From contig NZ_JAQNDO010000001.1 of assembly GCF_028369105.1 (NCBI RefSeq), positions 11,130,501-11,194,500 of the forward strand: a DNA stretch of 64,000 nucleotides, read 5' to 3'. A program made the position numbers and the translations under genes. The notes beneath the pieces are model-generated. The model had not been told where the DNA came from and made no database searches. It saw nothing but the letters and a program-made list of their open reading frames with translations. This stretch comes from Polyangium mundeleinium. Its GTDB lineage: Bacteria; Myxococcota_A; Polyangia; Polyangiales; Polyangiaceae. This document shows positions 1 to 64,000 of this stretch, in pieces. The stretch's first letter is position 1. Each line of letters begins with the position of its first letter.

Positions 1-1
1 G

Positions 2-682
2 ACGGTGCCGCCGCCGCCGATGGGCGCAGGGGAGTCGGCGACGGCGGCGGGCATCGGCGTCGTGATGCCGGGCGTGATCTCCGCGCCGACGGTCGTGGCC
101 GCAGTGACGACGGTCTCGCCGCCGAGCAGCCCGACCGGGACGGGGCCACGATCCGCGACGACCGCGCAGGCGAACGCGTCGATCCTGTACGGGCCGACGG
201 TGATGGCGAGCGTGGCGAGCCTGGGTTTGTCGGAGCCGACGCCCGCGCCGACGCAAGCGCCCGAAGCGACGAACTCGTCACGCGCGTCGCACCCTTCGGC
301 GCCTGCGCAAGCCTCGCCGCGCGCGTCGGAGCCGACGCCCGCGCCTCTGTCGGCCGCGCACACGCCGCCGCCGATGGCGAAGAGCCTGATCACGACGGCC
401 GCTACAGCGCCCTCGGAGCCGCGGAAGATCCCGCTCATCCCGGCGCTGATCGCGGCGCTCGTGTGCTTGATCCTCCTGTTCGTCAGCATCGCGGTGTTCC
501 GCGGGCACGACGAGCCGTCGACCGATTCCGGGGCCGGCGCGAGCACGACGAAGGCGAACGCAGGCTCCGGCGCGAGCACGACGAAGTCGAACGCCGGATC
601 CGGCGCGCCGACGACGGGTACCGAATCGTCGAAGAAGACGAAAAAGCGAGAGTGGGACAAGATCGACTGGAACAAAAAGTAG
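2..682 (+). CDS. C-terminal part of a single-pass membrane protein, 5' end outside the window
   Basis: The frame is open to the left edge, so only the C-terminal ~225 residues are seen. Residues 1-140 (counted from the GTG at base 5) are a low-complexity Pro/Ala/Thr linker. Residues 142-165 form a convincing membrane helix. The last ~58 residues carry three near-identical ten-residue units (core GSGASTTK), then a Lys/Trp-rich end. Hanks-type Ser/Thr kinases of myxobacteria often have this linker-helix-tail architecture after the kinase domain, so the missing N-terminus may be a kinase. That is inference, because no catalytic motif lies inside the window. Confidence 0.7.
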   Translation, partial: TVPPPPMGAGESATAAGIGVVMPGVISAPTVVAAVTTVSPPSSPTGTGPRSATTAQANASILYGPTVMASVASLGLSEPTPAPTQAPEATNSSRASHPSAPAQASPRASEPTPAPLSAAHTPPPMAKSLITTAATAPSEPRKIPLIPALIAALVCLILLFVSIAVFRGHDEPSTDSGAGASTTKANAGSGASTTKSNAGSGAPTTGTESSKKTKKREWDKIDWNKK

Positions 683-882
683 CTCGCCCGCGCATTGCAA
701 AGTCGCAATCCATCCGTTGCAAAAGCGGGCACACGAACGTGGGCTTACGTCCCACGGAGGGCAGGCGGAGTCGTCGAGATCGGGAAGAACGCGTATCGAA
801 TGTTCGAGACGGTTCCGGCGTTGATCTTGCATACTTGACCCATTCAGGCCTCGCTCGACCGTAACGCGCGAGGCAGGGGGCC

Positions 883-1722
883 GTGGTGCTGGGCGTCATT
901 CTCCTCGGGTTCCAAAACTACGTACGCGAACGGCTCGGCGAGGAGCTCTGGCGAACGATCCGGAACGAAGCCGGCGTCGCCGAACGGGTGTACCTGCCCT
1001 CCCAGTCGTACCCGGGCGAAGAGCTCTCCGCGCTCGCGACGAGCATGTCGCGCATGACGGGCATGTCGCCCGCCCTCGTGCTGGAGAGCTTCGGCGACAC
1101 GCTCGCGTCCGAGCTCCTGAAGGTCTACGGCAACCTCGTCGATCCACGCTGGCGGGTGCTCGACCTGCTCGTGCACAGCGAGGAGCTCATCGAGCGGATG
1201 GCGCAACGGAGCGGCGATGTGACGCCCCAATCACCGGTGACCGCGCGCTGGGGGCGCGACGGTGAAGTGGTGCTGGTGTACCAGTCGCACCTGAAGGGCT
1301 GCGCGCTGATCAAGGGCATCGTGCGAGGGCTCGGCGCGAACATGGAGCAGCCGGTGATCCTCGACGAGGGGCGGTGCATGCTCGCAGGCGCGTCGGCATG
1401 CGAGATGGCCATCCGGCTCGAACGAACGACGCAGCTCACGGAGCGGGCGCAAGGGCTCGCGCGAAGGCTGACGCCGCCGGCGATGAGTCGATCGGCGCTC
1501 AAAACCGCGCTGTTCGGCGATCGCTCGGACATGCCGTCGGTGCCGCCGCCGCCCGCATCCTCGTCGGCGTGGAGGACCGAGACGAAGACGAGCCCGCCGG
1601 CGAGCAGCGTGGCGCCCGCGCGGATCTCCTCGCTGCCAGCCGCGCCGAGCCTCCCGAGCACGCCGAGCACGCCGCCGCCAAGCTCCGACGGCGACCCGTC
1701 GGAGCCCTGGCGTCGGCGCTGA
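883..1722 (+). CDS. Heme NO-binding (HNOB/H-NOX-like) domain protein with Pro-rich tail
   Basis: Residues 1-185 match the H-NOX fold of soluble guanylate cyclase and bacterial NO sensors. They have the N-terminal GxxxxxFxxYVxxxxGEELW pattern, a central region corresponding to the sGC helix before the proximal ligand, and a candidate proximal histidine at residue 98 (context LLVHSEEL). The canonical YxSxR propionate-binding motif appears as YQSHL at ~133-137, with Leu where Arg is expected, so heme binding may be altered. Residues ~200-279 are a disordered Pro/Ser/Ala tail with no output domain. It stands alone, followed by a convergent TPR gene, so any partner would act in trans. GTG start at 883 follows a purine-rich stretch (aggcaggggg); GTG 886 is an alternative. 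Confidence 0.75.
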   Translation: MVLGVILLGFQNYVRERLGEELWRTIRNEAGVAERVYLPSQSYPGEELSALATSMSRMTGMSPALVLESFGDTLASELLKVYGNLVDPRWRVLDLLVHSEELIERMAQRSGDVTPQSPVTARWGRDGEVVLVYQSHLKGCALIKGIVRGLGANMEQPVILDEGRCMLAGASACEMAIRLERTTQLTERAQGLARRLTPPAMSRSALKTALFGDRSDMPSVPPPPASSSAWRTETKTSPPASSVAPARISSLPAAPSLPSTPSTPPPSSDGDPSEPWRRR

Positions 1723-1731
1723 TCCAAAGCG

Positions 1732-4700
1732 TTACGCGTTCGTCCAGACGGTGCCCGCGCGGCGCCGCTCCGCATACGAGGGCGAGCTGAGCGCGAAGCG
1801 GAGGAGGTCGCCCGTGACCGGATGCAGCACGACGAGGCGAGGATCCTCGGCCGCGCGCGCGACGTCCCGATCGATGCGGCAGAGGTGATCGATCGCGGCG
1901 ACGAGGTCGCCGGAGAGCAGATATCCGAGGCGGTTTTCGCTGCGACGAACCCCGGCAGCGAGGTGGCGGATGTCGTAGCCGGGCGCGGCGGAGGGGAGGA
2001 TCTCTTCGAGGAGCTTGCGTTGCCTGCGGCCGATGGCGCGCTGCACGTGGACGCTGAAGGCCTGGGCAGCCTGCTCGCGCACGGGGCCGAGGTCACGCGC
2101 GCCGAAGGAGGGATCGACGGTGCGCATGGCGGCGATGAGGAGGGCGTCACACGACTCGAGGGCGAGCTCGTCGAGCCAGGTGGGGCCGAGCGCGATCCGC
2201 ACGAAGAGGCGGCCGAGGGCGAAGGCTTGCTCGGGCTCGGGCAGCTCGGCGAACGCGACGGGGCCGACGATGGCCGGCGGATCGCCGGGATACACGCGCG
2301 GCATGCCCTGCCAGGTCTGCGAGAGGTAGAGCTCGAACCCCTCGATGCCGAGGCTCTTGGCGATGCGATCGGCGAGGCGATACGTGAAGCTGTTGTCCCG
2401 CGAGCCGATGCGGTCGCGCGAGGAGATGCCGAGGCTCGACAGCTCGAAGCGCAAGGCCTTGTGCGCGATGGGCGCGATGGCCGCGGCGGCGAGGAGCATG
2501 GGGCTCTGGGCCTCGGGGACGATGAGGCGGTGGAGCTCGGGGCCCGCGAAGACGCCGGGAGGCAGCGCCTCGGGCGACATGCGGCGCGCGCGGAGGCGCG
2601 TGATGCGGTCGGGTTTGACGTCGCCGAGGCAAGCGCGGGCCTCCTCGACGGTGAGGCGCTCCTCGGCGCGTCCATCCTTGGCGAGCGCAGATTCGAGCGC
2701 GGCGAGGGCAGCGGAGAGTTCGCCGGTCTTCGCGAGGGCGTCGATGTCGGTCGCGAGGACGTCGCGGAGGACCTGGACGGCATCGGCGTTGCGGTTGGCA
2801 GCGTCGAGGCCGCGGCCGAGCGCGGCGCGGGCCTCGGGGCCGGCGCTGGGGAGCGCGACGGCCTGCTGGAGGTGCACGACGCCGTCGCGCGGGCGCACGA
2901 GGACGGTGACTTCGAGCAAGCCGATCGTGGTGAGCCAGCGCGGGTCGATGGGCAGTCGGCGCGCAGAGGCGATCTCGAGGACCTGGCCGATCGCCGCGAC
3001 ATACTGAGCCGCGCCGTCGGGCGTCTCGACGCGGTAGAGGCGCGCGAGGGCGCCCCAGGGGCGCATGTCGGTCGGGCCGTGCGCGATGGCGTCGCAGAGC
3101 GCGCGGACGATGCCTGCACGATCACCGGCCTCGCGTTGCGCTTCGGCGAGGCGGAGGCAAACGTCGACGCGGGTGCGCGCGTCGGGCGAGGCGTCCGCGA
3201 GGCGCGTGAGCGCATGCACGGCGAGCGCGTGATCCCCGCGCTTGGCGGCGATCTGGTAGAGGCGGTCGAGCGCGAAGGCGTTCGAGGGCTCCATCGTGAG
3301 CACGGCCTGGACGCACTGCTCGGCGCGCGGAAGGTCGGCGAGCGGGCCTTCGTAGAGGGTCGCGAGCTCGAAGTACGCCGCGGTGCGCGCCTCGGGGACG
3401 GCCGCGATCGAGACGATGCGCTGCCACGCGTCGCGAGCCTCGGCCGGGAGGCGCTGCGCGGTGTAGAGGCGCGCGGTGAGCATGAGCGCGGGGACGTCGT
3501 CGGGCGTCTCGGCGAGGACACGGCGCATGGCCGCGACGCCGATGCTCGCATCGGGCGAGGTGCCGCCGGCCTCGTGGTGGCGAAGGACGGCGCGGCCGAT
3601 TTCGGTGCCGAGCAGGACGATCTGCGCGGACGACGTGGCGCGTTCGAGCGCGGCGCCAAGGCGATCGGCGAGGCGCGCAGGATCGAGCGCGAGGCCCCGG
3701 GCAAGCGCGCGCGCAGCGGGCTCGCAGTCGGGGTCTTCGCGGAGCGCGTTCTCGTAGAGATCGAGGGCCTCGCCCATGAGGCCGGGCTCCTCGGCAGTGA
3801 GCTGTGCGGCGCGGACGAGGTGTCCGGCACGGCGAGGAGCGCCCTCGACGATCCGGGCGAGCGCGCGGTTCGCCGTGATGAGCGCCGAGCGATCGCCGAG
3901 CTCGCCGGCGAGCCGATCGAGGCCACGCGCGGCGAGCAAGCTGTCGGGGAAAAGCGCGAGGGTGTCGCGGTAGCCGGCGAGCGAGGCGCGGGCGAGCGAG
4001 GCGTCGCCGCCGCGGGCCTTGGCCTCGACGAGGATCGCCTCTTCGAGCTGGAAGAATCCGCGGGCGAAAGGTTCGCGCGCGAGGGATTTGCGCGCGGTGA
4101 TCGACGCGAGGAGGAGCGCGCCCGCAGGGCCCGTGGAGGCCGGCGAGATGGCGCCTTCGACGAGGCGACCGGCGATGCGGATGATCGCGTCGTGGACGCT
4201 GCTGTCGGCCGGGCGCTCGGCGACGACGCGGCCGAGCGCGTCGAGGACCACGTCACTCGGGATGCGCTCCTCCAGCGTGACGAGGTGCGCGAGCGCGCCC
4301 GTGCGGGCGATGACCGATCGCGCGGCGGCCGCCTGCCCGCGGAGAACATCGGCGAGGGCGACGGCCTGCGCGCTCCTGTGCAGGTGCTCGAGCATGCGCA
4401 ACGCCGGGACGTGATCGGGCACGACGGTGGTGAGCCCTTCGAGCAGCCCCACGGCCTCGCGGCGATCCTTGCGGCAGAGCACGTCGGCGAAGGCGATGCG
4501 GATCGCGTGATCGACGGACGCCGGCGGGTGACGCGCGAGCCAGCCAGCGTAAAGCGCGGCAAGCTCGTCGGTCGCGCGGCGCCGCACGAGGATGCGCTCC
4601 ATGGCCTCGACGACGGCCGGATCGAAGGCGCCCTCTGGGGAGGACGAGAGCGCATCCGCGGCCGCGAGGGTCGCGAGCGCGGCCTGGTCATCGCCGAGCA

Positions 4701-7293
4701 AGAGCTCCTCGACCTCGGCAGCCTGGAACAGAAAGCTCGCGCGCGCGATCGGCCCGGAGGCACCGTCGGCGAGCTTTTTCAGCGAGGTGACGAGGCGACG
4801 ATGATCCCCCGTGGCGCGGAGCAGGCGCGTGATCTCGAGCCCAGGCATCGGGTGATCGGGGCGCAGCCGCGCGGCCTCCTCGTAGGCCTTCACGGCCTCC
4901 TGCGGGCGCTTGAGGCGGAGCTCGTCGAAGCGCGCGACCTCGATCCAGAGCCCGAACGACCCTGCGGGATCGTTGCGGATGAGCCCGAGGAGCGCTTGTT
5001 TCGCCTCCTCGTTCCGGCCCGCGCGCGTGAGCAGACGGAAGCGCGCGCGCAGCGCGTCCGGGTCGGTCGCCTTCACGGCGAGCGCCCGATCCACGAGATC
5101 GATCGCGCGATCCCGATCGCCCATGCGCTCGCCGACCACGTCCGCGGCACGGAGCAGGAGCCTGCGCTTGAGTGCAGAATCCTGGGTCAGCTCGGACTCG
5201 GCGACGAGCGCCTGCCCGAGCCTGCGGTAATCGCTGGCGCGCTGCGCGTTTCGTTGCATCGCGAGGACCGCGGTGCGCCGCACGGGATCGAGCGCGAGGA
5301 TCTGATCGAGCACCTCCATCGCGCGCTCGGGCTGACCGAGCTCGTCCTCCCAGATGCTCACGAGCTTTTCGAGCAGTGCGATCTTGCGAGGCGCCTCGGC
5401 CTGGGCCTGCGCGGCCTGCGTGTAGAGGTCAATGCGCGCGCGCACGGCCGCGTCGGGCTCGCGCGCGGGCTTCTCCAGGAGCGCGGTGAGCGCGTCGAAG
5501 ATCGCGGCATCGCCGGGGTTCACGGTCCACGCCGCCTTCAGGTAGGCGATGGCGTCCTCGCGCTTGCGCAGGTGCCGCTCGCAGATGTCGGCCGCGCGCA
5601 TGAGCGACGCGACGCGCTGGTGCGCGGGCCGCTCGGCATTGCCCTCCGCAGCCCACACTTCGACGCGACGCTCGTGCCGGCCGAGGCGCTGCAGCGCGCG
5701 GTCGAGCCGCTCTCGCGTCGACTCGTCCACGGGATCGTGCAGGAGCGCCTGCTCGGCGTGAACGGCCGCGTTCTCCGCTTGCCCGAGCGCGTCGTAGATC
5801 TCCGAGAGCCGCACGTGCGCGTGCGCGATCGCCTCCTGCCCGGTCAGCATGGCGAGCTCGCGCTTCCGCGTGATCGAAGCCTGTTCGAGCGCCCCTTCTT
5901 GCTCCTGCAGCCGGCTCAGCTCGGTGAGGATCCGGCGCGCGGTCGGCGTCCCCGCGGGCGCGCGCGAGGTGGCGCGGCCGAGGAGCGAGATCGCCTCGTG
6001 TGGATCCCGCGCTCGCTCCCCCTGGATCCGCGCCGCCGTGTACAGCAGCCGCGAAGCGCGATCATCTTCGAGCTCGTGCTCGGCCTCGGCGGAGAGCGAG
6101 TCGCAGTACGCGCGCGGCTCGTCGTGGCGGACGTGGTGCCGCGAGAGCGCCGCGCGGACCGGCCCCGGCGCGGGTTCGAAGTTGACGGCGCGTTCGAGCG
6201 CCGCGGTCGCGAGCGCCGGTTGCTGGAGCATGTCGTCGAGGACCGCCGCGCGCTCGACGTGGAGCCACGCGGCGAGCCGCGCGTCCCCGTCGGGCTTGCC
6301 CGCCTCGGGGGCATACGCGTCGGCCATGCGTTCGAGATGCTTGGCGAGCGACTCCGCGAGATCACGCCCCTTCGCGCGCTCGATCTCGCGGCGCAGCACC
6401 GCCTCCAGGCCGCGCAGCGCGTGCGGGTGCGCGGGCACGAGCTCGAGGGCCTTTCCGTAGGCCGCGCGCGCCTCGGGCCAGCGCCCGAGATCGGCCGTGG
6501 CGCGCGCGCGCTCGACGAGCAGATCCGCGCGCTCGGCGTCGCTCTCCGCGACCACGAGCTCGTCGTCGATGACCGAGATCCGCTCCAGCCGATCCTCGGG
6601 CTCGAACAGGTGCCGGAGCCGCGACAGCGCCGGGCCGAGCGCGCGCGTGATCGAGCGTGCGGCCGCGAACGAGCGCCGCGCCGCGATCCGATCGTGCTCG
6701 ACGCGCTCCTCGACGAGACCACGCTCGACGAGGGCGCGCGCCGCGGCCACGGGATCGGCGCTCGTGATGCGCTCGGCGCGCCGCGTAAGCTCGACGCCGA
6801 GCGTGACCGGCTCGTTCGAAACTGCCGCGACAGGCTCGGCGGGCGCGACGGCGGGCGCAGTGGGCGCGGCGGGTGCAGCCGCAGGCGTGGCGGCAGGCGC
6901 GGCTCCCGTCGCGACGGTGGTCGCGCGACGCGGCGGCGCGGGACGCCCCGGGACGGGCGGCGGCGCCATCGGCGGCAGCGGTGGCGGCGCCATCGGAGGC
7001 AATTGCGCGGGCGCGGCGGGCTCCGGTGCTGCGCGCACCACGGTCGTCGCGGGCTTCGGCGGGAGCGGCCCCACCGCGGGCACGACCTTGCCGGGCGGCG
7101 CGGGCTTCGGCGCGGACGCGCCTTGCGGCGGCTGCGCGGCTTGCGCGGGCGGCGCGGGCTTTCCGGGCGCGGCGGGCTTCCCCTTGTCCGGCACGTCCCA
7201 GCCCGCGTCCACGGACATCATGGCGGGTCGCGCTTGCGGGGTGGGTTTGTCCTCGGCCTTCGGCTCGTCGGGGCGCTCGTCGTTCTCGGCCAC
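1732..7293 (-). CDS. Giant tetratricopeptide-repeat protein (1853 aa)
   Basis: The first ~170 residues are a Pro/Ala-rich, probably disordered segment. From about residue 180 to ~1500 the protein is a long array of helical TPR-like units, many with the W/L/G/Y-A-A-x-A pattern (for example residues around the phrase WPEARAAYGKALEL). The last ~250 residues look globular and non-repetitive. No signal peptide or membrane helix is visible, so it is probably a cytoplasmic scaffold; partners are unknown. It starts with GTG at 7293, and a candidate -10 lies only ~8 bases upstream. It converges on the HNOB gene with a 9-base gap. A 1909-codon antisense frame overlaps it, but only this strand gives sensible repeat structure and codon bias. 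Confidence 0.85.
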   Translation of the reverse strand: MAENDERPDEPKAEDKPTPQARPAMMSVDAGWDVPDKGKPAAPGKPAPPAQAAQPPQGASAPKPAPPGKVVPAVGPLPPKPATTVVRAAPEPAAPAQLPPMAPPPLPPMAPPPVPGRPAPPRRATTVATGAAPAATPAAAPAAPTAPAVAPAEPVAAVSNEPVTLGVELTRRAERITSADPVAAARALVERGLVEERVEHDRIAARRSFAAARSITRALGPALSRLRHLFEPEDRLERISVIDDELVVAESDAERADLLVERARATADLGRWPEARAAYGKALELVPAHPHALRGLEAVLRREIERAKGRDLAESLAKHLERMADAYAPEAGKPDGDARLAAWLHVERAAVLDDMLQQPALATAALERAVNFEPAPGPVRAALSRHHVRHDEPRAYCDSLSAEAEHELEDDRASRLLYTAARIQGERARDPHEAISLLGRATSRAPAGTPTARRILTELSRLQEQEGALEQASITRKRELAMLTGQEAIAHAHVRLSEIYDALGQAENAAVHAEQALLHDPVDESTRERLDRALQRLGRHERRVEVWAAEGNAERPAHQRVASLMRAADICERHLRKREDAIAYLKAAWTVNPGDAAIFDALTALLEKPAREPDAAVRARIDLYTQAAQAQAEAPRKIALLEKLVSIWEDELGQPERAMEVLDQILALDPVRRTAVLAMQRNAQRASDYRRLGQALVAESELTQDSALKRRLLLRAADVVGERMGDRDRAIDLVDRALAVKATDPDALRARFRLLTRAGRNEEAKQALLGLIRNDPAGSFGLWIEVARFDELRLKRPQEAVKAYEEAARLRPDHPMPGLEITRLLRATGDHRRLVTSLKKLADGASGPIARASFLFQAAEVEELLLGDDQAALATLAAADALSSSPEGAFDPAVVEAMERILVRRRATDELAALYAGWLARHPPASVDHAIRIAFADVLCRKDRREAVGLLEGLTTVVPDHVPALRMLEHLHRSAQAVALADVLRGQAAAARSVIARTGALAHLVTLEERIPSDVVLDALGRVVAERPADSSVHDAIIRIAGRLVEGAISPASTGPAGALLLASITARKSLAREPFARGFFQLEEAILVEAKARGGDASLARASLAGYRDTLALFPDSLLAARGLDRLAGELGDRSALITANRALARIVEGAPRRAGHLVRAAQLTAEEPGLMGEALDLYENALREDPDCEPAARALARGLALDPARLADRLGAALERATSSAQIVLLGTEIGRAVLRHHEAGGTSPDASIGVAAMRRVLAETPDDVPALMLTARLYTAQRLPAEARDAWQRIVSIAAVPEARTAAYFELATLYEGPLADLPRAEQCVQAVLTMEPSNAFALDRLYQIAAKRGDHALAVHALTRLADASPDARTRVDVCLRLAEAQREAGDRAGIVRALCDAIAHGPTDMRPWGALARLYRVETPDGAAQYVAAIGQVLEIASARRLPIDPRWLTTIGLLEVTVLVRPRDGVVHLQQAVALPSAGPEARAALGRGLDAANRNADAVQVLRDVLATDIDALAKTGELSAALAALESALAKDGRAEERLTVEEARACLGDVKPDRITRLRARRMSPEALPPGVFAGPELHRLIVPEAQSPMLLAAAAIAPIAHKALRFELSSLGISSRDRIGSRDNSFTYRLADRIAKSLGIEGFELYLSQTWQGMPRVYPGDPPAIVGPVAFAELPEPEQAFALGRLFVRIALGPTWLDELALESCDALLIAAMRTVDPSFGARDLGPVREQAAQAFSVHVQRAIGRRQRKLLEEILPSAAPGYDIRHLAAGVRRSENRLGYLLSGDLVAAIDHLCRIDRDVARAAEDPRLVVLHPVTGDLLRFALSSPSYAERRRAGTVWTNA

Positions 7294-7372
7294 GCGTCGA
7301 TGCTACACGGCTTGCCCGTCGATCGAGCAAGCCCTGGGCAAGAGAGGCCCCTCCTTCACCTGGGGACGGGCG

Positions 7373-8413
7373 TCAGTTGCACTTCGCGCCGATGCAGGCC
7401 GCGAACTCCGCGCCGCATTCGGACTGGATGCACCCGAAGTCTCCGCCGCAGTCGGGAAGCACGCCGACGGCGCAGGTCAGCACCTGGTCCACGAAGAACT
7501 GCACGTCGGCGCAGCCCTGGGCGACGCAGTTCGCCACGCACGTCACGCTGAATTTCGGGGGATTCGAGCCGAGATCGAGGCACCCGAGGGCGCACGTGAC
7601 CACTTCGAGGCAACCCTTCGTCTGGCAGGTCCCGCAGTCCTGGGGGCAGATCGAGCACGTCTCGAACGCCTCGCACTTGCCGTTCGGGCACACCGAACAG
7701 ACGCCGCAGTCCGTCTGGCACGAAGCGCACGTCTCGGTCCCGGTGCAGATACCGTCGCCGCATCCCGCGCACTTTCCGCAATCTCCAGGGCACGTGAAGC
7801 AGTTCTCGGTGCCCGCGTCGCACTCGTTGTCGCCGCAGCTCGGGCACGCGTCGCAGTCGGGCGCGCAGGAAAGGCAGTCCTCCGGCGCCGTGCAGAACCC
7901 ATCGCCGCAGCTCGAACACGCGCCGCAGTCCCCGGGGCACGACGCGCACGTCTCGCTCGCGTCGCACGCGCCGTTGCCGCACGTCTGGCAGAGCCCGCAA
8001 TCGACGGGGCACGTCGCGCAGCTCTCGTTCGGATCACACGTCTTGTCGCCGCAGCCCGCGCACGCGCCGCAGTCGAGCACACACGTCGCGCAGCTCTCCC
8101 CGTCGCCGCACGTTCCATCGCCGCAGCTCGCGCACACCCCGCAGTCGACGGGACAGTTCTCGCAGGCCTCGATCCCCGTACACGCGCCGTCGCCGCATCC
8201 CGCGCAGAACCCGCAATCCTGCGCGCATGTCGCGCACGTCTCCTCGGGATCACACGTGCCGTCGCCACACGCGCCGTCGCCGCCCAGGCTTCCCCCCTCC
8301 GCGGGCGTGATGCTCGTGCGACCGCAGCCGGCGAAGGGGAACAACGCGCCGAGCGCGCCGAGCAACATCACCCCGACGAACGACCTCTGCACGAAGCGCC
8401 GCGAGCTCTGCAT
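7373..8413 (-). CDS. Cys-rich repeat lipoprotein with nine tandem ~25-residue modules
   Basis: A lipoprotein signal peptide ends at a lipobox (FAGC, residues ~27-30). The mature part contains nine tandem modules, each starting CGDGxC or a close variant, followed by ExCxxC and then DCGxC, so six cysteines per unit, presumably paired. A different Cys-rich C-terminal domain of ~90 residues follows. Surface-exposed disulfide-rich proteins like this are typical of myxobacteria, and the function is unknown. I chose the ATG at 8413 because AGGTGG lies six bases upstream. An in-frame GTG at 8422 would add three residues. Export to the outer membrane or cell surface is inferred from the lipobox. Confidence 0.85.
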   Translation of the reverse strand: MQSSRRFVQRSFVGVMLLGALGALFPFAGCGRTSITPAEGGSLGGDGACGDGTCDPEETCATCAQDCGFCAGCGDGACTGIEACENCPVDCGVCASCGDGTCGDGESCATCVLDCGACAGCGDKTCDPNESCATCPVDCGLCQTCGNGACDASETCASCPGDCGACSSCGDGFCTAPEDCLSCAPDCDACPSCGDNECDAGTENCFTCPGDCGKCAGCGDGICTGTETCASCQTDCGVCSVCPNGKCEAFETCSICPQDCGTCQTKGCLEVVTCALGCLDLGSNPPKFSVTCVANCVAQGCADVQFFVDQVLTCAVGVLPDCGGDFGCIQSECGAEFAACIGAKCN

Positions 8414-8516
8414 GGGATCCACCTGTCGATACGAAAGAAAACGAAGCGAGCGAGCTTCGATCCTACCCGACGTGGCATCCCCGCGCTGCGCCCGCGCGGC
8501 CTTCTTTCAGGCGCAC

Positions 8517-8563
8517 AAAAAAGGACACCCCGGCGATCCGCAGAAAGCGGATCGCCGGGGTGT
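8517..8563 (-). terminator. Rho-independent terminator of the small lipoprotein gene
   Basis: A perfect 16-bp inverted repeat (arms 8525-8540 and 8548-8563) encloses a 7-base loop. Read on the minus strand it is followed by CC and six Ts (8517-8522). It begins nine bases after the stop codon of the 70-residue lipoprotein gene, which is textbook placement. Confidence 0.93.
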
Positions 8564-8571
8564 AAGTCGTT

Positions 8572-8784
8572 TCACTTCGGGGCGGCCTGGTCACCAGCCG
8601 GCGGCGCAGCCTGGTCACCCGCCGGGGCGGCGCCATCGGCCGGCTTCGCATCGGCCGGAGCACCCTCGGCCGGCTTCGCATCGGCCGGGGCACCCTCGGG
8701 CGACTTCGCCTCTTCCGCCGGAGCGCCGCCGCAGGCGACCGCGAGGAGGGAAACCGAGAGAGCGAGGATGATGTGCTTGATCAT
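8572..8784 (-). CDS. Small Pro/Ala-rich lipoprotein (70 aa)
   Basis: A short gene with a lipoprotein signal peptide (lipobox VACG, Cys at ~18). The mature part is ~50 residues made almost only of Ala, Pro, Gly, Asp, Glu and Lys, with repeated units of the form EGAPADAKPA and GDQAAP. A strong ribosome-binding site (GGAGG, ~9 bases upstream) and a perfect intrinsic terminator show that it is a real, separately transcribed gene. It is likely abundant in the envelope, by analogy with other tiny lipoproteins. The function is not recognisable. Confidence 0.85.
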   Translation of the reverse strand: MIKHIILALSVSLLAVACGGAPAEEAKSPEGAPADAKPAEGAPADAKPADGAAPAGDQAAPPAGDQAAPK

Positions 8785-8956
8785 GTTTGTGATCCTCCGT
8801 ACTAGCTAGAAGCTCCCGCAGACGTCCGACCTGCGGCACTCCCCTGGACGCCCAAGGTCTCTGGAACGGCTCACGCGAGCTCCAAAAAAATCTTTGTAGC
8901 CGCCGTGAGCCACCTGCCACACCCTGAGCGTCCTTAGACACGCAGGATTAACGAAA

Positions 8957-9706
8957 ATGGCGCCGAGACTTCAGCGCGGTCGGTTGCGGCTCGTCGAGCC
9001 ATCGCCCCGCCCCACGAACGAGGGCGACGAGGTGGCCGCTACGCCCATCGCCGACGATCGCGCCGAAGCCAAGCGCCCGCCCGAGACCTCGCGCGCCCCC
9101 AAAGGCAGCCGCTCCGCGCTCGCCGACCTGCCCGACGCGCAGCTCGTCGGCCTCGGCGCGGAGGGCGACGTCCAGGCCCTCGAGATCCTCTACCGGCGCC
9201 ACGTGGCCTTCGCGATCAACCTCGCCACGCGGATCGAGGGCTCGCCCCGCGACGTGGAGGACATCGTCCACGACGCGTTCCTCCGTGCCTTCGAGCGCCT
9301 GCGTGATCTCACCGATCGCGCAGCGTTCCGCGGCTGGCTCGGCTCGATCGTGGTGCACGCGGTCCGCTCGCGCATGCGGCGCGGCAAGCTCCTGAACCTC
9401 CTCGGGCTCGGCCGCGCGAGCGAGCCCGTGGATCTCGACGCGATCGCGAGCCCCGAGGCCTCGCCGCACGTGCGCGCGCAGCTCGCCCAGATCTACGCGC
9501 TCCTGCGCACGCTCCCCTCGGACGAGCGCATCGCCTGGACGCTCCGCTGCATCGACGGGCACGAGCTCGAAGCTGTCGCCGGGCTCACGCGGTGCTCGCT
9601 CGCCACCGTGAAACGTCGTATCACGCGCGCGCAGCGTTTCCTCGACGAACACTTCGTCGACCCGACCGGCAAGGAAGAACCGGTGAGCAAAGAGGTTGAC
9701 CAATGA
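8957..9706 (+). CDS. ECF-type RNA polymerase sigma factor
   Basis: The protein is 249 residues long with a ~55-residue N-terminal extension. Sigma region 2 follows at ~60-135 (ILYRRH, then DVEDIVHDAFLRAFERL, then FRGWLGSIVVH). A linker and region 4 follow at ~175-230 (LPSDERIAW, then a helix-turn-helix with CSLATVKRRI). It would direct RNA polymerase to a dedicated set of promoters. Its TGA overlaps the ATG of the next gene (ATGA), so it is translationally coupled to a FecR-like membrane protein that is the obvious candidate anti-sigma factor. The ATG at 8957 has a modest AGGA upstream. Confidence 0.93.
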   Translation: MAPRLQRGRLRLVEPSPRPTNEGDEVAATPIADDRAEAKRPPETSRAPKGSRSALADLPDAQLVGLGAEGDVQALEILYRRHVAFAINLATRIEGSPRDVEDIVHDAFLRAFERLRDLTDRAAFRGWLGSIVVHAVRSRMRRGKLLNLLGLGRASEPVDLDAIASPEASPHVRAQLAQIYALLRTLPSDERIAWTLRCIDGHELEAVAGLTRCSLATVKRRITRAQRFLDEHFVDPTGKEEPVSKEVDQ

Positions 9707-11001
9707 CCCGCCGCGTGGTGCCTCCCCTGCGCCCGCAAGACCTGCGGGATCACGCGGATCCGGCGCGTATCGAGCGCGTCTGGGAGCGGCTCGAGCACGA
9801 TCTGCCCGGACGCCGCGAACCCGAACGCTCACGCATGACGGGCACGCTGATCGCTGTCGCCGCCGCTGCCGTCGCCGCCTTCTGCGCGGGCCTCTACGTC
9901 GGGACGGGCACGAGCCGTGAAGGCGGTCCGACCGAGGTGCGCGCGATCTCGGCCGAAAACAACGCGTCGCCGAGCGTGCTCGCTGCAGGCACCCGGCAAG
10001 CGAGTTATCCGCTGCCCGGCGGCGGCACGTTGACCCTCTCGCCCGGCGCCACCGTTGAGGTCGAGCGCGGCGAAGGCGAAGCCGTCACCTTGCGCCTCCT
10101 GCGCGGCGAGGCCTCTGTGGACACGGCCGGCGCGCCCAAGGCCGCAGAGATCGCGCTCGTCGCCGAGGGCGCGGCCCTCTTCGCGCGCGCGGGCAGCGTG
10201 GTGTTCGTCCGGCGAAACGAGGCCGACATCGACGTGCGCGTGGCGAGTGGATCGGCGCGCGTCTCCTGGCCTGCCGGCTCGCGTGAGCTCTCCGGCGGCG
10301 ACGGCCTCGAAGCCGTGCCGATGATCGCGCTCGCCGAGGCCCCGCACGACGATCCGACGAACCCCGATCCGCGCCCGCGCCGCGCGATCGCGCCGATGCC
10401 GCGCGACATGTCTTCCCGCACGCTCGCGCTGCCGCTGCGCCCCGAAACACCGGCGGTCGCGATCGCGGCGCCCGACTGGCGCGCCAAGTACAACGCAGGC
10501 GAGCTCGCCCAGGCCCTCGAGCTCCTGCGCCAGCAGCCTGGTGGGATCGAAGGCGCCATCGCGTCGTCGAGGAGCGCCGCCGAGCTCGTGGTGATCGGCG
10601 ACATCGCCCGCGCCAAAGGTGGAGATCCTTCCGCGGCGTTGCTCGCGCTCACCCGCGTCGTCGAGGGCTTCCCGAACGATCCTTACGCGGAGATCGCGGC
10701 CTTCACGCTCGGCGGCATGTACGAGAAGATGGGCCAGGCCGATCAAGCACAAAAGTACTTCGAGCGTGCGCGGAGCCTCAAAGGTGTGCTGGCCGAGGAC
10801 GCCCTCTGCAAGCAGATCCGCGCCGAGCACCGCGCCGGTCGGAAGGATGAGGCGGCGCGCATGGGCACGGAGTATTCGAACAAGTACCCCGATGGCCGGT
10901 GCAAGGAGGACGTGGAGCGTATTCTCTCGGGCGAGGAGCCCACGCAGGAGGAGCCCCAAGCATCACCGGACGCGGGAGCCGGCGACGCAAGCGCGCCCTG
11001 A
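9703..11001 (+). CDS. FecR-like transmembrane regulator with periplasmic TPR domain
   Basis: A ~44-residue N-terminal segment, presumably cytoplasmic, is followed by one membrane helix (about 46-66). A FecR-like beta domain at ~90-210 (LPGGGTLTLSPGA, then LRLLRGEAS) would be periplasmic. A C-terminal TPR/YbgF-like region at ~260-400 (YAEIAAFTLGGMYEKMG) follows, then a short acidic tail. In the Fec paradigm such proteins hold an ECF sigma factor at the membrane and relay a periplasmic signal. The coupled position after the sigma gene supports that role, though the short N-terminus is not a classical zinc anti-sigma domain. Confidence 0.85.
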   Translation: MTRRVVPPLRPQDLRDHADPARIERVWERLEHDLPGRREPERSRMTGTLIAVAAAAVAAFCAGLYVGTGTSREGGPTEVRAISAENNASPSVLAAGTRQASYPLPGGGTLTLSPGATVEVERGEGEAVTLRLLRGEASVDTAGAPKAAEIALVAEGAALFARAGSVVFVRRNEADIDVRVASGSARVSWPAGSRELSGGDGLEAVPMIALAEAPHDDPTNPDPRPRRAIAPMPRDMSSRTLALPLRPETPAVAIAAPDWRAKYNAGELAQALELLRQQPGGIEGAIASSRSAAELVVIGDIARAKGGDPSAALLALTRVVEGFPNDPYAEIAAFTLGGMYEKMGQADQAQKYFERARSLKGVLAEDALCKQIRAEHRAGRKDEAARMGTEYSNKYPDGRCKEDVERILSGEEPTQEEPQASPDAGAGDASAP

Positions 11002-12070
11002 AACGCCCTGCGCGTGGCGCTCGCCGGCCGCACGCAAGGCGCTCGCCGCCCTCGTGACGTTCGCCCTCTCCCCGAGCGCCGCGCGCGCCGAGGGAGCTGC
11101 GCCGAGCGCGCCCGCGCCGAGCGCGCCTGCCGAAGCGAAGGCGACCACGGCCCCGCGCCGCGTCGAGGTGCGCCTCTCGCTCTCGCGCGCCGCCGCCGAG
11201 GCGCTCGGCGGTGAGTCCCGCGTGCGGCGCCTGCTGGAGATCGAGCTCGACGACACGGGCACGCTCGCGCCCGGCCCGAGCGGCCCGCTCGGCGACGATG
11301 TGGCGCACGTGTGGATCGACCTGCCGAGCCCGTCGGAGGTCCTCATCGAAGCGCGGCTCGCCGAACGCGCCGCCGCGCGACGTTTTCTCCTGATCGGTGG
11401 CCTCAACCCCGACGTGGCCGCGCGCCTCGTGGCCATCGCCGCGAACGAGCTCGTCCGCGCGCAGGCGCGCCCGCTCCGGCCCCGCAAGGCCCCGGCCCCG
11501 CGCACACCCACGCCGAAGGAGCTCGAGCTCGCGGCGCGGCGCGCCCCCGCGATCGTCTGGTCGGCCGCGCCGAGCTTCGTCTTCCTGCCCGGTTCGTCCG
11601 GCACCTTGTGGGGCGCGGGCGCCTCGCTCGGCTTCCACGGCGCCAGCGTGAGCGAGCGCGCGACCGCCCGCTGGCTCACGGGCCCCACGAGCGCCGGCGC
11701 CACGCGCTGGTTCGAGGTCGGCCTCGCGGTCGACTACCGCGTCTACCTCGGCTCGTCGGTCCGCCTCGCGCTCGGCGCCGACGCTGCGCTCGGCTTCCTG
11801 CACCTCGGCGACGCGCGCGCGACGGACGGCATCCTCGGCGCGCGGGACGCGTGGTCCGGCCGCGCGGGCGGCCTGCTCGGCGTCGACGTGCGCGCGTTCG
11901 GCCCCGCGTGGCTCGGCCTTCACCTGAGCCCGGGCGCCATCCTCCGGCCCACGCGCTTCGAGACCGCAGGCGGGCTAAGCGGCGCCGTCGAGGGACTCTG
12001 GCTCGGCGTGGACCTCGCCTTGCAGCTCGAGCACCCGCTCGCCCGACCCGTTGCGACGAACCCCCGTTGA
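10892..12070 (+). CDS. Exported protein, probable outer-membrane beta-barrel; start uncertain
   Basis: The frame clearly codes from about 11010 to 12070. A signal-peptide-like stretch (RKALAALVTFAL, then SAARA) is followed by an ~80-residue domain, then a C-terminal ~190 residues rich in alternating Gly/aromatic strands (FLGSSVRLALGADAALGFLH type). That resembles an outer-membrane barrel or secretin-associated protein. The only ATG in frame before the signal peptide is 10892, inside the FecR gene. The true start may be a rare codon nearer 11000. It follows the sigma/FecR pair without a gap and is probably their co-transcribed envelope partner. Confidence 0.6.
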   Translation: MAGARRTWSVFSRARSPRRRSPKHHRTREPATQARPETPCAWRSPAARKALAALVTFALSPSAARAEGAAPSAPAPSAPAEAKATTAPRRVEVRLSLSRAAAEALGGESRVRRLLEIELDDTGTLAPGPSGPLGDDVAHVWIDLPSPSEVLIEARLAERAAARRFLLIGGLNPDVAARLVAIAANELVRAQARPLRPRKAPAPRTPTPKELELAARRAPAIVWSAAPSFVFLPGSSGTLWGAGASLGFHGASVSERATARWLTGPTSAGATRWFEVGLAVDYRVYLGSSVRLALGADAALGFLHLGDARATDGILGARDAWSGRAGGLLGVDVRAFGPAWLGLHLSPGAILRPTRFETAGGLSGAVEGLWLGVDLALQLEHPLARPVATNPR

Positions 12071-12137
12071 TCGCTCGCGAGGAAGGGGCCTTGTGCCTCG
12101 GCGGCGCGTCTCCATGAACCTCGGGGGGAGCCTTTCG

Positions 12138-12413
12138 ATGCAACACCAGCAAGAGCCCGAGGAGACCTTCGTGCTCGGGCCTGCGAGCGCGGGACGGGCG
12201 CTGCGCGCGCGCTTCGGCACGTTCGTCGGCGCCGACTATCTTCCTGGCAAGACGGCGATGCGCGACGCGCTTTGCGAGCGGTTCGGCGTCTCGCAGCTCG
12301 AAGCCGAGGAGCTCTGCGATGCGCTCGAAGCCTCTGGCGCGCTGCGCTTCATCAGCACGCCCGACGGCGAGGGCTTCCACATCGACAGCGACGTGGTCGA
12401 CGAGGCCGCGTAA
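12138..12413 (+). CDS. Small hypothetical acidic protein (91 aa)
   Basis: I start at ATG 12138 because a GGGGGGAG ribosome-binding site lies eight bases upstream; ATG 12114 and an upstream start are possible. The protein has an N-terminal acidic segment, then a compact helical region with a winged-helix-like pattern (FGVSQLEAEELCDALEASGALRF, given here only as landmarks ~45-70) and an acidic end. It may be a small DNA- or protein-binding domain. No family is recognised. It lies between the outer-membrane protein gene and the S2P protease on the same strand. Confidence 0.65.
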   Translation: MQHQQEPEETFVLGPASAGRALRARFGTFVGADYLPGKTAMRDALCERFGVSQLEAEELCDALEASGALRFISTPDGEGFHIDSDVVDEAA

Positions 12414-12521
12414 CGCGCCTCCTGCCTCGCCGCGCGTCGAGCGACCTCGGGGCACGCGTGTTGCCCCCTCGCCGGGGGAGCAGCTCGGCCCGGCGCGCGC
12501 GCTGCCACCGGAGGAGCCACC

Positions 12522-13667
12522 ATGTTGGACCGAGGCTGGACGATCTTCCGCATTCGCGGCATCCCCGTGAAGCTCCACATCACGCTCGTCCTGTTTCTCC
12601 CGTACGTCGCGTTCGTCACGTCCTCCCAGTTCAAGGCCATCGCCGACGCCGTTGGCGTCCCGCGGAGCGACCTGCACCTGCCGCCGCTCGTGTGGGGCAC
12701 GATCCTCGCGGTCGGGCTCTTCGTCTCCATCCTGCTGCACGAGCTCGCGCACTGCCTCGTCGCGGTCTCGAACGGCGTCCGCGTCCGATCGATCACGCTC
12801 ATGATGCTCGGCGGCGTCTCGCGCATGGAGCGTGACGTGCGGCCCGAGCGCGAGGCGTGGATGGCCTTCGCCGGGCCGCTGTCGAGCTTCGGCATCGCGG
12901 TCGCTTGCTGGCTCGCCTCGCTCTTGCCGCTCCTCGCCGAGGTGCGCGTCGCCTTCCTCGCGCTCGCGCTCGCCAACGCGGTGCTCGGCGCGTTCAACCT
13001 CCTGCCTGCCTTCCCGATGGACGGCGGCCGCGTCCTCCGCGGCCTCCTCTCGACGCGGCTCGGCATCCGACGCGCGACGAGCGTGGCCGCGACGATCGGC
13101 AAGGGCATGGCCGTGCTCTTCGGCCTCTTCGGTCTGCTCTCGTTCAACGTGCTGCTCGTGCTCATCGCGGTGTTCGTGTACATGGGCGCGGCGGGCGAGC
13201 AGGGGCGCAGCCAGTGGAGGCAGGTCCTCGAAGGTTTGCCCGTGGCCGAGGTGATGACCGATCGGCTCGGCGAGGCGCACGCGGACGAACGCGCGGGCGA
13301 GGTCGCGCGGCGGCTCTTCCGGCAGAACCTCGCGGGCGCGCTCGTGGTCGACAACGAGCACGAGCATGCACACGAGCACGACGCGCTCGATCCGGATCAC
13401 GTGCTCGGCGTTGTGACGGCGTGGGACCTCGCGCGGCCCGAGTTCCACCGCGCGCCCGACGCGACCGTCGGCAAGGCCATGCGGACGGACGTGCCACGCG
13501 TGCACACGCGTGACGACGCCGCGGCCACGCTCGATGCGCTGGTGAATGGCGAAGCGGAAGCGGTGCTCGTGCTCGACGAGGGCGAGCACGTCGTTGGCCT
13601 CGTGACGCCGGCCGACCTGCAGCGCGCGCTCGCGCTCCTCGGTGCGGCCGGCGGACGGGGTCGTTAG
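12522..13667 (+). CDS. Site-2 protease (M50) intramembrane metalloprotease with C-terminal CBS pair
   Basis: The protein has six or so membrane helices in the first ~225 residues. The zinc-binding motif HELAH is at 73-77 and the second metal ligand, in PMDGGR, is at ~167. Two CBS-like repeats follow at ~235-290 and ~320-375, separated by a His/Glu-rich insert (EHEHAHEHD, ~288-296) that could bind metal. The architecture matches the Rip3/SpoIVFB-like branch whose CBS domains bind nucleotides. Such proteases cut anti-sigma factors or membrane-bound regulators, and the same-strand FecR/ECF pair upstream is a plausible substrate. The GGAGG before the ATG supports the start. Confidence 0.93.
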   Translation: MLDRGWTIFRIRGIPVKLHITLVLFLPYVAFVTSSQFKAIADAVGVPRSDLHLPPLVWGTILAVGLFVSILLHELAHCLVAVSNGVRVRSITLMMLGGVSRMERDVRPEREAWMAFAGPLSSFGIAVACWLASLLPLLAEVRVAFLALALANAVLGAFNLLPAFPMDGGRVLRGLLSTRLGIRRATSVAATIGKGMAVLFGLFGLLSFNVLLVLIAVFVYMGAAGEQGRSQWRQVLEGLPVAEVMTDRLGEAHADERAGEVARRLFRQNLAGALVVDNEHEHAHEHDALDPDHVLGVVTAWDLARPEFHRAPDATVGKAMRTDVPRVHTRDDAAATLDALVNGEAEAVLVLDEGEHVVGLVTPADLQRALALLGAAGGRGR

Positions 13668-13673
13668 TCCCGA

Positions 13674-13694
13674 GGGGGACGCCTCGCGTCCCCC
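13674..13694 (+). terminator. Hairpin after the S2P gene
   Basis: A perfect 9-bp stem (13674-13682 with 13686-13694) with a 3-base loop sits six bases after the stop codon. A second imperfect hairpin follows at 13697-13719, then a C-rich run. No U-tract follows, so if it terminates transcription it does so imperfectly or with Rho. The hairpins lie between convergent genes. Confidence 0.5.
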
Positions 13695-13778
13695 TCTCAG
13701 CCAGGCAAAGCCCGGCTGATTCACCCCCCGGGGCGAGCTCGCTTCGCGACCTCGCAGAGCAGCGAACGAGTCGCTGCT

Positions 13779-15179
13779 CTAGGCGCTCATCTTTGGAATG
13801 ACCAGGCGCACGCGCGCGCCGCCGCTCGGAGCATCCTCGATCTCGAGGTGCATGCGCACGTGCGCTGCGACCGCCGTCGCGGCGATGAGCGAGATCCCCG
13901 CCGGACGACCTGCCGCTAGCACCTCGAAATCACGGCTCAGCACGCCTGTCCTCGCCGCCTCGGGCAGCGGGTGCCCGGCGTCGTCGACCGTGAGCGCGTA
14001 CCCGCCGCTCGTATGCTCGGCGAGCGTCAGCACCACCTCCGTGCCCGGCGGCGATGCGCTGATCGCATGATCGAGCAGCGCGTGCATCAGCACCGTCAGC
14101 GCCCCAATCTGCGTCACCTCGTACGCGCTCTGCGGCGCGTGTAGCGTCACGCGCACATCGTGCCGCGCGGCGCGCCCCATGTCGTCGCGCACCACGTCCC
14201 GCAGCGCCTCGGCGATGTCCACGTGCCGCGGCAGCTCGCCGATCGGGCACGCGCCGAGCCGCGCGAGGTCCCCCATCGTCTCCGACGCCGCCGTCACGTG
14301 CCGCATCGCGCTCGCCACGATGTCGCCGACTTCTCCCTGCCGATCCCGGAGCGGCAAGAGGTCGCGCGTGATCGCCGAAAAGATGCCACGCAGCTCCGAC
14401 ACGAGCCCTCGCACGCCGGCCACGAGCACCGCGAGCCCCTCGCTGCTCACCGGCTCGATCGATGCGCTCGCCGGCGGCGTGCTCGACACCCTCGCGCTGC
14501 CGCTCGCGAACACCGCGGCGAGCTCGCGCGCGTAGGCCTCGCCTTGCTCCTGCGCGGCCTTCAGCTCGCGCTTCAGGTTCTCGAGCTCCTGCCGCTGCAT
14601 GTCCACGTCGGCCGGCAGCACCAGCGTCTGCATCGAGCCGTCGAGCTCGAGCCGTCCGCCGTGCCGGATCGCCATGCGCGACAGCCACGCGCGCTCCGAC
14701 TCGAACGTCGCGGGCTGGTCCGGACCGAGCACCACGCTGACCTTCACCTCTTCGCCGTCGCGGCGCACGCTCACTTCGGAGGTGCCCTTCGCGTTCGCCG
14801 GGTCGCCTGCTTGACCGACGAGCAAGAGCAGCATGCGACGTAGCTCGGCTTCGTCGCCGAACACCGTCGTGCCCTCGCCCATCTCGATCTGCACCCGCGC
14901 CTCGGGCGCGACCTCCCACATGAGCTGTGCGAGATCGATCTTGCCTCGCCGCCCTCGGCTCGCGGGATGCCCGTGAAGCGACGCCAGCATGCCGACGGCC
15001 TCGTCGAGCTGGTTCAGCGTCGTCTCCACTGCGACCGTGCTCTCGCCGTCGGGCACGCGAACGGAGCCCGGGGGCCCGTCCTGGATGATCACTCCCTGGC
15101 GGAGCTTCTGCGCTGCAGTGCGGGCTTCCTGCGCGAGCAGCCACGTCAGCTCGTTGCGCGTCAATCGATCGCTCGTCAC
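13779..15179 (-). CDS. Tandem histidine-kinase-like protein lacking both phosphoacceptor histidines
   Basis: 466 residues from a GTG at 15179, chosen because a GAGGACGGAGA ribosome-binding site precedes it. Two copies of a dimerisation-plus-ATPase arrangement are visible. Module 1 (~1-190) has an H-box-like helix with Asn9 where His is expected, and an HATPase-like region ending IRHGGRLEL. Module 2 (~245-466) has SELRGIFSAI (261-270), with Ser for His, and HATPase-like DDAGHPLP (~399) and GISLIAATAVAAH (~428-440). The N-box asparagines are replaced in both. A coiled coil (~195-225) joins them. No signal peptide or helix is seen, so it is cytosolic, probably a pseudokinase or adaptor. Confidence 0.7.
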   Translation of the reverse strand: MTSDRLTRNELTWLLAQEARTAAQKLRQGVIIQDGPPGSVRVPDGESTVAVETTLNQLDEAVGMLASLHGHPASRGRRGKIDLAQLMWEVAPEARVQIEMGEGTTVFGDEAELRRMLLLLVGQAGDPANAKGTSEVSVRRDGEEVKVSVVLGPDQPATFESERAWLSRMAIRHGGRLELDGSMQTLVLPADVDMQRQELENLKRELKAAQEQGEAYARELAAVFASGSARVSSTPPASASIEPVSSEGLAVLVAGVRGLVSELRGIFSAITRDLLPLRDRQGEVGDIVASAMRHVTAASETMGDLARLGACPIGELPRHVDIAEALRDVVRDDMGRAARHDVRVTLHAPQSAYEVTQIGALTVLMHALLDHAISASPPGTEVVLTLAEHTSGGYALTVDDAGHPLPEAARTGVLSRDFEVLAAGRPAGISLIAATAVAAHVRMHLEIEDAPSGGARVRLVIPKMSA

Positions 15180-15287
15180 CCGATCTCCGTCCTCTGCGCT
15201 TTCTTCGAGAAATCGCGCCGACGCATGATGCCAGAACCCGTCCTGCCCTGCTACGCTGAAGGCGGACCTGCCTCCTCTTCCTTTGCC

Positions 15288-17510
15288 ATGACGAGCGCCG
15301 AGACGAAGGCTCCGCGGCCCCGGCTCCTGCGACACCTTCGCTGGATCACGGCCCTCCTCCCCGTGGCCGCGCTCGCGAGCGCCTGTGGGCCATCCACCGC
15401 GCCGAACCCCTTCACCCTCGACGCCGGCCCCGACGGCGCAACCGACCCCGACGGCGGCACGGGCGGCGGTGCCGGCGGCGGTAATCCCGACGACGGTGGC
15501 ACGCCCGACGACACCCTCGGCGGCCCTTGCAACGACGACGCCCAGTGCGACGACGCCATCACTTGCACCGTCGACGTCTGTGACACCTCGATCGCGCGCT
15601 GCCGCCACAGCCCCGACGACGCGGCTTGCCAGGACGGCGTCTACTGTGACGGCGTCGAGCGTTGCGCGCCCAAGCTCGGCTGCCTCCCCGGCCCCCCTGT
15701 CGCTTGCTCCGACGGCGACGTCTGCACCATCGACACCTGCGTCGAGTCCACGGGCGCCTGCACCCACGTCCTGCGCGACGCCGACGGCGACGGCGTGCCC
15801 GACGGCCACTGCATCGCGAAGGGCGACTGCAACGACGACGATCCCAAGGTCTCCCCCGCGCTGCCCGAGGTCTGCGCGAACGGCAAGGACGACGACTGCG
15901 ACGGCGCCGTCGACGAAGCCGACTGCGCTTCACCCAAGCACGACACTTGCACCGATCCTCTCGTGATCGATGCGCCAGGCGCCTACACGATCGACACCAC
16001 CGCCGCCGCCGCGAACTTCGCCGCCTCCTGCAACGTCAACAACCAGCCCGCCGCGCGTGACGTCGTCGCGGCGATCGTCCTGCCTGCGGGCCCGCCGGTC
16101 GACGTCGAGATCACCGCCCGGACGAACGCTGCCGACGTCGCCATTGCCCTCCTCGGCCAGTGCGGTGATCCCTCGACCGAGATCACCTGCGGCACATCGT
16201 TCTTCCACCCCCAGGGCGGCCGCTTCGCCAAGATCCGCGGCCGCGGCCTCGGGGATCCTGCGAAGACCACCGCGCTGCCGCTGTACGTCTTCGCCGACGC
16301 GGACACGCCTGTCATCCTCGACGTCGCCTTCCTCCCGCCCGAGCCCGTTCCCACGAACGAGACCTGCGGCACCGCCGAGCCCATCTCCTTCGGCGTGCCC
16401 TTCTTCTCCACCTTGGTCGACGCCGCAACGGACGTCGGCATCACCTGCACCCCGCTCACCGGCGAACTCCTCTACAGCTTCGAGCTCGCCTCCCCCGCGA
16501 ACGTCCACGTCTATGCGAGCTCCGTCGACGGCGACGGCTTCCCCGTCATCTCCCTCCGCGACGCGGCCTGCGCGCTGCCCGAGAACGAGATCACCTGCAA
16601 GAGCGCGCCGATCGTCGACGTCTTCCGCCACGCGCTCCCCGCGGGCACGTACCACGTCGCCGTCGCTGCTGGCGCCCCCACGATCGTCTCCACGACCGTC
16701 GTGATCGAGCCGCCCACTGAGCCTCTCCCTGACGAAACCTGCGAGGGCGCCCCGGCGATCACGCCCAACGTCACGCGCGACGTCGACCTCCTCGATCGGC
16801 AAGACGACGTAAAGCTCGGCTGCTTGCCCGGCGCCGTCGACGCGGCCTACACGCTCTCGCTACCCGTCGCCTCCGACGTCCTCCTCGTCCAGCGCATCTC
16901 CCAGGGCGATACCGGCGCCGTCACGCTCGCCCTCCCGGCGTGCGCCGACCCTTCGGATCAGCTCATCTGCGATCCTGGCTCGCAGTCACCTCTCCGTATC
17001 GGCAAGCGCAACATACCGGCCGGCGATTACCGGGTCGTCGCCGAATCCCTCCTCGGTCAACCCGCGCAAGTCACCGCATTCGTCCGCAAGACCACGCCGC
17101 CTTTGATCGTGCCGTTCGCCGACGCTTGCGCCGACGTGCTCATGATCCCCTCGACGGGCGGTTTTTTCCAGGGCAACACCGCGAATGCCACGGCGAACTT
17201 CAATGCTGGCTGTGATCAAGGTGGAGGGCCCGAGGGCGGGGCACGTGACCAGCTCCTCGGGCTCTCCCTGTCTGATAAAAAACGCGTCGTGCTAGACATG
17301 GGCGGATCGGGGTACACGACGCTCCTCGATGTGCGAAAAGGCCCCGATTGCCCCGGCGTCGAGGTCCCGAAGGCCTGCGCCGTCGGTTACGGCCAAAACA
17401 AAAGCTTCCTCGATCTCACCCTCGATCCTGGCACGTACTTCCTCCAGATCGATGGGCTCGGCCAGGATAGCGGCCCTTGGTTCCTCGACGTTCGTATCGT
17501 TGATCCCTGA
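15288..17510 (+). CDS. Large secreted lipoprotein with MopE-like Ca-binding motif and repeated beta domains
   Basis: The lipoprotein signal ends at a lipobox (LASAC, Cys ~29). A Gly/Asp-rich linker (~35-75) follows, then a Cys-rich section (~75-150) with two EB-like/disintegrin-like repeats. A MopE-type repeat (DADGDGVPDG, then CNGKDDDCDGAVDE-like; ~155-205) is known to bind calcium or other metals in surface proteins. Three or four beta-sandwich domains with paired cysteines fill the rest (~215-740). The sequence has the look of an exposed adhesion or substrate-binding protein. I start at ATG 15288; an in-frame ATG upstream would place a non-signal segment in front. It diverges from the pseudo-histidine-kinase gene. 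Confidence 0.8.
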   Translation: MTSAETKAPRPRLLRHLRWITALLPVAALASACGPSTAPNPFTLDAGPDGATDPDGGTGGGAGGGNPDDGGTPDDTLGGPCNDDAQCDDAITCTVDVCDTSIARCRHSPDDAACQDGVYCDGVERCAPKLGCLPGPPVACSDGDVCTIDTCVESTGACTHVLRDADGDGVPDGHCIAKGDCNDDDPKVSPALPEVCANGKDDDCDGAVDEADCASPKHDTCTDPLVIDAPGAYTIDTTAAAANFAASCNVNNQPAARDVVAAIVLPAGPPVDVEITARTNAADVAIALLGQCGDPSTEITCGTSFFHPQGGRFAKIRGRGLGDPAKTTALPLYVFADADTPVILDVAFLPPEPVPTNETCGTAEPISFGVPFFSTLVDAATDVGITCTPLTGELLYSFELASPANVHVYASSVDGDGFPVISLRDAACALPENEITCKSAPIVDVFRHALPAGTYHVAVAAGAPTIVSTTVVIEPPTEPLPDETCEGAPAITPNVTRDVDLLDRQDDVKLGCLPGAVDAAYTLSLPVASDVLLVQRISQGDTGAVTLALPACADPSDQLICDPGSQSPLRIGKRNIPAGDYRVVAESLLGQPAQVTAFVRKTTPPLIVPFADACADVLMIPSTGGFFQGNTANATANFNAGCDQGGGPEGGARDQLLGLSLSDKKRVVLDMGGSGYTTLLDVRKGPDCPGVEVPKACAVGYGQNKSFLDLTLDPGTYFLQIDGLGQDSGPWFLDVRIVDP

Positions 17511-17519
17511 ACGACTCCT

Positions 17520-17855
17520 TCACCCCCTTTTCTTTTTTTTCGACCTCGCCGCCCCAGCTTGCGCGCTGACGGTCACATTGAAGGCGAGCCGATGGATCTC
17601 CTCCACGGCGCGCTCGGCCTCGTCCGGCGTCATCGCGAATCCCGTGAACATCTTGCGCCCGGCATACCGCGCCGGATCGATGCCCTCTGCATTCACGTAG
17701 ATCAAACCGTCACTGCCCAGCGCGAGCTCCGTCGGGAGTTCCGGCGGTGTCTCGTCTTCCTCCGTTCGAACATCTCTCGTTCGTCGTCTCGTCGCCACCG
17801 CCATAACGTCCTTGCGGGTGCTCGTTTTTCGGGGTCGAGCTGATTCCTTTCGCAT
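17520..17855 (-). CDS. Hypothetical basic/acidic small protein (111 aa)
   Basis: I start at ATG 17855 because GAGGG lies seven bases upstream; a TTG 48 bases earlier is possible. The first ~45 residues are basic and disordered. The middle contains a compact conserved-looking segment (~50-95, landmarks LGSDGLIYVNAEGI and GRKMFTGF) and the end is Lys-rich. No family is recognised. It is convergent with the MopE-like lipoprotein gene. Direct repeats and a CTTTGTCT array lie upstream. It could be a small nucleic-acid-associated protein, judging only from charge. Confidence 0.6.
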   Translation of the reverse strand: MRKESARPRKTSTRKDVMAVATRRRTRDVRTEEDETPPELPTELALGSDGLIYVNAEGIDPARYAGRKMFTGFAMTPDEAERAVEEIHRLAFNVTVSAQAGAARSKKKKRG

Positions 17856-17914
17856 GTACGGGCCCTCATTGGGAAGGACGCCGAACTCTGCGTACCTGAC
17901 CAAGGCTCTTCCAT

Positions 17915-17951
17915 GCTCGGTTTTTCCTCGAACGTCAAGCTCGGTTTTTCC
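17915..17951. repeat. 13-bp direct repeat
   Basis: The sequence gctcggtttttcc occurs at 17915-17927 and again at 17939-17951, a 24-base period, in the upstream region of the 111-residue hypothetical gene. It could be an operator-like pair or a chance duplication. Confidence 0.6.
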
Positions 17952-17985
17952 GGGACCGTGGGTTTGTCATCGCGCAGGTTTGTCC

Positions 17986-18009
17986 CTTTGTCTCTTTGTC
18001 TCTTTGTCC
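17986..18009. repeat. Three tandem 8-bp units (ctttgtct)
   Basis: Two perfect units and a third with one change occupy 24 bases in the gap between the small hypothetical gene and the EVE-domain gene. Short arrays like this are slippage-prone. No coding region covers it. Confidence 0.8.
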
Positions 18010-18040
18010 TGGCGCACGGGGGGTCCGGTACGGACGGCTC

Positions 18041-19099
18041 TCAGCCCGCTTTCGCCTTCGACGTGCCCTGCTCCTCCGCGAGCGCCGCGACGAACGCCCC
18101 GCGAAGCGCCTCGAAGTCCTCGATCGAAAGCGTATGGCTATCCTGGACGAACCCATTGAACCAGTGCTTCGGCGCGCCCGGCCGCAACGACTCCAGGATC
18201 GGACGCGTCCGGATCTCCTTGCCGAGCTCCCCGAGCACCACGAATTTCTTGCGGAATGGCGGAGCCCCGCCGTCCATCCCCCGGATCGAGGGCGCCTCGT
18301 CGCGGTACGTCTCCCCCGTGAACATGCCCATCGCCCGCAGGCCCCGGCCGCGCCCCGTCACGTGGAAAAAAAACGGATCGCCCTTGCCGTACCGCTCGAG
18401 CTCGGCCTGCCTCCGCCGCCCGAAGCTCTTCGTCTGCATGCAGAGCGCGTAGTTCTTCGCCGTCACCACGAGCAGGTGCCGCCGCGCCGACGCCTTGCCG
18501 CGCTGCTCGCCGAGCTTCTCGGCCACCGAAAAGCCGAGCCGAGCCTCGGCCGAAGGGTCCGGCGCGCGCTCGATCGCCGCCCGGCGCGCGGCCCGCAGCG
18601 CCTCGTACTCGGCCTCGAACGCATACGACAGCGGCCACGACAGCTCCGACCAGAAGAGCTCCTCGAACAGCCGCATCGGCCGTTCGAGCTCCGGCTCCGA
18701 CGCGCTCCCCTCGATGCGCACGTTCACCGCGAGATCCCGCGCGAGCCCCGACGCCGCGAGATCCGACGAGCCCACGTAGGCCACGCGCCGCGAGCCGACG
18801 TCGATCACGTAGAGCCGCGGCAGGAACGCCGTCCCGCTCCATGCGTGGTAGATGCGGCAACGCGCGCCCGGCATCCGTTCGAAGCGCCGGAGCATCGCCG
18901 TCTCCGTCCCGTACCCGTCGAGCCCGGAGAGCAGCATCAGCTCACCGCCGCGCTCCACGAACCCCACGAGATCGACCACCCCGAGCGCGCTCGCCTCCGC
19001 GCGGCTCACCGCGATGCAGGCCCGCGTCGCCTCGCCGAGGTCCGCGGCGAGCCGGGCCCCCATCTCTCGGCCGTGACGCAGGAGCTCGATGGTCGCCAT
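18041..19099 (-). CDS. PLD-like / EVE-domain fusion protein (352 aa)
   Basis: I start at ATG 19099; upstream codons of the same frame look non-coding. The N-terminal half (~1-130) resembles the phospholipase-D/NgoFVII-type nuclease fold, ending with GSSDLAASGL (110-119). The catalytic HxKxxxxD is degenerate here: Leu93 for His, Arg95 for Lys, Asp100 kept. Residues ~207-335 match an EVE domain (PUA-like), with KNYAL, then YGKGDPFFFHVTG (237-249), then YRDEAP (~265) and a C-terminal GFVQDSHTLSIEDFE (316-330). EVE domains bind modified bases. Together this suggests a reader of modified DNA or RNA joined to an inactive nuclease scaffold. It diverges from the GST gene with a 127-base gap. Confidence 0.8.
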   Translation of the reverse strand: MATIELLRHGREMGARLAADLGEATRACIAVSRAEASALGVVDLVGFVERGGELMLLSGLDGYGTETAMLRRFERMPGARCRIYHAWSGTAFLPRLYVIDVGSRRVAYVGSSDLAASGLARDLAVNVRIEGSASEPELERPMRLFEELFWSELSWPLSYAFEAEYEALRAARRAAIERAPDPSAEARLGFSVAEKLGEQRGKASARRHLLVVTAKNYALCMQTKSFGRRRQAELERYGKGDPFFFHVTGRGRGLRAMGMFTGETYRDEAPSIRGMDGGAPPFRKKFVVLGELGKEIRTRPILESLRPGAPKHWFNGFVQDSHTLSIEDFEALRGAFVAALAEEQGTSKAKAG

Positions 19100-19226
19100 G
19101 CCGACCGCGTATCTAGCAAGGGATCCCGCGCCGCGTCGAGCTTCTTTCGCCGGCGATCGCGTTCCCGGGCAAACGCGGCCCCGGTCCGATTGACGCCCCT
19201 CGCCGGCTCGGGTCTCCTCGCGAGGC

Positions 19227-19877
19227 ATGAGCCATGATCCCGAGCGCGAGCTCGTCTACTTCGACATCCGCGGCCGAGCCGAGTCGATCCGCCTTTTGCT
19301 CGCCTATGCGCGGGCCCCGTACGTCGACCGGGGCATCCCGCGCGCCGACTGGCCGAGCCTCAAGAAAACCGTCCCTCTCGGCCAGGTCCCCGTCCTCGTC
19401 GAGCGCACGCCCGCAGGCGAACGCGTGATCCCGCAGAGCCAGGCCATCCTCCGCCACCTCGCCCGCGTCTTCGGGCTCGACGGGACGAACGAGGACGAGC
19501 GCGTCCGCGCCGACGTCGTCGCCGAGACCGTCCTCGAGCTCCGCACCGCGTGGAACCGCGTCGCGTACAACCCTGGCTGGCTCAAGGATCAAGCGGCCAC
19601 CGACGCGCATTTCCGCGACGTCTTCCCCCGCTTCCGCACGACCCTCGAAGGTTTGCTCGAACAATCCGAGGAACGCGGCGCCCTCTACTTCGCGGGCCCC
19701 GCGCCCACGCACGCGGACTTCCTCGCCTTCGACACCCTCGAATCGCACCGCGAGGTCGTCCCCTCCTGCCTCGACGGCCACGGCTCGCTCCAGCGCTTCC
19801 TCGACGACGTCCGCGCCCTGCCCCCGATCGCCGACTACCTCGCCCGCCGCCGCCCCTCGGACTTCCAGCGGGCCTGA
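19227..19877 (+). CDS. Glutathione S-transferase-like protein
   Basis: 216 residues, the normal GST length. The N-terminal thioredoxin-like domain has the sigma/mu-class start ELVYFDIRGRAESIRLLL (8-25), with the catalytic Tyr at ~11 and the glutathione-binding Gln-Ser in VIPQSQAILRHLAR (67-80). The all-helical C-terminal domain runs ~90-205. It would conjugate glutathione to electrophiles or act as a detoxifying or isomerase enzyme in the cytosol. Divergent from the EVE-domain gene; no obvious partner. Confidence 0.9.
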   Translation: MSHDPERELVYFDIRGRAESIRLLLAYARAPYVDRGIPRADWPSLKKTVPLGQVPVLVERTPAGERVIPQSQAILRHLARVFGLDGTNEDERVRADVVAETVLELRTAWNRVAYNPGWLKDQAATDAHFRDVFPRFRTTLEGLLEQSEERGALYFAGPAPTHADFLAFDTLESHREVVPSCLDGHGSLQRFLDDVRALPPIADYLARRRPSDFQRA

Positions 19878-19989
19878 TCCCAGCTTCACAGCCCTGGCGT
19901 TTTGTATCTCGAAGGATCTAAAATAGGTCTTGCAAGGGTCCCGTGTGTCTGCGACTGTCTACACACCTTCCACAAAGGGTAGACAAACC

Positions 19990-22869
19990 ATGAGATCCTT
20001 ACGCCTATCTCAGCTCCTCGCGATCCTCGTTGGCTGCGCGCCGTTTGCAGCGGTTGCGTGCAGCGACGACCCGACGAACCCGGGCACGACCACGAGCTCG
20101 AGCAGCGCCTCCGGCAGCGGGGGGGGTGGCGGCGTCGGAGGTGACGGCGGGATGGGCGGCGTCGGTGGCGGAAGCTCGAGCACTGGCACCCCCGGCGTCG
20201 CCTGCGCCGATGCGCTCCTTCCGCTCCAGAACCCGCGCGCCCACACGCTCGGCGAGACCTTTTATTTGCCGCGTTTCCTCACGGATGCCGGCTGCCCCGC
20301 CGAGCTCGCGTGGCAGGTCGTCTCGGCGCCGCCCGACAGCAAGAACGCCGTCTACAACACCGGCGCCCCCGAGCCGCGCTTCACGCCCGACGTCCCCGGC
20401 GAGTACACCTTCCGCCTCAACGACCCCGCGCAGACCGAGCTCACGCTCCGCGCCGTCGCCCGCCCCCCGCAAGCGCGCTTCCGCAACCACCACCTCACGC
20501 CGCTCCACGGCGCGGCCGTCGTCGACGGCGAGCTCTGGACCACGAACGGCGCCTCGTACACCGTCACGCGCCTCGTCGCTGAAAATGGCCAGTGGACGAA
20601 GGCCGGCGAAATCACGGTCGGCTCGTGGCCCGCCGCGATCGCGCATCACCCCGGCGACAAGAAGGTCTACGTCGCGCAGCGCGGCGGCGACACGGTCGGC
20701 ATCCTCGATCGCGACCGCAACATCCTCGAAGATGCGCTTTGGGTCGGCGACGAGCCGAGCGGCCTCGCCATCTCGCCCGACGGCGCGACGCTCTACGTCT
20801 CGCTCGCCACGATGCGCAAGGTCGCCGTGGTCGACCTCGCCAAACGCGAGGTCAAGGCCACGATCGACGTCGGCTTCGACCCGCGCGCCCTTGTGCTCTC
20901 GGCCGACGGAAAACGCCTCTTCGTCGCCTCCTACCGCTCGGGCAACAAGATCAAGGACACGCGCGGCACGTACGGCCCCGGCGACGACGAGGACATCTGG
21001 ATCGTCGATACCGAGACCCAAAAGGTCTCGCTCGCCATCTCCGGTGTCGCCGCGGATCTCCGGTCGATCGCGCTCTCGGAGGACGGCGCCGAGCTCTACG
21101 TCGCCTCGACCGACGGCGACCCCGAGCCCTCGCAGTCCGCGCCGGGCGCCGAGCCCTTCTTCCACGAGGTCGTCGTGCTCGGGGCTGACCCGGCCAAACC
21201 CGACTACGGCGCCGTCCTCCGCCGCGTCGATCTCACGCGACAATCGGGCTCCGGCGGCGCTGTCGTCAATCCCTCGGGCGTCCTCGGCGTGGGCGACACG
21301 ATCTGGGTCGCGTCCGAGTCCTCCGACGTCGTCGTGGCCCTCGACCGCGCCACGCTCGCCGAAAAAGGCCGCGCCGCCGTCGGCCCCGGCGCGCGCGCGC
21401 TCGTCAAGCTCGGAAACAACGTCGCTGTCCACAGCTACCAGAGCTTCGAGGCGAGCTTCCTCGACGCGACCGGCGCCGTCGTGCAGACCGTCTCGCTCGC
21501 CGAGGACCCGCGCCCGGCGAACATCGCCCTCGGCGAGCGTGTCTTCACGCGCCCGGGCGGCGGCTTCGCCTCGAACCACGCTTGCTCCAGTTGCCACGTC
21601 GAAACGCAGAACGACGGCATGGTCTGGCGCTTCGGCCCGCAGATCTGGCACAACGTGCGGCCGCTCCAGCTCCTCGACGCGACCACGCCGCTCGAATGGG
21701 GCGCGTACGTCTCGAACACGGACAATTTCGGGTATCAGGGCCCGAGCTCGATCGTCGGCCGCCCGGCCACGCCCGAGGAAGCGCTGGGCATGCAGGCCTT
21801 CCTCAGCTCGCTCCTCGGCGCCCCGCGCGAGACGGGCCATACCCGGATTGACGGCAGCTTCACGGAGGCCGCGACCCGCGGCAAGGATCTCTTCGAGGGC
21901 AAAGCCGCTTGTTATGGCTGCCACGCGCCGCCGCTTTACACCTCGCGCGAATACATCCCCGTCGGCAAATCGGGCGAACCGGCGGACATCCCCTCGCTCC
22001 TCGGCGTCTACCGCCACGGCGTGTATTTCGTGAAGGGACAGGCGCGCGACCTCGAAGCGGCGCTCGACGTGGCCATCCAATACGTGGGCGCCGACCTCAC
22101 GACCGACGAAAAGGCCGATTTGCTCCAGTTCTTGCGCGAACTCACGCCGAAGGGCGCACACCCGCTGGGGATCTGGCCCGACATCGACAGCGACGACGCG
22201 GTCTACCCGAACGTTCGCCCGAGCGTCGCGTTCACCGATCCGATCGACGACTCCCAGCCAGGAAAAACCGCGGCCGACCTCGCTGCGGAATACGTCACGC
22301 TGGAAACCGAGGCGGGCGAAAAGGTCGCGGGCTCGGTCGTGGTGACCGGCGGCCTCGTCGAGTTCGTCCCGGCGGCGCCGCTCACCGCCGGCGCGAAATA
22401 CCGATTCCGCGCCTTGCCGGGCCTTCCGTTCCTCTCGGGCGGCGCGCTCTGGGGCGAGCGGAGCACGGAGTTCGTCGTGGCGAACCCGGCGATCGGCATG
22501 TGGCCCAAGACGATGAAGATGACCGTCACCGTCCCCGGCCCCGGCGGCTCGATGACCCCGCTCGATTACGTGCTCGAAGCGAGCGACACCCCGCGCCCGG
22601 GCGGTATGACGTTGATCGTGAAACCGCAGCTCTTCGGCAACCAGCAGCGGCAGGAGGTGTGGGCGCGGCTCGACGGCGACAAACTCTACATGCAGCCGGT
22701 CGCCTTGCCGATCAACCCCAGCGGCGTGGCCGACGCCGCGATGATCACGGGCACGGTGAAGACCGTGAACCAGGCCGATCAGAGCATCTCGCTCGTCGAG
22801 GGCACGCTCCGGCTCGGCGGCCCGGGCATCAACCTCCCGGGCGTCAAGTTCGTCATCGTGCCGAACTGA
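19990..22869 (+). CDS. Surface lipoprotein: YVTN-type beta-propeller plus di-heme cytochrome c
   Basis: ATG at 19990 with AAAGGG upstream. A lipobox (AVAC, ~23) is followed by a Ser/Gly tether. Residues ~150-500 form a YVTN-like beta-propeller (ISPDGATLYVSLA-type blades). Two covalent heme motifs are present, CSSCH at 532-536 and CYGCH at 641-645. They lie in a di-heme cytochrome-c-peroxidase/MauG-like domain (~510-720). An Ig-like domain (~745-835) and a further beta domain close the protein at 959 residues. The combination is known from MauG/MbnH-like and surface redox proteins. It is likely an extracytoplasmic electron-transfer or peroxide-handling enzyme; the substrate is unknown. Confidence 0.85.
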   Translation: MRSLRLSQLLAILVGCAPFAAVACSDDPTNPGTTTSSSSASGSGGGGGVGGDGGMGGVGGGSSSTGTPGVACADALLPLQNPRAHTLGETFYLPRFLTDAGCPAELAWQVVSAPPDSKNAVYNTGAPEPRFTPDVPGEYTFRLNDPAQTELTLRAVARPPQARFRNHHLTPLHGAAVVDGELWTTNGASYTVTRLVAENGQWTKAGEITVGSWPAAIAHHPGDKKVYVAQRGGDTVGILDRDRNILEDALWVGDEPSGLAISPDGATLYVSLATMRKVAVVDLAKREVKATIDVGFDPRALVLSADGKRLFVASYRSGNKIKDTRGTYGPGDDEDIWIVDTETQKVSLAISGVAADLRSIALSEDGAELYVASTDGDPEPSQSAPGAEPFFHEVVVLGADPAKPDYGAVLRRVDLTRQSGSGGAVVNPSGVLGVGDTIWVASESSDVVVALDRATLAEKGRAAVGPGARALVKLGNNVAVHSYQSFEASFLDATGAVVQTVSLAEDPRPANIALGERVFTRPGGGFASNHACSSCHVETQNDGMVWRFGPQIWHNVRPLQLLDATTPLEWGAYVSNTDNFGYQGPSSIVGRPATPEEALGMQAFLSSLLGAPRETGHTRIDGSFTEAATRGKDLFEGKAACYGCHAPPLYTSREYIPVGKSGEPADIPSLLGVYRHGVYFVKGQARDLEAALDVAIQYVGADLTTDEKADLLQFLRELTPKGAHPLGIWPDIDSDDAVYPNVRPSVAFTDPIDDSQPGKTAADLAAEYVTLETEAGEKVAGSVVVTGGLVEFVPAAPLTAGAKYRFRALPGLPFLSGGALWGERSTEFVVANPAIGMWPKTMKMTVTVPGPGGSMTPLDYVLEASDTPRPGGMTLIVKPQLFGNQQRQEVWARLDGDKLYMQPVALPINPSGVADAAMITGTVKTVNQADQSISLVEGTLRLGGPGINLPGVKFVIVPN

Positions 22870-22872
22870 TCC

Positions 22873-23532
22873 TCAAGGCGCCTTCGTGTTCGCCGCTCCG
22901 GGCGTCGGCTCGCAGGCCTCGAAATCGCCGATCCCGTTCGGCACGCGGCCGAACGTCAACCCATCCGCCACGGCCTCCGCCGGATAGGCCGCCTCCTCGA
23001 CGATCGCATCGCTCGGCGACAGGAAAAAAATCTTGTCGCCTTTCGACGCGCTGATTCCGAAGCCAGCCTGATAACAGGTCGCCGGCCCGCCCTCCGAGAG
23101 GCACTCCGCTTGCGGACCTGCCTCGGGCGCGTCGAGGCCCGCGACGATGACGAGGTAGGAGCCAGGCGCGAGCTTCGTCCCAGCCTCGAAACGCACGGCC
23201 TCCGCGAGCTTCGGCGCGTCACCGTCCTGATCGGCGATCCCGTATCCGTCGAGATCCATCACCGCGTCGCCGACGTTGACGATCTCGATCCACTCCTCGC
23301 CGGTCGCCGCAATCTCGTTGATCACCACCTTTGCCGCGCCTGCGCCGCTCCCGCCGCCACCACCTTGCCCGCTCCCGCCGCTCCCGCTGCTCCCGCCATT
23401 TCCGCCGCCGCCTTGCCCCGCGGAGCTGCTCGCGCCCCCCGTGGGAGGCCGATCCTCGCTCGCCTCCGAGCAGCCGAGAGCGGCGGTTGCCGCGACGAAC
23501 ACCCCTGCCAGGAAAAACTCCATCCGCGCCAT
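22873..23532 (-). CDS. Lamin-tail-domain lipoprotein
   Basis: ATG 23532 is preceded by AAAGGAG. The lipoprotein signal ends at LGC (~18). A Gly/Ser tether runs to ~62. A lamin-tail domain (Ig-like, ~65-185) follows, with the typical start VVINEIAATGEEWIEIVNVG (about 64-83) and the LAPGSYLVIVAG strand. In bacteria LTDs are found on surface and nuclease-associated proteins. It is the last gene of a three-gene minus-strand run with the barrel and DUF2252 genes, with a 17-base spacing to the barrel gene. Confidence 0.85.
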   Translation of the reverse strand: MARMEFFLAGVFVAATAALGCSEASEDRPPTGGASSSAGQGGGGNGGSSGSGGSGQGGGGGSGAGAAKVVINEIAATGEEWIEIVNVGDAVMDLDGYGIADQDGDAPKLAEAVRFEAGTKLAPGSYLVIVAGLDAPEAGPQAECLSEGGPATCYQAGFGISASKGDKIFFLSPSDAIVEEAAYPAEAVADGLTFGRVPNGIGDFEACEPTPGAANTKAP

Positions 23533-23549
23533 CTCGTGGTCTCCTTTCG

Positions 23550-24689
23550 TCAGAAAACGACCCGGCTCGCGAGCCGGAGCTCCCAAAAATCCGAGCCGGG
23601 CAGCGCCGCCCGCGCGACCTCCCCCGGCGCCTGCCGCGTCACGGCGACGTGCCCTTCGAGCGGTTGCACGACGCGATACCCGATCGACCCCGTCACCGTC
23701 GCGACCGTATCCCCCGCCCCGCCGAGATCCCGATTCCAGTACGCGCCGCGCACGCCGAAGATCAGCCGATCCACGGGCTCGAGCCGCACGAAGCCATCCA
23801 CCAGGAGCGATCGCCGCGCGCCATCGTCCGCGAGCCCCCACGCGTGCGTCACCGACGCGCCCGCGCGGACACGAATGCCTTGCCAGAGAACCGAACCGGT
23901 CAGCCTGTCCGCGCGGGAAAGCCCCGTCCCCGACGAGCCCACCACGTACGACCCGAAAATCGCCAGCGGCCGCGCAGCCCCGCCGGGCGCGGGATGCACC
24001 GAGGCTGCGATTTCGATGTTTTTCCCCCGGTTCAGCTCGCGGTTCGTATATCCCTCGCCGTTGTAAGCACCAACGGCGACAAACCCATATTTCCGCGGCA
24101 AGTTCACACGCGCCGTCGCCCCGAGGTCCGCAGGCGAGAGCATTCCGGTTTGCTCGATCGGCGCGGGGCCGACGACCCGCAGCCGCCAGGTCCCTTCGAG
24201 CTCGGGCACAGTGAGCGTCGGGACCACGCCGGCCGAGAACACGAACCACGACGAATACCGAACTCCGGCCCAGGCTTCGCGAAGCCGCAGCACGATGCTA
24301 TCGCCCGCCACGCCGATCAGCGCTCCCTCGCTCGCCGAACGCACGCCTTCGATCACGACGCGCCCCACGGCCGGGCCAAACTCCCCGGTGATCGCGCCGT
24401 GCACCCGCGGCACCTCGAACAGGTGAAACCACGCTCGCTGTCCCGGCTCGGTCGCCGTCCATCGAACTGCGTATTGCGCGAACAATTCGAGCCCCGGCGT
24501 CACCTTGAGCCCCGTGGTCCCCGCTGCGGTGGGAGGCGCCGCGATACCCTCGAGATCGGGCGCGGGCACGGAAGCAGGGGCGGGGGTACGCGCGGAAGCG
24601 GCTGCGGGCGCGGCCACTTCCTGCGCCGCGGCAGGTCCCGCGGCGGCAAACATCACGGCGAAACTCGTCGTCAGGGCGAAACTACGCAT
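23550..24689 (-). CDS. Probable outer-membrane beta-barrel (porin-like) protein
   Basis: ATG 24689 gives a Sec signal peptide (AAAGPAAAQ, cleaved ~24). A ~40-residue Pro/Ala linker precedes ~310 residues of alternating amphipathic strands with many aromatic ends. The protein ends in a terminal Val-Phe (RLASRVVF), the usual signature of an outer-membrane barrel recognised by the BAM complex. It is phosphate-porin-like in general look, but no named family is certain. It is transcribed with the DUF2252 gene 19 bases upstream and the LTD lipoprotein 17 bases downstream. Confidence 0.75.
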   Translation of the reverse strand: MRSFALTTSFAVMFAAAGPAAAQEVAAPAAASARTPAPASVPAPDLEGIAAPPTAAGTTGLKVTPGLELFAQYAVRWTATEPGQRAWFHLFEVPRVHGAITGEFGPAVGRVVIEGVRSASEGALIGVAGDSIVLRLREAWAGVRYSSWFVFSAGVVPTLTVPELEGTWRLRVVGPAPIEQTGMLSPADLGATARVNLPRKYGFVAVGAYNGEGYTNRELNRGKNIEIAASVHPAPGGAARPLAIFGSYVVGSSGTGLSRADRLTGSVLWQGIRVRAGASVTHAWGLADDGARRSLLVDGFVRLEPVDRLIFGVRGAYWNRDLGGAGDTVATVTGSIGYRVVQPLEGHVAVTRQAPGEVARAALPGSDFWELRLASRVVF

Positions 24690-24708
24690 GCGGGTTCGTC
24701 GCTCCAGG

Positions 24709-26196
24709 TCAAGGCGCGTGGGCATCGCCATAAAGCGCTCGCACATCAGGCGGCGGCGTATCCGCCAGATCCATCGGGACACCGAGGCGCGGCCCGCGCT
24801 CCTCCAAGGCCTCCCGGAACAGCCTCCAATCAACGATCACCTGCGCCGCATATCGATCCCCGACGTCGACTTGCTCCGCGACAAACCCGGCCGGGTCACG
24901 GCCGATCACCGCGGCCACATCCGCCACGGCCCAAGACGTGCCCAGGGGATCCGCCGCATGCGCCCGCGCCACGACGCCGCCGAGACGCCGCCCGAGGCTC
25001 GCGAGCGCCGCCGGGCTCCCTCGCTCCTCGCGCATGCGGCTCGTGCGCAACGTCTTTTGCCCGGCGCTCTCGCGCTTGATCTGACAGACGAACCCCATCC
25101 ATTCCGTCGTCCCCCAGAACGGCTCCGCATCGGGCCGGGCCCAGGCCGCGCGGGACGCGAGGCGCACGCGCTCGGCGACGCCGTCGTAAAACACGCCCGG
25201 CGGATAGAGGCCCGCGAGCCCGCTGTCGGCGAGTTCCTTCAATTCGAGCACGACGTCGTCGGCCGGATCATCCGTCGGGCCGCGCACGAGCAAGATCACC
25301 CGTACCCGCGCCCAGCTCGCGACGCCCGAGCCGAGCTCGCGCGCAGCGTCGAGCAGCGTAAGAAACGCGGACGGCGGCGGTTCGAGGAGCGTCCCGCGGT
25401 ATCGCTCGATCGCCGAAGGAAGCGCAGCATACGCAGCCGGCGGGACGTCGAGATACACACCCGTCGGCTCCTCCGAATCGAGCACACCCCGGCGAAGACG
25501 CCGCACCTTGCCGTCGAGCGTCGTCAGCTCGTCGAGCTCGGCGCGCGCGTCCCGATCCTCGATCGAACGCTCGAAGAGATCATCGAGGTTCGCATCTCCC
25601 CCGCCCTCCGTGATCCGCTCGCGGGGCCCGCCCTTCGCGAGGGCGGCGATCGCATCCGCATACCCTTCCGCCGCGGCGCGGGCGACGTCACGCGAGGCCG
25701 CGGCGGTCGCTGCCTGCGCCGCCGGCTCGTCGGCATTCGTGAGGCGCGCGGCGAGCGCCATTCCCGCGACGAGGCGGCGGACGTCCCACAGATACGGCGC
25801 GAAATCGGCGCTGTCGAAATCGTTCGGCTCCAGCGCGAGCGTCCCGTCGGCCGCGAGCAGCGCGCCGAAATTCTCGGGGTGCGGATCGCCGAGCGCGGGC
25901 ACGAGCGGCCCGGCGATGGCATACGCGGAGGCGCCGAAGCCGAAGTTGTTCCCTCGAAAATCGTGGAGCGAAAGCGGCACCGTACCCCGATAAAAATCGT
26001 ACGCGCTCGCGGCCATCCGCGCGTATTTGCCCTCGCAGAGGCGTGGCCTCGCGCGGAGGAGCGGCTCGTCGGCCCGGGCCATGACGCTCGTGATCTCGGC
26101 CTTGCGCGCCTCTTCCTCGGTCCGCCCGCCGCACGCCGCGAGCACGAACGCGAGCGCGAGGCAAAGACGAACACCTTTCGAGGACGGCCCGTTCAC
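24709..26196 (-). CDS. DUF2252 protein with lipoprotein signal peptide
   Basis: Hallmark DUF2252 motifs are visible: HDFRGNNFGFGASAYA-like at ~78-95, GDPHPENFG at ~105 and NDFDSADFAPYLWDVRRLV at ~122-140. The family has a protein-kinase/phosphotransferase-like fold. A lipobox (AACG, ~22) precedes the domain, which is odd because the family is usually cytosolic and ATP-dependent enzymes are rare outside the membrane. The 495-residue length is normal for the family. It is first in a three-gene operon with an outer-membrane barrel and an LTD lipoprotein. Substrate unknown. Confidence 0.88.
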   Translation of the reverse strand: MNGPSSKGVRLCLALAFVLAACGGRTEEEARKAEITSVMARADEPLLRARPRLCEGKYARMAASAYDFYRGTVPLSLHDFRGNNFGFGASAYAIAGPLVPALGDPHPENFGALLAADGTLALEPNDFDSADFAPYLWDVRRLVAGMALAARLTNADEPAAQAATAAASRDVARAAAEGYADAIAALAKGGPRERITEGGGDANLDDLFERSIEDRDARAELDELTTLDGKVRRLRRGVLDSEEPTGVYLDVPPAAYAALPSAIERYRGTLLEPPPSAFLTLLDAARELGSGVASWARVRVILLVRGPTDDPADDVVLELKELADSGLAGLYPPGVFYDGVAERVRLASRAAWARPDAEPFWGTTEWMGFVCQIKRESAGQKTLRTSRMREERGSPAALASLGRRLGGVVARAHAADPLGTSWAVADVAAVIGRDPAGFVAEQVDVGDRYAAQVIVDWRLFREALEERGPRLGVPMDLADTPPPDVRALYGDAHAP

Positions 26197-26313
26197 TGCG
26201 GGCGATGCCTAATCGACCGGCCACGTCGAAGCAATCGCGCGGCGCGCGCGACACCCTTCCGTCACGGCGCTGCCATGTTGTCTACGCGGGTGACATCGAC
26301 CCGTCACCGACGG

Positions 26314-29300
26314 CTATTGCGAAGGCCCCCCGAGCCACGCCCCCGAGAGCCTTCGAATGCGCACGTTCCCGGGGACCCGCTCCCCAAAATGCCGGCGGTA
26401 GGAGGGATCTCCGATCGCCAGCTCACGCGCGGAAAGCTCGTCGGCCGCCTCGCGCAACGTCCCCTTCGCCGCCTCCGTGTCCCCGGCGGCCATGAGGGCC
26501 TCGGCGAGCGTGAGGAGCACACGCTCCACCCCGCGCGGGCCAATTTGCCGATGGAGCGCGAGCGCCTCGCGACTCACGTGCACCGCTTCGGCGGGCCGGC
26601 CCCGCGCGAGCAGGACCCTCGATCGGAACCACGCGCACGAGGCGCTGACGATCAGGTTTCCGCGGCTGCTCGTCGCATCGATCCTCGACGCCGCCTCGTC
26701 CACGTCGCCGCGCTCGATATGCGCCTCGATCAGCGTCATCGCGCCGAGCGTGCTGACCACGTTGCCGTCCTTGCCGTGCACCCGCTCCGCCACGGAGCGC
26801 GACACCGTGATCGCCTCCTCGAACCGGCCTTGCGCGAGCCTGAGCTGAGCGAGGTACGCCGCGACCACGTTTGCCGCCATGCTCGGCGGGCGCGCCTCCG
26901 TGCGGTCCAGCCACGACTCGGCCTCCTCGAACGCGCCGAGGTCCGTGCAAATGCCGACGAGCATCCCCGTGACGATCGGCACGATGTGGCGCTCCCCGCC
27001 CTGCTCCAGCGATCGCACGGCATCGAGCGCGTGTTGCCTCGCGAGCCACGGATTGCGGCCGAGGTTCTTCTCCACCATCGCCGACGCATACGCGAGCGCC
27101 CCGGCCCTCGACGGCTCCACCTCGACGCCAGCCCCCATCGTCGCACGAAGTTTTTCCAGGAACACGAACGCGTCGCCATTCCCGCTCGCCGCGAGCGCAG
27201 CGATGAGCGGCGCGAGCGCCCGCGCCAGCGCGGAGAGCGCATTCGGCGCGGGCTCCGTCTGCAAGACCCGCCGGCTCAGGTCCTGCAACGTATCGTGCCT
27301 GCCGAGCAGCATCGCGCCGCCGATGGCGCCCTCCAGCGCGATGCAATGGGCCACGGATCCGGGCGTCGTGCGGCGCAGGGCCTCTTCGGCCGCTGCGAGC
27401 GAGGCCTCGTAATCGCCCGAGGCCGAGGCGATGCGGGCCCGGAGCGCCCAGAGATCCGTCGCGACCTCGTCCGTCGGCCCGGCCGCGAGGCCCCGCTCGA
27501 CGGCCCGCACGCCCGCCTGGAGGTCATTGCCGCGCATCGCCGTCTGCGCCGCCCGCGCGTGCCAGTACGCCGCCTTCTCGCCCTGCCCGCCGCGCTCGAA
27601 ATGCATCGCCAGCACCGAGGGATCCGGCTCGCCCACGCGTTCGAGCCACACCCCCGCGAGCCCATGCCCGAGCGCGCGGTCCCGCTCCGTCAACATCGCA
27701 TACGCCCCCTCCCGCAGGAGCGCGTGCCGGAACGCATACTCCTCCTCGCCGACGAACCGCCGCGAATTCCGACGCATCACGAACTCACGCGCCACGGAGT
27801 AATCGAGGGCGGCATCCACGTTCACAGGCCTGCGACCGCCGAGCAGCCGCCGCACTCCATTGGGCCAGAACACCTCCCCGTAGACGCTCGCCGCGCGCAA
27901 AAAATGGCGAACGTCCGGCGGAAGCGCGGCGAGCCGGGCCTCGACCATCCCGAGCACCGTCTCCGGCAACGCGCCGCTGCTGCGCCCCTCCGTGAAGGCC
28001 CGGACGAGCTCTTCCAGGTAAAACGCGTTTCCCTCCGACCGCGCCACGAAGGCCGTCACGAGCACATCGTCGACGTCGGCCCCGAGCGCCGCGCGCACCA
28101 GCGCGGACGCCGCGCGGCGCGGCAAGGGACCGAGCCGGACCTCGTGCGTCCGCTCCGCCCATATCCGCGGAAACAGATCGTGCACCTCGGGCCGGGCAAA
28201 CGCGACCACCGCGAAGGCCTCGTCCCGCAGCTCGCGCAGCGTCGTATCCACGAGCTTCACGGATGAACCATCCCCCCAGTGCAAATCCTCCAGCACGAGC
28301 AACGTCGGCCCCTTCCGGGCCGCGGCGCGCATGAACTCGACCCAGGCCGACTCGATCCGGCCCGCCATGAGCGGCGCATTCTCGCGGGCCGACCGGAGCA
28401 GGGGATTGCGTTCGTCCGGGAACGCCGCCCCCACGAGCTCGCCCAGGAACGGCGCCGTCCGCTCCGCCGCTTCTCCCGACAGCAGCGCGCGCACCGCCGA
28501 CGATACCTTTTCCTGCTGCACCTCGCGCCGCTCGCCGACCTCGATCTGCATGAGCATGCGCAACGCCGACGCGATCACCGAAAACGCGGCGCCCGAGCGC
28601 ATCGCATCGGCGCGACCCACCGCCAGACACAAATCGGGCACGTTGCTCTGCAGCTTCGTGATGAGCTCCTGCCGCAATCGGGATTTCCCCATCCCCGCGG
28701 GCGCCGTGACGAGCACGGACTGCGCGCGCTGCTCGTCGAACTCTTGCTGCAGGAGATCCAGCAGCGTGGTGAGCTCGCGCTCGCGGCCGACGAACGGGCT
28801 CGGATGGCCGAGCAGCGTACGCGTCTCCTCGCCGCGCGCGTGCTCGTGCAGCAGCCACGCATGGCCGGCGTGCTCCTGCACCTCGAACCGTGGATCGAGC
28901 AGCGCGCGCGTGACCTCGTCGACGATCACCCCGGGTCGGCCGTCCTCGCGCGCGCGATCGATCAGCAATGCCACGAGCTCGACGAGATCCCCGACGGGGA
29001 GCCGATCGGCGAGATCGCTGCGGCCCGTGACGAGCGCGATGGTCCGATCCGACGAGGCCGCTTGAATCGCCAGCGCGGCGCGCGCCGCCCGCAGCACCTG
29101 ATCGGCCGGACTTCCCACGCCCGGCAACACCATCAAGATCGTGCCCCCGGCGAGCGTATCCACGAACGCGCCGAGCGGATCCGCGATGCGACGAACCTCC
29201 GCGAGCGCGCTGCGCGCGGTGCCTGCGATCGCCACGATCGAGAGCAGACGCCGCTCTCGCTCGCTGAGCCGCGACGGCGTCATGCTCCGCACGGACGGCG

Positions 29301-30132
29301 AGCTCGACGACGTGATCCCGCCGATGGCGGAGAGCTCGGCCACGAGGGCCGCCCCATCGTCCGGCCGCTCTCCCGAATCCTTCGAAAGCATGCGCGTGCA
29401 GAGGCTCGACACGGCGGAGGAGACCTCGGGCCGCACGACCGCGAGCTCGGGCGGCTCTTCGAGCAAGAGCTTCGCGAGCAAAGCCATCGGGTGCGAACCC
29501 TGAAATGCCGGTCGTCCTGCCAAACATTCGAAGAGCACGCAGCCGAGCGAGAACACATCGGCGCGCGGCCCCACGACCCCGTCGCCGCGCGCTTGCTCCG
29601 GCGCCATGTAGCCGGGCGTTCCGAGCACGGAGCTCGAGCGCGTGTGCAGGGTCGAGCCGGTCGACGCGCGCGCGATCCCGAAATCGAGAAGCTTGATGCG
29701 ATCGACGCGCCGGCCGACGAGGAAGATGTTGCTCGGCTTGATGTCCCGATGAACGATGCCGCGCGCGTGCGCCGCGGCGAGCCCATCCGCGACGTTGCGC
29801 ACGAGCGCGAGGCCCGCGTCGATTTCGAGGGGCGCGCGCGCGAGGCGCGTGGCGAGGTCCTCGCCGGAGAGCCACTCCATCACGAGGTACGGCTCGCCGT
29901 GGGCCGTCAGCCCGTGCCCGACGTGCCGCACGATGCACGGGTGTTCGAGCCGCGCGAGGATACGCGCCTCGGACAGGAATCGCTCGGCGCCGTGCTCGGG
30001 ATCGCGCAGGACCTTCAGCGCCACGGTCTCGTTCGTCGCGAGCTCGCGGGCGCGCCAGATGGTCCCCATGCCGCCGGAGCTCGCCCGCGACTCCAGCTCG
30101 AACCGCCCGTCCACGATGTCGCCGCTCCGCAT
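26314..30132 (-). CDS. Ser/Thr protein kinase - AAA ATPase - TPR regulator (1272 aa)
   Basis: I start at ATG 30132; an upstream start in the frame would overlap the previous gene. The N-terminal Hanks kinase (~10-270) has a Gly-loop at ~18-25, Lys40, HRDIKPSN (~127) and DFG, so it should be active. A region at ~315-440 recalls a degenerate nucleotide-cyclase homology domain. An AAA/STAND ATPase follows, with Walker A (APAGMGKSR, ~480) and Walker B (LLVLEDLHWGD). The C-terminal half (~800-1250) is a TPR-like helical array. This large one-component regulator architecture is common in myxobacteria. It is coupled to the oxygenase gene, seven bases upstream. Confidence 0.9.
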   Translation of the reverse strand: MRSGDIVDGRFELESRASSGGMGTIWRARELATNETVALKVLRDPEHGAERFLSEARILARLEHPCIVRHVGHGLTAHGEPYLVMEWLSGEDLATRLARAPLEIDAGLALVRNVADGLAAAHARGIVHRDIKPSNIFLVGRRVDRIKLLDFGIARASTGSTLHTRSSSVLGTPGYMAPEQARGDGVVGPRADVFSLGCVLFECLAGRPAFQGSHPMALLAKLLLEEPPELAVVRPEVSSAVSSLCTRMLSKDSGERPDDGAALVAELSAIGGITSSSSPSVRSMTPSRLSERERRLLSIVAIAGTARSALAEVRRIADPLGAFVDTLAGGTILMVLPGVGSPADQVLRAARAALAIQAASSDRTIALVTGRSDLADRLPVGDLVELVALLIDRAREDGRPGVIVDEVTRALLDPRFEVQEHAGHAWLLHEHARGEETRTLLGHPSPFVGRERELTTLLDLLQQEFDEQRAQSVLVTAPAGMGKSRLRQELITKLQSNVPDLCLAVGRADAMRSGAAFSVIASALRMLMQIEVGERREVQQEKVSSAVRALLSGEAAERTAPFLGELVGAAFPDERNPLLRSARENAPLMAGRIESAWVEFMRAAARKGPTLLVLEDLHWGDGSSVKLVDTTLRELRDEAFAVVAFARPEVHDLFPRIWAERTHEVRLGPLPRRAASALVRAALGADVDDVLVTAFVARSEGNAFYLEELVRAFTEGRSSGALPETVLGMVEARLAALPPDVRHFLRAASVYGEVFWPNGVRRLLGGRRPVNVDAALDYSVAREFVMRRNSRRFVGEEEYAFRHALLREGAYAMLTERDRALGHGLAGVWLERVGEPDPSVLAMHFERGGQGEKAAYWHARAAQTAMRGNDLQAGVRAVERGLAAGPTDEVATDLWALRARIASASGDYEASLAAAEEALRRTTPGSVAHCIALEGAIGGAMLLGRHDTLQDLSRRVLQTEPAPNALSALARALAPLIAALAASGNGDAFVFLEKLRATMGAGVEVEPSRAGALAYASAMVEKNLGRNPWLARQHALDAVRSLEQGGERHIVPIVTGMLVGICTDLGAFEEAESWLDRTEARPPSMAANVVAAYLAQLRLAQGRFEEAITVSRSVAERVHGKDGNVVSTLGAMTLIEAHIERGDVDEAASRIDATSSRGNLIVSASCAWFRSRVLLARGRPAEAVHVSREALALHRQIGPRGVERVLLTLAEALMAAGDTEAAKGTLREAADELSARELAIGDPSYRRHFGERVPGNVRIRRLSGAWLGGPSQ

Positions 30133-30139
30133 GCGCGCC

Positions 30140-30703
30140 TCACACCGGACTGTAAAGGATGTCCGTGCGCAGGACGAACTTCTCACCGCGGGCCACCTGG
30201 CTCGCGATATGGAGGATCCGGTGCTGGAACAGCAATGCGCGCCCGCGCCGCGGGGTGATGCGCCGTTCGAGCTCCGGAAAATCGGTCTCGCCGCCCTCGA
30301 AGTCGTCGTTCAGGTAAAAGACGAGCGTGACCAGGCTGCGCACGCCGCCGTCGAGGTGCACGACCGTGTCCCAGTGCGCCCCGTGTTGCTCGCCGGGGCC
30401 GTATCGATACAGGCGGATGCGCGGGTTGCCGCCCGCGAGCTTCATGCCCATCAGGAGCTTCGGCACGTGCGGCGCGACCCGCGCGACGAGCCCGTCGGCC
30501 TCCGCCGCGTCGTCCCACATCACGCGCGTGTTGTTCCGGACCTCGAGATCGACCTCCGGCTCCCCGTCCTCGCCCACGATCGGCGCGATCTCTGCGTGCC
30601 CTGTCCGGATGCGCTCGATATACGCGTCGCAGTCGGCGGGCGAGAGTGCGTCGTCCACCGTCCAGACGAGGGGCTGCGTCAAGTCGAGGTGACCGGCGTA
30701 CAT
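30140..30703 (-). CDS. 2-oxoglutarate/Fe(II) oxygenase (prolyl-4-hydroxylase-like)
   Basis: 187 residues matching the P4H/2OG-Fe(II) family. The metal triad appears as HWD (in GAHWDTVV, ~115) and the distal His in HRILHIAS (~161-168). The 2OG-anchoring basic residue follows in EKFVLRTDILY. The N-terminal helical part is typical of procollagen-like or PHD-type oxygenases. It hydroxylates protein prolines, or less often small molecules; the substrate is not visible here. It is seven bases upstream of the giant kinase gene on the same strand, so the two are probably co-transcribed. Confidence 0.87.
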   Translation of the reverse strand: MYAGHLDLTQPLVWTVDDALSPADCDAYIERIRTGHAEIAPIVGEDGEPEVDLEVRNNTRVMWDDAAEADGLVARVAPHVPKLLMGMKLAGGNPRIRLYRYGPGEQHGAHWDTVVHLDGGVRSLVTLVFYLNDDFEGGETDFPELERRITPRRGRALLFQHRILHIASQVARGEKFVLRTDILYSPV

Positions 30704-30718
30704 GGTGAGGGGAGTATA
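30704..30718 (-). promoter_or_regulatory. Candidate -10 of the oxygenase-kinase operon
   Basis: A TATACT hexamer (read on the minus strand from 30718 to 30713) differs from TATAAT in one base. It lies nine bases upstream of the ATG, so the leader would be only a few bases. No good -35 lies 17 bases further up, so it may need an activator or an alternative sigma factor. Confidence 0.4.
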
Positions 30719-30799
30719 CGCGGCCGCAGGGCGGAAGGGGCCCTTCGTCGTCGACGCGGGGCTTGCGCCGGGACCGACGCGACCTCACCGTGGGAGGAC

Positions 30800-31411
30800 A
30801 TGGCGCGCCGCCTCCTCGCCCTCCTCGCGGTCCTCTGCGCCCTCGTCCTCGGGTTTCCGGGCCGCGCGCACGCCGGCGCCCTCACGACGGACGAAAAAGC
30901 CCGCCTCGCGCGGGGGGAGGTCGTCAGGCGGACCTTCGACGTCGAGCTCCCGGAGGGCGATTTCATTGGCGGCCTCGGGTACGTGGTCATCGCGGCGCCG
31001 CCCGCCGAGGTCATGGCCGTGTTGCTCGACCCGGGCTCGTACCGGCACATTTTCCCGCTCACGCAGGACGCGCGCCTCGTCGGCCGCAAGGGCGACGATT
31101 TTTTCCTGACGCTCCGCCAGGGCGGCGCCACGGTCTCGGGCGAATACACCGTCCGGGCGCGTCGGGAAACCCCGTCGCTCGTCCGATTCTGGATGGACCC
31201 GACGCGGCCCCACGACATCGGCGATTGCTGGGGCTTTTTCCGGGTCGACCCCGCGGACGGCGGAAAAACCCTGCTCACCTATGGCGCCCTTCTGCACCTC
31301 GAATTCGGCGTGATCAAGCTCCTCTTTCAGGAGAAGATCCGCTCGTACGCATTGCAGACGCCGGAGCTCTTGCGACGCTACGTGGAGGATCGGCGGGGGC
31401 CGCGGCCTTGA
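30800..31411 (+). CDS. Exported SRPBCC/START-like protein
   Basis: ATG 30800 has GGGAGG very close upstream. A Sec signal peptide (~1-26, cleavage after AHA) is followed by a ~175-residue START/Bet v1-like (SRPBCC) domain, with landmarks AAPPAEVMAVLLDPGSY (~68) and GDCWGFFRVD (~143). Such folds bind lipids or hydrophobic ligands. With export, a role in envelope lipid handling is plausible but not shown. The gene is alone, converging on the histone-like protein gene. Confidence 0.75.
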   Translation: MARRLLALLAVLCALVLGFPGRAHAGALTTDEKARLARGEVVRRTFDVELPEGDFIGGLGYVVIAAPPAEVMAVLLDPGSYRHIFPLTQDARLVGRKGDDFFLTLRQGGATVSGEYTVRARRETPSLVRFWMDPTRPHDIGDCWGFFRVDPADGGKTLLTYGALLHLEFGVIKLLFQEKIRSYALQTPELLRRYVEDRRGPRP

Positions 31412-31459
31412 CGCACGCGGCCGCGCCTTTTCTCGATCGTGACGTGGGGGGAGGATGGC

Positions 31460-32056
31460 TCAGTCGATGCCGAGGGTGGTCACGTCCGTGATCGGGGCCG
31501 ACGAAGCGATCGTGCGGATCTTGCCTTTCTTCGTGGTCACGATCCAGCCCGAACCTCCGGGGATGCGCGTCTTCGTGCCTGGGCGCATGCGGCGCGCCCC
31601 GCCCTTCGGCGGATAAAGGATCTCCACCGACCGATCCTCCGCCGCGATCTGCACGACGTACACGTACGCAAGCCGATCGAGCTCGCCTTCGATCGCGACC
31701 TTCGTGCCCGCCTCGACGTCGAACTCGTTCATCGCGTCGTCGCGCATCTCGCTGAGGAGCGCGTAGCCCCACGCGAGGCGCCGGAACGGCCGACCCATGA
31801 GGCTCGGCGGCGGCTCGTCGATGAGCTCCACCGGCGCCGCGGCTGCGGCCCTCGCCGCCGCCTTGGCCCTCGCCTCGATCTTCGCCGTCACGCTGCCCTT
31901 CGCCGCCCTGGCCGAGGCCTTCGCCTTCTTTGCCACGCCCTTCGCGGGCGCCTTGGCCGCCCCCTTCGTCGCCTTCTTCGCCGCGCCCTTGACCCCGCCC
32001 TTCGTCGTCCCCTTGGTCTTCATCGTGCCGCCCTTCGCGCTGCTCCTGGTCACCAT
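31460..32056 (-). CDS. Histone-H1-like Lys/Ala tail fused to a DUF4384-like domain
   Basis: Residues ~1-72 are Lys/Ala-rich with KGAAKKATKGAAK-type repeats, the pattern of histone H1 tails and of myxobacterial HU/H1-like proteins. Residues ~80-198 form a beta-rich domain (LAYVYVVQIAAEDRSVEILYP ~125-140) that resembles DUF4384. No signal peptide is seen. DUF4384 is more often found on exported or kinase-linked proteins, so a DNA-tethered version is unusual. A nucleic-acid-binding role is inferred from the charge only. Confidence 0.7.
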   Translation of the reverse strand: MVTRSSAKGGTMKTKGTTKGGVKGAAKKATKGAAKAPAKGVAKKAKASARAAKGSVTAKIEARAKAAARAAAAAPVELIDEPPPSLMGRPFRRLAWGYALLSEMRDDAMNEFDVEAGTKVAIEGELDRLAYVYVVQIAAEDRSVEILYPPKGGARRMRPGTKTRIPGGSGWIVTTKKGKIRTIASSAPITDVTTLGID

Positions 32057-32274
32057 CGCCGACCCATTCTATGGCGGAGCGCCGAAAAACCCTAGCGCGA
32101 CGAACATCCCTCCTGCGTGAGCGAGACCTCCTCGCGGGATTTGGGGCGTCGCTCGGCGGGCCCGCGCGAAGCCCCGCGCACCAAGGACGTGGTCGCGCCG
32201 CTTCGCGCGTGCTCTTCTTGACGTCCCGCACGAAAGGAGCTCGGCACGACGATTGCGTCGAGCGCGTCCCCGTC

Positions 32275-32940
32275 ATGGATCCGATGGAGCAAGCGCGTCA
32301 CCAGATGGTGGACGAACAACTCGCACGCCGCGACATCGAGGACCCGCGGGTGCTCGATGCGATGCGTCGCGTCCCGCGGCACGCCTTCGTGCCCGCCGGG
32401 CGCGAGCCCGAGGCGTACCTCGACAGACCGCTCCCAATCGCCGAAGGCCAGACGATCTCGCAGCCGTACATCGTCGCGCTCACCGCGCAAGCCCTGCGGA
32501 TCGGGCCGAACGCGCGGGTCCTCGAGATCGGCGCGGGCTCGGGGTACGCCGCGGCGGTGCTCGCCGAACTCGCGCGCGAGGTCGTCACCGTCGAGCGCCA
32601 CCCGCTCCTCGCCGCCGAGGCCGCCGCGAGGCTCGTGTCGCTCCGCTACGCAAACATCCGGGTGGTCACTGGAGATGGCACCCGTGGATATCCCGAACGC
32701 GCACCTTATGATGCCATCGCGGTGACGGCGAGCGGGCCGCGTGTACCGCAGGCGCTTTTGCACCAGCTCGCGCCGGGCGGCCGTATGGTGATTCCGGTCG
32801 GGCCGGACGAACACCAGCAAGAGCTCGTCCTCGTCACGCGGGGCGCGGAAGACGGCGTGTTCTCCGAGCAAAACCTCGGCGCGGTGCGGTTCGTCCCGCT
32901 CGTCGGCGAGGACGGCTGGGCCCGGGCGGACGGCAGGTAA
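32275..32940 (+). CDS. pcm: Protein-L-isoaspartate O-methyltransferase
   Basis: 221 residues, the family norm. Typical family landmarks are MVDEQLARRDIEDPRVLDAM (~11-30), VPRHAFVP (~33), the GQTISQP motif (~60), and the SAM-binding VLEIGAGSGYAAAVLA (~83). The enzyme uses S-adenosylmethionine to methylate isoaspartyl residues and start repair of damaged proteins. ATG 32275 and ATG 32284 are both possible starts. It is the first of three same-strand genes that end with the alkylation-repair gene. Confidence 0.93.
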   Translation: MDPMEQARHQMVDEQLARRDIEDPRVLDAMRRVPRHAFVPAGREPEAYLDRPLPIAEGQTISQPYIVALTAQALRIGPNARVLEIGAGSGYAAAVLAELAREVVTVERHPLLAAEAAARLVSLRYANIRVVTGDGTRGYPERAPYDAIAVTASGPRVPQALLHQLAPGGRMVIPVGPDEHQQELVLVTRGAEDGVFSEQNLGAVRFVPLVGEDGWARADGR

Positions 32941-33041
32941 CTTTCATTCGCCCCGCTTGACGATTGGGGCTCCATGCGGACGAGCCGCGTTACGCCCCAA
33001 ACCCCATACCCTTCCACGCGCCGCCCTGGTACGATGAACGC

Positions 33042-33272
33042 ATGGCGCATCCGTACCGCATGAGGCCCACGGTGCCCCCCGAAGGCTCGCCCGAGGACGA
33101 ACGGCTCTCCGGTCCGACGCTCGCGTTCGGTTTGTTTTGCGTCATCTCGGGCCTCGCGCTCGCGGGCTCGTCGCGCCCCGGCGCGCTGCTCCTCGCGGGC
33201 GGCGCGGGGACGATCGCGATCGCGGCACGCAGGACGCCGCGCGGAGGGGCTTACCCCCGTGACAAGGATTGA
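33042..33272 (+). CDS. Small membrane protein (76 aa)
   Basis: ATG 33042 gives a short basic N-terminus, then two adjacent hydrophobic segments (~30-46 and ~50-63) likely to form a hairpin in the membrane, and a basic tail. It overlaps the alkB start by 14 bases, which suggests coupled translation. No family recognised. Confidence 0.6.
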   Translation: MAHPYRMRPTVPPEGSPEDERLSGPTLAFGLFCVISGLALAGSSRPGALLLAGGAGTIAIAARRTPRGGAYPRDKD

Positions 33273-33849
33273 GCTCCAGAGCGGGGGATTCCTTCTCTTC
33301 CACGACCCGTTTCTCACGCCGGACGAGGCCGACACCTCGTTTCCCGCGCTGCTCGCGGAGGTCCCTTTCCAGCAGCAAACGATCCGGCTCTTCGGCAAAT
33401 CGATCTTGCAGCCGCGCCTATCGGCCTGGCACGGAGATGCGGGCGCATCGTACACGTATTCGGGCCTGTCGCTCACGCCAAACCCCTGGACGCCGGCGCT
33501 CTCGGCGCTACGAGCGCGGGTCGAGGCGGCGGCGGGCTGCACGTTCAACAGCGTGCTCGTGAACCACTACAGAGACGGCGACGATTCGATGGGCAAACAC
33601 GCCGACGACGAGCCCGAGCTCGGGGAAAACCCGGTGATCGCGTCCCTGTCGCTCGGGGCGCGAAGGAAGTTTGTCCTGGAACCGAAGAAGAAAGGCGGGG
33701 AGAAGGTGACGCTGGAACTCGGCGAGGGGAATCTGCTCGTCATGGCGGGGACGACGCAGCACCATTATCGGCACGGGGTGCCGAAGCAGGCCGGGCGGGG
33801 GGCGAGGATGAATTTGACGTTCCGGCGGATTCTTGGTTCAGGCCGCTGA
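33259..33849 (+). CDS. alkB: AlkB-like alpha-ketoglutarate-dependent dioxygenase
   Basis: 196 residues, similar to ALKBH2/3-type proteins. The iron ligands are His114, Asp116 and His172, and RMNLTFR near the end carries the 2OG-binding arginines. The substrate-site segment YTYSGL (~58) is also characteristic. The protein reverses N-alkyl damage on DNA or RNA bases by oxidative demethylation. The GTG start at 33259 overlaps the preceding small membrane gene. Near pcm it forms a small repair cluster. Confidence 0.92.
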   Translation: MTRIELQSGGFLLFHDPFLTPDEADTSFPALLAEVPFQQQTIRLFGKSILQPRLSAWHGDAGASYTYSGLSLTPNPWTPALSALRARVEAAAGCTFNSVLVNHYRDGDDSMGKHADDEPELGENPVIASLSLGARRKFVLEPKKKGGEKVTLELGEGNLLVMAGTTQHHYRHGVPKQAGRGARMNLTFRRILGSGR

Positions 33850-33950
33850 ATCGGGCGTGTCGAGGTCGCTGGTCGGTTCCATCGCGTAGGAACGGCCCAC
33901 CCATTCACGCCCTGCATGGGTGACATCGCTCACGCCAATACGTTCCTCGT

Positions 33951-33979
33951 TTGACAGTCGTATCCGTGCCCATTAGCTT
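33951..33979 (+). promoter_or_regulatory. Sigma-70-like promoter of the MBL lipoprotein gene
   Basis: A perfect TTGACA (33951-33956), a 17-base spacer and TAGCTT (33974-33979). The -10 matches the consensus at three of six positions. The leader to ATG 34016 is ~30 bases and carries AAGGAG at 34000-34005. Confidence 0.5.
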
Positions 33980-34015
33980 CGCGGTGCTTTCATCCTTCCA
34001 AGGAGCGAATTCATC

Positions 34016-34963
34016 ATGAAGCAAGGTCTTTGGCTCGCGCTCGGCCTCGGCGCGGCGCTCGCGGTCGTGGCTTGCGGCGACGATACGAACAATACCAACA
34101 ATACAACCTCGTCCTCCTCGTCGGGATCGGGCGGCAGCGGTGGCAGTGGTGGCAGCGGTGGGAACGGCGGCGGCGACTCGGAGATCGAAGTGCAGACCCA
34201 CGTCTCGCCCGATGGATTCGGCGTCGACTCGCACCTCATCGTGGGCCCGACCGAGGTCGTCCTCGTCGATGGCCAGTTCTTCACCGCGGAGGCGCAAAAG
34301 GTCGTCGACCTCGTCAAAGGCACGAACAAGAAGCTCACCACCGTCTGGCTCACGCACGCCCACCCCGATCATTACCTCGGGATGGAGGTCATCCGCGCGG
34401 CGTTCCCGGACGCGAAGTTCGTGACGACGGCCGCGGTCCTCGCCGATTACAACGCGAAAAAGGACGGTACGCTCGCGTTCGCCCAGACGAACTTCCCCGG
34501 CCAGGTGCCCGACAAGGTCGTCGCCTTCACCGCGCTCGCGGGGACCACGATCACGGTCGACGGGCATCCGCTCGACGTCGTCGAGATCGGCGACGCGGGC
34601 GAGAGCGTGGAGGCCGCGGGGCTCGCGCTGAACGAGCAAAAGGCCTTTTTCGCAGGCGATCTCCTTTACAACAAGGAGCACCTCTGGCTCGCGGAGTGCA
34701 ACTTCGACGGCTGGATCAAGAACCTCGACGCCCTCGCCGGGAAGGGCTTCACGACGTTCTATCCGGGCCACGGCGAAAAGGCCACGGCCGCCGTCATCGA
34801 CGAGGACAAGAAGTACCTCAACGACGCAAAGCCGATCCTCGATGCCGCGACGACGGCCGAGGAGGCCGTGACGAAGCTCAAAGAGGCGTACCCCACCTGG
34901 GGCGGCGACGGCCTGCTCTCGTTCGGCACCTCGAATTACTTCATGGCCTGCAAGATGCCCTGA
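34016..34963 (+). CDS. MBL-fold metallo-hydrolase lipoprotein
   Basis: Lipobox VVAC (~20), then an Asn/Thr and Ser/Gly tether to ~52. The metallo-beta-lactamase fold follows, with the zinc motif HAHPDH (~114-119), a further acidic ligand in FAGDLLY (~213) and a late PGHGE (~255). Active-site ligands look complete. It is likely a cell-surface or periplasmic hydrolase, for instance of a lactone, thioester or sulfatase substrate. Good AAGGAG ribosome-binding site. The next gene starts ~50 bases downstream on the same strand. Confidence 0.88.
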   Translation: MKQGLWLALGLGAALAVVACGDDTNNTNNTTSSSSSGSGGSGGSGGSGGNGGGDSEIEVQTHVSPDGFGVDSHLIVGPTEVVLVDGQFFTAEAQKVVDLVKGTNKKLTTVWLTHAHPDHYLGMEVIRAAFPDAKFVTTAAVLADYNAKKDGTLAFAQTNFPGQVPDKVVAFTALAGTTITVDGHPLDVVEIGDAGESVEAAGLALNEQKAFFAGDLLYNKEHLWLAECNFDGWIKNLDALAGKGFTTFYPGHGEKATAAVIDEDKKYLNDAKPILDAATTAEEAVTKLKEAYPTWGGDGLLSFGTSNYFMACKMP

Positions 34964-35012
34964 TCGGGATCAACGGCCTGCGGCCGGGCGCGCTTTCTGG
35001 TAGGCTGCCGTC

Positions 35013-36995
35013 GTGCGCCGCGCCCTTGCCTTCTCCCTTCCCCTCGCCGCCCTGCTCCTCTCCGCTTGCAGCGACCCCGCGGAGCTGCCCGTGCCGCCGG
35101 AGACCGGCGTCGTCGCGCTCTACGGCAAGCCCGCCGAGACGGTCCTCTCGCCCTATCCGTCCGATCGATACACGACGGCCGACGCGGCCACCGCCACGGG
35201 CCGGCGCGTGCGGATCGGGCCGGACACGGCGGCCGATCCGCTGGTGACCAGCTATCAGGGCACGGTCGATCTTCTGAACGAAATGGATGGTTTCTCCACG
35301 GTGGGCGGCGTCGTGGTGAATTTCAGCGGCCCCATCGACGCGCGTCCGCTCGTGCTCGCGCCGTACGCGGAGCCGCCGCTGCTCGGGCCCATCCTCGACG
35401 CGGAGGACTACAAAAAGCCAGGCGCGCCGCTCTACCTCGTCGACGTGGACCCGGACTCGCCCGAGCAAGGAAAACCCGTCGGGCTGATCCCCCGCTGGTT
35501 CCCGCAGCCCGACGACGGGTTTTTCGCGGACGATTTCACCTTGGTCGCGGAGCCCGCCACGCCGCTCCGTCCCGGGACACGGTATCTGTTCGTCGCGACG
35601 AAGGTGCTCCGCGCGGACGATGGAGCCCCCGTGCGGCGATCGCCGGACATGCAGGCGCTCCTCGGAGGCACGGCCGAGGGCGAATACGGGGACGAGGTGC
35701 GCAAGGCGATCGACGAGGCCTTGCCGAGCGGGCTCTTCCACGCCGAAGACATCGTGCTCGCGACCGCATTCACCACGGCCACGGTGCGCGCCGGGATCGA
35801 GGCGATGGGGGTCGCCGCACGAAAGTCCCCGCCGCCTGCGTTGCTCACGCCCTTCGAGGTCGAGACACCGGCCGAGCCGGGCGGGCGCGTGCGTTTTCGG
35901 GGCGTGTACGAGACACCCGAATATCGCGGCGAGACGGGGAAATGGTCCTTCGAGGGAGGGACGCCGGTCGCGAGCAAAGAGGTCGGGCTCGACGTGTTCC
36001 TGGCGTTCTCGAAGGCGGAGGTGAGCGGAAAGAGGCCGGTCGTCATTTACGGCCACGGGCTCGGCGGCGACAAGGACGGCACGTGGGGCACGGCCCAAAG
36101 GCTCGCGGCCATTCACCCGAACGGCGCGGCCGTCTTCGGGATCGACTCGCCCGAGCACGGCTCGCGCGCGAAAAAGCCGGGCCAGAATGCCCTGCTCGCC
36201 GCGTTCGGCTTCTTCGGCATCGACAGCGCGACGGGCGAATTCGACATCGGCAAGGCGCGGGACAACTTCCGGCAAATGGCGTCGGATCAGCTCGAGCTCG
36301 TGCGGCTCGTCGATACGCTCGGCTCGCTCGACCTCCTGCCGGTCGGCGCCCCGGACGGCGAGCCCGACCTCGATACCTCGCGGATCCTCTACATCGGCCA
36401 TTCGTTCGGGTCCGTGCAGGGGCCGACGATCCTCGCGCTCGCGCCCGAGATCCGGCAAGCCGTCTGGAACGTGGGCGGCGACGGGCTCATGATGCTGCTG
36501 CGGGACTCCGGCACGTTCGGCCTGCTCGTCGACGCGATGCGTCCACCCAAGACGCCGGACGGCGCGCTCGCTCGTTTCTTCGCCGTCACGCAGGCGATCG
36601 TGGACCCGGGCGACCCGATCAACTACGCTCGGTTCGCGTCGGGCGAACCTCTGCCGGGCGCACCGGAATCGAAGCCGCGCGACGTGCTCTTGCAGGTGGT
36701 CATGAACGACACGATCGTCCCGAACTCGACCAGCGAAGCACTCGCGCGGGCCTCGGGCATGACGCTCATGAATGCCATCCGCCCGGTGAGCGGCCTGCCC
36801 GCCGCGGAGGGGCCGCTGACGGGCAACGGCAAGGCCGGCTCGACGCTGGTGATGTCGCAGTTCGACCGGATCGAGGGGACGAAGCTCGCCGTGCACGGCG
36901 AGCTCATCTTCTCGCCGGAGGGACAGGCGCAATACGTGGAGTTTTTCCAGACAGGGCTCGCCGAGCCGTACGCGACGGCGAAGCCGCCCTATTGA
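35013..36995 (+). CDS. Lipase-like alpha/beta-hydrolase lipoprotein
   Basis: 660 residues with a lipobox (LLSAC, ~19). A beta-rich N-terminal domain with an Ig/Big_5-like segment (~40-330) precedes an alpha/beta-hydrolase domain (~340-650). The nucleophile elbow GHSFGS places Ser464 as the catalytic residue, and GHGLGGD (~349) could form the oxyanion hole. This matches bacterial virulence-factor-lipase-like surface proteins. It is likely a secreted esterase anchored by its lipid. GTG start at 35013. The 5'-nucleotidase gene follows after 35 bases. Confidence 0.83.
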   Translation: MRRALAFSLPLAALLLSACSDPAELPVPPETGVVALYGKPAETVLSPYPSDRYTTADAATATGRRVRIGPDTAADPLVTSYQGTVDLLNEMDGFSTVGGVVVNFSGPIDARPLVLAPYAEPPLLGPILDAEDYKKPGAPLYLVDVDPDSPEQGKPVGLIPRWFPQPDDGFFADDFTLVAEPATPLRPGTRYLFVATKVLRADDGAPVRRSPDMQALLGGTAEGEYGDEVRKAIDEALPSGLFHAEDIVLATAFTTATVRAGIEAMGVAARKSPPPALLTPFEVETPAEPGGRVRFRGVYETPEYRGETGKWSFEGGTPVASKEVGLDVFLAFSKAEVSGKRPVVIYGHGLGGDKDGTWGTAQRLAAIHPNGAAVFGIDSPEHGSRAKKPGQNALLAAFGFFGIDSATGEFDIGKARDNFRQMASDQLELVRLVDTLGSLDLLPVGAPDGEPDLDTSRILYIGHSFGSVQGPTILALAPEIRQAVWNVGGDGLMMLLRDSGTFGLLVDAMRPPKTPDGALARFFAVTQAIVDPGDPINYARFASGEPLPGAPESKPRDVLLQVVMNDTIVPNSTSEALARASGMTLMNAIRPVSGLPAAEGPLTGNGKAGSTLVMSQFDRIEGTKLAVHGELIFSPEGQAQYVEFFQTGLAEPYATAKPPY

Positions 36996-37030
36996 AGGAC
37001 GAGTTGCAGGGTTCGAGGAGAGTTCGAGGA

Positions 37031-38500
37031 ATGTCGTATTTCGACGGTCTGCCGGGCAAGCCGCCGCGCGAGCGGGGCATCTTTTGCAACCGGACCATGA
37101 ACATGCGGTCGATCAAGGCGATCGGCTACGACATGGACTACACGCTCATCCATTATCAGGTGGAGGAGTGGGAGCGCCTGGCGTACGAGCATCTGCGGAC
37201 GCGGCTGCTCGCGCATGGGTATCCGGTGGAGGATCTCCGCTTCGATCCGGAGCTCGTGATCCGGGGGCTCATCATCGACACGGAGCTCGGCAACCTGCTC
37301 AAGGTGAACCGCTTCGGCTACGTGAAGCGCGCGATGCACGGGACATCGCTGCTCGATTTCGAGCCGATGCGCTCGGCGTACGCGCGGACGATCATCGACC
37401 TCGCCGAGCCGCGGTTCGTCTTTCTGAACACGCTCTTCTCGCTCTCCGAGGCGTGCATGTACGCCCAGCTCGTCGACCTCGCGGACGCGGGAAAGATGCC
37501 GGCGGGGACAGGCTACGAGCAGCTCTATCGGCTCGTGAAGAGCGGCCTCGACGAGGCGCACATGGAGGGCCGCCTGAAGGCCGAGATCATCGCGGATCCG
37601 GACCGGTTCGTGGTGCTCGACCCGGAGGCGCCGCTCGCGCTGCTCGACCAGCAGCGGGCCGGAAAAAAGCTCCTGCTCATCACGAACTCGGAGTGGGGAT
37701 ACACGGATGCGATGATGCGTTACGCATTCGAAAGATTCCTGCCGAACGGGATGCGGTGGCGGGATCTCTTCGACGTGGTGATCGTGCAGGCGCGGAAGCC
37801 CGATTTCTTCATGCAGAAATCGCCGCTCTTCGAGGTCGTGAGCGAGGACGGGCTGCTCCGGCCGTGGATCGGGCCGCTCAAAGAAGGCGGCTCGTACCTC
37901 GGCGGGGACGCGACGCAGGTGGAGCGCTCGCTCGGGATTTCGGGGGACGAGATCCTGTACGTGGGGGACCACATCTGGGGCGACGTGCGGGTGTCGAAGA
38001 GCGTGCTGCGCTGGCGGACGGCGCTCATTCTGTGGGAGCTCGAAGAAGAGGTGCGGGCGGCCTATGCGTCCCGCGTGGACGAGGCGCGGCTCGGCGCGTT
38101 GATGGAGGAAAAAGAGGCGCTCGAGCTCGCCTCCTGCCAGCTCCGGCTGCTCGCCCAGCGGCACAGGGAAGAATATGGTTTGCCCGAGGAAGCGCCGTCG
38201 TGCGACGAGGTCCTCGCGCGGCTCGGCGCGCTGAAGGCGGCGCTCGCGGAGCTCGACGATCGAATCGCCCCGCTCGCGAAGGCAGCGGCCGAGGTCTCGA
38301 ACTCGCGCTGGGGCCTGCTCCTGCGCACAGGCAACGACAAGAGCCACCTGGCGCGGCAGATCGAGCGCTCGGCCGACATTTATACGTCGCGCGTCTCGAA
38401 TTTCCTGCGCTACACGCCCTATTCGTATTTCCGCTCCCGCCGCGGGAGCCTGCCCCACGATCCCTCCGGAGAAGCGCCGAGCCCGAACCCGGGGCCTTGA
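37031..38500 (+). CDS. HAD-family cytosolic purine 5'-nucleotidase-like protein (NT5C2/HAD-IG type)
   Basis: 489 residues. HAD motif I is DMDYTLIHY (~33-41), with the two catalytic aspartates. The cap domain follows, then motif II (LITNSEWGYTD, ~216) and motifs III-IV (YVGDHIWGDVRVSK, ~310-323). This is the eukaryotic-like HAD superfamily subfamily IG, which removes phosphate from purine nucleotides such as IMP and GMP. It would act in nucleotide salvage. The first ~24 residues are a non-catalytic extension; ATG 37031 was chosen with an upstream GAGGA. Confidence 0.9.
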   Translation: MSYFDGLPGKPPRERGIFCNRTMNMRSIKAIGYDMDYTLIHYQVEEWERLAYEHLRTRLLAHGYPVEDLRFDPELVIRGLIIDTELGNLLKVNRFGYVKRAMHGTSLLDFEPMRSAYARTIIDLAEPRFVFLNTLFSLSEACMYAQLVDLADAGKMPAGTGYEQLYRLVKSGLDEAHMEGRLKAEIIADPDRFVVLDPEAPLALLDQQRAGKKLLLITNSEWGYTDAMMRYAFERFLPNGMRWRDLFDVVIVQARKPDFFMQKSPLFEVVSEDGLLRPWIGPLKEGGSYLGGDATQVERSLGISGDEILYVGDHIWGDVRVSKSVLRWRTALILWELEEEVRAAYASRVDEARLGALMEEKEALELASCQLRLLAQRHREEYGLPEEAPSCDEVLARLGALKAALAELDDRIAPLAKAAAEVSNSRWGLLLRTGNDKSHLARQIERSADIYTSRVSNFLRYTPYSYFRSRRGSLPHDPSGEAPSPNPGP

Positions 38501-38509
38501 CCGCTGGAA

Positions 38510-38554
38510 GCGCGCGGCACGGACGTAGATCGCGGCCGCGCGCCCCGGGGTTTT
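38510..38554 (+). terminator. Hairpin plus T-run after the 5'-nucleotidase gene
   Basis: A perfect 9-bp stem (38510-38518 with 38535-38543) and a 16-base loop are followed by CCCGGGG and then TTTT. It lies nine bases after the TGA and ends at the stop of the convergent VWA gene. The distance from stem to T-run is not ideal. Confidence 0.5.
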
Positions 38555-39686
38555 ACTTGGCCACCTCGGTCTTGCAGCCGAGGGCGATCTGCACCTTCGC
38601 GCCGAAATCCTTGCGGACGGCGTCGCAAGTGGCCGGGCAGAACGAAATCTTCGAGGGGACGACGGGATTGTCGTAATACCAGCCGAGGCCGTTCGTGCAA
38701 TCCTTGTCCTGGAGGATCGTCTCCGGCTCGCCGCCGCTCGACGGCGTGAAGAGCACGTTCACGAAGCCCGGATCGACCTCGCCGCCCGAGACCTTCGTCG
38801 GAATCTCGTAATCGCAGGGCAAGGCTTTGCCGCGGGCCTTCGCGAGCGCATTCTGGAACTCGACCTGGACGTTCACGCTGCCGACGAGGATCGCCGAATC
38901 GGTGCCGCCCGACGCCGCGATGAGGTTCACCGTGTCCTGCGTGACGCCCGGGAGGCCAATCACGAACGTGCGGACCTTGAATTGCGAGAGGCCCGTCGCC
39001 GCGAGGTTCGCGATGACCTGCGGGTCCTCCGGATTGACGCCGCTGCACACGGGCGCGGGCCCGGCCGGCTGCCCGTCCGTGACGAGCAACACGGCGCAGC
39101 CCGTCCCCGGCTTTTGCTGCAATGCGTCGGCGCAGGCGAGGAGGGCGCCGCCGAGCGCCGGGTAGATCGGGGTCTTGAAGCCGTTCGGGTCCTCGGCGGC
39201 GATGGCCTGAATGATCGGCTCGGCGTTCGCCGGCAGCGCGCCGAAGGGCACGACGGGCGGCTTGTAGAGCATCTGATCACAGGTGGACTCGGCCGGCAGG
39301 GGGAAGAAATTGAGCGCGACGGAGGTGCCCGCCGAGTTCGGATCGTTGACGAACGCCGCGAGCCCCGCCTCGGCGCTGTTCCACTTCGTTCCGACCATCG
39401 AGCTCGACTTGTCGAACGCGATGTAGAGCGAGAGCGGCACGGACTTTCCTTGCTCGGTGAGCAGGCCGCAGCCCGGATCCACGACGCCGCTCGAACTGCT
39501 GCTGCCGCCGCTGCCGACGAAGATATCCCCGCCCGTGCCCATGCCGCCCGTGCCACCCGAGCCGCCCGTGTTCCCGGCGCCGGCGCCGCCGGGATTGCCC
39601 GAGGGCGGCAGGTTCGAGTCGGGCGCACAGGCAACGCCGAGGGCGCATGCCGATAGAACAAGCAAAGTGGCGTGGATACGGTTCAT
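38553..39686 (-). CDS. VWA-domain lipoprotein
   Basis: ATG 39686; the frame extends upstream but that part lacks a signal peptide. Lipobox VAC (~20), a long Ser/Gly tether (~25-66), and a von Willebrand A domain (~75-270) with the metal site DKSSSM (~92-97) and a later TDG (~184). A ~100-residue C-terminal Cys-containing domain follows. VWA proteins mediate metal-dependent adhesion; on the surface this suggests cell-cell or matrix contact. It diverges from the Gly-rich gene with a 182-base gap. Confidence 0.85.
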   Translation of the reverse strand: MNRIHATLLVLSACALGVACAPDSNLPPSGNPGGAGAGNTGGSGGTGGMGTGGDIFVGSGGSSSSSGVVDPGCGLLTEQGKSVPLSLYIAFDKSSSMVGTKWNSAEAGLAAFVNDPNSAGTSVALNFFPLPAESTCDQMLYKPPVVPFGALPANAEPIIQAIAAEDPNGFKTPIYPALGGALLACADALQQKPGTGCAVLLVTDGQPAGPAPVCSGVNPEDPQVIANLAATGLSQFKVRTFVIGLPGVTQDTVNLIAASGGTDSAILVGSVNVQVEFQNALAKARGKALPCDYEIPTKVSGGEVDPGFVNVLFTPSSGGEPETILQDKDCTNGLGWYYDNPVVPSKISFCPATCDAVRKDFGAKVQIALGCKTEVAK

Positions 39687-39868
39687 GTCTCGATGGTGCC
39701 CGATCGGGGGGAGAGCCGTCAACCCAGGCCGGGACACTCGCGCTTGCGTCGCATTTTGCGACGGCCCCGGAGGGCCCGGGTCGGACGATCACATTCGGGC
39801 TGTACGGCGTTCGTCGAAATGAAAAAAACTCCTTGCCAAGCGATGGCGCGGGAGAGAAAGATTCAGGC

Positions 39869-41752
39869 ATGCGCGCGCGTCTTCTTCTTGGTACCACACT
39901 GGGCTTGATCGGGTTGGTAGGGGCCGTTTCTGTCGCAGGCTGCGCCGAGGGCGGGTCCGTGACGTCCGGAGGCATCACCGGCGGCATCGGCGGATCCGGC
40001 AACGGAGGCGGCACGGGCGGCGAAGGCGGCGAGGCCGGCGCAGGGGGCGCGGGCGGCGGCTCGGGCGGCGGCTCGGGGTCGAGTTCGAGCGTGTCGAGTT
40101 CGTCGAGCGGCGCGGGCGGCGCAGGGGGCGCAGGGGGCGCAGGTGGCGAAGGCGGGATGGGCGGCGCGGGCGGGATGGGCGGCGCGGGCGGCGGTGGAAC
40201 GGGCGGCGGGATGGTCGATCCATGCTCCATGGGCTGCCCCGCGGGCACCTGGGACGTGGACGGAAACCCGCTCACGGGCGCCCAGTGCGGCTGCGAATAT
40301 CAGTGCACACTGGTGAGCGCCGACAAAGATCCGATCGACGACGGATACAAGGACGACAACTGCGACGGGACGGACGGCGTCGCCGAGCAGTGCATCTACG
40401 TCTCCGCCGGCGCGGGGAACGACGCGAGCGCAGGCACGCGGCAGGACCCGATGAAGACGATCGCCGCGGCCATTCAGCAGGCGCAATCGAAGGGCGTCCC
40501 GTCGGTCTGCCTTTCGGGCGAGATTTACAACGAGGCCGTGACCGTGGTCTCGGGCATCAACATTTACGGCGGATTCGACCACAACAATGCCGATTTCCGC
40601 TTCCGGCGATCCGAGGCGGTGACGACGACGGTGAAGGCCGTGGGCACAGTGTTCTACGCGCCGCAAATCGATCAGGAGACGCACATCGAAGGAATCACGA
40701 TCGAGGCCGCGACGCCGCAGGGCGCGGGCGAGAGCACGTACGGCGTGCGGCTCGGTGGCGGCGTGGGGCAGCTCTACGTGCGGTACAACAAGATGACGAT
40801 CGGCAAAGGGAACGACGGCTCGGTCGGGGCCAATGGAATGCTGCACGCGCAGTCGTCGGCGCCCAATGGGATCAACGGGACCAACGGGGCGGCGCTGAAC
40901 AGCAACTCCGGCTTCGGCGGCGCGGCGCCCGTCTGCGACGCCCCCGGCGGAAAGGGCGGCGACGGCGGCCAGAATACGTCGGCGGGGCAGAACGGCGCGC
41001 AAGGCTTCGGCGGCACGCAGGGCGGAGCGGGAGCGCCGGCGAACGGCTGCACGCCGTTCATCGCCGACGCGGGGGATCCGGGCGGGAATGGGCAAAACGG
41101 CACAGACTCGACGCAAGGCGCGGCCGGTCAGGGCGGCAATGCGCTCGGCGGCGTGCTCGACCACTTCTATCGGACCGCCAATGGCACCGATGGAATGGCT
41201 GCGCAGCCAGCCAAGGGCGGCGGCGGCGCCGGCGGCGGCGGTGGCGGCAGCGGCAACGGGGCCTGCTTGAACGAATGGGACAAGGGCGGCGGCGGCGGCA
41301 GCGGCGGCTGCGGCGGCAAGGGCGGCAATGGCGGCAAGGGCGGCATGGGTGGCGGCGGGAGCTTCGGTGTGTTCGCCGTGGCCGGCAAGGTCATCGTGAC
41401 GGGCAACGAGATCCTGGCCGGCGCCGGCGGCAAGGGCGGGCTCGGCGGTAATGGCGCGGTGGGCCAACTCGGCGGCGTCGGCGGGACCGGCGGCGGCAAC
41501 AGCGACGACAGCGGTCCCGGTGGCAAGGGCGGCAACGGCGGCAAGGGCGCGGCCGGCGGCGCCGGCGGCGGCGGCGGCGGCGGCCCAAGCGCGTGCCTCG
41601 CCCGCACGGGCGGCGTGACGTTCACGTGGACCGGCAATAGCTGCTCGACCGGCGCGGTCGGTCTCGGCGCGAACGGCGGGACGAACCCCGAGGGCGGCGT
41701 CGGCGGCAAGGGCCTCGACGGCACCTCCGGGTTCAACATCCAGATCAACTGA
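39869..41752 (+). CDS. Gly-rich (PGRS-like) surface lipoprotein with DUF1565 domain
   Basis: ATG 39869. Lipobox VAGC (~25), then a Gly/Ser tether to ~110. A DUF1565/right-handed beta-helix-like segment (~180-270) has YVSAGAGNDASAGTRQDPMK (about 179-198). The rest is dominated by GGxGG runs (~325-610), an extended flexible or polyglycine-like structure resembling PE-PGRS or adhesin arms. A short terminal region of paired cysteines ends it at 627 residues. A 12-bp inverted repeat follows the gene. Confidence 0.83.
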   Translation: MRARLLLGTTLGLIGLVGAVSVAGCAEGGSVTSGGITGGIGGSGNGGGTGGEGGEAGAGGAGGGSGGGSGSSSSVSSSSSGAGGAGGAGGAGGEGGMGGAGGMGGAGGGGTGGGMVDPCSMGCPAGTWDVDGNPLTGAQCGCEYQCTLVSADKDPIDDGYKDDNCDGTDGVAEQCIYVSAGAGNDASAGTRQDPMKTIAAAIQQAQSKGVPSVCLSGEIYNEAVTVVSGINIYGGFDHNNADFRFRRSEAVTTTVKAVGTVFYAPQIDQETHIEGITIEAATPQGAGESTYGVRLGGGVGQLYVRYNKMTIGKGNDGSVGANGMLHAQSSAPNGINGTNGAALNSNSGFGGAAPVCDAPGGKGGDGGQNTSAGQNGAQGFGGTQGGAGAPANGCTPFIADAGDPGGNGQNGTDSTQGAAGQGGNALGGVLDHFYRTANGTDGMAAQPAKGGGGAGGGGGGSGNGACLNEWDKGGGGGSGGCGGKGGNGGKGGMGGGGSFGVFAVAGKVIVTGNEILAGAGGKGGLGGNGAVGQLGGVGGTGGGNSDDSGPGGKGGNGGKGAAGGAGGGGGGGPSACLARTGGVTFTWTGNSCSTGAVGLGANGGTNPEGGVGGKGLDGTSGFNIQIN

Positions 41753-41774
41753 AGCGGCGCGTCTCGCGCGGCGC

Positions 41775-41816
41775 AACGAAATGGGGTGGTCCGTACGCGG
41801 GCTGCCCCATTTCGTT
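41775..41816 (+). terminator. 12-bp inverted repeat after the Gly-rich gene
   Basis: Arms AACGAAATGGGG (41775-41786) and CCCCATTTCGTT (41805-41816) are perfect, with an 18-base loop. A pyrimidine-rich stretch follows but no clear U-run. It lies 22 bases after the stop codon and is probably a terminator or mRNA-stabilising hairpin. Confidence 0.55.
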
Positions 41817-41874
41817 CCATGTTCCCTCGTTTCTTCTTGCGTCGCCGGCCTCCGAACGGTACGGACGGCGGGCA

Positions 41875-43011
41875 ATGGCCATCGAGATCGTCGAGCTTGG
41901 CGAGAAGGACAAGAAGCGGCGGCGGGATTTCCTCGACGTCGCGCGGGACATCTACGCGGACGATCCCGCCTGGGTGCGTCCCCTCGACATGGACATCGAG
42001 GACCGGCTCAACCGGAAGAAGAACCCGTTCTTCGACCACGGCGACGTGCAGGCGTTCGTCGCTTACCGGGACGGGCGCCGCGTCGGGCGTATCACGGCGC
42101 AGATCGACCACGCGCACCTCGAACGGCACAAGGACGCGGCCGGGTTCTTCGGGTTCCTCGATACGACGGACGACCCGGAGGTCGCGCGGGCCCTGCTCGA
42201 AAAGGCCGCGGACTGGAACCGCGCGCGCGGGATGAAGCTCCTGCGCGGGCCGCTCTCGCTCAACATCAACGAGGAGCTCGGCTGCCTCGTCGAGGGCTTC
42301 GATACGCCGCCGATGATCATGATGCCCCACCACCGGCCCTACCAGGGCGGGCTCATCGAGCAGGCAGGCCTCGCGAAGCTCAAGGACTTTTATGCGTGGA
42401 CGTACGACGTCGGCTCGGTTCCGACGCGCGCGCAGAAGGCGCACGACGAGGTCCTCGCCATGCCCGAGGTGACGGTCCGCCACTTGGACCCCGCGCGTTT
42501 CGGCGAAGAGGTCCGCGTCCTCATGGACATCTTCAATGACGCCTGGAGCGACAACTGGGGTTTCGTGCCGCTCTCGGAGCGCGAGCTCGCCAAGATGGCG
42601 GCCGACATGAAGCTCATCCTGTTCCCCGAGATCACCTACCTCGTCTCGATCGACGGCGAGCCGGCCGCGGTGGCGCTCGCGTTGCCGAACATCAACGAGG
42701 TGATCCGCGATTTCGACGGAAGCCTCTTCCCGTTCAATGTGGCGAAGCTCCTCTATCGGCTGCGCGTAAAGGGGCCGAAGAGCGGGCGGCTCATCATCCT
42801 CGGCATCAAGAAAAAGTTCCGGCACGTGCGCAAGTACGCGGGGCTCTCCGCGTTCCTCTACGTCGCGATGAACCGCTCCGCCCACCTGCTCGGCCTCGAG
42901 CGCGGCGAGCTCTCGTGGACGCTCGAAGACAACGCGGCCATCAATGCGGGGATCCGGCTGATGGGCGGCCGCATTTACAAGAAATATCGCGTCTACCAGC
43001 GCGAGCTGTGA
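41875..43011 (+). CDS. GNAT-like N-acetyltransferase family protein
   Basis: 378 residues with a two-part layout. Residues ~1-180 resemble the N-terminal half of a YghO-like GNAT (RDIYADDPAWVRPLD, ~24-38). A second GNAT-like half covers ~200-378 (FNDAWSDNWGFVPLSERE ~223). The LNINEELGCLV core (~128) is well preserved. It would transfer an acetyl or acyl group from a CoA donor. The substrate is not predictable. No signal peptide; the gene is not coupled to its neighbours. Confidence 0.72.
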   Translation: MAIEIVELGEKDKKRRRDFLDVARDIYADDPAWVRPLDMDIEDRLNRKKNPFFDHGDVQAFVAYRDGRRVGRITAQIDHAHLERHKDAAGFFGFLDTTDDPEVARALLEKAADWNRARGMKLLRGPLSLNINEELGCLVEGFDTPPMIMMPHHRPYQGGLIEQAGLAKLKDFYAWTYDVGSVPTRAQKAHDEVLAMPEVTVRHLDPARFGEEVRVLMDIFNDAWSDNWGFVPLSERELAKMAADMKLILFPEITYLVSIDGEPAAVALALPNINEVIRDFDGSLFPFNVAKLLYRLRVKGPKSGRLIILGIKKKFRHVRKYAGLSAFLYVAMNRSAHLLGLERGELSWTLEDNAAINAGIRLMGGRIYKKYRVYQREL

Positions 43012-43044
43012 CCAGAATGGGCCTGGCGCCCACCGAAAAACACT

Positions 43045-43073
43045 TTGACGGGGCGATAGGTACTCCGTAAAAT
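43045..43073 (+). promoter_or_regulatory. Strong sigma-70-like promoter, leaderless start
   Basis: TTGACG (43045-43050), a 17-base spacer and TAAAAT (43068-43073; five of six bases match TATAAT). Only six bases separate the -10 from the ATG at 43080, so transcription would begin at or next to the start codon, giving a leaderless mRNA with no Shine-Dalgarno. Confidence 0.75.
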
Positions 43074-43079
43074 CCGCAC

Positions 43080-43856
43080 ATGCGTTCTCGTGTGCTCGCC
43101 CTTACCCTCGCCGGGTGCGGGACGTGGCTCGGATCCGCAGGCGTGAGTCTGGCGGCGGAGCCCGAGGCGCGAGGCTCGGAGACGACGGCGGCGGCGCCGG
43201 CAGGCCGCGGGGCGGTCGTCGTGGCGATCGGGAGCGGCGTGGAGGCCGCGGCGAAGCCGCTCGCGCGCGAGATCTACCGGGATGAAGTGCTCCGGCCGGG
43301 CCTCGACGATCGGGCGGCGCGGCTGCTCGCCGGCGAGGCCGCCGCGCCGGATGCGCCCGCGAAGGAGCGCGAGCTCGCCGAGGTGCGGAGCGCGCTCACG
43401 GCGAACGACGATGCCCCGAGCCGCAGGCTGCTCGCCTCGCTCGGCGCCGAGCAGAAGGCCGAGATCGTGGTCGCCGTGTCGATGGCCGGCGATCGTCCCG
43501 TCGCGCGTGTGCTCCGCGTGGGAACGGCGCGTTACGAGTCGATCGAGCTCGGGCCGACGATCGAACGAAACGAGGCCGGGGAGATCCGCTACACGTGGCC
43601 CGGCGCCGCATCGACGCTTCGAAAGCTCGTGATCGTGCCGCAGGCCGCGCCGCCTCCGCCGATCGCGCCGAAACAAACCAGCACGCCCGCCTTGCCGAAG
43701 CCGGAGGAGCCGACGCGCAAGCCGTTCTACAAGTCGGCCTGGTTCTGGGGTCCGCTCGGCGCAATCGTGGCCGCGGGCGCCGCGGTGCTGATCACGTCGA
43801 AGGTGACGGAGGATTCGACGGGCATGGTCCGGCTGAAAGGACAGGTCGCGCCGTGA
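43080..43856 (+). CDS. Exported anchored hypothetical protein
   Basis: 258 residues. A signal-peptide-like N-terminus (~1-25) precedes a globular region (~45-185) of mixed alpha/beta type. A Pro-rich spacer and a C-terminal membrane helix follow (~223-241, WGPLGAIVAAGAAVLI), with a short tail. It would sit with its bulk outside. No family is recognised. It has the leaderless promoter described nearby, and its TGA overlaps the GTG of the following gene (GTGA), so the pair is coupled. Confidence 0.75.
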   Translation: MRSRVLALTLAGCGTWLGSAGVSLAAEPEARGSETTAAAPAGRGAVVVAIGSGVEAAAKPLAREIYRDEVLRPGLDDRAARLLAGEAAAPDAPAKERELAEVRSALTANDDAPSRRLLASLGAEQKAEIVVAVSMAGDRPVARVLRVGTARYESIELGPTIERNEAGEIRYTWPGAASTLRKLVIVPQAAPPPPIAPKQTSTPALPKPEEPTRKPFYKSAWFWGPLGAIVAAGAAVLITSKVTEDSTGMVRLKGQVAP

Positions 43857-45001
43857 GAGCGGGGTCGCGGGCGCTCGTCCTCGTGTCGGTCGCGTCGTGC
43901 CTCGTCGCCGCGGACGCGTTCGCCGCGCCCTCGCGCCCGCATGATGCGCCGGCCGTGACGGATCCACGCGCCGACGTGCCCGCGCGTCCCACGGGATACC
44001 TGGAGCTTCAGGAGGCAGGCCTCACGTTCGCGTATCACCCCTCCGCGCACGAGCGCGTGCGCGCCGCGATCCCCGCGGTGCTCCGGGCACGAAAGGCCAT
44101 GAGCGAGCTGCTCGGCCGGGAGGTCCTCGGCGCGGTGGAAATCCGCGTGGCCGCGGTGCCCGAGGAGGTGCGCTCGCTCGGCCCGATGGAGGACGTGCCC
44201 GGGTATGCGCCGGCGCTCGCGTTCTCGAAGCAGCGGCTCGTCGTGACGAGCCTCGGCTCGCATCGATCGCTGGAGCCGACGGATCTCGCCGTGGCCCTGC
44301 CCCACGCGCTCGCGCACGTGGCGCTCGACGAAACGCTCGACCACAAGCCCGCGCCGCTCTGGCTGCACGAGGGGTTCGCCGCGCACGTGGCGGGCGAGGC
44401 GTCGGCGATCCGCGCGCAGGCGCTCCTGCTCGCCACGCTGCAAAGGCGCCTGCACGGGGTCGCGGCGCTCGAAGGTGGCCTGCCGGCCGACGCGCCGGAG
44501 ACCTCGCTCGCGTATGCGCAGGCCGCGGACCTCGCGCGGTTCCTCACGGACAAACCTCGCCGGGCGGCGTTCGTGGGGGCGCTCGATCGGGCCCGCAGCG
44601 GCGAACCGTTCGAGCAGGCGCTCGCGGCCGCGCACGAGGCGCCGCTCGCGCAGATCGAGCTCAAGTGGCGGGAGGATCTCGCGCGACGGTACGGGTTTTT
44701 GCCGGTGTTCCTCGCGGGGATCGGGGTCTGGGCGCTCTGCGTGCTGGTCCTCTTCGTGCGGCGCGTGTTCGAGCGTCGGCGCGCGGGGACGACGACGCCC
44801 GCGCCGCGCAAGGAGCCGCGGCCGCTCACGATGGAACCCCCGAGCCGCCCGCCCCCGCGCCCGCGGCCTGCGCCCGCGCCGCTGTTCATCGAGCGCATCG
44901 ACAGCATCGAGGACGCGCGCGAGGACCTCGGCAAAACGTTCCCGCCGGAGGCCGAGGTGCCCAAGGTGGAGCACGACGGCGACTGGCACACGCTGCATTA
45001 A
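43853..45001 (+). CDS. Peptidase-MA-like membrane-anchored protein with degenerate active site
   Basis: 382 residues from a GTG overlapping the previous stop. An N-terminal signal (~1-25) is followed by a gluzincin-like domain whose expected HExxH reads HALAH (~143-147), with Ala in place of the catalytic Glu. The third-ligand motif WLHEGFAAHV (~164-173) is retained. A membrane helix (~285-305) and a basic, Pro-rich cytosolic tail follow. It is probably catalytically dead and may bind or sense instead. Convergent with the next gene, with a four-base overlap. Confidence 0.82.
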   Translation: MRAGSRALVLVSVASCLVAADAFAAPSRPHDAPAVTDPRADVPARPTGYLELQEAGLTFAYHPSAHERVRAAIPAVLRARKAMSELLGREVLGAVEIRVAAVPEEVRSLGPMEDVPGYAPALAFSKQRLVVTSLGSHRSLEPTDLAVALPHALAHVALDETLDHKPAPLWLHEGFAAHVAGEASAIRAQALLLATLQRRLHGVAALEGGLPADAPETSLAYAQAADLARFLTDKPRRAAFVGALDRARSGEPFEQALAAAHEAPLAQIELKWREDLARRYGFLPVFLAGIGVWALCVLVLFVRRVFERRRAGTTTPAPRKEPRPLTMEPPSRPPPRPRPAPAPLFIERIDSIEDAREDLGKTFPPEAEVPKVEHDGDWHTLH

Positions 45002-45573
45002 TCCGGGAAGACGCGCGTCCGCAGGTATTCCGCCACCTGCGCGCCCAGCATCTCGCCGGCGCTGCGCAAACGGCCGCCGCTCGACGGGTTCGTCATCGTG
45101 GCGGGCACGACGGCGCGAAACTGGAGTACGTCGAGGCGCTGGGGCCCCGCGCCCCAGATCTCCAGCGTCATCCGCACCTCCGAGGGCCGCGCCGCGACGT
45201 AGGCGTAAAACCCAGGCTCGACGAAGGTGACCACGGGTCGCACCACAAACGGGCTCGGCGCGGGCGCGGACACGAACTGGACCTCGGGCAGCTCCTCGGC
45301 GAGCTCCCGGCCGAATTCACCGGCGAACGCACGCTTGTCCTCGTCCCAGCTCGCCTGCTGATCGCCGTCCTTCGACGCCTGGTACTCTGCCTCGCTCTTT
45401 TCGCCGATCTGGACGCCCTCGAAGTGCACGGGCTCCACCGCGAAGCTGCGCTGGTTCACGAACGGATTCGGCACGGCCTTGGCCACCACGTGCCAGGACG
45501 GCCCACACGCGACCGTGAAAAGCGACAGAAGACACGCAGAAACCCACGGACGCGCCGAGATCATCGCCTTCAT
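44998..45573 (-). CDS. Small lipoprotein (191 aa)
   Basis: ATG 45573, with GGGGG upstream. A lipobox (TVAC, ~23) is followed by ~165 residues with mixed strands and helices and no low-complexity tether. The profile is of a conserved envelope lipoprotein in myxobacteria, family not named. Its 3' end overlaps the pseudo-gluzincin gene by four bases on the opposite strand. Head-to-head with the DUF2169 gene. Confidence 0.78.
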   Translation of the reverse strand: MKAMISARPWVSACLLSLFTVACGPSWHVVAKAVPNPFVNQRSFAVEPVHFEGVQIGEKSEAEYQASKDGDQQASWDEDKRAFAGEFGRELAEELPEVQFVSAPAPSPFVVRPVVTFVEPGFYAYVAARPSEVRMTLEIWGAGPQRLDVLQFRAVVPATMTNPSSGGRLRSAGEMLGAQVAEYLRTRVFPD

Positions 45574-45624
45574 GCCAGAACCCCCGTATCGGCTTTCGCG
45601 ACGGTCGATTAGTATCACCCCGTC

Positions 45625-48324
45625 ATGGAGGTCGTCACGGTTTGTCCCTTCCGGGTCGCGTCGCTGCTCTGGCAGCCACGACGCGGCGGGTGGGTCCTCA
45701 CGGTCGTCTGCAAGGCCACGTACGACCTCGCGCCCGTCCAGTCGCGCCTCGCCGCGAACCAGGACGATCCGAACGAGGACGACAACCACTGGAACGACGA
45801 TCCCGCGCGCAGCGTGTACTCGCCGAGTGATCTCGTTCCGTTCAAGGTGCGCGCCGACGTGGTGCTCGTGGGCAACGCGTTCGCCTCGCGCGGCGAAGCG
45901 TCCCGGTCGATCCTCACGCGCCTCGTCGTCGGCGGGATCGACAAATCGATCGAGGCGTTCGGCGAGCGCGTGTACGGCCCGGACGGCGCCGTGCGCGAAA
46001 CGAGCCGCGTGACGAAGGTGCCGCTGCGCTACGAGCGCGCGACCGGTGGTCCGGACACGCTGAACCCGGTGGGCATCCGGCCCGACGCGCAGCCGGACGC
46101 GTACGGCGTCTCCCCCGTGCCGAACTTGCAGCCGCCGGGGCTGCTCGTGCAGAGCCGCGCGGACGTGATCCCCCCGATCGGGTATGGCCCGATCGCGCCG
46201 ACGTGGCCGGGCCGGCTGGAAGCGCTCGGCGCGTACGCGTCGTCGTTCTCGCAGCAGATCGTCCGCGAGCAGCCGGTGCCCGACGACATCGATCCCGCGT
46301 ACTTCGACTGCGCCCCGCGCGATCAGCAGCTCGACGAGCTGCGCGACAACGAGCGCATCGTGCTCGAGAACCTGCACCCGCAGCACCCGCGGCTCGTGAC
46401 GAGCTTGCCGGGGCTGCATCCGCGCGCCTTCTTGGTCCGGCCGGGCGGAAACCCGCAGGACCTCACGATGAAGTGCGACACGCTCTGGATCGACACGGAC
46501 CGGGCGCAATGCACGCTGACGTGGCGCGCGCAGATCGGGCTCGACAGGCCGCACGGGCTCGGCCGCGTCGTGGTCGCGATGGAGGAGCCGGGCCAGCGGC
46601 TCACGTGGGCCGACGTCGAGCGTCTCCTCGTCGCGAGCGGGCAAGCGGGCGAGCCGCTCCCGGAGGCCCCGGCCGAAGCCCCCGCGCTGTCCACGCCGCC
46701 CCCGAGCAAGCCGCATCGGCCCGCGACCGTGCCGTTCCTGCGGCCCGACGTGGCCGGCGATATCCCGGCCAAACCGCCGTCGCCCTCGCCTGCGGTCTCC
46801 GCGCTGAGCCAGATGAGCGCGCCGCGCGCGGAAAACGCGTCGCCGCAGCCCCGCGTCGCGCCCACGGCGAGCGGCCTGCCGTTCATCGCGGCGAAGAACG
46901 TGGCGCCCGCCGGGAGCGCGCCGCAGCCGCCGGCCGATCGTCCGCCGCCTGGAGATGCCGCGCCGCCGTGGCTCTCGGCCGCGCGCAAATCGTCGTCCCC
47001 CAGCGTCCCCTCGCCGGCCGTGCCCAACGCGACGCCGTTCGCGCCCGCGGCCGCGCAACCCCAGCCGCCGCCCGCGACGCCGTTCGCGCCTCCCGCCGCG
47101 CAACCCTCCGCGCCGCCGCCTCCACCGCTGCCCGCGCGTGTCCCGCAGGCCCCGCCCTCGCCGAGCCCCTCGCCGCTCGACAGCCCGTGGGCAAACCCGT
47201 CCGCGCGCGCCGGCGGGGGCGAGAACATCCCCGCGCCGACCGTGGGCAGCATGGCCGCGGGTTTGTCCCCGCCGAGCCCGATCGCCCCCACGGCGACCGC
47301 GATGGCCGCCGCGGGCCTCGCCGGCGCGGCCGCCGTCGCCGCGTTCTCCAGCGCCTCGCAAGCCGCGCCCCCGCCGCCCGTCGCCGTCGCGAACGCCGCG
47401 ACCGTCGGCGCTGCCGCAGCCTCGAACGCAGCCGCCGCCGCGGCCCAATGGTCGACACCGAACGACGGTTCGTCCTCGCCCTCGCCTGCCGTCTCGCCGC
47501 GGCCGTACACCCACCGCGGCCCCTCGCGCGACGTCGTCGACCTCATCTGGTACGACCCGAAAGCCGCGCCGAAGATGCGCGAGCACCCGAGCTGGAAGCT
47601 CCTGCTCGACAAGAAGCCCGAGCCACGCGACCTCGACTTCGACGACGAGCCGCCGCCCGAGGAGCCGCCCGACGTGCGGGATCGCAAGGACGTCTTCGCC
47701 GTGCTCACGCGCGGCGCGACCACCGACGCCGAGGGCATCCAGGAGGCCATCGGCGATGCGGTCGCCGACGACGGCACCTTCACCCCGCCGCTCGTGCTCG
47801 TCTCGGCCGAGCTCACGTTCCCCTTCGACGAGCTCGAAACGCTGAAGGCCACGGTCACGGCGGTCTCGCCGCTCATCGCGGGCGACAAGAAGCTCAAGGA
47901 GACCGTGGACACGGTGAACGAGCTGCTCAAGACGCCGTGGCTGTCGAGCTCGAGCGGCGTCGCCGAGCGGCTCACGCAGCAGGTGAAGGACGCCTTCGCG
48001 CAGGGCAACCGCATGCTGCCGCCGAGTTACCTCGACTCGCACACCGAGCGGATGCTGCTCGAACAGCGGCACTACCAGAAACGCACGGTCTTCGGCGAGC
48101 CCTGGATCCGCAGCGTCCTCGTGCCCGCGGGCTCGCAGTCGCTGATGCCCGCGTACCTGCCCGAGAGCCTCACGAAGAAGCTACCGATGTTCCAGCGCTT
48201 CAAGGCGCGCATCGTCGCCGAGGCGCACATGCAGCAGGACGAGTACGAGAACCATCCGGCCGCGCTCAAGGTCGTCGCCCTCGGACGCGTCGTCAGCCTG
48301 CAACGACGCGGCTTCATGCGCTGA
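45625..48324 (+). CDS. DUF2169 protein, type VI secretion-related
   Basis: 899 residues. An N-terminal DUF2169 domain (~1-345) contains the typical start FRVASLLWQPRRGGWVLTVV (about 9-28). DUF2169 proteins act as adaptors that link effectors to the type VI secretion spike or are found beside such loci. A long Pro/Ala-rich linker (~350-620) joins a C-terminal ~280-residue conserved region (~625-899). No spike, VgrG or sheath gene is nearby, so any T6SS link would be in trans. Divergent from the small lipoprotein gene with a 51-base gap. Confidence 0.83.
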   Translation: MEVVTVCPFRVASLLWQPRRGGWVLTVVCKATYDLAPVQSRLAANQDDPNEDDNHWNDDPARSVYSPSDLVPFKVRADVVLVGNAFASRGEASRSILTRLVVGGIDKSIEAFGERVYGPDGAVRETSRVTKVPLRYERATGGPDTLNPVGIRPDAQPDAYGVSPVPNLQPPGLLVQSRADVIPPIGYGPIAPTWPGRLEALGAYASSFSQQIVREQPVPDDIDPAYFDCAPRDQQLDELRDNERIVLENLHPQHPRLVTSLPGLHPRAFLVRPGGNPQDLTMKCDTLWIDTDRAQCTLTWRAQIGLDRPHGLGRVVVAMEEPGQRLTWADVERLLVASGQAGEPLPEAPAEAPALSTPPPSKPHRPATVPFLRPDVAGDIPAKPPSPSPAVSALSQMSAPRAENASPQPRVAPTASGLPFIAAKNVAPAGSAPQPPADRPPPGDAAPPWLSAARKSSSPSVPSPAVPNATPFAPAAAQPQPPPATPFAPPAAQPSAPPPPPLPARVPQAPPSPSPSPLDSPWANPSARAGGGENIPAPTVGSMAAGLSPPSPIAPTATAMAAAGLAGAAAVAAFSSASQAAPPPPVAVANAATVGAAAASNAAAAAAQWSTPNDGSSSPSPAVSPRPYTHRGPSRDVVDLIWYDPKAAPKMREHPSWKLLLDKKPEPRDLDFDDEPPPEEPPDVRDRKDVFAVLTRGATTDAEGIQEAIGDAVADDGTFTPPLVLVSAELTFPFDELETLKATVTAVSPLIAGDKKLKETVDTVNELLKTPWLSSSSGVAERLTQQVKDAFAQGNRMLPPSYLDSHTERMLLEQRHYQKRTVFGEPWIRSVLVPAGSQSLMPAYLPESLTKKLPMFQRFKARIVAEAHMQQDEYENHPAALKVVALGRVVSLQRRGFMR

Positions 48325-48326
48325 CG

Positions 48327-49049
48327 TCAGAGCCGGCCGGTGAGCGCGTCGAAGCGCAGGCGCCACACTTCCACGACGGCCTCCGCGAAGATGCTGCGGC
48401 TCATCTTGGAGTGGCCCGCGCGCCGATCGACGAACACGATCGGCACCTCGGTCACGCGCAGGCTTTTCCGCAGCGCGCGGTACGTCGTTTCGATCTGAAA
48501 CGAATAGCCGTTCGAGCGCAGCGTCTCGATGTCGATCGCGAGCAAGGCGCGACGCGTGAACGCTTTGAAGCCCGTGGTCAGGTCGCGGATCGGCACGCCG
48601 AGGATGGTCCGCGCGTAGAGCGAGCCTCCCTTCGAGAGCACGTGCCGCCCCGGCCCCCAGCCGAGGACGCCGCCGCCGGGCACGTTGCGCGAGCCGAGCA
48701 CGACGTCCGCGCCCTCCTCGATCGCCTGCAGAAACGCGGGCAGGTACTTCGGATCGTGCGAGAGATCCGCGTCCATCTCCACGACGACGTCGTAGCCGAG
48801 CTCGATCGCGCGCCGAAACGCGTCCACGTACGCCGTGCCGAGCCCGAGCTTGCCCGGTCGATGCAGCACGGTCGTGCGAGGGTCCTCGGCGGCGAGCGTG
48901 TCCGCGACGGCGCCGGTACCATCGGGCGAGGCATCGTCCACGACGAGAACGTGCGCCTCGGGGACGACCTCGAGCACCGAGCGCACGAAGCGCGGGAGGT
49001 TGTCACGCTCGTTGTAGGTCGGCGTGACGACGAGGATCCGCGGGGCCAT
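48327..49049 (-). CDS. Polyprenyl-phosphate mannose/hexose synthase-like glycosyltransferase (GT2, DPM1-like)
   Basis: 240 residues, the DPM1-like norm. GT-A motifs are VVTPTYNERDNLP (~7-19), DDASPDGT (~38-45) and DADLSHDP (~92-99), where the D-x-D coordinates the metal-nucleotide-sugar. It lacks the C-terminal membrane domain seen in some family members. It would transfer mannose or another hexose from a nucleotide donor to a polyprenyl phosphate, feeding GT-C-type transferases like the one at 55.1 kb. ATG 49049 was chosen over the longer frame. Confidence 0.9.
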   Translation of the reverse strand: MAPRILVVTPTYNERDNLPRFVRSVLEVVPEAHVLVVDDASPDGTGAVADTLAAEDPRTTVLHRPGKLGLGTAYVDAFRRAIELGYDVVVEMDADLSHDPKYLPAFLQAIEEGADVVLGSRNVPGGGVLGWGPGRHVLSKGGSLYARTILGVPIRDLTTGFKAFTRRALLAIDIETLRSNGYSFQIETTYRALRKSLRVTEVPIVFVDRRAGHSKMSRSIFAEAVVEVWRLRFDALTGRL

Positions 49050-49229
49050 TCGAGCTCGTGGGCTCCCCGACCGACGCACGGGAGCGTGGGGTCATGTAGC
49101 AGAAAGGGAGCGTCAGCAGGAAGCCTTGTCGGCTCCGATTCTCGAAGTTACGTTTCGTTGCCCTACCGGATCGTGCGGGTACCTGCAACAGGCGCCAACG
49201 GCCAACGGCCCGGCGGAGAACGAGGCACC

Positions 49230-49553
49230 ATGGCTAGCAAGAACGTCCGCAGCTTCAACGAACAGAATTTCGAGTCCGAGGTCCTGAACTCCGACGTCCC
49301 GGTGCTCGTGGATTTCACCGCCACCTGGTGCGGCCCCTGCAAGCAGCTCGCCCCGATCGTCGACAAGGTCGCCGACGAGTTCGAGGGCAAGGCGCTGGTC
49401 GGCAAGCTCGACATCGACGAGTCCCCGAAGGTCGCAGCGAAGTACGGCATCCGCAGCGTCCCGACCGTGATGGTCTTCAAGGGCGGCGCGAAGGCAGGCA
49501 CGCACGTGGGGCTGACGAGCAAGGACAACCTCGTCAAGCTCCTCGGCGTGTAA
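49230..49553 (+). CDS. trxA: Thioredoxin
   Basis: 107 residues, the usual size. Active site WCGPC (~33-37) with cis-Pro in the VPTVMVFKGG segment (~77). It reduces protein disulfides using thioredoxin reductase, in the cytosol. ATG 49230 is preceded by a weak GAGG. A kinase/propeller gene starts 99 bases downstream. Confidence 0.97.
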   Translation: MASKNVRSFNEQNFESEVLNSDVPVLVDFTATWCGPCKQLAPIVDKVADEFEGKALVGKLDIDESPKVAAKYGIRSVPTVMVFKGGAKAGTHVGLTSKDNLVKLLGV

Positions 49554-49652
49554 GTCGAGCCACCAAAGTTAGCTGACCCTACGAGCGCGGCCTCTCGGAG
49601 CACGAGGGGTTCGCGCTCGCGTCTTTTCGCGGCTCCATTTTCCTCGTAGAGC

Positions 49653-51611
49653 TTGGCTCTCGTGGACGCCGAACTCCGACAAAGCCTGATCGGCCGGGTG
49701 CTGGATGGCGCCCAGGGCGTCCGTTACGAGCTCGGCGAGCTCGTCGGAGAAGGCCGCTCCGGTTGGGTCTTCAAGACCACGAGCGAGGTCCTCGGCGCGA
49801 CGGCCGCGGTGAAGGTGTACCGGCCCGGGCTCGTCGACGGCGGCACAGCGCTCCTGCGATTCGCCCGCGAGGCGAGCGTCCTGCACCGCTTGCTCGCCTC
49901 GCTCCCGGAGCGGCGCGGGCTCGCGCACGTGATCGATCACGGCACGATCGAGAGCCCCCGCGGCGCCTTGCCGTGCGTCGTCCGCGAGTATCTGCCGGGG
50001 CAAAACCTCGCGCGGGTGATCGCCGCGCACGGCGGCTTCGGGCTGCCCGCGGCGCGCGCGCGTCGGCTCATGGGGCACGTGGCGCGGGCGCTCTTCGCCT
50101 TGCACGAGGCGGGCGGCGTGCATCGGGACCTGAAGCCTTCGCACGTGCTCATCGCGCAGGAGCGCGGCCAAGAGACGGCCCGGATCACGGACGGCTTCGT
50201 CACGACCCTCGGCCCGCAAGATCCGCTCGACCCGCCGAACCTGCTCTACGAAGCGCCCGAGAGCTTCGGACAACTCCCGGGCCCCATCGGGCCGGAGGCG
50301 GACGTGTACTCGTTCGCGGCCGTGTTGTACGAGCTGCTCTGCGGGACCGCGGCGTTCGCGCCGAAGCCGGGCGAACCGAAGCCGAAAGCGCTCCTCCGCC
50401 TCATGACGGGCGACCGGCCGCAGCTCGGCCGCGTGCGCGCCACGTTGCCGGCGGAGCTGCGGGATCGGCCGGATCTCGTGGCGGCGCTCGATCGGGAGAT
50501 CGGCCGCGCCACGAGCACGAATCCGATCCATCGGCACGGGTCGATCCGGGAGCTCTGGCTCGCGCTGGAGCCGCTCTTGCGCGAAGCCGTGCGGCCGACG
50601 GCGAGCGGCGGGAGCACGCCCGAAGAGCCCGTGAGCTTCGACTCGGTCTTCCCGCGATCCAGCGAGGGCGCTCGCCTCGCCGCCGCGATGCCGATGCCGC
50701 CGCCCTCGGCCGCGCCGGTCGCCGCGCCGATGCCCGCGTGGGAGATGCTCGGCCCCGCGATCGCAGGCGAGCGCCTCCGCGCGGCGATGGTCGTCGAGGA
50801 GGGACGCGCGATCATGGCCCTCGGCACGCAAGGCCTCTACCGGCTCGTGCACGGCGCGTGGTCGGCGGCGCCGCTGCCCGCGGGGATCGACGCGCGGGCC
50901 GTGCGAGGCCTGTCGCGGCTCCCGTCGGGCGAGCTCCTTCTCTTCGGCGACGCGGGGCTCTGCGCGGCCCTCTCGCCGCGCGGCGGGCTGCGGCGGATCA
51001 CGCTCCCGGAGCGCGAGATCACGCTGCTCGCGGCGCACGCGGACGAACGGGGGATCGTCCTCGTCGGTGAGCGCGCGTCGCGCCCGGGCGGCGTAGCGCT
51101 CTTCCTGCCGAACGAAGGAACGCCCACGATGCTCGCCGCGCCGGACACGGCGCGCCTCGCGGGTGTGACGCGCACGAGCAGCGGACACGTGATCGCGGTC
51201 GGCACGCAAGGCACGCTCGTGGAGATCAGCGAGCGCGGCGCGCGCGATGTTCCCTGGGGACGAACGGGGCACCTCTACGCGATCGCGGCGGGCCCCGGCG
51301 GCGTCGCGTATGCCGTGGGCAGCGGGGGACATGCGCTCCGCGTGGAGCCGACGCACGGCGGCGCGGTGGCGACGCTGGAGAGCGTGCAGACGACGCGGGA
51401 TCTCGTGGGCGTCGCGGTCGATCCGACGACGGGCGGCGCGTGGGCCGTGGGTGCGGATGCGCGGCTGCTCGAACGGCAGGAGAGCGGGTGGATCCGTGTC
51501 CCGCTCGATCCGTCGGTAACGAGCGCGCTGATCCTCGTCTGCCCCCGCGCACCGCGGATCACCGTGGTCGCGGAGGATGGCTCGGCGTTCTTTCACGGCT
51601 ACGCGCGCTGA
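49653..51611 (+). CDS. Kinase-like protein with C-terminal beta-propeller; probable pseudokinase
   Basis: 652 residues; starts at TTG 49653 or GTG 49662. The N-terminal kinase fold (~25-310) has a Gly-loop (GEGRSGWVFK ~34-43), the VAIK-like AAVKVY (~52) and HRDLKPSH (~156-163). The Mg-binding Asn is His, and DFG reads DGF (in ITDGFV, ~175). These losses make ordinary phosphotransfer unlikely. The C-terminal half (~360-650) is a beta-propeller of PQQ/YCF48-like blades. It lies between trxA and gap on the same strand. The domain order suggests a sensor or scaffold. Confidence 0.83.
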   Translation: MALVDAELRQSLIGRVLDGAQGVRYELGELVGEGRSGWVFKTTSEVLGATAAVKVYRPGLVDGGTALLRFAREASVLHRLLASLPERRGLAHVIDHGTIESPRGALPCVVREYLPGQNLARVIAAHGGFGLPAARARRLMGHVARALFALHEAGGVHRDLKPSHVLIAQERGQETARITDGFVTTLGPQDPLDPPNLLYEAPESFGQLPGPIGPEADVYSFAAVLYELLCGTAAFAPKPGEPKPKALLRLMTGDRPQLGRVRATLPAELRDRPDLVAALDREIGRATSTNPIHRHGSIRELWLALEPLLREAVRPTASGGSTPEEPVSFDSVFPRSSEGARLAAAMPMPPPSAAPVAAPMPAWEMLGPAIAGERLRAAMVVEEGRAIMALGTQGLYRLVHGAWSAAPLPAGIDARAVRGLSRLPSGELLLFGDAGLCAALSPRGGLRRITLPEREITLLAAHADERGIVLVGERASRPGGVALFLPNEGTPTMLAAPDTARLAGVTRTSSGHVIAVGTQGTLVEISERGARDVPWGRTGHLYAIAAGPGGVAYAVGSGGHALRVEPTHGGAVATLESVQTTRDLVGVAVDPTTGGAWAVGADARLLERQESGWIRVPLDPSVTSALILVCPRAPRITVVAEDGSAFFHGYAR

Positions 51612-51692
51612 TCACGGGCGCGCGGCCGGTCGGGGCGGCGGAGGCTGCGATCGCGGCCCGGACGGGGTCTTCGCTCGTCGCGGAACCTTCGC

Positions 51693-51722
51693 TTGACCGA
51701 TCGGGGCCACCTGGCTAGGTAT
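51693..51722 (+). promoter_or_regulatory. Candidate promoter of the gap operon
   Basis: TTGACC (51693-51698), a 17-base spacer and TAGGTA (51716-51721), directly ahead of the gap leader (start at 51758). The -35 matches five of six bases; the -10 is weaker. Confidence 0.5.
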
Positions 51723-51757
51723 CGTGCCCGAAACCACACCTTTTCCAGGAGTCTCCG

Positions 51758-52780
51758 ATGGCGACGAGGATTGCAATCAACGGGTTTGGTCGGATCGGTC
51801 GCTGCATCGTGCGCGCGCTCGTCGAGCGCGGCGAGAAGGATCTCGAGATCGTGGCGATCAACGATCTCACCGATGCCGGCACGCTCGCGCACCTCTTGCG
51901 CTTCGACTCCATCCACCGCGAGTTCCGCGCGGCGAAGGTGAGCCACGGCGACGGCTACATCGCGCTCGACGACAAGCGCATCCAGGTCCTCGCGAAGAAG
52001 GACCCCGCCGAACTCCCCTGGAAGGACCTCGGCGTCGACATCGTCCTCGAGTGCACCGGCCTCTTCACCGACAAGGCGAAGGCCGCTCTGCACCAGAACG
52101 CGGGCGCCAAGCGCGTCATCATCAGCGCGCCGGCCAAGGGCCACGACCTCACCGTGGTCATGGGCGTGAACGACAAGCAGTACGACCCGGCCAAGCACAG
52201 CGTCATCTCGTGCGGCTCGTGCACGACGAACTGCCTCGCGCCGGTCGCGAAGGTCCTGCTTGATCAGTTCGGGATCGTGCGGGGCCTCATGACCACGATC
52301 CATTCGTACACGAACGACCAGCACATCCTCGATCTCCCGCATCGCAAGGGTGATCTGCGCCGCGCCCGCGCGGCGGCGGTGAACATGGTGCCCTCGTCGA
52401 CGGGCGCGGCGAAGGCGCTCAGCGAGGTTATCCCGGAGCTCAAGGGCAAGTTCGACGGCCAGGCGATCCGCGTCCCGACGGTCGACGTCTCGCTCGTGGA
52501 TCTCACGCTCGAGACGGAGAAGCCGCTCTCGAAGGACGCGATCCACGAGGCGATGAAGCGCGCGGCCGAGGGCCCGATGAAGGGCATCCTCGAGTACACC
52601 GAGCTCCAGCTCGTCTCGGGCGACTACATCGGCAACCCGCACTCCAGCATCTTCGACGCCACGCTCACGCAGCACATCGGCGACAGGTTCGCGAAGGTCT
52701 TCTCCTGGTACGACAACGAGTGGGGCTTCTCGAACCGCATGATCGACCTGGCCAAGCTCATGGCCGCGAAGGGCGTCTGA
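51758..52780 (+). CDS. gap: Glyceraldehyde-3-phosphate dehydrogenase
   Basis: 340 residues. NAD-binding INGFGRIGR (~6-14), the catalytic Cys in SCTTNC (~154-159) and late WYDNEWGFSNRM landmarks are all present. The enzyme oxidises glyceraldehyde 3-phosphate to 1,3-bisphosphoglycerate in glycolysis and the reverse in gluconeogenesis. It heads gap-pgk-tpiA-secG with three bases to pgk, an arrangement seen widely in bacteria. Confidence 0.98.
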   Translation: MATRIAINGFGRIGRCIVRALVERGEKDLEIVAINDLTDAGTLAHLLRFDSIHREFRAAKVSHGDGYIALDDKRIQVLAKKDPAELPWKDLGVDIVLECTGLFTDKAKAALHQNAGAKRVIISAPAKGHDLTVVMGVNDKQYDPAKHSVISCGSCTTNCLAPVAKVLLDQFGIVRGLMTTIHSYTNDQHILDLPHRKGDLRRARAAAVNMVPSSTGAAKALSEVIPELKGKFDGQAIRVPTVDVSLVDLTLETEKPLSKDAIHEAMKRAAEGPMKGILEYTELQLVSGDYIGNPHSSIFDATLTQHIGDRFAKVFSWYDNEWGFSNRMIDLAKLMAAKGV

Positions 52781-52783
52781 GCC

Positions 52784-54016
52784 ATGAAGCTCACTGGCAT
52801 CCGATCGATCGAGGACCTCGCCAAGGACGGCGGACTCGCGAACAAGCGCGTCTTCATCCGCGTCGACTTCAACGTCCCGCTCGACAAGAAGACGGGCGCG
52901 ATCACCGACGACGCGCGCATCCGTGAGTCGATCCCCACGATCAAGGTCGCGGTGGACGCGGGCGCGAAGGTGATCCTCGCCTCGCACCTCGGCCGACCGA
53001 AGCCGGGCAAGCATGAGGGCTGCTCCCTCGAACCGGCCGGCGCGCGCCTCGCGGAGCTCACGGGCTACGAGGTGCACCTGACCGACGACTGCGTCGGCGA
53101 TGGCCCGAAGAAGGTCATCCACGACCTGCGCACCGGCCAGGTTTGCCTCCTCGAAAACCTCCGCTTCCACGAGGAGGAGGAGAAGGACGAGGAGAACTTC
53201 GCGCGTCAACTCGCCGAGCTCTGCGACATCTACGTCGACGACGCATTCGGCGCGGCCCACCGCGCCCACGCCTCCGTGCACGCCCTGCCTCGCATGATCC
53301 GCGATCGCGGCGCGGGCCTGCTCATGCTGAAGGAGCTGCGCTCGCTCGCCCGCTTGCTCGATCGTCCCGAGAAGCCGTACGTCGCGGTGCTCGGCGGCGC
53401 GAAGGTGTCGGACAAGATCGCCGTCGTCGAGTCGCTGCTCAACGTCGTCGACACGCTCTGCATCGGCGGCGCCATGGCGAACACGTTCCTCGCGGCGCAA
53501 GGCAAGAAGGTCGCGGCGAGCAAGATCGAGGACGACAAACTCCCGCTCGCTCGCACGATCCTGCAGAAGGCGCGCGATCGCGGGGCGTCGGTCCTTTTGC
53601 CCGTCGACGTCATCGTGGCCAAGAGCCTCGACGCGGAGAGCGGCAGGGCCGTCAGCGTGGACGCGATCCCCGACGGCACCATGGCGCTCGACATCGGCCC
53701 GAAGACGATCGAGCTCTTCGGCAATGCCATCGAGCGCGCGAAGACCGTCTTCTGGAACGGCCCGATGGGCCTCTTCGAGTCGAAGCCGTTCTCGAACGGC
53801 ACCTTCGAGATCGCGCGCATCATGGCCCGCGCCGAAGGTTTCACCGTCGTCGGCGGCGGCGACAGCGCGGCGGCCGTGCGCGCCGCGGGCGAGGAGATCG
53901 CGAAGGGCATGGATCACATCTCGACGGGCGGCGGCGCTGCGCTCGAGCTCATCGAGGGCCGCAAGCTGCCGGGCGTCGAGGCGCTTCGTTCTGCCGTGGC
54001 GGAGGAAGCGTCGTGA
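52784..54016 (+). CDS. pgk: Phosphoglycerate kinase
   Basis: 410 residues. N-terminal RVDFNVPL (~25-32), the catalytic LASHLGRPK (~65-73) and the C-terminal GGGDSAAAV (ATP site, ~362) are visible. It makes ATP from 1,3-bisphosphoglycerate. Its stop overlaps the start of tpiA (GTGA), so translation is coupled. Confidence 0.98.
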   Translation: MKLTGIRSIEDLAKDGGLANKRVFIRVDFNVPLDKKTGAITDDARIRESIPTIKVAVDAGAKVILASHLGRPKPGKHEGCSLEPAGARLAELTGYEVHLTDDCVGDGPKKVIHDLRTGQVCLLENLRFHEEEEKDEENFARQLAELCDIYVDDAFGAAHRAHASVHALPRMIRDRGAGLLMLKELRSLARLLDRPEKPYVAVLGGAKVSDKIAVVESLLNVVDTLCIGGAMANTFLAAQGKKVAASKIEDDKLPLARTILQKARDRGASVLLPVDVIVAKSLDAESGRAVSVDAIPDGTMALDIGPKTIELFGNAIERAKTVFWNGPMGLFESKPFSNGTFEIARIMARAEGFTVVGGGDSAAAVRAAGEEIAKGMDHISTGGGAALELIEGRKLPGVEALRSAVAEEAS

Positions 54017-54804
54017 ACGTCGCGCGCCGCCCCCTCATCGCGGGCAACTGGAAAATGAACGCCGGTGGCCAGGACGCATGCAGCCTGGCCCTCGGCGTGG
54101 TCGAGGCGGCGCGCCGCTCGGCCCGCGTCGACGTCGTGATCTGCCCGCCGTTCACGGCGCTCGCCGCGGCCGCGCACGAGCTCTGGGAGTCGAAGAGCGC
54201 CGTGATGCTCGGCGCCCAGAACATGCACCCCGAGCCCGCCGGGGCCTTCACCGGCGAGATCAGCGCGCCGATGCTCAAAGACTCCGGCGCGACCTGGGTC
54301 ATCCTCGGCCACAGCGAGCGCCGACAGATCTTCGGCGAGACGGACGAGCTCATCGCCCGAAAAATCGCCGCCGCGATCCGCGCCGAGCTCCAGCCGATCG
54401 CCTGCGTCGGCGAGACGCTCGAGGAGCGCGAAGCTGGAAAGACGCTCGAGGTCGTCGAGCGCCAGACCCGCGCCTTCCTCGACGAGCTTGCCAAGCGCCC
54501 GGGCTTCGGCGTCATCGCTTACGAGCCGGTCTGGGCGATCGGGACGGGCAAGGTCGCTCGTCCCGAGGACGCCCAGGAGGTCCACGCGATGATCCGCGGC
54601 CTCTGCGCGAGCGTCTCCGAGGAGCTCGCCGCGTCCACGCGGATCCTCTACGGCGGCAGCGTGAAGGGTGACAATGCCGAGGGCCTGCTCGGCCAGGCGG
54701 ACGTCGACGGTGCCCTCGTCGGCGGCGCCTCCCTCGACGCGACCGGCTTCGGCAAGATCATCGACAGCGCCGAGCGGCTGGCGGACGCCGCGGAACGAGG
54801 GTAG
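54013..54804 (+). CDS. tpiA: Triose-phosphate isomerase
   Basis: 263 residues from a GTG at 54013. The family signature NWKMN (~12-16), the catalytic His in GHSERR (~98-103), the catalytic Glu in YEPVWAIGTGK (~171-181) and GGSVKGDN (~218) are intact. It interconverts dihydroxyacetone phosphate and glyceraldehyde 3-phosphate. Co-transcribed with pgk and secG. Confidence 0.98.
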   Translation: MNVARRPLIAGNWKMNAGGQDACSLALGVVEAARRSARVDVVICPPFTALAAAAHELWESKSAVMLGAQNMHPEPAGAFTGEISAPMLKDSGATWVILGHSERRQIFGETDELIARKIAAAIRAELQPIACVGETLEEREAGKTLEVVERQTRAFLDELAKRPGFGVIAYEPVWAIGTGKVARPEDAQEVHAMIRGLCASVSEELAASTRILYGGSVKGDNAEGLLGQADVDGALVGGASLDATGFGKIIDSAERLADAAERG

Positions 54805-54821
54805 AACGTCGCCGTGCGCCG

Positions 54822-55091
54822 ATGCTGACCACTCTGCTCAACGTCATCCACGTCATCGTTTGTATCTTCCTGATCCTCGTGGTGCTCCTGCAGCAGGGCC
54901 GCGGCGGAGGCCTCGGCTCGTCGTTCGGCGGCGGTGCGCAGGTCTTCGGCGGCCGCGGCGCGGGCAACTTCATGACCCGCCTCACCGCGATCTGCGCCGC
55001 GATCTTCATGGTCACCAGCATGTCCCTCGCGTACCTGTCCTCCGCGGGTGATCGCGAGCTCAAGCAGTTCGAGAACACGCAGCAGAAGTAG
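54822..55091 (+). CDS. secG: SecG protein-export subunit
   Basis: 89 residues with two membrane helices (~5-23 and ~52-70) separated by the Gly/Ser/Phe loop GGLGSSFGGGAQVFGGRGA (~28-46), a hallmark of SecG. It is a non-essential part of the SecYEG translocon. It lies 17 bases after tpiA, in the conserved tpiA-secG arrangement. Confidence 0.95.
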   Translation: MLTTLLNVIHVIVCIFLILVVLLQQGRGGGLGSSFGGGAQVFGGRGAGNFMTRLTAICAAIFMVTSMSLAYLSSAGDRELKQFENTQQK

Positions 55092-55114
55092 CGCCGCGCC
55101 CGAGGCGGATCCCC

Positions 55115-56635
55115 TTGCCCGCGTTGTTGCAGAGACGCGATCTCGGCCTCGTTGCGCTCGTCAAGGTGATCGCGGCGGCGATCGTGATCGCCACGGGCTT
55201 TCGCGCCGTCAGCGACGACGACTTCGCGCGCGTCGTCATCGCGCAGGACTTCGCCCACGCCCCGAAGCTCGATCCGACCGGCACGAGCTGGCTCCCCTTC
55301 CCCTTCTGGATCACAGGCGCCGCCATGCTCGGCGCGGGACGTACGCTCCTCGTCGCGCGCGTCACCGCCTTCGTCCTTGGCGTCCTCTCGGCCGTGCTCG
55401 TCGCGCTCGCGGCCGAGCGCCTCGCGAATCGATCCACGCTTGGGGGCTTCGCGCCGACAAGCGGTGCTGCGCCCCCAAACCCCCGAATCGCCGCCCTCCT
55501 CGGCGCCGCCCTCGCCGCCGTTTTCCCCTGGAGCGCGCGCCTCGGCGTCGCCACCGTCCCCGAGCTCCCCACCGCGGCGCTCGCCCTCTTCGCGATGGCC
55601 TCGCTCGTGGGCCCGCGTGAGCCCCGGGCGCGCCTCTTCGGCGGCCTCGCGCTCCTCGGCGCCACCCTCTCGCGGTACGACGTCTGGCCCATCGCCGCCG
55701 CGTTTGCCGCCCTCACCGGCCTCGACGCCCTCCGTGATCGCGACCGATCCGGCAAGGACCGCGCCCTCTTCGTCCTCGCGGCGGCCCTCGCGCTCCTCGG
55801 CCCTCTGCTGTGGGTCCTCTGGAACCATTTCACCCGCGGCAGCGCCTTCGACTCCCTCGACCGCGTCGCCGCCTACCGCCGCGCCCTCGGCGGCGACGCC
55901 GACGCCCTTCTCTCGCGCCTCTTCGCCTACCCGCTCGCCATGGCTCGCCACGAGCCCGAGCTCTTCAGCGCGCTCGCCGTCCTCCTCGCCCTCGCCGCGC
56001 TCCCCTCGCTCCGCGCCGCAGCCCGCGAAACCCTCCGCCCGTACGCGCGCCCCCTCGCCCTTGCCCTCTTCCAGCTCGTCGCCCTCTCCGCGGCGCTCGT
56101 CAAGGACGGCGCCCCGACGCATCACCCCGAGCGTGCGGTCCTCGTTGGCCTCCTTCTCTGCGCCCTCGTCGTTGGCGACCTCGCGGCCACGCTGCTCCCT
56201 CGCGCGAGCCGGCAGGCCCGCCTCGGCGCGGCGACCGCTGCCGTCGCCCTCCTCGTCTTCAGCCTCGTCATCGTCCGCCGCTGGTTCCGCGGCGAAGACT
56301 TCGTCCCGCGCACGGACGAGGTCGCCATCGGCGACGCCGCGCGCGCGCTCGTCCCCCCTGGCGAACGTGTCCTCGTCGAGGTGCGCGATTATGGCCATTT
56401 CGCCATCACCGCGGCCCTCGGCCGCCCCGAGGACGTCGTCCTCGACCGCGACCTCGATCCTCGCAAACCCGCCTCTGCCTCCACCTTCGACGCCCCCGAC
56501 GGCCTCCCGCGCCGCCTCGCCGAAGCACGCGCGCACTTCCTCCTCGGGCGCACGGCGAGCCCTGCCGCGGCCGTCCTTGGCCCGCCGCGCGCCGTCCACG
56601 GCTCGTTCGGGTTATGGGAGCACGGGAGCCGCTGA
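55115..56635 (+). CDS. GT-C-type membrane glycosyltransferase
   Basis: 506 residues from TTG 55115 (23 bases after secG). Ten or more membrane helices. The first loop has SDDDFARV (~33-40), the acidic cluster typical of the GT-C fold that uses polyprenyl-phosphate sugars. A ~130-residue soluble C-terminal part carries a small domain. It would add a sugar to an envelope acceptor outside the membrane. It sits next to a WbpD-like sugar enzyme, which supports polysaccharide or glycoprotein synthesis. Confidence 0.75.
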   Translation: MPALLQRRDLGLVALVKVIAAAIVIATGFRAVSDDDFARVVIAQDFAHAPKLDPTGTSWLPFPFWITGAAMLGAGRTLLVARVTAFVLGVLSAVLVALAAERLANRSTLGGFAPTSGAAPPNPRIAALLGAALAAVFPWSARLGVATVPELPTAALALFAMASLVGPREPRARLFGGLALLGATLSRYDVWPIAAAFAALTGLDALRDRDRSGKDRALFVLAAALALLGPLLWVLWNHFTRGSAFDSLDRVAAYRRALGGDADALLSRLFAYPLAMARHEPELFSALAVLLALAALPSLRAAARETLRPYARPLALALFQLVALSAALVKDGAPTHHPERAVLVGLLLCALVVGDLAATLLPRASRQARLGAATAAVALLVFSLVIVRRWFRGEDFVPRTDEVAIGDAARALVPPGERVLVEVRDYGHFAITAALGRPEDVVLDRDLDPRKPASASTFDAPDGLPRRLAEARAHFLLGRTASPAAAVLGPPRAVHGSFGLWEHGSR

Positions 56636-56638
56636 TTA

Positions 56639-57289
56639 ATGCAATCCCCCTTCGTGCACCCCTCCGCCTATGTCGACGAGCCTTCCTCCCTCGGCGAGGG
56701 CACGCGCATCTGGCATTTTTGCCACGTCATGCCGGGCGCTCGGATTGGCAAGCGTTGCGTGCTTGGCCAGGGCGTCTTCGTGGCGAGCGGCGTCGTCATC
56801 GGGGACGACGTGCGGATCCAGAACAACGTCTCCCTGTACGAGGGCACGATCGTCGAGGATTCAGTCTTTCTCGGCCCCTCCTGCGTCCTGACGAACGTCA
56901 CGAACCCGCGCGCCGAAATCGATCGCCGGGGCCTCTACGAAACGACCGTGATCCGCCGCGGCGCCACGATTGGCGCGAATGCAACGATCATGTGTGGCAC
57001 GACCATCGGGCGGCATGCGTTCGTCGGCGCCGGCGCGCTCGTCACGCGGGACGTCCCCGACTATGCGCTGATGACGGGCGTCCCGGCGCGACGCACGGGC
57101 ACCATGAGTCGGCACGGGCAGAAGCTCGGGCGGCCTGGGCCTGACGGGATCATGGTTTGTCCCGAGAGTGGATATCGATATCGGATCGAGGAGGGGCTCG
57201 TCCGTTGCTTGGATCTTCCCGAGGATGCGCCGCTGCCGTCGGGCGGGCGCGACCTGGGCAAGCCTTACATCCGATCGCGCCCGGGTTGA
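56639..57289 (+). CDS. WbpD-like left-handed beta-helix N-acetyltransferase
   Basis: 216 residues with many hexapeptide repeats (~5-150, for example IGANATIMCGTTIGRHAFVG around ~112-131), which form the left-handed beta-helix. This matches WbpD/WlbB-like acetyl-CoA N-acetyltransferases of amino sugars in O-antigen synthesis. The end has CPESGYRYRIEEGLVRC (~176-192), a zinc-ribbon-like fragment. Starts three bases after the glycosyltransferase stop, so the two are surely co-transcribed. Confidence 0.92.
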   Translation: MQSPFVHPSAYVDEPSSLGEGTRIWHFCHVMPGARIGKRCVLGQGVFVASGVVIGDDVRIQNNVSLYEGTIVEDSVFLGPSCVLTNVTNPRAEIDRRGLYETTVIRRGATIGANATIMCGTTIGRHAFVGAGALVTRDVPDYALMTGVPARRTGTMSRHGQKLGRPGPDGIMVCPESGYRYRIEEGLVRCLDLPEDAPLPSGGRDLGKPYIRSRPG

Positions 57290-57302
57290 GACGGACCGGC
57301 GG

Positions 57303-57656
57303 CTATTTCTTGCTGCCGCCGAGCCCCTTGCCGAGGCCCTTGAAGAAGTCGTCGACGACGTTCTGAAAGCCCTTCATGCCGGCGCCTGCGACGCAGCCCA
57401 TGGCTTCGCCGCAGGTCTTGGCCCCGTCGACGCACTCGATCCCCTTGTCGACCGGCTCGTCGCCGGCGACCTTGCGCCACTGCTCGACCTCCTCGACACA
57501 GCGGTCGAGGTCGTCCTTCGTCCCGTTCTTTTCGCCGCACAGGTCGGCGATGCGCACGCAGGCAGCGCGCTCGGGCTTCTTCATGTAGGCGAACGCCGCC
57601 ACGCCGGCGCCGCCGCAAACACCGAGAGCGAGAACGACCGCGAGAGTTTTGCTCAT
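57303..57656 (-). CDS. Small anchored or secreted Cys-rich protein (117 aa)
   Basis: ATG 57656 has CGGAG eight bases upstream. An N-terminal membrane helix or uncleaved signal (~5-24) is followed by ~90 residues with six cysteines (~32-92), then a Lys/Gly end. It resembles a disulfide-stabilised periplasmic protein; the family is unknown. It converges on the acetyltransferase gene and has its own candidate promoter. Confidence 0.75.
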   Translation of the reverse strand: MSKTLAVVLALGVCGGAGVAAFAYMKKPERAACVRIADLCGEKNGTKDDLDRCVEEVEQWRKVAGDEPVDKGIECVDGAKTCGEAMGCVAGAGMKGFQNVVDDFFKGLGKGLGGSKK

Positions 57657-57680
57657 TTGGTTCTCCGGGAGAGCATCGAC

Positions 57681-57709
57681 GTTTTGCGCACGGCCCTCGG
57701 TCACGTCAA
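57681..57709 (-). promoter_or_regulatory. Candidate promoter of the 117-residue Cys-rich gene
   Basis: Read on the minus strand: TTGACG (57709-57704), a 17-base spacer and CAAAAC (57686-57681). The leader to ATG 57656 is ~24 bases. The -35 is good and the -10 is poor. Confidence 0.38.
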
Positions 57710-57783
57710 GCGGACGGGGACCGATTTTCCTTGGGTTGCAACTTCCACCTCGGCAAAAAAAACTCTACCGCGACAGGACGATT

Positions 57784-59238
57784 TCAATTGGGCTCGAAGA
57801 ACCCGAGGTAACGCAAATCCGCGCACTCCTGGGCGCCGGATCCGTTGCCGAGGACGTAGAAGGAGTTGTTCACCGGGACGGGGGCCTGCGCCGGCCCCGA
57901 GAAGGTGCCGCCCCCGGACACGATCAGCCTTTGTTCGGTCGCCGAGTGAATCGCCTCCACTTGGATCTCCTGATCCCGGGTCCACGCGAGCGCGGCGGAT
58001 TCGAGGTTGACCTTGTCGATACGAAACACGATCTTTTTGTCCGAGAACCGAAAAAAGAGACGGTTATCGTTGTTGATGTTGAGCAAATCGTGCTCGTTCT
58101 CCGTGGTCTCGGCGGTGGCATAATTCGGCGCGAAACGGATCTTCACGTGGAAATAGCCGCCCGGCGCGACGATCGGCGGGGCGATGACGGAGAGTTTGTC
58201 GGCCTCCCGGACACGCTCCAGTGCCTGCGTCGTCGGGATGTAGCTCGATGGATACTTGACGCTGTTGTTGTTGTCCTTCGTCTCGAGCTGCGCACCATAG
58301 GCGAACACCGCCGTCGGCGTCTCGATCGGCGCAGGATCCCCGTCCCCATCGCCGCGGGTCTCCAGGAGGAAATAGCCGTCGTCCTCGCCGACCTCGTAAC
58401 GCTTCCAGTTCGCGGCATCATCGATGACGTCGACCGTCCACCCGGAGTTTCCCGGCTCCATGACGAAATAGGCGTAGGGGCCGACATCACCCTGCCCACG
58501 AAACCATGCTGACCCGTATCCCTTGGGAAGCGTCGAATAGTTCGATTGCTGTTTTCCCGTGGAATCGAATCTCGTGGCGCTCATACCTCCCGCCGGATCC
58601 GGCTGCCCCGGCGTGATTGCCATCCCGACCGCCCCGACCGGAGTCGTCCAGCCCACCCCCATCCACGATTCTCCGTTCCAGATCCTGTTCTTCCGCTTGC
58701 TCTCCACGCTGAGCCCCCAGGCAGGCCCCACGTTTCTCGGACGTGCTGCGTTCGCAGGATAGGGGAGCTTCAGGCTGTGCGGACCCACCTGCGAGGTCCT
58801 ATCGGCCGTCGGACATTCGATCTTGAGCCAGTCGCCTGGCAACGTGTAAATGGGTAAAGTGGCCGCAGGAGGCGTCGTCGCCGTCCATTCGCGGATCGCC
58901 ACCGGCCCCCCGCCGCCCGAGCCGCCCGTTCCACCGACGCCGCCCGTTCCACCGACGCCGCCCACGCCGCCCATTCCACCGACGGCGACCCCGCCCATTC
59001 CACCCACGCCGCCCATCCCGCCGTCGCCACCCATCCCGCCGCCGCCCATCCCGCCCGGCCCCACGGTCGCGCCGCCGCCGTTCCCGCCCGAAGACGACGA
59101 CGACGCTTGTCCCATCGGCGCCGACCCGAGCTGATCGAGGCTACACGCGCCGAGCCACGCGCCCGTCACGAGCGCAGCGATGCCAGAGATCCCAAGTGAA
59201 GCAAGGCCGCGACGCCCGCGGCGAGACGAACGTTCCAT
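57784..59238 (-). CDS. Surface lipoprotein with Gly-rich tether and phage-fibre-type carbohydrate-binding module
   Basis: ATG 59238. Lipobox LGAC (~32), then a Gly/Met/Val-rich tether (~55-112). The central part (~120-330) ends with a segment (GAQLE, then SYIPTTQALERVREAD, ~307-335) that is the well-known end of a carbohydrate-binding module found in phage tail-fibre and head-spike proteins. A second beta-rich domain (~345-484) looks LamG-like. The gene is not in a prophage. Glycan binding on the surface is the likely role. It diverges from the O-antigen-ligase-like gene with a 126-base gap. Confidence 0.8.
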   Translation of the reverse strand: MERSSRRGRRGLASLGISGIAALVTGAWLGACSLDQLGSAPMGQASSSSSGGNGGGATVGPGGMGGGGMGGDGGMGGVGGMGGVAVGGMGGVGGVGGTGGVGGTGGSGGGGPVAIREWTATTPPAATLPIYTLPGDWLKIECPTADRTSQVGPHSLKLPYPANAARPRNVGPAWGLSVESKRKNRIWNGESWMGVGWTTPVGAVGMAITPGQPDPAGGMSATRFDSTGKQQSNYSTLPKGYGSAWFRGQGDVGPYAYFVMEPGNSGWTVDVIDDAANWKRYEVGEDDGYFLLETRGDGDGDPAPIETPTAVFAYGAQLETKDNNNSVKYPSSYIPTTQALERVREADKLSVIAPPIVAPGGYFHVKIRFAPNYATAETTENEHDLLNINNDNRLFFRFSDKKIVFRIDKVNLESAALAWTRDQEIQVEAIHSATEQRLIVSGGGTFSGPAQAPVPVNNSFYVLGNGSGAQECADLRYLGFFEPN

Positions 59239-59364
59239 GATCAGGAATCCTCTGCGGAACACGACCCGGCGTCAACGAACGCGCGGCGCCATCTCGCGCC
59301 CCGACGCCCGATCGTTCTGCGATACACTCGGCTCCCTCCCGCGCGCCCCGATCACGAGCCTCGG

Positions 59365-61947
59365 ATGCCTCCTACCTCCCGATCCAGCCCGCGCCGAGAT
59401 CGCGGAAGCTCCGGCTCCGTTCGGCCCCTCGTCGCCCTCGTCGCCCTCACCGTCGCGAGCTCCGCCCTCGCGCTCGGCGGCGTCCACGTCCGCGTCGTCG
59501 CCCTCCTCGCGCCCTTCGCCTTCGCCGCCGCTGCCCTCGCGCTTCAACGCGAACAAGAGCGCAAGGGCTCGGTCTCGCTCGCCTTGCCCGCGCTCCTCGC
59601 GACCGCGCTCGCCGCCTACACGCTCCTGCAGGCCGTGCCCTTGCCGATGGCCCTGCTCGAGCGCCTCGCGCCGGGCAACGCCGACGTCTGGTCCCGCGCC
59701 CTCCTGCCCTTCGGTGAAGCCGGCCCGCGCTTCGCGAGCCTCTCGCTCGATCCCGGCGGCTCGATCGTCGAGGCCCTGAAGTGGTCCTCCTACGCCGCGA
59801 TCTTCACCGCCTCGGCGGCCGTGTCCGCGCGCCGCGGCGCCGCCACCGGCATCACCCTCGTCTTCCTCTCGGCCCTCGCCGTTGCGCTCGTCACCGTCGT
59901 GCACGGCCTCGCAGGCCTGACGAAGGTCTACGGCTTTTACACGCCCTCGGTCGCGCTGCCTCCGTGGCACGTCGGACCGCTCATCAACGCGAACACCCTC
60001 GCCGGCTACCTGAACCTCGGCGCGCTCGCGGGCATGGGCCTCGCCCTCATGCACGATCCCGTCGCGCCGCGCTGGCTCGTCGCCGCGGGCGTCGCGTTCC
60101 TCGTCGCCGTCGACGTCACGTCGGCCTCGCGCGGCGGCGTGATCGCCTTGATCTTCGGCGTCCTCCTGCTCGCGCTCCTCCTGCGGATCCGCGCTGCGCG
60201 TCGCGGTGGCAGCGGCGACGCCGAACCCTCGCTCCGATGGCTCCTCGGCGCCGCGCTCCTCGGCGGCGCTGCGCTCGCGCTCCTCGGCGGCACGCGCGAC
60301 ACCTGGTTCGAGCTCTACGACAAGAACCTCGACAAACTCCAGATGGTGCGCTGGGCGCTGCCCGTCTTGCGCGAGCACCCGATCTTCGGCATCGGCCGCG
60401 GCGCCTTCGAAAGCGTCTTCCCTGCGTACCGCGCGAGCTCGGGCCACGTCGTCTTCGCGTACATCGAGAACTTCCCGGCGCAGTGGCTCGTCGAGTGGGG
60501 CGCGCCCGTCGCGCTCGCGTCGCTCGTCCTCTTCGCGTGGGCGCTCGCCCCCTCGCGCCTCGGCGCCTTGCGCAGCCGTCTTGCGGCGGCCGCATTCACG
60601 GGCGTCGTCGTGGTCCTCCTCCAGAACCTCGCCGACCTCTCGCTGGAAATCCCGGCCGTCTGCTTCGCCCTCGCCACGGTGCTCGGCTCGTTGTGGGGAG
60701 ATCGCGCGCGCTCGCGCCCCTCGCGTGGCCTCGCCGCGAAGGCCCCGAACAAGCTCACGCGCCTCGCGCCGGCGATCGCGCTCTTCGTGGGCCTCGCGCT
60801 CGCGGCCGCTTCCTTCCGGCTCGGACATCCAGACGTCGGCGCCGAGCGCGACGTGATCCGGACGATGTATGAAGCGACGAACCCCGCGGATCCTGCCGCG
60901 CACGACGCGCTCGAAGGCGCGCTCCGCGCGGCGATGCGCCGCCACCCGGCCGAGCCGTATTTCCCGCTCATCGGCGCGCTCGCGGCCTACCAGGGCAAAC
61001 GCGAGAGCGCGCTCCCGTGGCTCCAGCGCACCCTCGAACGAGGCCACGTGAACGGCCGCGCGCACCTCTTGCTCGCGCAGGTCCTCGCCAGCCGCGGCGC
61101 GCGCCGCCAGGCCTTGCTCGAGCTGCGGATCGCCGTCACGCAAGACAGCTCGCTCGTGGGCCCCGCGGGCGTGTTCGCGGTCCGGCTCTCGAAGGACGAA
61201 GGCGAATTGAGCGGCGCCGTCCCCGAAGGCAAAGCGGGCACGCCCATGCTCGACGAGCTCGCGGTGCAGGCGCGGAACGCTGGCAACGCCACGCTCAGCG
61301 CGCGCCTCGATGCCGAAGCGATCACGCGAAATCCCGGCGCCCACGGCCCGCGCGTGCGCGCCGCGGACGCCCTGCTCGACGCGCTCGTGAAGGGCACGTG
61401 TGACGATCGCGCTCGCTGCATGCGAGAGATCGAGGCGCACGCGGCCGCGCTCGAATCCGCGTTCCCCGGGGACTTCATGGCCGATCGGATCCGCGCGCGC
61501 TCCCTCGTCACCGAGGGCAAAAGCGAGGACGCCGAGGCCCGGCTCGCGGCGCGATGCCCGCTCGTCAAGGAGCGCGCCGCCTGCTTGCGCGCGCGCGTCG
61601 AGATCGCCTCCCAGGTCCCCGGCGTCGCGCGCATCGACGCGGCCAGCAAAGACCTCCTCGCCGCGACCTGCCTCTCGGCCTCCGCCTGCGCCGAGGCAGC
61701 CGCCTTCCTCGCGCGCCTCCGCGAGACCCGCGGCGACGCCGGCGCCGCGCTCACGCTCTACGACCGCGCGGCCCGCGAAGAACCGACCGAGGCCCGGTGG
61801 CTCGCGCTCGCGGACGCTGCGAGTCGCGGAGGCGCACACGCGCAGGCCGTGATGGCGCTCGAACGCGCGGCGCAGAAGCGGGGAATGACGGAGGAGTTGA
61901 GGAAACGGATCGCGGAGGAGCGGGCGCGGGCGATGGGGGGAAAGTAG
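59365..61947 (+). CDS. O-antigen ligase/polymerase-like membrane protein with TPR-like tail
   Basis: 860 residues. About ten membrane helices in the first ~440 residues, with the Wzy/WaaL-type periplasmic loop motif REHPIFGIGRGAFESVFPAY (~332-351). Residues ~500-860 are a soluble helical TPR-like array. The first part matches the O-antigen ligase family, which joins polymerised glycan to a lipid or protein acceptor. Fits with the nearby GT-C and WbpD-like genes, although it is transcribed separately. ATG 59365. Confidence 0.85.
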   Translation: MPPTSRSSPRRDRGSSGSVRPLVALVALTVASSALALGGVHVRVVALLAPFAFAAAALALQREQERKGSVSLALPALLATALAAYTLLQAVPLPMALLERLAPGNADVWSRALLPFGEAGPRFASLSLDPGGSIVEALKWSSYAAIFTASAAVSARRGAATGITLVFLSALAVALVTVVHGLAGLTKVYGFYTPSVALPPWHVGPLINANTLAGYLNLGALAGMGLALMHDPVAPRWLVAAGVAFLVAVDVTSASRGGVIALIFGVLLLALLLRIRAARRGGSGDAEPSLRWLLGAALLGGAALALLGGTRDTWFELYDKNLDKLQMVRWALPVLREHPIFGIGRGAFESVFPAYRASSGHVVFAYIENFPAQWLVEWGAPVALASLVLFAWALAPSRLGALRSRLAAAAFTGVVVVLLQNLADLSLEIPAVCFALATVLGSLWGDRARSRPSRGLAAKAPNKLTRLAPAIALFVGLALAAASFRLGHPDVGAERDVIRTMYEATNPADPAAHDALEGALRAAMRRHPAEPYFPLIGALAAYQGKRESALPWLQRTLERGHVNGRAHLLLAQVLASRGARRQALLELRIAVTQDSSLVGPAGVFAVRLSKDEGELSGAVPEGKAGTPMLDELAVQARNAGNATLSARLDAEAITRNPGAHGPRVRAADALLDALVKGTCDDRARCMREIEAHAAALESAFPGDFMADRIRARSLVTEGKSEDAEARLAARCPLVKERAACLRARVEIASQVPGVARIDAASKDLLAATCLSASACAEAAAFLARLRETRGDAGAALTLYDRAAREEPTEARWLALADAASRGGAHAQAVMALERAAQKRGMTEELRKRIAEERARAMGGK

Positions 61948-61980
61948 CGAGGGAGCTGCTGCGGCTACGGCGGCTGATGA

Positions 61981-62871
61981 TCAGCGCCCATTGTTCGCGA
62001 CGAGCAGGGCAGCGAGGTCTGCCGCGGAGAGATCAAGGGCCATGTCCGTAAGCCGGGTGGCGCCCTCCTTGCGGAGCTGCGTGGCGAGGTTCTCACGCTC
62101 GTCGCTGGTCAACGGCCGGGCGAGCCGTCGCTCGAACAGTCGCAAAACTGGCTCTAGGCTTCCTTCCGCGCGCCCTTCCTCGCGACCTTGCTGCACGTAC
62201 TTGCGGGCAAATTCGCTCTGGTACTCGTAGTTCGGAATGCTCATGAGCTTCTCCAGGGCTGTCCGGGCAGCTTCGCCCAGCGAAAATAGCACGAGATCCG
62301 CGTAGAGTTTCGCTCGCTCCGCATCCAGCCCCGCCCCCGCTGCCAGCGCCGCCACCGCGATGGAAATCCCTCCCTCCGTTCGTCCGTGCGCGAGCGCCGA
62401 GAGGACCGACAGTTCCGGCCTTTCCTTGGCTTCGTCGATGTCCTTCACCACGGGCACCCCCTCCGGCCCCAGGACCAGAGGCGTGATCGAAGCCTGTCCG
62501 GGGCCGAGCACGATCGGCTGCGAAAGACGCGCCGCGAGCGCTCCGTCGGGCGTGACGACCAGCAAGCACGCCGGGCACCGGTAACGCGCACGCGCACCGG
62601 CGACGTACGCAGGCCAGGCAAAGGGCTTGTCCGCATCCCACGGGAGCTGCGCTTCGACGATGATGACCAGGACAGGTTGATCGTCGAGGAGCAAGACGAG
62701 GAGATCGGCGCGAAGCTCGCGCGGGATGATGTTCGTCAGATCCGCCGAGGCAATCCGCGCCTCCGTGAACGGCGGCAACGGGATGTGCAGGGCCTCGTGA
62801 AGGAGCTCCGCCGCCAGGACCGGACGGTTGCGGAAAAGCTCGATGATCGCCTCGTGCAAGAGGGAAGGCAC
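61981..62871 (-). CDS. Rpn/PD-(D/E)XK nuclease-like family protein
   Basis: 296 residues from a GTG at 62871. The N-terminal ~110 residues have the Rpn-like layout, LLHEAIIELFRNRPVLAAEL (4-23), then Asp56 and the E-x-Q pair Glu73/Gln75, which fit the PD-(D/E)XK active site in its E-x-Q form. Residues ~130-296 are helical with a C-terminal DUF4351-like tail. These proteins are linked to recombination-promoting nucleases and often come in many copies per genome in this group. No inverted repeats are seen around it. Confidence 0.8.
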   Translation of the reverse strand: MPSLLHEAIIELFRNRPVLAAELLHEALHIPLPPFTEARIASADLTNIIPRELRADLLVLLLDDQPVLVIIVEAQLPWDADKPFAWPAYVAGARARYRCPACLLVVTPDGALAARLSQPIVLGPGQASITPLVLGPEGVPVVKDIDEAKERPELSVLSALAHGRTEGGISIAVAALAAGAGLDAERAKLYADLVLFSLGEAARTALEKLMSIPNYEYQSEFARKYVQQGREEGRAEGSLEPVLRLFERRLARPLTSDERENLATQLRKEGATRLTDMALDLSAADLAALLVANNGR

Positions 62872-63421
62872 GAGAGCGCTCTACTGCGAGAGCACGGGGG
62901 GGACAAGGGATAGGTTCGTCGGGGAACGAATCGGTTTTACCGGAACCATGCTGCTGCTGCCGCCGCTGCCGGTTCCGCTTCCGCCTCCCCCCGCTCCCGC
63001 GCGCAATCTGCTCAGTTGTTCGCGATGGTGTCGTCGATCCAATCCTTCTCCGCATCCCGAATCCGCCAAGAAACCTGCGCGCATTCCTTCCTCGCAAGCG
63101 TCTTTCGAGCGGTTTTACCGCGAATGCCGCCCCTTCGTCCGCTCCACCCTTCTCCAGCGCGGCGTCCCGGAGCGGGAGGTGGACGACCTCGTGCAGGAGG
63201 TCTTCATCATTGCCTGGCGTGACGGGTCTCCCCTCCCCCCGAGGCGGCGCGTGCGCTACCTATGGCCGACCTACAACTTCACGTGCGAATACAACTTTAC
63301 CGTGGTGGGACCGGCGTTTCTCTCCGGCGTAAGCAATTGCGCCGGCAACAAGCAGATGATGACCGCAGACCGCACCTGTCCCTGACGACCTCGAGCGCGC
63401 CGCTCGGGGTAAAGCGTCCGG
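62872..63421. other. 550-base stretch without an intact gene
   Basis: Lies between the Rpn-like gene and the right-end gene. It holds the ECF sigma-factor fragment at 63098-63223 and, after it, a somewhat AT-richer section with a direct repeat tacaactt (twice within 63270-63300). No promoter, tRNA or terminator could be supported. Confidence 0.6.
63098..63223 (+). pseudogene. Truncated ECF sigma factor (region 2 only)
   Basis: The translated fragment (42 residues) matches sigma-70 region 2 from the helix with FYRECRPFVRSTL through VDDLVQEVFIIAW. The upstream frame is low-complexity Pro/Ser and the downstream frame loses similarity at once, with no region 4. There is no start codon with a ribosome-binding site for it. 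It looks like a decayed gene remnant, in contrast to the complete ECF gene at 8957. Confidence 0.75.
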
Positions 63422-64000
63422 TCAAAAGCAGCGCCCGCTCTTCAGGGCGGCAGACTGGCGATGGCGTAAGGCGAGCAGACCAAGGCCAAGCAAACCGAGG
63501 AGCGTGCCAGGGCTCCCGCTCGGAGTTCCAGGTGCGGCGCGGCAATCGCAGCCGCCCTCCTCGGCGATTGGGCCGCCGCCGCTCCCGCCGCTGCCGTCAC
63601 CGCCGCTCCCGCTGCCGCTTCCGCTCCCGCTGCCGCTTCCGCTTCCGCTGCCGCTTCCGCTTCCGCTGCCGCTTCCGCTGCCGCTTCCGCTCCCGCTGCC
63701 GCTTCCGCTGCCGCTTCCGCTTCCGCTGCCGCTTCCGCTTCCGCTGCCGCTTCCGCTCCCGCTTCCGCTGCTGCTTCCGCTGCTGCTTCCGCCGCCGCCG
63801 CCGCTCCCGCCGCCGCCGCCGCTCCCGCCGGTCCCCGACTCGCACGCGCCGCTCATGCAAACGCCTCCCTGGCACGGCGTTCCGTCGGACGCCTGCGCAT
63901 CCGCGGGGCAGCCATCCAGAGCTCCGTCGCACGTCTCCGCCACATCGCACGCTCCGGCCGACGCGCGGCATTCCGTGCCCGGCGCGGTTTTGGCATCCGC
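63422..64000 (-). CDS. Secreted disintegrin-repeat protein with Ser/Gly linker and MYXO-CTERM-like tail (5' end outside window)
   Basis: The frame is open to the right edge, so the N-terminus is missing. The visible 192 residues start with a Cys-rich disintegrin/ADAM-like repeat fragment (CDVAETCDG, then CPADA). A Ser/Gly run of about 70 residues follows. A C-terminal sorting signal of the MYXO-CTERM type ends it: CDCRAA, a hydrophobic LLGLLGLGLLAL helix, and basic residues RHRQ. This signal is used by myxobacteria to export and anchor proteins to the outer surface. The 10-residue tail after the Arg residues is unusual. Confidence 0.85.
   Translation of the reverse strand, partial: ADAKTAPGTECRASAGACDVAETCDGALDGCPADAQASDGTPCQGGVCMSGACESGTGGSGGGGGSGGGGGSSSGSSSGSGSGSGSGSGSGSGSGSGSGSGSGSGSGSGSGSGSGSGSGSGSGSGSGSGSGSGGDGSGGSGGGPIAEEGGCDCRAAPGTPSGSPGTLLGLLGLGLLALRHRQSAALKSGRCF
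63601..63795. repeat. Hexamer microsatellite coding a Ser/Gly run
   Basis: About 195 bases of near-identical 6-bp units of the form (gctgcc/gcttcc/gctccc) encode, on the minus strand, an SG run in the surface protein. The array is slippage-prone and could vary in length between strains. Confidence 0.9.

What the first reader, a model, noticed from the sequence alone, without database searches (positions are those of the whole stretch)
18041..19099. PLD-like/EVE fusion with a degenerate HKD motif
EVE domains recognise modified bases and are found in restriction and RNA-modification proteins. Here one follows a PLD/NgoFVII-like nuclease fold whose HxK has become Leu/Arg while the Asp and GSSDL are kept. 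It may be a reader with a dead nuclease scaffold, or an unusual active enzyme. It is divergent from a GST rather than in a defence island.
Basis: partly seen in the sequence, partly recalled or inferred. Interest (0 to 1): 0.58.

Follow-up and report, generated by a model that had tools for sequence, protein, structure and literature searches.

The report
Dead nuclease fused to base reader
A soil bacterium of the genus Polyangium carries a protein that looks like a DNA-cutting defence enzyme whose cutting site has been lost while the part that recognises chemically marked bases is still well conserved, so it probably now only binds rather than cuts.

Summary
The ORF at 18041-19099 (-), 352 aa, is real. 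Residues 1-165 have a phospholipase-D (PLD) nuclease fold and residues 205-340 an EVE (UPF0310) fold. Of 57 distinct PLD sequences aligned, 50 keep H, K, N and E; the six Polyangium orthologues have L/V, R, D, A; one is a broken copy that ends before the E.

The gene lies in a shared neighbourhood in six Polyangium genomes. It is under purifying selection, strongest in the EVE half (pooled dN/dS 0.10-0.13; PLD half 0.17-0.51). Relatives with an intact site lie elsewhere: a low-GC insertion in P. fumosum, and stretches near an integrase or defence-candidate genes.

Best reading: a modification-dependent restriction enzyme of the published PLDc-EVE type that lost catalysis before these six species diverged and persists as a probably dimeric, non-cutting reader. 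The fusion is published (PMC7641849); my searches found no description of this dead version. Ligand and cellular role are untested.

The parts
18041..19099 (-). 352-aa pseudo-PLD/EVE fusion protein (P0001)
18605..19099 (-). N-terminal PLD-fold domain, residues 1-165
   Evidence: AlphaFold2 model (mean pLDDT 74.5) and PDB fold matches; PLDc_2 hits in relatives
18800..18826 (-). FLPRLYVID (residues 92-100): degenerate HxK; L93 replaces catalytic His, R95 replaces Lys, D100 retained
   Evidence: alignments
18761..18772 (-). GSSD (residues 110-113): D113 replaces the conserved Asn of GSxN
18728..18736 (-). D122-L-A124: replaces the N-x-E of the intact fusions; Glu lost
18488..18604 (-). helical linker, residues 166-204
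   Evidence: secondary structure
18080..18487 (-). C-terminal EVE (PUA-superfamily, UPF0310-like) domain, residues 205-340
   Evidence: profile hit to PH1033; fold matches Z 14.8 (PH1033) and 13.4 (MJECL36), then YTH domains and the VcaM4I EVE
18422..18424 (-). F226, in place of the Trp of WG in PH1033, MJECL36, L035 and L040; possible pocket residue
   Evidence: pocket role inferred
18254..18256 (-). F282, in place of Trp (L035, L040) or Tyr (PH1033, MJECL36) of P-x-R; possible pocket residue
   Evidence: pocket role inferred
19227..19877 (+). divergent glutathione S-transferase neighbour (context, probably not part of the function)
   Evidence: Pfam GST_C_3 1.6e-11; not found beside the gene in 1 of 6 genomes

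Best explanation
The protein descends from a modification-dependent (type IV-like) PLDc-EVE restriction endonuclease. Before the six Polyangium species diverged, the nuclease active site was lost (H to L/V, K to R, N to D, E to A) and the gene became settled at one chromosomal locus. The PLD-fold half now most likely serves as a dimerisation or positioning scaffold, and the EVE half as the working part: it binds a modified, probably flipped-out base in DNA or RNA without cutting, acting by occupancy (steric block, marking or recruitment). Shown here: domain architecture, loss of four active-site residues, presence at one locus in six species, purifying selection strongest in the EVE half, and intact accessory relatives. 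Inferred: restriction-enzyme ancestry (from the intact relatives and the published class), dimerisation, lack of catalysis, ligand, cellular role.
For: Fold of both halves. EVE by profile-sequence match 1.5e-5 to PH1033. H-K-N-E in 50 of 57 distinct aligned PLD sequences, L/V-R-D-A in 6 of 57, all Polyangium; the 57th is the broken G173 copy with H-K-N. In SauUSI (PMC7913695, passages read) H119 and K121 of both protomers and N143 contact phosphate-mimicking sulfates, and the site is formed between two protomers; the equivalents here are L93, R95 and D113 by the alignment, so a homodimer would have no His at the site. Six of six Polyangium genomes share the locus. Pooled dN/dS: whole gene 0.17 among five species, 0.34 against the sixth; EVE 0.13 and 0.10. 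The intact relative in P. fumosum lies at another site, GC 0.60-0.63 over L035 5601-7200 against 0.70-0.74 beyond, and is missing from that site in 5 of 5 congeners.
Against: No binding or activity data. The pocket was not mapped residue by residue, and two positions that are Trp in the intact relatives (Trp/Tyr in two solved EVE proteins) are Phe in all six orthologues, so specificity may have changed or weakened. Against the sixth species (G152) the PLD half is closer to relaxed (dN/dS 0.51), and the whole gene (0.34) is less constrained than the GST (0.27), though not than the small gene 17520-17903 (0.47); this fits a decaying scaffold as well as a useful one. The model is only moderately confident (pLDDT 74.5) and residues 112-123, at the lost site, are under 50. 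K to R alone is thought to keep activity in BrxL HRD variants (PMC12839542, passage read). D100 is retained. The Pfam EVE model does not match the protein.
Confidence: 0.6

Rival explanations
1. A decaying remnant: the enzyme lost catalysis and the gene is on its way out, kept so far by chance or by weak residual selection.
For: Against G152 the PLD half has dN/dS 0.51, the linker 0.60, and the whole gene 0.34 against 0.27 for the GST. A related copy in G173 is visibly broken by a stop and a frame change.
Against: Six of six species keep an open frame. Among the other five species the whole-gene dN/dS (0.17) is no higher than that of the neighbouring GST (0.20). EVE half 0.10-0.13 in both comparisons.
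Confidence: 0.15
2. A regulator of active PLD-EVE nucleases: because PLD nucleases form one active site from two protomers, a dead protomer could form mixed dimers with an invading or co-resident active enzyme and silence it.
For: The P. fumosum genome encodes both an intact and a dead version. The SauUSI active site is built from both protomers (PMC7913695, passages).
Against: One search showed an intact full-length partner in only 1 of 6 Polyangium genomes; the two proteins are only about 41-44% identical. Protection of the host's own 5mC is not supported as a general reason: no PF00145 match at E 1e-10 in 4 of 6 genomes, the window's own included.
Confidence: 0.08
3. Still an active enzyme with an unorthodox active site.
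For: D100 and much of the motif strand (FxPxLYVxD) remain; arginine can stand in for the lysine in some HKD nucleases according to PMC12839542 (passage).
Against: The nucleophilic His is Leu or Val, and K, N and E are lost together, in all six orthologues. The phosphohistidine mechanism described for BfiI/SauUSI (passages) needs the His. Two His of the PLD half are conserved in the six (H9, H85), but neither aligns with the site, H9 is absent from both intact fusions and H85 is present in one of them.
Confidence: 0.07
4. The EVE half no longer reads modified DNA but binds RNA or a small ligand, and the protein works in RNA metabolism or sensing.
For: The model also resembles YTH domains, readers of m6A in RNA; two aromatic positions changed from Trp/Tyr to Phe in all six orthologues.
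Against: No RNA-metabolism gene recognised among the window neighbours scanned; aromatic character is retained.
Confidence: 0.1

Closest known systems
PLDc-EVE fusion proteins predicted as modification-dependent restriction enzymes (Bell et al. 2020, PMC7641849; section 9 and passages read)
   Same: Same two domains in one chain.
   Different: Described there as fusions with nucleases; the parts I read do not mention a version with a lost active site. Their sequences were not compared.
SauUSI (PDB 7clg; PMC7913695, passages read), type IV restriction enzyme with N-terminal PLD domain
   Same: PLD domain fold (VIA Z 14.6 over residues 1-168); recognises modified cytosine through a target-recognition (SRA) domain, like EVE of the PUA superfamily.
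VcaM4I, EVE-HNH endonuclease (PMC7897488, passages read)
   Same: EVE fold (Z 11.3); a reader fused to a nuclease scaffold.
   Different: VcaM4I has EVE first and an active HNH domain; here the scaffold is PLD, placed first, and appears inactive.
FAM83 / DUF1669 pseudo-PLDs (PMC6008594, passages read)
   Same: PLD-like domain whose catalytic His is lost (all members but FAM83D) and which serves as a binding module; fold match Z 14.5.
   Different: Vertebrate CK1 anchors; no EVE domain; only a shared fold and a similar fate.
TrmB/TrmBL2 archaeal regulators (PDB 5bqt, 5box, 3qph)
   Same: Residues 1-158 match part of them at Z 12.5-13.1.
   Different: They are DNA-binding regulators with an HTH domain (recalled), not EVE fusions; only a shared fold is shown.

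Membership tests
PLDc-EVE modification-dependent restriction endonuclease | PLD-fold domain and EVE domain in one chain | tested here: met
PLDc-EVE modification-dependent restriction endonuclease | intact HxK catalytic motif (with GSxN) | tested here: not met
   L/V-R-D-A at H-K-N-E in 6 of 6 orthologues
PLDc-EVE modification-dependent restriction endonuclease | cleavage dependent on a modified base | not testable with these tools
   needs purified protein
PLDc-EVE modification-dependent restriction endonuclease | accessory (mobile or variable) location, usual for restriction genes but not strictly defining | tested here: not met
   same neighbours in 6 of 6 genomes. Of 10 neighbouring window proteins scanned with PADLOC, 7 had no hit and 3 hit kinase, 2OG and mad2 models; by Pfam these three are a kinase-AAA-TPR protein, a 2OG oxygenase and a PCMT
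EVE/UPF0310 domain family | sequence similarity to EVE/UPF0310 proteins | tested here: met
   profile hits 1wmm 1.5e-5 and 2p5d 0.0022; but the Pfam EVE model does not match P0001 and reaches only 0.094, under its cut-off, in L040
EVE/UPF0310 domain family | PUA-like EVE fold | tested here: met
   PH1033 Z 14.8, rmsd 2.1, 124 aligned
EVE/UPF0310 domain family | intact modified-base pocket | tested here: inconclusive
   two aromatic positions are Phe in place of Trp/Tyr; hhalign of the C-terminal half to 28 standalone EVE domains gave only a 36-column match at probability 25% (0.5% for the N-terminal half as control)
PLD superfamily | PLD fold | tested here: met
   NucT Z 14.9, Nuc Z 14.3, SauUSI Z 14.6
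PLD superfamily | dimer forming one composite active site | not tested
   no complex prediction was available; the His, Lys and Asn of the site are absent anyway

The most novel reading that the evidence does not exclude
A bacterial restriction enzyme that has been domesticated into a pure epigenetic reader: after loss of its nuclease, Polyangium kept the dimeric pseudo-PLD/EVE protein as a genus-wide core factor that binds modified bases in its own or invading nucleic acid and acts by occupancy, much as FAM83 proteins reuse a dead PLD fold as a binding module.
Probability: 0.35. Interest if true: 0.65.

Novelty: new variant of a known kind. Interest (0 to 1): 0.42.

Why it matters
Inactivated domains are known in larger defence machines (an inactivated PD-(D/E)xK fold in CoCoNuTs, an inactive LonP in BrxL; PMC11090510 and PMC12839542, passages). 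Here a whole small restriction-type protein appears to have lost its blade and been kept at one locus through a genus, which is a clean case for asking what a reader without a nuclease does. The six-species set plus an intact cousin in the same genus gives a ready natural comparison.

Tried and rejected
Direct Pfam/NCBIfam search of P0001: nothing; PADLOC only a weak type IV match at 0.0098. phmmer of P0001 alone against PDB sequences gave 4 matches, best E 0.2, which I take as chance. Plasmids with P0001: none. Plasmids with the intact relative: 6 records, matching within query residues 23-195 of 364, that is the PLD half; the two aligned have C-terminal parts that do not align with the EVE half. 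Phages and viral contigs (42 pattern stretches, none confirmed): no relatives. The genome-contig scan confirmed 4 of 60 pattern stretches, all Polyangium; it finds close relatives only.

A functional link to the GST was considered and is disfavoured: it was not found beside the gene in 1 of 6 genomes (L033). 'Nuclease lost because the host methylates its own cytosines' was considered: PF00145 matches at E 1e-10 in only 2 of 6 Polyangium genomes and not in the window's own, so it is not supported for C5; other methyltransferases were not searched. A defence island around the gene was considered: the PADLOC kinase and mad2 hits 7-13 kb away are a kinase-AAA-TPR protein and a PCMT by Pfam, so I do not read them as a defence system. 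hhalign to 28 standalone EVE domains was weak (2 of 30 extracted domains were left out because my coordinates gave stops). The second structure prediction (intact relative, A3) was poor (pLDDT 53.1) and not used. Promoter/terminator scan uninformative. Rfam: none in the window.

Limits: profile and protein searches of whole genomes covered Myxococcota only (183 genomes of the order; 377 drawn from the phylum, overlapping the first set). Each search scored a limited number of candidates per genome. The profile holds two intact sequences and so may favour intact hits, although P0001 alone found relatives of the same kind. Of 95 rows in the alignment behind the count, 4 were dropped because more than three of six key positions were unaligned; all 4 are downstream pieces of the broken G173 copy. 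The other 91 rows collapse to 57 distinct sequences.

Whether all Polyangium genomes held have the gene: the five same-genus genomes seen all match, and no same-genus genome is among the non-matches it lists, but 128 non-matches are not listed.

Full report
OBSERVATION. The ORF at 18041-19099 on the minus strand gives 352 residues without a stop. It has no Pfam or NCBIfam match of its own and only a weak PADLOC type IV restriction match over residues 49-171 (0.0098). It is nevertheless a real gene: six Polyangium genomes, the window's own included, have it at 85-95% identity. The genus is known from genome contigs, which gave four named relatives: P. fumosum DSM 14668 and strains 15x6, 6x1 and y55x31 (I match them to G148, G151, G150 and G149 by equal contig lengths). 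The frame is open in all six.

ARCHITECTURE. AlphaFold2 on an 8-row alignment gave pLDDT 74.5. VIA-align put residues 1-157 on NucT (Z 14.9, rmsd 2.3, 143 aligned) and 1-168 on the PLD domain of the type IV restriction enzyme SauUSI (Z 14.6); NgoAVII and BfiI are in the Foldseek list. Residues 205-337 fit the UPF0310 protein PH1033 (Z 14.8, rmsd 2.1, 124 aligned), followed by MJECL36 (13.4), YTH domains and the EVE-HNH enzyme VcaM4I (11.3). Sequence alone agrees: the family profile hits PH1033 at 1.5e-5 and MJECL36 at 0.0022; SauUSI is only at 0.38. Relatives at 38-44% identity hit PLDc_2 at 8.3e-10 and 5.7e-8.

ACTIVE SITE. I aligned all open stretches of 100 or more residues in the loci then held to the family profile (E 1e-6) and read the key positions. 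Of 57 distinct sequences, 50 have His, Lys, Asn (of GSxN) and Glu; 5 have Leu, Arg, Asp, Ala; 1 has Val, Arg, Asp, Ala; and 1 is the broken G173 copy, which ends before the Glu. The six exceptions are exactly the six Polyangium orthologues. Two other full-length PLD-EVE proteins, L035 (second copy in P. fumosum) and L040 (G400), have the intact residues. In SauUSI, H119, K121 (both protomers) and N143 line the phosphate path, and the site is formed between two protomers (PMC7913695, passages read). The aligned residues here are L93, R95 and D113. K to R alone may be harmless (BrxL HRD variants, PMC12839542, passage read); loss of the His nucleophile together with N and E should not be.

SELECTION. 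Nei-Gojobori with Jukes-Cantor, pooled. Among five species (10 pairs) dN/dS is 0.17 for the gene, 0.17 for PLD, 0.21 for the linker and 0.13 for EVE. Against the sixth species, G152 (5 pairs), it is 0.34, 0.51, 0.60 and 0.10. Neighbours among the five: GST 0.20 (6 pairs), the 19930-22869 gene 0.22, LTD protein 0.33, small gene 17520-17903 0.36, the 23550-24833 gene 0.13. Neighbours against G152: GST 0.27 (4 pairs), small gene 0.47. So among the five species the gene is kept about as well as its neighbours. In the comparison with G152 it is somewhat freer than the GST, because of the PLD half and linker; the EVE half stays tight in both comparisons.

CONTEXT. A gene with a histidine-kinase-type ATPase domain, a gene with a MopE metal-binding motif (both by Pfam), the small gene and PLD-EVE lie together in all six genomes; the GST is beside it in 5 of 6. 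Of ten neighbouring window proteins scanned with PADLOC, seven had no hit and three hit kinase, 2OG and mad2 models. By Pfam these are a kinase-AAA-TPR protein, a 2OG oxygenase and a protein-isoaspartate methyltransferase, so I see no defence island. The intact relatives are different. In P. fumosum the intact gene sits between a DUF6882 gene and a tRNA-synt_His-domain gene, in DNA of GC 0.60-0.63 over L035 5601-7200 against 0.70-0.74 beyond. In 5 of 5 congeners those two genes lie about 0-355 bp apart by their match ends, and the 5-kb stretches searched hold no intact PLD-EVE. In G400 it lies next to a second PLD-like gene, a type IV-like fragment cut by the contig end, and a phage-type integrase. 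In G173 the broken copy lies near DUF5131 and PADLOC defence candidates PDC-M30/M41. In these few cases, intact goes with accessory and dead with core.

READER HALF. In VcaM4I the flipped base is stacked by P24, W82 and Y130 (PMC7897488, abstract and passages read). I could not map these residue by residue. By the PH1033 and MJECL36 alignments the Trp of WG is F226 and the Tyr of P-Y-R is F282; L035 and L040 have Trp at both, and the six Polyangium proteins have Phe at both. If these are pocket residues, as I infer, aromatic stacking is kept but specificity may have moved.

MECHANISM. Most likely a non-cutting, probably dimeric reader of a modified base, derived from a modification-dependent restriction enzyme. 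Shown: folds, loss of four site residues, presence at one locus in six species, selection pattern, accessory intact cousins. Inferred: ancestry as a restriction enzyme, dimer, lack of activity, ligand, role. Rivals: decay, inhibitor of active relatives by mixed dimers, unorthodox enzyme, RNA reader.

KNOWN AND NEW. EVE fusions with PLDc nucleases are reported as numerous by Bell et al. 2020 (PMC7641849, section 9 and passages read), so the fusion is not new. Pseudo-PLDs are known in FAM83 (PMC6008594, passages read). Searches of the held library: 'EVE domain' with 'phospholipase D' and 'modified base' gave 4 listings (3 of the 4 read in passages, the fourth a preprint of one of them); 'EVE domain' with 'Polyangium', 0; 'phospholipase D', 'pseudoenzyme', 'HKD motif' and 'restriction' together, 0; PLD pseudo-nuclease in anti-phage context, 0; a broader search listed 10 of 46 papers, none titled on a dead PLD-EVE protein. 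Subscription papers and supplements were not seen. I therefore call it a new variant of a known kind.

Noticed in passing
L035:6072-7166 (P. fumosum, G148 contig 123): Intact PLD-EVE gene in low-GC DNA between a DUF6882 gene and a tRNA-synt_His-domain gene that are neighbours without it in 5 of 5 other Polyangium genomes.
   Followed up: yes
L095:3-2617 and 5115-5732 (G400): Intact PLD-EVE gene followed directly (stop and start overlap) by a second PLD-like gene with HxK and GSxN, near a type IV-like fragment and a phage integrase: a possible two-gene PLD system.
   Followed up: partly
L036:388-1596 and 10005-10955 (G173): Two gene calls with long identical stretches (the first is a Methyltransf_33 histidine methyltransferase by Pfam) flank the region with the broken PLD-EVE copy and the PDC-M30/M41 candidates; could be an integration duplication or an assembly effect.
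   Followed up: no
L036:5473-6530 (G173): PLD-EVE relative broken by a stop at the conserved Glu position and a later frame change.
   Followed up: partly
window 26314-30186 (-): 1290-aa kinase-AAA-TPR protein that scores against the PADLOC PD-T4-6 and mad6 kinase models; probably an ordinary myxobacterial kinase.
   Followed up: partly
window 32071-32940 (+): Partial match (1.2e-23, residues 114-245) to the PADLOC mad2 model, but a PCMT protein-isoaspartate methyltransferase by Pfam (8.3e-61).
   Followed up: partly
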